Shown: piece after piece, positions 1 through 22,359 of the stretch
Layout: every line of letters starts with the position of its first letter
Position numbering within the stretch: the first letter of the stretch is position 1
Notes under the pieces: model-generated
Database searches by the model: none
What the model was told of the DNA's origin: nothing
The model's input: only the letters and a program-made list of their open reading frames with translations
Translations under genes and position numbers: made by a program
DNA from: Ettlia oleoabundans
Taxonomy: Eukaryota > Chlorophyta > Chlorophyceae > Chlamydomonadales
NCBI GenBank assembly: GCA_019693395.1
Contig: JAAMXP010003898.1
Location: 1-22,359, forward strand
Length of the DNA stretch: 22,359 bases
Direction of reading: 5' to 3'

Positions 1-2
1 CT

Positions 3-647
3 CCAAGCCCGCGTCCTCCCAGCCCCCGCCCGCCTCCACCTGCCCCACAGTCGTCAGCACCCCTCCCAGCTGCCACATTCTGCAGCGGAAAACCTGCCGG
101 ATTTTATGCTGACACCAACAGGCAAGCTCAGCTGCTGCTCTGACACCTTACTCGCCTAATTCTGCAAACAACTGGCAGCAGGTGTGGCCCGTTACAGGGC
201 ACGTACACTCCTCGGACCACTCATGCTCATTCTTCGGTCGTGCTGCGTCTAGAACGTTGAACCCAAGCCCTTCACGTCTTCCAACTGTCCTACTGTGGCT
301 GCTCTTATGCCTGTGCAGTGGGTGCCGCAGCTACTACCGCTGTGAGCCCAGTGGCTCCTGGTACTTTGCCTGCGCCAACGGCCTGGTCTTCAACCAGGTG
401 AGCCACGCCGCAGAGCCACGCCTCAGCCAGCCCTGAGGCCCGGCTCCCCGCACACTCAGCAGCCACGCAGGCCGATGACAGCTAATGCAACCAAAGTTAC
501 AACCTACTCACATTCCCCCCAACAACTGCCTGCCTGTTGACTCCTCCTCTCCCCTGCCCCTTGGTGCAGGCATCACGGGCCTGCGACTGGCCCGCCAACG
601 TGCAATGCACTGCTGCTCGCCGCAAGAGCCGCCGTGCGCTGACATGA
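3..647 (+). CDS. Chitin-binding (CBM14/peritrophin-A-like) protein, 3' end
   Basis: This is the C-terminal part of a gene that enters from the left edge. Exons are 3-121, 319-397 and 570-647, with a TGA stop at 645-647. The first exon encodes a Pro/Ser/Arg-rich linker (PSPRPPSPRPPPAP) and then the start of a CBM14 module (FCSGKPAGFYADTN). The second gives SGCRSYYRCEPSGSWYFAC and GLVFNQ, and the third gives ACDWPANVQC followed by a short basic tail. The order C-GFYAD-C-YYRC-C-GLVF-CDWP-C is the usual peritrophin-A pattern, with six cysteines able to form three disulfides. Family knowledge: these modules bind chitin or related glycans in secreted proteins, and Pro-rich linkers are typical of algal extracellular proteins. 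The catalytic or other N-terminal part lies outside the window. The first intron needs a GC donor (AG|GCAAGC at 120-126), and both phase and domain continuity support it. Confidence 0.8.
122..318 (+). other. GC-AG intron in the chitin-binding gene
   Basis: The exon before it ends AACAG and the intron begins GCAAGC, a good match to the known GC-AG donor consensus AG|GCAAG. The acceptor is TGTGCAG at 312-318. Joining 121 to 319 completes a serine codon and restores the CBM14 spacing FYADTN-S-G-CRSYYRC. No GT donor nearby gives the same result. Confidence 0.7.
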
Positions 648-980
648 GTGTGCCATGCCCTAATAGCACGCATGCCAACACAACCACCCAATTGCTACCT
701 GCCCACGCCCACGCCCACTGATAATGAGCGAGGGAGAGCAAATGGCATCCTGCATGAAGGACCGCATTGGGTGAATATACACACACAGCACTATCGCTGT
801 ATTTCCAATAAGTGACCAGTTCTGAAATGAAATCCGATGAACATGCATGCGTGATTCCTTGTTTCTTTTATTGCCACATTGGCACAAGCTGCTGATGCTG
901 CACTACACACAACAGCATTGAAGGGGCCCAGGCCGCCGCCTGTTGGTTGTCTCTGCATCCCTGGTTCAGTCAAGCTTATG

Positions 981-985
981 TGTAA
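981..985 (+). terminator. TGTAA polyadenylation signal for the chitin-binding gene
   Basis: TGTAA is the usual polyadenylation word of chlorophycean algae. This copy lies 334 bases after the stop at 647. The stretch 648-1110 holds no other gene that I can support and is best read as the overlapping 3' untranslated regions of two convergent genes. Confidence 0.45.
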
Positions 986-1110
986 CCATCACAGCTGCCA
1001 GCATGACCTGCAGCCCATGAGGAACAAAGAAGGGCAGCAAGCAAATGAGAGAAAGGTGCACGGGTGCTCAACACAGTCCAGCTGTGGATGCGATCACAGG
1101 CAGGGCTGAT

Positions 1111-4100
1111 TCAAGCCAGATGGCCTTCTGCGTTGCCTACAGCGACAGGCTGGTGAACCGATGTGAACATGCAACTGCACTTTGACGTGCCCACCTTGTG
1201 TCCCTCCTGTGGGGTTTCTCCTGGCTCGGAGGTGACGGTGACTCGTATGCGGCAGCGCTCATGGCGGGACACCTGCGGTGCGGACAGTAGCAGCCCAAGA
1301 GGATTGACAGCTGACCAGCGCTTGCTGTTGTGGCATGACCGCTGCACAGTGACGGAGCAGCGCCAGCCCTCTTCACATTCACAGGGCCCCAACCTTGAAG
1401 GAGTGTATTTTGAACACAGAGACGCGGCTGGCAGTGGTGCCATCCAGTGTGTTGGGCTCGCAGCTGCACCCAGACACACACTCCACCCTGGCTGTGCCCA
1501 TGCCATTGTAGCTGCGGAGGTGAGACAGCAGCAGCGCGGTGCGCTTGGCCTGGCTGCCTGGCTTGGGCCTTGTGTCAACTTCAAGCTCGGCCCAAGAGCC
1601 TGCAAAGAAGACAAGCGGCGGAAGTGCGGTGGGAGCAGCAGGGAGAGCAAGGTCTCGGGGAGCCATGAGGGACAAAACGGATAGTGTGCATAGCACAAAC
1701 GAGTGGGAAACTGTAACCCAGAATAGAAACAGATAGCTGTTGCCATGATCCAAACGAGTATACCGTAAAAGGGATCAGCACACAACTGAAAGGACCGCTT
1801 GGCATTTGGGCCCGCTGCTTCGGTCCGTCATGGCCGATTGTGTTGTAAAGACAGGTGCACAACTACAAGCTATTCTGGCCATCCACATGTGCACCTGCAA
1901 CTTACTCAACGCCACACACTTGCCCACCCATCCCCATCAACCCACCCACCCACCTGGCTCTGTGGCGGACCAGCCCCACTTCTGCTCCACCCAGGTCGGC
2001 ATCTTGGCCTTTTCTGGGCGGTACTCAAAGCCCTTCTGCCGCACCACCATGGGCTTGAAAGCCTCCTGCAAGGGTGCAGTTGCCAAGGTGGGTGTGGAGG
2101 TGAGGCGAGTGACGGATGAGGACAGACCCTGACATGCAAGCATTGACGATGGGGTTCATGCACTCAGATCACACCACACTGTCCAGGGCTAGCCCCATAC
2201 ACCACACAGCCTCTTCGGTTGCCGGTAGAGTTGCAGCTCCTGGCTGCCGGCCACCCACCACCACCAGTGTTAGTCTGGAGGTCAGGTTGGTGTAGTGCAA
2301 CAACCAGGCACCGACAAACACCCACACAACCGAATGGCCACTCACCAGCTGCACGCAAAGGGATGCGCTGCTAGCCTCAAAGTTTGGGATCATAGGGGGC
2401 GGCAGCCCTTCCAGGCGGGGATCCCGCCTTGCACGTGCTGGTGGTTGTCCCGCCGCCACCTCCCCCACTGCGCGGCTGAGGAGCCCGCTGAGCAGCTCAG
2501 CCAACACCTGGTGGCCATTGGGGCCTGGGTGGATGCTGCAGCCAGGCTGGCACACATGTGGATGCGTGGCATGAGGTGCATGGGATGGGGCGACATCTAC
2601 GGAACTTTTGTGGAAGTATAGCTTGCGGTTGTCGGGAGTTACAGCAGCATGCATCAATATATGCAACAGAGGCAGCCGCTGCGAAGCAGCCGCTTGCCAC
2701 AAATTGTGCTTGTAGATAGCGCAGTTGGTAACAGAAGTTCAGCAGCAGCCTGAGGCACGCAGCAGTTGCACTAGAAGCAGCAGGGGTGTCATGCCAAAAG
2801 CAGCGGCAGCAAGGGGCAGACACAACAGCTGCCAAAGAAGGGGCAGGAGCAAGGTGAATGGTGTGCCAGCAGTTGGGTCTCACTCACGTGTCGAGGTAGA
2901 GGTAATCATCTCGCAAGTCGGGGTCTGCTGTTGGGATCGGCTCCCCGGTTTTGGCATTCTTGTTGCCCTCCAGTATCAACTTGTCAACCTGCGGCTGGAA
3001 GGCACATGGGGGGCGGCATGAAGATATAGAGGAAGAAGGGCAGCCAGTGGCAAAAGATCAGGCAGGGGATTGCGAGATAGAGCCAGAAGTTTTACAGAGA
3101 GCTGACCAGTTGAATGGCTATATTGTCACCCGCTTTAGGCAATAATCCGTGCTTGTGACACACCCACCTTGAAGCCAGTGACGCCCGCTCTCATCAGGTG
3201 CCATGCCGCTGATCTCAAGGAAAGGGAGGGAATGTCGTAATACTGCATACCAAGTGCAGCAACCAACAATAATGCATCAACCGCACAAATGGACATGTTG
3301 ATGGCACTAGCTGTGCCATTGTCCTTGGATTTCATGGCAGCGGAAGGCCAGGTAACAACAGAATGGGCGGGATACATCCCAGTGCCCCCAGGCTGTACCC
3401 CCCAGGCTGGTTGCCCGCTATTACCCCAGAACAGCAATGTGGCGGCTTCCATTGCGACCCGAAATCATACCGCAAGCATACTCCTCCCTAGCAGTCCGTG
3501 TTAGATAGGCGAGCATCATGGCTGTGGACAGGGCTGTAGGCTGGTAGCATGGACGGAGCCCTTGCCAAATCTATCCTCACCTGAGAGAAGGTGGTGTACT
3601 GCCCCTCAGGTTCCCGATAGAACACGCCGCTGGTGAGGCCATCAGCCGCCGCCTTCCACCAGGAGTAATGGTGCAGCAGCACCACCGCGGGCTGGCTGCC
3701 ATAGGCCAGCAGCTTGCGAATCAGGTCCTCAAAGCTGTGCCGGGAGGTGGAGGTGTAGGCAGCTGGGGGGTCGTTGACAGAAAACTCAACAGCCACTGCA
3801 ATGCGGCGGCAGAAAGTTGCAGAACAAGCGGACCCATGAGGCTGGTGCTGCACAACGCTCATGCAAGCCACTAACAACTCCTGTCGCTACCACCCTGGGG
3901 GCGGTAATGACTTATAAAGGGACAGGAGAAAGCGTAATGAAAGCATTAGCTGCTGCCCAAGCGCCTTCCATCTTCCGGCTCGCTGCCTGCCAACCAGCAC
4001 AAGCGGCCATCACCCACCCAAATCAGGATCCTGCACAGCAGCAGAAGCACGTTGGGGAAGAACTGGTAACAAGCATTCCCCTTCACGCCACAACTAGCGC

Positions 4101-5119
4101 AGAGTATCAGTCAGTCATGGTATATGAAAGAATGTGGCTTACCCGTCTGCCAGCCAGCAGGGCAGCACCCACCTCGGCAACCATACTCTCCAAACAAGGC
4201 ATGGTGACGTGGCTGGTTGATCCAGGCATACCTTGGTTCCTGAACACGTGATCCCTGCAATGATCGGACGTATCTGACTTTGGGGCCGGCTTAGAACACA
4301 CATCCTGCTGCTCACAGCCTGAGGCAGGCCTTCCAATCAGCGGCACTCGCGACAGCCCAGCCCAGCAGATGCACCCCTGCTGACCGACCTGTGAGGGAAG
4401 CTGGCATTGATGAAACGGAAGAAGAGGGAAGGGTAGCTGAGGCTTGGGTTGTCCGCACCATGGCCGTAAGTGACTGAGCCGCCAAGCGTAACCACCTTGA
4501 TAGGCCGCCCCGTCAGCAACTTGTGTGCCACGCGCCGCATGCGCGCCCCGCTGCCGTAGTGGGTGGTGCCCTGCTGCAACTCATCGGCGGTCAACAGCGG
4601 CCGCCAGGGAAACTGCATGGAACAAGTCAAGCCGCAATGATGCCATCTCATCAATGATGGTATCTCAAGATATTCCATCGCCCAGCGCTATGGCTGCCAG
4701 TCGTCGAAGCTCCCCCAGGCGGGGGGGCTGGACTAGCGCACGTGCCTTTGGGATGGGTGGCGGCGCAAGGGGCGTCCGCGGCCGCACAGCATGCCACAGC
4801 CGTCGTTGTGAGCCCTCTGCAGGGAAATGACACAAACATGGGTTATTCAACCAGGGAGAGGCAACCTTTTGGGCGCGTCCACGGGTTCTCCATATTGCAT
4901 GTTTGCAGTGCGCCAGCGGGCACAGCAGGCGGCTGGCATCAGCTGCTGAATGCGTGCGCGCTATCTAGTCTGCCGCTTACCGCCATATGAGCGATGATGG
5001 TTGGCTAACAATGTCAGCAAGATAGCAGCGGCAAGCCCGAGCCCCAAGCTCACAAGGCGACTTTGCTCTGCCCTATGCCTTGGCCCCGGTGTGCTGGTGG
5101 CTGCAGACCACTCGGTCAT
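1111..5119 (-). CDS. Membrane-anchored SGNH-hydrolase family protein
   Basis: Twelve exons on the minus strand: 5119-4981, 4816-4746, 4612-4389, 4254-4173, 3986-3965, 3795-3581, 3242-3168, 2988-2888, 2535-2346, 2065-1954, 1599-1394 and 1272-1111. They total 1,599 nt in one frame (532 aa). Residues 21-39 (VSLGLGLAAAILLTLLA) form a signal-anchor or transmembrane helix. SGNH signatures follow: KVVTLGGSVTYG with Ser116; RNQGMPGS (block II, 150-157); VEFSVND with Asn187; DTIHPGPNGH with Asp309 and His312 in DxxH spacing. Residues from about 375 on (FEYRPEK, KWGWSATEPG, LRSYNGMGTARVEC, HERCRIRVTV) match a Cys-containing beta-rich C-terminal domain I recall from chlorophyte members. Family knowledge: these are esterases or acetyl-hydrolases acting on glycans; the substrate is unknown. 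Least certain are the 22-nt exon 3986-3965, the donor at 4745 (both need GC donors) and the last exon, which could be spliced after EGHK. Confidence 0.85.
4613..4745 (-). other. Probable GC-AG intron in the SGNH gene
   Basis: The upstream exon ends CCAAAG and the intron begins GCACGT; the acceptor is CCATGCAG. This junction joins phase 0 to phase 0 and leads directly into FPWRPLLTADELQQG, the conserved start of the catalytic region. Reading through instead meets a TGA soon after LGDGIS, so an intron is required, and no canonical GT donor with good context gives phase 0. A weaker in-phase alternative is a GTGCGG donor slightly upstream, after LWHA. Confidence 0.5.
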
Positions 5120-5749
5120 AAGCAAAACAATCAGACGTTTAGCGCAGCGGCCGAATGCCCCGTCAACTTTGCAGCTTCCAGCCTCTGAGGAGTTTGAAGG
5201 TGCGTGCGGCGTGGCCGCGTTGGGAGAGATCAAGATCAAATAAATGGATGCGCACCGCCAGAATGAGGCTGCAGGCGGCTTGCTAATGTTAACATTGCAC
5301 GGTGGCAGGCAGTACAGTCGGAGGCTGCGTACTGCTGGCGCACTTGAAAACCAGGAAAGCCGCCTTGGTGCGTTGTAGCCATTGTACAATACTACTTTTT
5401 GCAGTTATAAAACGGCCGAAGCGCTGGCAATTTTAACAATGGATGCATGGCATGCGCTGTGTAAAGCGCTGTGAATGGCACCACAAGCAGGGTTGAAGAG
5501 CTATTTTGCAGTCGAGCAGCCACAGGTGTGCAGCAGTTAGTTGTACAGCGATTAGGCCAGGTCAATGCAGCAGGGATGTTGATAATAATGCACCTTGGTG
5601 TGGGAGCCACGGCGATGTGTGGCGATTGGCAGGAGGCAGAGGAAACAAGGCTCTTGGCTGAAGCAGTGGCAGACAAGATTGTCACCCACGATCCCGTACA
5701 AATTTTGCAGTGGGTAAATAAGCACTGATGGTTCGTCGGTACTCAAGGG
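5120..5749. other. Intergenic region between two co-directional minus-strand genes
   Basis: About 630 bases between the stop of the helicase/zinc-finger gene (5750) and the first ATG of the SGNH gene (5119). It must hold the 3' untranslated region of the former and the promoter and 5' leader of the latter. I saw no TGTAA word on the minus strand here and no convincing TATA box. An 85-codon plus-strand frame at 5471-5728 resembles nothing I know. GC content is visibly lower than in the coding exons. Confidence 0.5.
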
Positions 5750-6747
5750 TCAGTACTGATACCTGCTGCTGCCAGGCGGCGCTCGGCCCTGCTGCTGGGA
5801 GGGAAGGCTGGGTTGCGGGAAATACGCCTGCTGCTGCTGGGGTGGCACAGGCGGTTGCTGCTGCGCCATCGGCATGCCACCGTAGCCGCCACCCATCCCT
5901 GGGAGCCCGCCGCCGTATGCAACTGCTGCCATCTGCATCTGCTGCATCTGCAATGCTGCTGCCTGCTGCATGAAGGCGGCCTGGTGAGCAGCCTGCTGTG
6001 CTGCCAGCATGGCGCCAGCTGAAGAGTAATCCGGAGGTACACTGTAGCTGCTGCCGCCGCCGCCATAGCCGGGCTGCGTGCCAGCCATATGAGGCTGCTG
6101 GCGCATGCCCAGACCCATCCCATAGCCGTGCTGCATGCTCTGCATGCTGTAGCCGGCGCCGCCACCAGGCACCCCCATACCATGGTCGTAAGCCAAAGAT
6201 GAGCCTACACCGCTTCCCGCCACATGCTGGTGGTGCTGCTGGTCCTGGGCGAAGCGGGAGAGGCGCGATCCCGCAGAGCCAGGGCGGCTGCCTGGCCTGT
6301 TATATCCGCCAGTGTTAGCGCCGCCACCGCCGCTGCCACTGCCTCCACCGCCCCCCGAGAACGAGTGGAAGGGAGGGGAGGCGGGCTGCATCCTGCTGCC
6401 GCTGCCACTGTTGCTCCCTCCCTGGCCCCGCCGGTTAGTCGGCGGCGCAGCACCTGCCGCCGCCCAGCTGCCGCCCCCGGAGCCCCAGCCAGACGCGGGA
6501 AGGGCAGCAGCTGTGCCTGGGCTCGTTTTGGTACTGATGCTGGCACTAATGGGGCTGGTGTTGTTGCTGCTATAGGCCCAAGTGTCGCGCCCCGATGCTG
6601 GCGGCACAGGCGTGGCAAGGTGCGTGGTGCTGCCGGCTGGCTCCAGCCGTATTGTGCCGCCACCACCCTCCGCCTGCTCTTGATGCTCGGCAATGGGGGG
6701 CAGCTGGTCGGCTTCCTCATCCGCTTCATCCAAGTGCTGCATCTCCT
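5750..6747 (-). other. Domain: acidic then Gly/Ser/Gln/Met-rich low-complexity tail
   Basis: The last exon (331 residues) begins with an acidic patch (MQHLDEADEEADQLPP). It continues as Gly/Ser-rich sequence with scattered arginines (NRRGQGGSNSG, YNRPGSRPGSAGSRLSRF) and ends in a Gln/Met/Gly/Tyr-rich stretch (LQMQQMQMAAVAYGGG, MAQQQPPVPPQQQQAYF, SSRYQY). The composition resembles RNA-granule proteins. No folded domain is visible. Confidence 0.75.
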
Positions 6748-9700
6748 CTGCAGATATAGATTGTGGGCACCCACGGGCGTCGTCAGCATATGGCAGTAGC
6801 GATTGACCATACCAAAGCTCGGCGTACAAAACAAGCCTATTCAACGGAACACGGCCCCATAATTAGGGCAAGAGCAGGGTTGTGGGCATAATGAGGTGGT
6901 GCTGATGGCTCAAGAGCGATTACAGGTATCGCATGGCATCAACCGTACCGTGAGCAGGCAACAAGCCATTGCAGGCTCAGCCACCCAGAGGCAAGCCAGC
7001 CAGAAGCGAAAAACACATCCCAATCAGCATGTGTGGCGTCTATTATGAGTTAGCAAGTCAGCACAACCCTGTGCATGTCATCCCCACCCCATCCAGCGCT
7101 TCACCACACGCACCCAGGAAGGCTCGGAGGTCCATACTGCTTGGCAGCAGCACATCTCCAATACGCACGCATGGAAAGCCATCCAACACGTCGCCGCTTG
7201 GCAGGCGCTGCAGGCTGCCAGCGCTCAGCAGCGCTCCACTGCCCAAGCGCAGGCCGTCTGCTCCCAAAGTGATCCCGCTGGTGGATCGCTGCAAACTCAA
7301 GCCACCTCCGTTGCCCGTTGCGCCGCCGCCGCTGTTTGGAGCACCGGTGCCGGCAGCAGAAGTCGCGGAGGCAGAGGGAAAAGCCACCGCTGCAGCACTG
7401 GCAAACGGCCCGCCATCGGGGCTGACGTTGGGCGGCAGCGGGGGTAGCTGCCCTGAAGAGGCGGAGGCCGCCCGCGCAATGGCAGCTGCAGCCGCCGCCT
7501 CTTGCGCCTGCTGCCGTTCCACGTTCTTCTGGTGGCGCCGCCCTTTGTAGTGATCCTGCAGTTGGTGTTGGGAGTGGTTGTGAAGGGCAGGCAGGTAGGC
7601 GGGCACGCATTATAAATAGTGGAGAAGGCACAAACCTTGCATGGAGTAGATCAGCGCGTGGCATCTAGGCAGAGCAACATACGAGCAAGCAGGCGCAGGA
7701 GGGAGCGTGGCGGCATGCCTCAAACACAGCAGGCACAAGCGTCCTGGCAGGGACACCACACGGAGGCCAGTCAGTGGGCCCATCTGGCCCCCTCCTCTCA
7801 CCTCCAAGTTCACGGCGCTTGTTGCCATGATGCCGCAAACAGAGCATATGAGCGACTCTGGAGGGGGATCAGCAGCCCCAGATGCCGAGGGTGAGCCCCA
7901 GTCAGCGCTGCCATGACGTGAGTGGCGCCCACGGCCACCACGGCCTACCGGGCTGGCGCTGCGGCTGCCGCTCATTGGGCTGCCACAGCTGGCGGGTGTG
8001 CCGGGCTGCGAGGCTGAGCCGGGGTCAAGGCCCTGGGCCCGCAGCAGCCGCCGCGTGTGCTTCACGCCCTGCAGGGACACCATGGGGCGGTGCAGCGTGA
8101 GGGTGCTGATGCAAGCGGGCACCAGTGCGAGTTGGGGGGGTGCACTAGTAGCATATGCCATGCGCAGTTGTCATGAATTTGCCACACATAACATTGCAAA
8201 GAAGAGGTACTAAATGAGAAAGGCAGCCTGGTTATGCTTCCTCCCGCGTCTGCTGCTCTTCCCACGACATAGACATGCGGTCCCCTTTTGTTCCCGCCTC
8301 TGGACCGTTCATCACTATAAGCCCTCCAGCAGCACTGAATGAACTTGCAGTGCATGTACAGCATTTACCGTTGGGGCAGGGCAGGCTCACCTGCAAATGA
8401 TACTCATAGTGGCGCTTGGAGGGTGTGACCACGCCGCACAAGTCGCAGCGGTAAATGCGCTGGTTGCCTGCCCCATCCAGCAGCATGCCATGCAGTATCG
8501 CAGACTGCTCCTCCGCGGACCAGCTGCCGCCAGCCAAGGGGAGGGGGGAGGCGGAGCCAGGGAGGGGGGAGGCGGAGCCAGTGGGAGGCGTGCTGCTGCC
8601 TGAGGGTGGGCCGCCGCCCGTCAGCCACCCCGCCGCTGCTGCGGCAGCAAATGGCGAGGTGCCATTGGATGCCCAGGAGGCGGCAGCCACCGCCGCGGTC
8701 AGCAGTTGATGCTGCTGATGCTGCAGGCTGCCACCTGCCGTCACCGCTGCGCCGGCTCCACCCAGGAGTGCACCCCGCTGTCGCTGCAGGTGCATCATGC
8801 GTGTGTGCCGCTTGCCCAGCATGTGCATTTGCAGCTGCTCCTCGCTCGTCGCATACAGCCCGCACAGTGAGCAGAACCAGGGGGTCACCAGCGGCTGGGA
8901 CCTGCAGTTGCAAGCAGCCACAGCAGAGAGATGCTCTTATTCAATTACCCACCAGCTGAACACGGCACCACTTTCTCAGCAAAGGTCAGCCAGATTTAGC
9001 TCGCCACGCCGAGCGCCCGCGCCCGCGCTCCCCCCCCCCGCGTCGCAAGCACTCACTGCTTCCATTCATGCAGTTGTAAATGTGCAAGACCCACTCCTGT
9101 CCCACTCACTTGGGGGAGGCTGGGCGGTTGCCGCTGCCGGGTGAATCCATCCCAGCCATCCTGCGCTGGTGCTTGCGGCCGCGGATGTGGGCCTCCAGCA
9201 GCCTGAGGCTGGTGCAGTACACCCCGCATGCATCGCAGCGGTATGGAGTGGGGTCAGGGCTGTACACCTGGCGGTCAGCAAAACTGGGACTCCCATACTC
9301 CCCTGCAAACGCCGGGCAGACAGGTGAGGTGGGGAAGAGCAGACTACGGAAGGCAGTGGGCGGTTGGGTGCAGGGTGGGGAAGGCATGGGGAACCAGGGA
9401 CACCGGGTGGCCAGCAGGGGCGCAGGCACTGTCCACTCACCCCCCTCCTCCTCCTCTTGAAGCTCCCTCCCAGTGCGGCGCAGTGCCAGGGGGGGCGCCC
9501 CCTCACGAGCCTCCAACACCATTGCCCCAGCCCCTCCCCCTGCCACTCCTGTTGTCAAGTTGTGCATGTTAGCTTCATCCAGCAGCAGCCCCTGCAGCAT
9601 GGCGTCCACCTCCTGCCCCTGCTGCAGCACCTGCGCCTGCTTGATGCGGCGCTGGTGACGGAAGCCCTTCAGGTGAGCCTCAAATGCCTGAGGGGGCAGC

Positions 9701-12700
9701 AACAAGTAGAGCAATCGGGTCAGGAAGGCATTGTGTGGGTGGTGGGAACTGTGTTATAAGCTGTGGGTGGATGAATGGAGCAATTATGTTGCATGGCATG
9801 ATTAGACTGGCCAAGAGGTGGTGTGGTGCTTGCAGCAGAGGCCCAGGTTCGAACAGTTAAGGCAAGCAGTGGGGCCGGTCCAAGTTGTTGCAGCAGACGG
9901 CTGTGGGAGCAGGGCAGTACAGGATGGTGGCGCGAATGTGGGCCTGGTAGCCGCCAGGGAGTGCCGTACAACGGTGACCGTCAGCTTTCCTGCGGGGGAC
10001 CAGGCACAGGGCCTCACCTTGTGCCCTGTGGCCGCCACGTTGCAGAGGGGGCAGAAGAAGTTCATGACATGAGGAGGTGCGCCAGCACCACTGCCAAAGG
10101 CAGCACCAGGGCCACCGCCAGGGCCAGCTGCCGCCAACTGTCCATGCTGCCCGCCAACCGCTGCACCCATCACTCCTTCTGTTGTCGCTGGCGACGAACC
10201 GCCTCCCACCGTGCCCGCCTGCAGCGGCGGCGGCGGTGACTGCTGCTGTGCCAGTCCAAGAGCTGTGGCTGTCGGCATCGCGTGCTGGCCCTGCATACTG
10301 CGGGGCAGCAAGTGCTGGGCCAGCAAGAGGCGGGAGGGCCAGTAACGTGCCACTATGCCTAGCCTGTGCAGGGCTGCCAGCGCCAACAGCGCTGCAGCAT
10401 TGGCTGCCTGTTGCTCGGAGGGCAGCGGCGGGCCCACAAACACATCAAGCGGCATGCTGACGCCTGCCGTGTGAAATCGCTCGGGAGGAAAGTAAGCCGA
10501 CGGCAGCGTCACGCTCGACTGGAACAGAAGCTGGGGAGCAGTTTCAGCCGCGGCCTGTGGAGCTTCCACCCTGCACTGGCCACCGTTCTCAACTGCGCCT
10601 GTTTCTTCGCTGGTAACTCGCTCATGGCGGTCGCTTTCGTGGCGAAGCCTAGCGCTGCCACGTCTGTCCAGCTTGGCAGGGCTGGCAGTCATGGTGGCCA
10701 AGGAAGGGGCAGTGCCGCACAGCCCAAGACACAGAGTGTCCAGTACCGTACGAGCGTGTTCCTCCAATACCGCCGCTGTGTTGCGGTGCGCCAACATTGT
10801 CAGCTTCTCCTCAGCAGCTGCATCACCCAGCAGTACCAGCTGCATCGCCGCCTGCATGCAAGAAGGACTCAGACGCCAGATTCAGGGTCAAAGAGCATAC
10901 GCATGCAAGCAGAGGCATGCACGGGAACATGGCCAGCGCTCATGCTACCAACAGACGGGCAGCTTGCTGGTTGACCCAACAATCAGCATGCCAGCCGTTT
11001 ATCCCTGAATCTGCACCAGACTGCTTAGCCAGCCCGCGTGCCTGCCTAAAGCAACTTGCAAGCGTATTGTACTGCCCAACAAGCCGCACAGTGACCTGCT
11101 CTCCCCTCATCCTCTGCACATTGCCACCTACATGCTGCTCCCAACTTTCCCTCAACCCCCCACCTTGAGCGCATGGTCCACCCGCCGCACTTCTCCCAGC
11201 GCCAGCACTTGGCTAGCTGTTGCCAGCACATGGCACTCCAGCCTCTGTCCACCATGCAGCGGTGAGCCGCCGTCCAACCCGGGCCCCTCCCCCGTGCCAT
11301 CGCCCGCCTCGTCCTGGGCCGCCACCGCCGCAGCTGAAAGCTTGTGGCAGGCGGAGAGGGCAGCAGAGTCAAGCTCCTGGCAGGAGGCGTGCAGTACATC
11401 GCCGGAGCTGTACCTGCAGGCGAGGAAGAAAGCTAAAGGGTGAGGACGGCATGCAGAGGAGGTCAGGTGTGCTGCCGTGCGGCACGCAATGATAGCACAG
11501 AAGCGGCGGGCCGAGAGCATGGCGGGCACAAGCGAGCCAGCATGCTGCATGGTTGCTGCCAACTACTGTACCAGATCAACCACCACGCGGTATGCCAGCA
11601 CAACAAGTACACATTTGCCAGTGGAGCGGCAAAAAGCAGCAGCACCCAGGGGGTTGGGCAATGACCTAACGCTAGTTGAGTCGGGGGAAGGGATACGTGA
11701 TCCCCAGGGTGGCTTGGCCCCTGCTATGCTCACCAAACCAAGATTTGGTAGGCAGCGATATGGCGCTCCAGCTCCGCCAGCTCCGATGCTGCCAACAGAT
11801 GCACCGCCATGCTACCGCCACACTGTGCAGGTGCAGCCGCCTTCCCTGCTGCCTCGGCTGCTGCCAATGCCTTTGGGGTGCTTGCCTGCTCTCCGGTGGC
11901 TGCTGGCTCTGCAGAAGAGGGCCCCGCAAAGGGGGATGGTGGTTGTGATGCTGGCTCGGCGGGCGCTGGCGCTGTTGCATGGGGAATTGCCAGCTCTACT
12001 CCCTCTCCATCTCCCCCTCCCGCTGCTGCTGCTTTGTCACCCAAGGAAGCCCCGTCATCCTCCGCCTCTGCCGCTCCCGTGCTGTTGTCCGCACCCTCTG
12101 GTGCCAGCTCCAGCCACCCGGCTGCTGTGGGGGCCGTTTGAAAGCTGTCGCTACCTGCGCTGTCGCTCGGCCCTAGGACTGCCTCTTCCCCTGCACTGGC
12201 AAGGTGCGACTTGCAATTGCGCGGGCTGCTCTTCCCATTCTCATGATGGTGAAGAAGCGCATCTTGGAAGAGGTGCACATCCACACCGGCCAACTGCTGC
12301 TGCTGCTGGGAGGCTGTCGACGTCAGCAGCTGTTGCAGCATCTGCACAGAATCTGCGGTACCAGCAACCACCGCCACCTGGCGTCGCCGCCCGCTGAGCT
12401 GGCAGTCCAACGCCAGCTCGCCCAGTAGCTCCACCAGCGCAGCTGAGCGGGCACAGCCCACAGCCGCCGCTGCAGGGGCAACACCGCTGCCGCGACCCAC
12501 AGCCGGGGTGGACGGCGGCTGCGGGCTGCTGCTGGACGTCAGGCTGCCTGTCTGCTGCTGCCGGTCCCCCGCCTGCTGCCGGTCTCCCGTTTCATCCTTG
12601 CTCGGCATTTGACAGGGCCGCTCCTCTGAAACCGGCTGCTGCAGGGCCCAGTGCAGCAGGGGCGAGGCTGCTGCCACTTGCAGAATACGGCACTTGAGCG

Positions 12701-15700
12701 GAGACGGCGCGCCCCCACCCAAGGGGCCCTGCGCAGTCAGACCCTCCTCCAGAAAAGCCGCCAGCGAATGCAGAGCGGCGGGCAGGCGTGCCAGGCAGGC
12801 AGCCGGGCCCTGCTCCAGCAGTAGCCTGCAATAGAGCAGGAAAAAGAGGCACGGGTAAAACAGCGGGACACCAGATCTGCCAGGAGGGGATGAGCAAGCA
12901 GGTAGCAGGGTGCTTGCAAGCTTTGCACCAGCTGTGATGAGTGCTTTTTACGGCACCCAAGCCATGGTAGGCCAGACAAAAGTCGGCGCGCAGCAGCCCA
13001 CCAGTCCATTCGAGCCGCTACTGACCTGAGGGCGCGCACACAGTCGAGCACGTGCATCATGAGTGCCAGAGCATCAGGCTCCCGCACGTGCTCGCCCTTG
13101 CTGGGCAGCGCGTTGCTGTGCCACAGGCTGTGGACTACCTGCACCAGCAGTTATCATGTCGGCATGGGGGCAGGCACGTGAGCAGTTTTTGAGTCTGGCG
13201 GTCATGCAACTGCAGGCTGCGATGGAACGGTGCACTACAAACCCGAGCGGCTTCTGCTCAGGCAAAAGCGCAGGTGTGGATAAACAACCATGACAGGATC
13301 ACGCATATGTTTGGTGCATGGAAATAGTGCTGTGCCCATGCAGCGGGACCAAAACTAATAGGCATTTCTGCGGCCAATGCTGCACATATGGCCGCAGAGA
13401 GATGGATGGCAGCAAGAAGTAGCCGCACACCACCTCACAAAATACACATACTGGGCCACATACTGGGCCACCCACCTGCAGCTCCACCTGCGCCCAGTCG
13501 TGCTGCATGGGGTCAGGCTGCTCCGCCGCTGCAGCGGCTGCTGAGCTGCTGCTGCCATGCTGCGGGGACGCCCCAAGCATACTGCTGAGTGGGGTTGCGG
13601 GGCTGGCCTCAGCGGCTGGGCTGGCTTTTGCAGACAGAGGGCTGGCTCCTGCTGGCATCCGGGGTGGCGTTGGAGTGTTGCTTGCAGCTGCAATGCCAGC
13701 CAGCAGCCCATGCACCGGGTGGTCAATGCCTGGGGCAGGTGGGGTGCCCGCTGCCGCGCTGCCGGCAGATGGGGTGCCGGGCGTGCCACCTGTGCCTGCT
13801 GCCACGCCGCTGCTGGTAGTTGACGAAAACTGCACCAATCTGCAAACAAGCGGGGGCCATAGTTGGTTTAAGTAATGCCCTTGTGCACCTCGGGAGCGGC
13901 ACTCAACATTCAGCACCTGCCCGGGACCAATAATCCTGCACCTGCATAACCGTACCAGCATCACCAACTAATAGCTGGCGCATCAGCATTCCATGCCCAG
14001 CTGAGCGCAGGCCCCCAATGAATCCAGCATTTCGTCCCCTGCCGAATGCCACAGCCAACCCGCAGCAAACGACCCACGTCAACAATTCATGCCTGGCCCA
14101 CCTGCCAAAGTGGTTGAGCCCAAACTCATGCAGCACATCCCATAGTCCCAGCAGGTGCTGCTGCAGCTGGCTGGCCAGGGCCTCTTCGGGCGGAGGCGGG
14201 GCATACGAGTGCAGCTGGATGCGGTCGTGGTGCAGCTGGGACTCCAGTGCAGCCAGGCCCGGCCCCGCCGGCAGCAGCAGCTGCGCCTGCACGCATGGTT
14301 GGAAGTTGAGGGGACCAGATCAAAACGTGGTTGAAGGTGGGGAAAGGATACAGGGAAGGGCTTGGAGGGAGAGGAGTGTGAATGGGTTGGTGGTGGTGTG
14401 TGGTGTGGTGGTGGGTTGGTGGGTGGGTGGGTGGGTGTAAAGGAGCTGTGCAGGATGTGCACCTGGCAAGCGAGCCAAGTACACCTTTCCCATTCTTGCC
14501 CAAGGGCGTAGCACCGTCTCGTGTCCAAACCCCAGTGCCCACCCAATCCCAGTGCAACCAACCCCCATTTCCGCCCACCATCCCTGCTACACCCACCTGC
14601 AGGCTGTGGCAGAGCTTGCGAAGGTTCTGGCGCAGGCGGTCAAAGGGACGGGGCTTGGTGGGCAGCTGGCTGGCCAGCACTCCCAGCACGCGCGGCCGCT
14701 GCTCCTCATCAGCCACTTTCCAGTACTCACGCACCAACGTGTTGGAGGGGTGGTTGCGCACCGCTGCGGGAAGGCAAGCAAGAAGGATTGCAGGAATCGT
14801 AGAATGGGAGTCAAGTTGCGGCAAACCATAGATGATTGCACAATGCTTCGGCTGAAAGCGGAGCCTGGCATCAAAGGGAGGTGCAGCAGCAAGGCATGCC
14901 AAGCTAATAGCTGGGTGTCTCAGCGAGGCAAAGTGTGGCGCAGCAGCGCACATGGCAGCATGCCCCATGGAGCTCCCGGGCACCACAGCAGACACACAGC
15001 GTGCCGCAGCGCAGCGTGCCTGTGAATGCATCCAGCAGTACCATGAGCGCCGCCTGCTCCAGGCGGTACACCCCAGTCTTGAGCAGGCGCAGCAGCAGGC
15101 CCGCAGTGAACACAAGCACGCGGCTGCAATAGAGGGCGGGCCATCACGGCAGGGGAAGGGGCTCATGTAAGGTTCCGTCAGGCGTGGAGGGATGGGTGGC
15201 GTGCTGGGGCTAGTTGCAGATGTTAAGTTACAAATAAACCAAGCAACTCATGGCAACAACCGATCCTGTTGCGACCTGCGATTTTGAAGTATTCGAGCGG
15301 TTGCAACACTGCTTTGCGCACCGCTGGCCACCCCAAACACCTCAACCTTCTTTCTTTCACTCCGCCATAGTACCCTAACCACGCAGATGCACACACACAT
15401 ATGCCTATGTACCCATCCACATTCCACACCTGGATTCGAACTGCTGTGGGAAGGAGTAGAGGAAATCGCCGCCGCAGAAGACCGCAGTGGGCAGGCCCAG
15501 CTCGGCACGCAGGCGCTGCACACACAGGGCAGCAGATAAGCGCTGAGTGGGCTGGCGAGCATATGAATGGCATGCAAAATAGGGCAAGTCTTCGGGAGCC
15601 TCGCAGCATGTAGCTTAGTGGCATTTGTAGCGCAGCAGGCAGAAGCAGCTGTGCAGGCAGCCACATGAAGTATCAAGCCGCAGTGGTGACAGCAAGCTGA

Positions 15701-16402
15701 GGGCCTGCATTGCCTGGAAGCAGAACTAGCTGTGCCACTAGAGCCAGCGCCCAGCACCCACCTGGGCGTGCGACAGGGCTTGCGCTGGCCGGTCCACCAC
15801 CACCAACACATGCCGGTCGGGGTGGCGCGCTGCCGCACTGCTCAGCACCGCGTCCGTGACTTCACGCAGGCCCAGACCTGCAGCGAACAATGCAATGTGC
15901 ATAAGAAAAGTAAGAATGGGCAGCAGGCAGTGCCAAGAGGCGGGCACTGAAGCCCTTTGACTGATCTGTTGATGCAACCGGCGGCTTCCTGCCGCATAAG
16001 TGCAGCGGCAGCTAGATCGCAGTGCACTATGCAACTCAGGTCACGAGTCACAGCACTTGCAAGGTGTGCACCTAGTGGAAGGAAGGTGACACAGTTTCCG
16101 GGGCAGCTGTTGATGGCCTCAACTAGTTCAGCCTGGTGTGGCGCTAAGCCAGCACCACCGCTGCCCCCGCTGCTGCCGTGCGGAGAGCCTGAGCTGCTTG
16201 GCCGCAGCGCCACTGCCACCTTCGCGTTCACAGCCGCTAGGCGGCTCTCCCAGTCGGCATTTGCAGCTAAAACAGCGCCTGACGAGTTGGGCGAGGCGCC
16301 CGCTGCGTCGGCGGTGCAGGCAGATAGCGCCACCGCCGCTTCCCGCAGGTGTTGCAGCTGAGCCGCGGCGCTTGCAGCCGTAGCTGCGGGCGAATCCTGC
16401 AT
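5750..16402 (-). CDS. Degenerate Dicer-type helicase fused to DUF283-like domain and five C2H2 zinc fingers
   Basis: Seventeen exons: 16402-16072, 15877-15762, 15515-15430, 15123-15020, 14763-14597, 14286-14102, 13839-13476, 13138-13026, 12825-11734, 11413-11164, 10851-10018, 9687-9441, 9302-9110, 8901-8391, 8068-7802, 7555-7114 and 6747-5750. Every junction keeps phase; the total is 6,300 nt (2,099 aa). An in-frame TAG lies upstream of the ATG. Domain order: degenerate SF2 helicase lobe 1 (~70-250), Hel2i-like region (~269-450), degenerate lobe 2 (~610-850), Dicer-dimerisation-like domain (~1043-1104), zinc fingers at 1203-1225, 1319-1341, 1371-1393, 1513-1535 and 1606-1628, then a Gly/Gln/Met-rich tail. 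I saw no PAZ or RNase III region. Inference: an RNA-binding protein that cannot hydrolyse ATP or cleave RNA and works in or against a small-RNA pathway. I know no described protein with this architecture. All splice sites except one (GC donor after 15020) are GT-AG. Alternative: two adjacent genes, which the continuous phase argues against. Confidence 0.8.
7532..10053 (-). other. Domain: array of five matrin/U1-type C2H2 zinc fingers
   Basis: Zinc ligands are C1203/C1206/H1219/H1225, C1319/C1322/H1335/H1341, C1371/C1374/H1387/H1393, C1513/C1516/H1529/H1535 and C1606/C1609/H1622/H1628. Every finger is Cx2Cx12Hx5H with a basic GxxHxxR-type ending (GFRHQRR, GRKHQRR, GKRHTRM, GVKHTRR, GRRHQKN). 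This spacing and ending are typical of the U1/matrin/JAZ class, which binds RNA or double-stranded RNA, not of the DNA-reading TFIIIA class (His spacing of 3-4). Introns interrupt fingers 1, 4 and 5 at three different places, each in phase 0. Long Ala/Gly/Ser-rich linkers separate the fingers. Confidence 0.88.
8541..8581 (+). repeat. Two tandem copies of a 21-bp unit in a coding exon
   Basis: The unit starting GAGGGGGGAGGCGGAGCCAG occurs twice in a row, at 8541-8561 and again from 8562. In the minus-strand protein it encodes a doubled SASPLPG-type heptapeptide between zinc fingers 3 and 4. Because it is a multiple of three it can change copy number without breaking the frame. Confidence 0.85.
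10348..10533 (-). other. Domain: Dicer-dimerisation (DUF283)-like
   Basis: Residues ~1043-1104 in exon 11. SSVTLPSAYFPPE is followed by MPLDVFVGPPLPSEQQAANA and ALLALAALHRLGIV. The Dicer DUF283 domain has a beta strand with a TLPS element, then GPP, then a helix of type SKKxAKxxAAlkAcexLHxlG. Strand, GPP turn and LHrLG helix occur here in the same order and spacing. In plant DCL proteins this dsRBD-like fold binds partner dsRBD proteins. Its position right after the helicase-like region strengthens the assignment of both. Confidence 0.65.
11734..14286 (-). other. Domain: Hel2i-like insert and degenerate helicase lobe 2
   Basis: Exons 6-9, residues 269-852. GLAALESQLHHDRIQ, then PPPPEEA and LLGLWDVLHEFG, resemble the plant Dicer insert (NLESKLD, then PMPSE, then MWSLHE). 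An Ala/Pro/Ser-rich stretch fills exon 7 (~330-450). ALVELLGELALDCQ and RRRQVAVVAGTADSVQMLQQ (636-655) resemble the start of the C-terminal helicase lobe (a conserved Leu-rich helix, then IVFVeRr-TA). Residues ~680-820 are an acidic, Ala/Gly/Pro-rich linker where motif V should lie. QCGGSMAVHLL (823-833) sits where QSRGRAR (motif VI) is expected, and an ELAELERHI helix follows. The remote similarity is mine by eye and has not been scored. Confidence 0.55.
14370..14437 (+). repeat. GGT/GGGT simple repeat in an intron
   Basis: This plus-strand stretch inside intron 5 of the helicase/zinc-finger gene is nearly pure G and T, ending in GGTGGGTGGGTGGGTGGGTG. The gene is read from the other strand, so its transcript carries the CCCACC complement. 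The four or more G-runs could form a G-quadruplex on the template strand. Confidence 0.8.
14597..16402 (-). other. Domain: helicase lobe 1, ATPase motifs lost
   Basis: Exons 1-5, residues ~70-268. The line-up with Dicer/RIG-I-type helicases is by recall. APHQAELVEAI resembles the YQxE element before motif I. FLPLGLGLREV (107-117) stands where LPTGSGKT is expected, so the Walker lysine and threonine are Leu114 and Arg115. HVLVVVDRPAQAL is motif Ia-like. LPTAVFCGGDF matches the LxVgxYcGG element, and VLVFTAGLLLRLL replaces VLVMTPqiLL. MVLLDAFTAVRNHPSN replaces VLDECHHAVKNHPYN, so DExH reads L-D-A-F. RPRVLGVLASQL replaces RPRVLGLTASP (motif III). The scaffold residues are kept while catalytic ones are gone, which points to a fold preserved for another use. 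Confidence 0.72.
14764..15019 (-). other. GC-AG intron inside the degenerate DExH motif
   Basis: The exon ends TTCACAG and the intron starts GCACGC; the acceptor is TCCCGCAG. Joining 15020 to 14763 makes an alanine codon and gives DAFT-A-VRNHPSN, which lines up residue for residue with Dicer DECHHAVKNHPYN. The good family match across the junction is the main reason to accept a GC donor here. Confidence 0.75.
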
Positions 16403-17486
16403 TCTCCTGCTATGCTATCTCAGGGGAAAGAGGCGGGCGGTGCTCTCAAACCTCAAGTGTGGGAAGCGATCCCGTGGCGGTCGCGTTGCCGGCAATATTT
16501 GTCGGGTCCTCGCGAAGTAATTGGAGCGACCATTAGGAGCCCACACTGCGGCTGCCCTCGGCTGGGCAAGCACCACGCGCTTAGCTAAACTGGTTACGAA
16601 CGCAAGCAGCAGCGTACAGCAGGTGTATAACGCATTTACGCATGAATTTGTGCAAGGGGAACCCGTGCAAGCAAGGTGGTTGAGCAGCTTCCCATCTTTT
16701 CGCCGCCGCCTGTACTAGCGCTGGCCTAGGACCAGTCACAGGTGTGAGATGTGGCAGTTCCCCCCGAAAGTGCTGGCATCACCTGTCACGCAAGAACAAT
16801 CAAGGGGTCGAGAGACAGCGCTTACAGTGGCTCAGCCATCTGATGAGGGGAAGGTGGGGATCAGGGGCGGGGGTGGGCTGGGCGGGCGACTATGCCGCCG
16901 CCGATGATGCAAACTTGAAAACAACAGAAAAGAATAGATTGGGATGTGGCTTTTGGCAAGACAAGGTGAGCCACTGTCTGACCATAATAAGGAGTGCATG
17001 CAGTTTCTAGGTCGACAAAGCCCGGGAGCCTTAAGATGGGAGATCAGGGTATATGATGCCACTTTTGAACATGCGTTCACGCAGGGGCAGGGGATCAATG
17101 TGGACGTGAAAGAATGGCAGGCGGATAGGACGTCCGTCAGAAAAGAAAAAGTTCACTGGAGAGGTCGTGAATCAAAGGGGCAGCAGGTTCAAGGTGAGTG
17201 TCTGTCATTGATGCAGTGGCATGCCTCCAGGCGGGCGTTTAAAGGTTATGATATGAAAATGAAAGGAGTGCTTGGCATTGTTACCCAGGTACCTGTGAGC
17301 CACAGGGGTGCAGGAAACTGCTGCGAGGGGGATATATCAGAAACTGGTCAAATGCAGGCGATGCATACAAGCGAAGGGTGGATGGCGGGCATTGGCTCAT
17401 GAGGCCACCAAAGCTGCGGTAACATGACCTGCAACCCACATTAGGGCTGGAATGCCAGCAATCAGTCCTCCATGAAGGAAGCCTTC
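16403..17486. other. Intergenic region with leader of the helicase/zinc-finger gene and 3' UTR of the coiled-coil gene
   Basis: About 1.08 kb without a gene I can support. Both neighbours are transcribed leftward, so this should hold the 3' untranslated region of the coiled-coil gene and the promoter of the helicase/zinc-finger gene. It is poorer in G+C than the exons. A 152-codon plus-strand frame at 16944-17402 shows no recognisable motif, signal peptide or transmembrane segment. Confidence 0.5.
16822..16826 (-). terminator. TGTAA polyadenylation signal for the coiled-coil gene
   Basis: This is the only minus-strand TGTAA word that I found between the stop at 17487 and the next gene. It would give a 3' untranslated region of about 660-680 bases, a normal length in chlorophycean algae. 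Confidence 0.4.
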
Positions 17487-19950
17487 TCATTGTTGTTCGC
17501 CGCCGTTTGTACCGACAGCGCCTACAAGGGCAGCACAGGCAATGATCGAGTAGATGCCCGCATGCACGCTCAGATCCGGGCCAGCAGCGTGTGAATCCAG
17601 GTGTGGATGGGGATACAAGCCTGGGGCCTGCATGCCCTCCTGCACAGCAGTCCTCTTCTATGCAGTGTGCCACAGTAACTCTGAAGCGCGTAACTGGCAG
17701 ATTGCTCACCAGCTCTTGCGCAAGGTCTCGTGCCAGCTGCATCACTGCCGGCATTCCAGCTGGCGCCGCATCAGCCCACAATGGTGCAGCCAGCTGGCGC
17801 ACTACAATGGGCTGGTCAACGGGTGGCCCCGTTGGGTGGTATGGTGGCAATGCAGCTGCTGGCGGCATCTGGAGTGCGTGGAGGACTGGAGGCATGTCCC
17901 GGGGATCAAGCACGCGAGCCATTGGCAGTGCTGGGGGCTTATCCGGCTCATCCTGCAGGCTTGGAGGAGGCATGGAAGGTCAGCTGGATGATGCACACAA
18001 CTGCTCATAAGAAGAGGTGTCAATACATATCAAACACTCCTGGTCGGGTAACAAATGTGTTCCAAACAAAGAATTTCAGCGGTTGCTCCACTGCTCATAG
18101 TTGTTCTTCCCACGCATGCCCAGCAGCGTCGTGCTTGTCTGCCCGTTCTGTCCCAATTGCGTCATTGCCCAATGCCCGTGTGTTCCAACAGCACCCACCC
18201 CACCTGCACCAGGGTCAGCATGCCCTGCAGCTGCTCCATCTTCTCCTTCAGGGCCTGATTTTCTGCCGCCCGCTTCTGCAGCTCACGCTGAAGCCGACGG
18301 TTCTCTGCAGCAGCAGCAAGGAAGCACGTCAGGGGATTGCAGAGCAGTAGCAAGGCAGCAGCTGGGGAACCGAAGTAAGGCAGCAGCGGCAGTGGGTAAA
18401 AAACATACAGCAGGACAATAGCAGGGCAGATTGCCAGCTGCGCAAGGAAACGAGATGAGGGGTATGGGCTCAACAGGCCAGTAGGCTGGCATGCAACTTA
18501 TAGGGGCAGCGGTTGAGCATGCTGCATGCCAACAGCTGCAGCAGGCAGAAAAGAGCTTGTTTGGCAAGAGCTGTGCAGCTGCTGCTGCACTAAAAGCAGC
18601 CTTGCCCATCCGACCACCAGAACAGCTACTGACATTGTCCCTGCCTGACCCCGCCCGTCAACCACAGCACCCCCATGAACAGGGCCTGGAACCCACAACA
18701 TCACACCAACCCTCACCCTCCGTCACCGCCTGCAACTCCCAAGTAGGGTGCTGCATGCCGCGCTCAGCTGGATTAACGCTGTTGAGTGCACTCCAGTCAG
18801 TCGTAATTGGTAGCGGCGGCAGTGGGGTTGGCATGGCTGTGGTCTGCTGGGACCTTGATGAGCCTGGCTGTGCCTGCTCGCCTGAAGGCACTTGGGTGGG
18901 GACAGGCAGCAGAAATTCGATCTCCCTAATACACGAGCTTCGTTTACTGTAAGGCATGAGTAAATCCAGCCTGTCAGGATTTGTGTGTGTGCAAGGGCGC
19001 ATGGGGTGCTCATGCCAGGGAGCATGGATGCACTGGCTCGGCATGCAGAACGCTGAACACCATCGCAACCGGCATCCGGGTGCCGACGCAAGAACTACTG
19101 CTGGCACAGAACTACGGCGACACACTGATGACTGCCGGCCTCACCTCCGCGGGGCCGCTTCTTACCGCGTCCATGTCCGAGGCGCCGCTGCTTGGCGGCT
19201 GGGGCACCCGCCGTGGGGACTGGTGCATACGGCAGCCCCGGGCTGTGCACCCATATTGGGCACATGACGCCACCAGGGCCTGTGCTCTTGCCTGTTGACG
19301 GGCCAGTGCCGGGGGTGCTGCCGGGAATAATGTAGCTGCTGCCGCTGGCAATGCCATCCAGCTGCCCGCCCTGCTCATTCGTTGTGGTGGTGGTGGAGTG
19401 CAGCGTGTCGCCAACGCCGACTCGCGCCACGTGGTTCTTGGATGCTAACTGAACGCTGGGGGCGCTAAAAGGCGCATCCACAGGTTTCAGATTGCCCTGG
19501 AACCCTGCACAGCAGACAGCACCAGCGTGCGGTAAGTGCGGAGTGCGCACCCCTGCAGCGGCGGGTGTTAGGGGACCGGGCCCAATAGCCTCGCCTGCTG
19601 CGCACGAGCTTTTGGTCCGGAAATCAGTGTTTATATACGAAGCGGATCAGGTGCTTTGAAACAAGAGCGAGAGCAAGCCGCTCCCCGGCGTTGCTTTTGG
19701 TGATGCCGGGTGTGGCCTCTTCCAGTCCCTCGGCTGCAGTCCATTGGCTGAGGCAATAACTTAAGGGCCATTTAAGCGCACTAGACAGGCGGGAAAGAGC
19801 GCCTTGTGCTCGATCACCTGCGTCTTCTTCTTGGGCGGCGAAAGGCGCGCCTGTTGCATGAGAAGGGTCCTCACTGAGGCCATCGTCCGTCTGCAACTCG
19901 ACCCAGTAGTCTCCAGCCGCGGTTCCGGCTTCAGCCTCGAACCTCTCCAT
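17487..19950 (-). CDS. Unknown protein with NLS-like basic stretch, leucine-zipper coil and C-terminal hydrophobic segment
   Basis: Well-supported exons are 19950-19818, 19504 to 19145 (or 19166), about 18946-18717, 18304-18204, 17952-17710 and 17639-17487. A linking exon (candidate 19097-19061, 37 nt) is needed to reconcile phase. With it the sum is 1,257 nt (418 aa). The N-terminus is acidic (WVELQTDDGLSEDP). Exon 2 is Ser/Thr/Gly-rich and ends in basic KQRRLGHGRGKKRPRG, which looks like a nuclear signal. TEENRRLQRELQKRAAENQA then KEKMEQLQGMLTLVQ (about 252-287) is a four-heptad coil with Leu/Met at core positions and one Asn at an 'a' position, as in bZIP zippers. I could not find the bZIP basic region (NxxxAxxSR) before it. 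Exon 6 is Pro-rich. The last exon ends in a hydrophobic run (YSIIACAALVGAVG) and Gly/Gln residues. No family recognised. The start is the first ATG in its frame. Confidence 0.62.
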
Positions 19951-20288
19951 TGGCAAACGCTGCTGCCCGTGCAACGCGATATGGCGCGAGGTGAACCTCA
20001 ACAAATGGTTTGTCACCGCAAATGAGCAGCCCAAGGCTTATGTGAAGCTAGACCGAAATGCAAATCACGCTTTGAGAGGCTTATAGTGCGTTTCCGATGA
20101 GTATAGACACAAATTGCAGTAATCGGTAGTTTTTCGGGCCCTCAAAAGGGCAATCCATCTACAGGCAGGAAGCAGGTCCAAAGGCAGGACACCCGTTGTA
20201 CTTCTCCCTCGTCTCTGGCCCCGTGCGTATAAGCAATGGCCGGGTCGAGTTGTTTCACGATTTCTTAATATTGCAAAACTTGCTAGCC
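19951..20288. promoter_or_regulatory. Shared divergent promoter region
   Basis: These 338 bases separate the start codons of the leftward coiled-coil gene and the rightward RpoT gene, so both promoters and 5' leaders must fit here. I saw no clear TATA box in either direction. The central part (about 20050-20160) is AT-richer than the flanking exons, as expected for a promoter. Confidence 0.55.
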
Positions 20289-22042
20289 ATGGAACCTGCC
20301 TCCAGGCAGGCCGGCATGCGATGGCTCGTCAGAGCGCTGCAGAGCCTTGAAGGCCCCTCCCCCGCCGCACGTTCCCCGCCCGGATACCTCAGATCGTTCA
20401 CGGCTGAGGCCGCGCCGCAGGCGGTGGAGGAGGTCTCTTCTGCCGCCGCTGCTGCCAGCGCTGCCACCGCTGCCCGCTACGGCGCAGCCACCCAACAGCT
20501 GCGGCCGTATATCCCGGGACATAAGCAGGGTTTACGGCACGAGCAGCATAACCGCACGCGGCTGTCCTCCTTTCTGGGCCTGACGGAGGTGTTAGAGCAG
20601 CAGCAGGCACAGCTGGCGGGCGGTGGCGCCGCCGCGATGGCAGCTGGCGGCGGCATGTCCACCGCGCTGCGCACAATGACCTGGCACCACCGCCACATGG
20701 ACGACACGCCAGCCGGGCGCGAGCTGCGCCGCGACTGGCAGCGGCAGATCATCTTAGAAACCAAAGCGCTAGAAGCCACGCGTGCACGGTACCAAAAGGA
20801 GGCGCTGTCAGCGATCTCGCGGGGCCAGGCAGCGGCGCTGCCGGAAGCGCGCCAAATGCTGCTGCGCTGGTTTGGGCCCATGACGGCGGCCATCCGGCGC
20901 GAGCAGCAGCGGGTGAGCAACTGCCTGGGTGGCATGAACGTGCTGCTGCGCTGGGTGTGAGTTGTGCAGTGCTGCCAGCCGCCTGCTGAAGTTCTTTTGC
21001 TCTGCCAGCTGTTTGTGCACGCTTACCATCTTGAGAGCTCTGCACGGAGCTGGAGGGCAGGCAAATCACCACGCTCACGCCTTTTAGTTTGGTGCTTGCT
21101 GTCTTATGCACCTGCTTGGCTGGGGGGGGGGCTTCTGTGTGCCTGTTACTGCCTCCCTAACCCCATTCTGCCCCACGCCTCCTCCTCCCTGGGCCCCACC
21201 GCCACCCCACCGCCAGGTCATGACTGGTGCCAGAGGCATAGACCGCTCAGTGTACGGCCCCTACCTGCTCCTGCTGGAGCCCGAGCAGCTGGCGGTGCTG
21301 ACCATGCACTCGGCCATCAATTGCATAGTGGCGCCTGAGGAGTCCAGCGGCGGCGCTTTCTCCTCACCCGGACAGGCACGCGTCACGCGCTTGGCACTCA
21401 ACATTGGCAAGGTGGGTGGGTAGAACGTGGTGTAGGCGTGTGATGACAATGGGTGTGGCTGGCGTTGGTGGGAAGGGGGATGGAAGCTTTTGGGGGAGGG
21501 TGTCCCAGACCTGTGTGCCTAACTGATTTCACCATCCTTCCTAACTCCTGCGTGTGGTGCAGGCTGTTGAGGGTCAGGTGAACCTAGAGAAGCTCCAGGC
21601 TGAGGCTCACCGCCGCAACATGCTGAGGCGAGAGATCAAGGAGCTTTACATGCAGGTGCGGGCGGTGGGTGGGTGGGGGGTGGGGTGGGGTGGACGGCGA
21701 TGGGGCGCGTGCACGCGCGCCGTGGTCACGAATTTACGGTTGAAGTGGGTGTCCCCGCACCCTTTCTTCCCAGGGTCACCCTGCCTCTGCCACTCTAGCC
21801 CCTTGCCGCCGGCCCCTACATCTCTCCCTTTCCCAACACCAAATGGTCATCGATTAACCACTTCCAGCCACAATCCATGTGACATGCAGGGCCACGCGCT
21901 GCGGCGGAAGCTGCAGGCGCTGCGAGAGGAGGACCCGGGCGCTCGGCTGCCTGATGCTGAGTGGCACCAGTGGCTGTCCCTGGGTGCAAGCCTGAGGGAG
22001 TTGGGGGAGGTGCTGCCTCTGGACGCACAGGACTGGTTCACG
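20289..22042 (+). CDS. RPOT: Phage-type (RpoT) organellar RNA polymerase, N-terminal part
   Basis: Exons 20289-20912, 21217-21411, 21563-21655 and 21890-22042, all joined in phase 0 (355 residues in the window). The start is the first ATG in frame. MEPASRQAGMRWLVRALQ and the next ~30 residues are Arg/Ala/Ser-rich and poor in acids, which suggests a mitochondrial or plastid transit peptide. RpoT features: RYGAATQQLRPYIPG, RLSSFLGLTEVLEQQQ, a long charged helix (RELRRDWQRQIILETKALEA), MLLRWFGPMTAAIRREQQR, VYGPYLLLLEPEQLAVLTMH and ALNIGKAVEGQVNLEKLQ. These match the N-terminal domain of plant and mitochondrial single-subunit polymerases, which transcribe organelle genomes. The T7-like polymerase core must lie to the right. 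The next exon may begin near 22313 (TLLGFGPDHSVVSHA), but phase from 22042 does not fit simply, so it is left out. Target organelle cannot be decided here. Confidence 0.88.
21656..21720 (+). other. G-run-rich 5' end of an RpoT intron
   Basis: Directly after the donor at 21656 the transcript reads GTGCGGGCGGTGGGTGGGTG and continues with more runs of three to six G. This is enough for an RNA G-quadruplex next to the splice site. Similar G-triplets follow donors of other introns in the window. Confidence 0.7.
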
Positions 22043-22359
22043 GTGAGGGGCAAGTGGGGTGCAGGCAGTGGCTGTGCTGCTGTGCTGCTGTGGGTCGGTG
22101 GGTGGATGTGGGCTGGCTGAGGAGGGTGTCATTTGGCGTTGCATGTGTGTGAGCGCGGCAGAAAACGGCCAACACCTTCCAGCAGGGTTGTTGGCAGCAG
22201 ATGGCGGAGATTGGTGGCAGTTGAACGGCCTCGAGTGCGTTGCATGGTGCCTCTGCCAGCTTGCTATGTTGTGCAACCCATGCTCGACCCAAACCCTGCC
22301 CCCCATCCCCAGCACCCTGCTGGGCTTTGGTCCTGACCACTCTGTGGTGTCACACGCCC

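Follow-up and report, generated by a model that had tools for sequence, protein, structure and literature searches.

A Dicer-related algal protein combining a helicase region without ATPase motifs and five zinc fingers

Introduction

In Dicer-type helicases, motifs that serve ATP binding and hydrolysis are distinguished from motif Ib, which contacts RNA, and the partners of Dicer are known mainly as dsRBD proteins. Dicer and plant DCL1 and DCL4 are among the closest described systems to the protein here presented: they share with it the order RecA1-Hel2i-RecA2, probably followed by a DUF283-like domain, and provide its best sequence and Foldseek matches; unlike them, it shows no ATPase motifs and no PAZ or RNase III match, and it carries zinc fingers. 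RIG-I-like receptors, including LGP2, and DRH-1 are by sequence much farther from it than Dicer is. Drosophila Dicer-1 also differs from it in still having PAZ and RNase III. They are alike, however, in that Dicer-1 retains an ATPase-dead helicase with a degenerate HEL1 (PMC7827160), and a further likeness is found in the non-canonical Dicers common in fungi, in which several domains go undetected, although the main text of the paper describing them does not contain the term "zinc finger" (PMC12663654).

Regarding the DUF283 domain, that of plant DCL1 and DCL4 is described as binding HYL1 and DRB4, and only trace dsRNA binding is described for that of DCL4 (PMC7827160). HYL1, DRB4, R2D2 and Loquacious resemble the present protein in its proposed role, that of a non-catalytic dsRNA-binding partner, but their architecture is unrelated and it gives no dsrm match. 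To our knowledge, fingers of the JAZ, dsRBP-ZFa and TUT4 type have no known fusion to a Dicer helicase. The likeness to these lies in the C-X2-C-Xn-H-X5-H arrangement, the zf-met and JAZ profiles and a match to 1zu1, such fingers being described in JAZ as binding dsRNA without sequence specificity (PMC6488673). As judged by titles and the opening of abstracts, neither a described family with such an architecture nor an algal RNAi paper reporting one was recognised among the open-licence papers listed.

Results

Gene Model

The window, that is, the whole stretch of 22,359 nucleotides of Ettlia oleoabundans DNA that was analysed, contains a predicted minus-strand gene running from 16402 to 5750, in which donor and acceptor sites were picked by hand on the genomic sequence. 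Its 17 exons join into 6,300 nt with a single terminal stop and encode 2,099 aa; 15 of the 16 introns are GT-AG, intron 4 being GC-AG. An earlier note on this DNA had described the same exon number, total length and in-phase joining, and it is borne out by our rebuild and by joins that match those of relatives: the window reads DAFTAVRNHP across intron 4 versus DAFSAVRNHP or DAFTAIRNHP in relatives, and ATGHKAFEAH, at the exon 11/12 join inside finger 1, also agrees with them. The features, in window positions, are the following:

16072..16402, minus strand: exon 1, N-terminus to RecA1 start, including FLPLG, the opening half of dead motif I
15762..15877, minus strand: exon 2, remainder of dead motif I (FLPLGLGLRE for GxGKT) and motif Ia-like RPAQAL
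15430..15515, minus strand: exon 3, RecA1
15020..15123, minus strand: exon 4, RecA1 with the motif Ib-like FTAGLLLRLL and with dead motif II; the GC donor comes next
15024..15032, minus strand: DAF replacing catalytic DECH
14597..14763, minus strand: exon 5, AVRNHP block, motif III region
14102..14286, minus strand: exon 6, RecA1 end to the start of the Hel2i-like helices (borders via the P0014 alignment)
13476..13839, minus strand: exon 7, low-complexity linker, then start of the conserved Hel2i block
13026..13138, minus strand: exon 8, conserved Hel2i block
11734..12825, minus strand: exon 9, end of the Hel2i block, linkers, RecA2-like
11164..11413, minus strand: exon 10, RecA2-like, motif VI region without the arginine-finger motif
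10018..10851, minus strand: exon 11, RecA2/pincer-like end, Dicer_dimer-like domain, start of finger 1
10300..10530, minus strand: Dicer_dimer (DUF283)-like domain, residues 1044-1120
9441..9687, minus strand: exon 12, remainder of finger 1 (residues 1201-1232, exons 11-12)
9110..9302, minus strand: exon 13, holding finger 2 (9148-9243)
8391..8901, minus strand: exon 14, holding finger 3 (8784-8879) and the start of finger 4 (8391-8453)
7802..8068, minus strand: exon 15, which completes finger 4 (8036-8068) and begins finger 5 (7802-7852)
7114..7555, minus strand: exon 16, which completes finger 5 (7511-7555) and begins the conserved C-terminal block
7114-7234 and 6725-6747, minus strand: conserved C-terminal block with FPCVRIGDVLLPSSMDLRAFLEE, residues 1728-1775
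5750..6747, minus strand: exon 17, finishing the conserved block and running through a low-complexity, Q/G-rich tail to the stop at 5750

The GC donor of intron 4 (window 15020 / 14763) lies directly after the dead DECH site. Three AATAAA signals occur in the window, a number reached in 21 of 100 shuffles.

Helicase Region and DUF283-like Domain

The domain order of the protein, as read from its sequence, is confirmed to be a Dicer-type RecA1-Hel2i-RecA2 region without ATPase motifs, a probable, divergent Dicer_dimer-like domain and five Cx2Cx12Hx5H fingers. In phmmer searches, residues 85-330 matched Dicer helicases, namely ancestral Dicer at 5e-11 and plant DCL1 at 4.5e-10, RIG-I reaching 3.9e-4 in its best row, while the family profile run against the PDB gave ancestral Dicer at 6.1e-12, DCL1 at 5.2e-9, DCL4 at 2.3e-8 and the best RIG-I row at 0.016. 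The AlphaFold2 model of P0014, one of the relatives, displays helicase blocks mostly at pLDDT 80-96; with this model, the top three Foldseek rows, the best at 1.5e-20, were all ancestral Dicer helicase in complex with dsRNA, and VIA-align ranked RIG-I first. A RIG-I-type RecA1-Hel2i-RecA2 fold is thus predicted for P0014 by its model (Foldseek, VIA), and for the window protein by sequence alone.

The motifs for ATP handling appear degenerate throughout the family, which was examined in 34 rows (the window protein and 33 relatives). Walker A GK[T/S] was found at motif I in none of them, the site being readable in 20 and reading FLPLGLGLRE in the window, while a bare GK[T/S] string occurs elsewhere in the protein in 13 of the 34. 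The DECH site, readable in 26, reads DAF in 24 and DAI in two (P0026 and P0027), with LLDAF in the window. Around motif VI, 27 rows show H[AT][AS][GA]FD and the window HASCQELDS, no QxxGRxR, the usual consensus, being seen near the expected position. On the contrary, motif Ib of RecA1 remains close to that of DCL1 (FTAGLLLRLL versus MTAQILLNIL). Since motifs I and II are gone, motif VI is not recognised and Ib stays near DCL1, the ATP motifs would have been lost and the RNA-contact motif retained.

The dead Dicer-type helicase proposed earlier is therefore supported by the profiles, by the predicted structure of P0014, in which RecA folds are modelled with high confidence, and by the family-wide motif loss. 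The proposal that fingers stand where PAZ and RNase III would be is also supported, as neither PAZ nor RNase III (PF00636) gave a Pfam match in the residues scanned (1-1669, plus separate pieces from exons 16 and 17). Identity as a RIG-I-like receptor was considered and rejected on account of the sequence and of the missing RIG-I C-terminal domain, despite the first rank of RIG-I in VIA-align; neither that domain nor CARD is among the Pfam matches over the same residues and pieces. No second genomic copy appeared in a search with residues 85-522, its nine matches all being the window's own exons on C1008.

The DUF283-like domain is the weakest part of the earlier description. As an isolated 89-aa piece it scores 24.8 bits with the Pfam Dicer_dimer profile, over the cut-off of 23.7, but within the long query it falls to a sub-threshold 18.6; P0002 (23.1) and P0003 (19.1 bits) lie under the same cut-off, and P0005, P0006, P0014 and P0022 give no Pfam Dicer_dimer match. 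In the predicted fold of the isolated piece (mean pLDDT 80), strands precede a long helix, and Foldseek returned nothing significant with this piece (best 0.35), although ranks 1-5 are all Dicers. With moderate confidence, we consider it a divergent Dicer_dimer at its expected position.

Zinc Fingers and C-Terminal Block

The five Cx2Cx12Hx5H fingers of dsRNA-binding type that had been noticed in the letters are recognised by the Pfam profiles zf-met (1.9e-28, five stretches, 98.3 bits for a cut-off of 21.2) and JAZ (2.2e-18, four stretches, 66.4 bits for a cut-off of 22.6). Fingers 4-5 jointly match the dsRNA-binding ZFa structure 1zu1 at 5.3e-5 (0.14 for the stretch of finger 5 alone), and the family profile matches it at 8.4e-5; PRP9, PRP11, ZMAT2 and ZNF622 give weak finger matches, at 0.045 or worse. 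The dsrm profile (PF00035) matched neither residues 1-1669 nor the exon 16 and 17 pieces. When fingers were compared one by one with those of P0002 and P0003, the finger of the same number was the closest in nine of ten comparisons (15-26 of 33 residues), the exception being finger 2 against P0003, with 15 for finger 2 and 16 for finger 4. The single fingers of P0005 and P0014 are closest to finger 5 of the window (19 and 21 of 33, respectively).

Beyond the fingers, a block of the form FPCVRxGDVxLPSSMDL was found in 12 of the 34 rows, and the segment around it, with 60-75% identity to P0002, P0003, P0005 and P0008, is among the best conserved between branches. No Pfam profile exceeds its cut-off when the pieces from exons 16 and 17 are scanned, and the block is possibly a docking motif.

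Relatives, Conservation and Tree

Related database proteins number at least 33 (P0001-P0033), with four retrieved by the single-protein search, nine by a four-row profile and 28 by an eight-row profile; each search scored about 7,980 candidates sharing most words, so this count is a lower bound. They include P0003 from Parachlorella kessleri (2,455 aa) and P0014, a 1,103-aa EukProt entry named "Picsp_1 ... endoribonuclease dicer", whose code we take to denote a Picochlorum. The earlier note had suggested looking for orthologues in Chlorophyceae, but these nearest named relatives both belong to Trebouxiophyceae.

Five fingers occur in three rows (the window protein, P0002 and P0003), one in 15 and none in 16, many of the latter being short and perhaps incomplete. 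The five-finger state thus belongs to the branch that holds the window protein; among the rows found, a single finger is more frequent. In every one of the 15 one-finger rows, the finger and the RPFD block of the helicase region lie in a single protein, and 11 of these rows also have motif I; P0002 and P0003 contain helicase-region sequence too. Because relatives carry both parts together in single proteins, helicase-like and finger parts, as the earlier note proposed, most probably form one protein and are not the products of separate genes.

In the unrooted tree, five-finger rows group with P0001 (support 100), and one-finger P0008 adjoins them (97) on a long branch. This topology, for which no root is set, fits four additional fingers arising on the branch of the window protein. 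The earlier view of a paralogue that lost catalysis and gained fingers is therefore plausible, its direction not being fixed by an unrooted tree. Identity to Parachlorella reaches 56% in RecA1, 50% in Hel2i, 51% in Dicer_dimer and 41, 40 and 53% in the RecA2 parts, and it is 46-78% in the fingers versus 9-40% in linkers and tail. As read from this contrast, rather than from dN/dS, selection appears to maintain the domains.

RNAi Genes in the Same Genome and in Other Green Algae

On C673 of the same genome lies a Dicer helicase whose motifs I-III (DTGAGKT, DECHH and GMTAAPAN) are intact; it matches DCL1 at 5.4e-32, and no motif VI was seen in it. On C458, Dicer_dimer passes its cut-off and the RNase III signatures RLETLGDAF and RLEFLGDAV are present, each RNase III match being alone sub-cut-off in Pfam. 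The true Dicer is apparently split between two contigs, the helicase lying near the end of C673 (C673:18000-27900) and the Dicer_dimer and RNase III parts at C458:1-10000, close to the start of that contig, and we infer that the pieces form one gene. An Argonaute lies on C694 and an RdRP on C642. A canonical dsRBD was not recognised, as neither of the two dsrm matches in the genome passes the cut-off. A weak, separate RNase III-like match occurs at C1114:23000-27000 (22.9 bits, cut-off 27).

Elsewhere among green algae, single Dicer and Argonaute genes are described for Chlorella and Coccomyxa and none for Helicosporidium (PMC4014436), Dicer and Argonaute are both reported in Prototheca and Auxenochlorella (PMC7941945), and neither is reported in Medakamo (PMC9871001). 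A further paper describes Argonautes in Coccomyxa but neither a Dicer nor dsRBD partners (PMC3446292), conflicting with the first two on the Coccomyxa Dicer.

Discussion

The protein is probably a helper or guard for dsRNA. More specifically, we lean, at somewhat less than an even chance, towards an ATPase-dead, nuclease-less relative of Dicer that selection has kept in a dsRNA-binding role, as partner or regulator of Dicer. The RecA1-Hel2i-RecA2 module would keep the dsRNA-clamping fold of Dicer and RIG-I with the motifs that bind and hydrolyse ATP lost, the DUF283-like domain would be retained as a docking surface for dsRNA or protein, and the U1C/JAZ-type finger (one, or five in the window's branch) would add a sequence-independent grip on dsRNA. 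The protein might then bind dsRNA or hairpin RNA beside the true Dicer of the alga, as a non-catalytic partner or regulator taking the place of the dsRBD partner proteins of plants and animals. This reading is suggested by the presence of a true Dicer together with the finding of no canonical dsRBD partner. Gene structure, fold, motif loss, conservation and coexistence with RNAi genes were computed, whereas dsRNA binding and partnership with Dicer are what we infer.

An RNA-binding scaffold outside RNAi, in which a retired Dicer N-terminus would act in mRNP granules, splicing or ribosome/organelle RNA metabolism and the tail would drive assembly, is a somewhat less likely alternative. The Q/G-rich composition of that tail, the resemblance of the zf-met-type fingers to PRP9, PRP11, ZMAT2 and ZNF622, and a C-terminal peptide so conserved between branches while outside Pfam would all suit it, but those finger matches are far weaker than that to dsRNA-binding ZFa, and the Dicer-type clamp fold that remains points to dsRNA. 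A sensor, decoy or protector, withholding viral or transposon dsRNA from Dicer or signalling, seems rather unlikely: RIG-I-like sensors rely on their ATPase for discrimination and here it is lost, Pfam recognises no signalling domain, and the sequence is far nearer Dicer than RIG-I. That two adjacent genes, one helicase-like and one encoding zinc fingers, were wrongly fused in the model is scarcely credible; a low-complexity stretch does separate the Dicer_dimer-like domain from finger 1, and the model derives from genomic sequence, but this reading is already contradicted by the sequences of relatives, namely the one-finger rows with helicase-region sequence, 11 including motif I, and five-finger P0002 and P0003, and finger 1 itself spans exons 11 and 12.

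Extending the reading as a partner of Dicer, we tentatively put forward, as a possibility more open to doubt, an undescribed "pseudo-Dicer" family of the Parachlorella/Picochlorum lineage, in which a clamp without ATPase or nuclease would have become a dedicated dsRNA-binding Dicer partner, replacing dsRBD cofactors, and the finger array would have grown from a single finger to five on the branch of the window protein. If true, a dead Dicer front half selected beside a true Dicer would be a further way in which a Dicer cofactor can arise, and the binding role of the Dicer helicase would be separable from its role in ATP hydrolysis. Picochlorum P0014, in addition, is named "endoribonuclease dicer" yet has no RNase III match, which puts name-based counts of algal RNAi genes at risk.

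Elsewhere in the window, an open frame at 20130-20960 on the plus strand matches RPOL_N, the N-terminal domain of DNA-directed RNA polymerase (2.1e-6, 27.8 bits), just under the curated cut-off of 30.1, and we presume that it may belong to an organellar phage-type polymerase.
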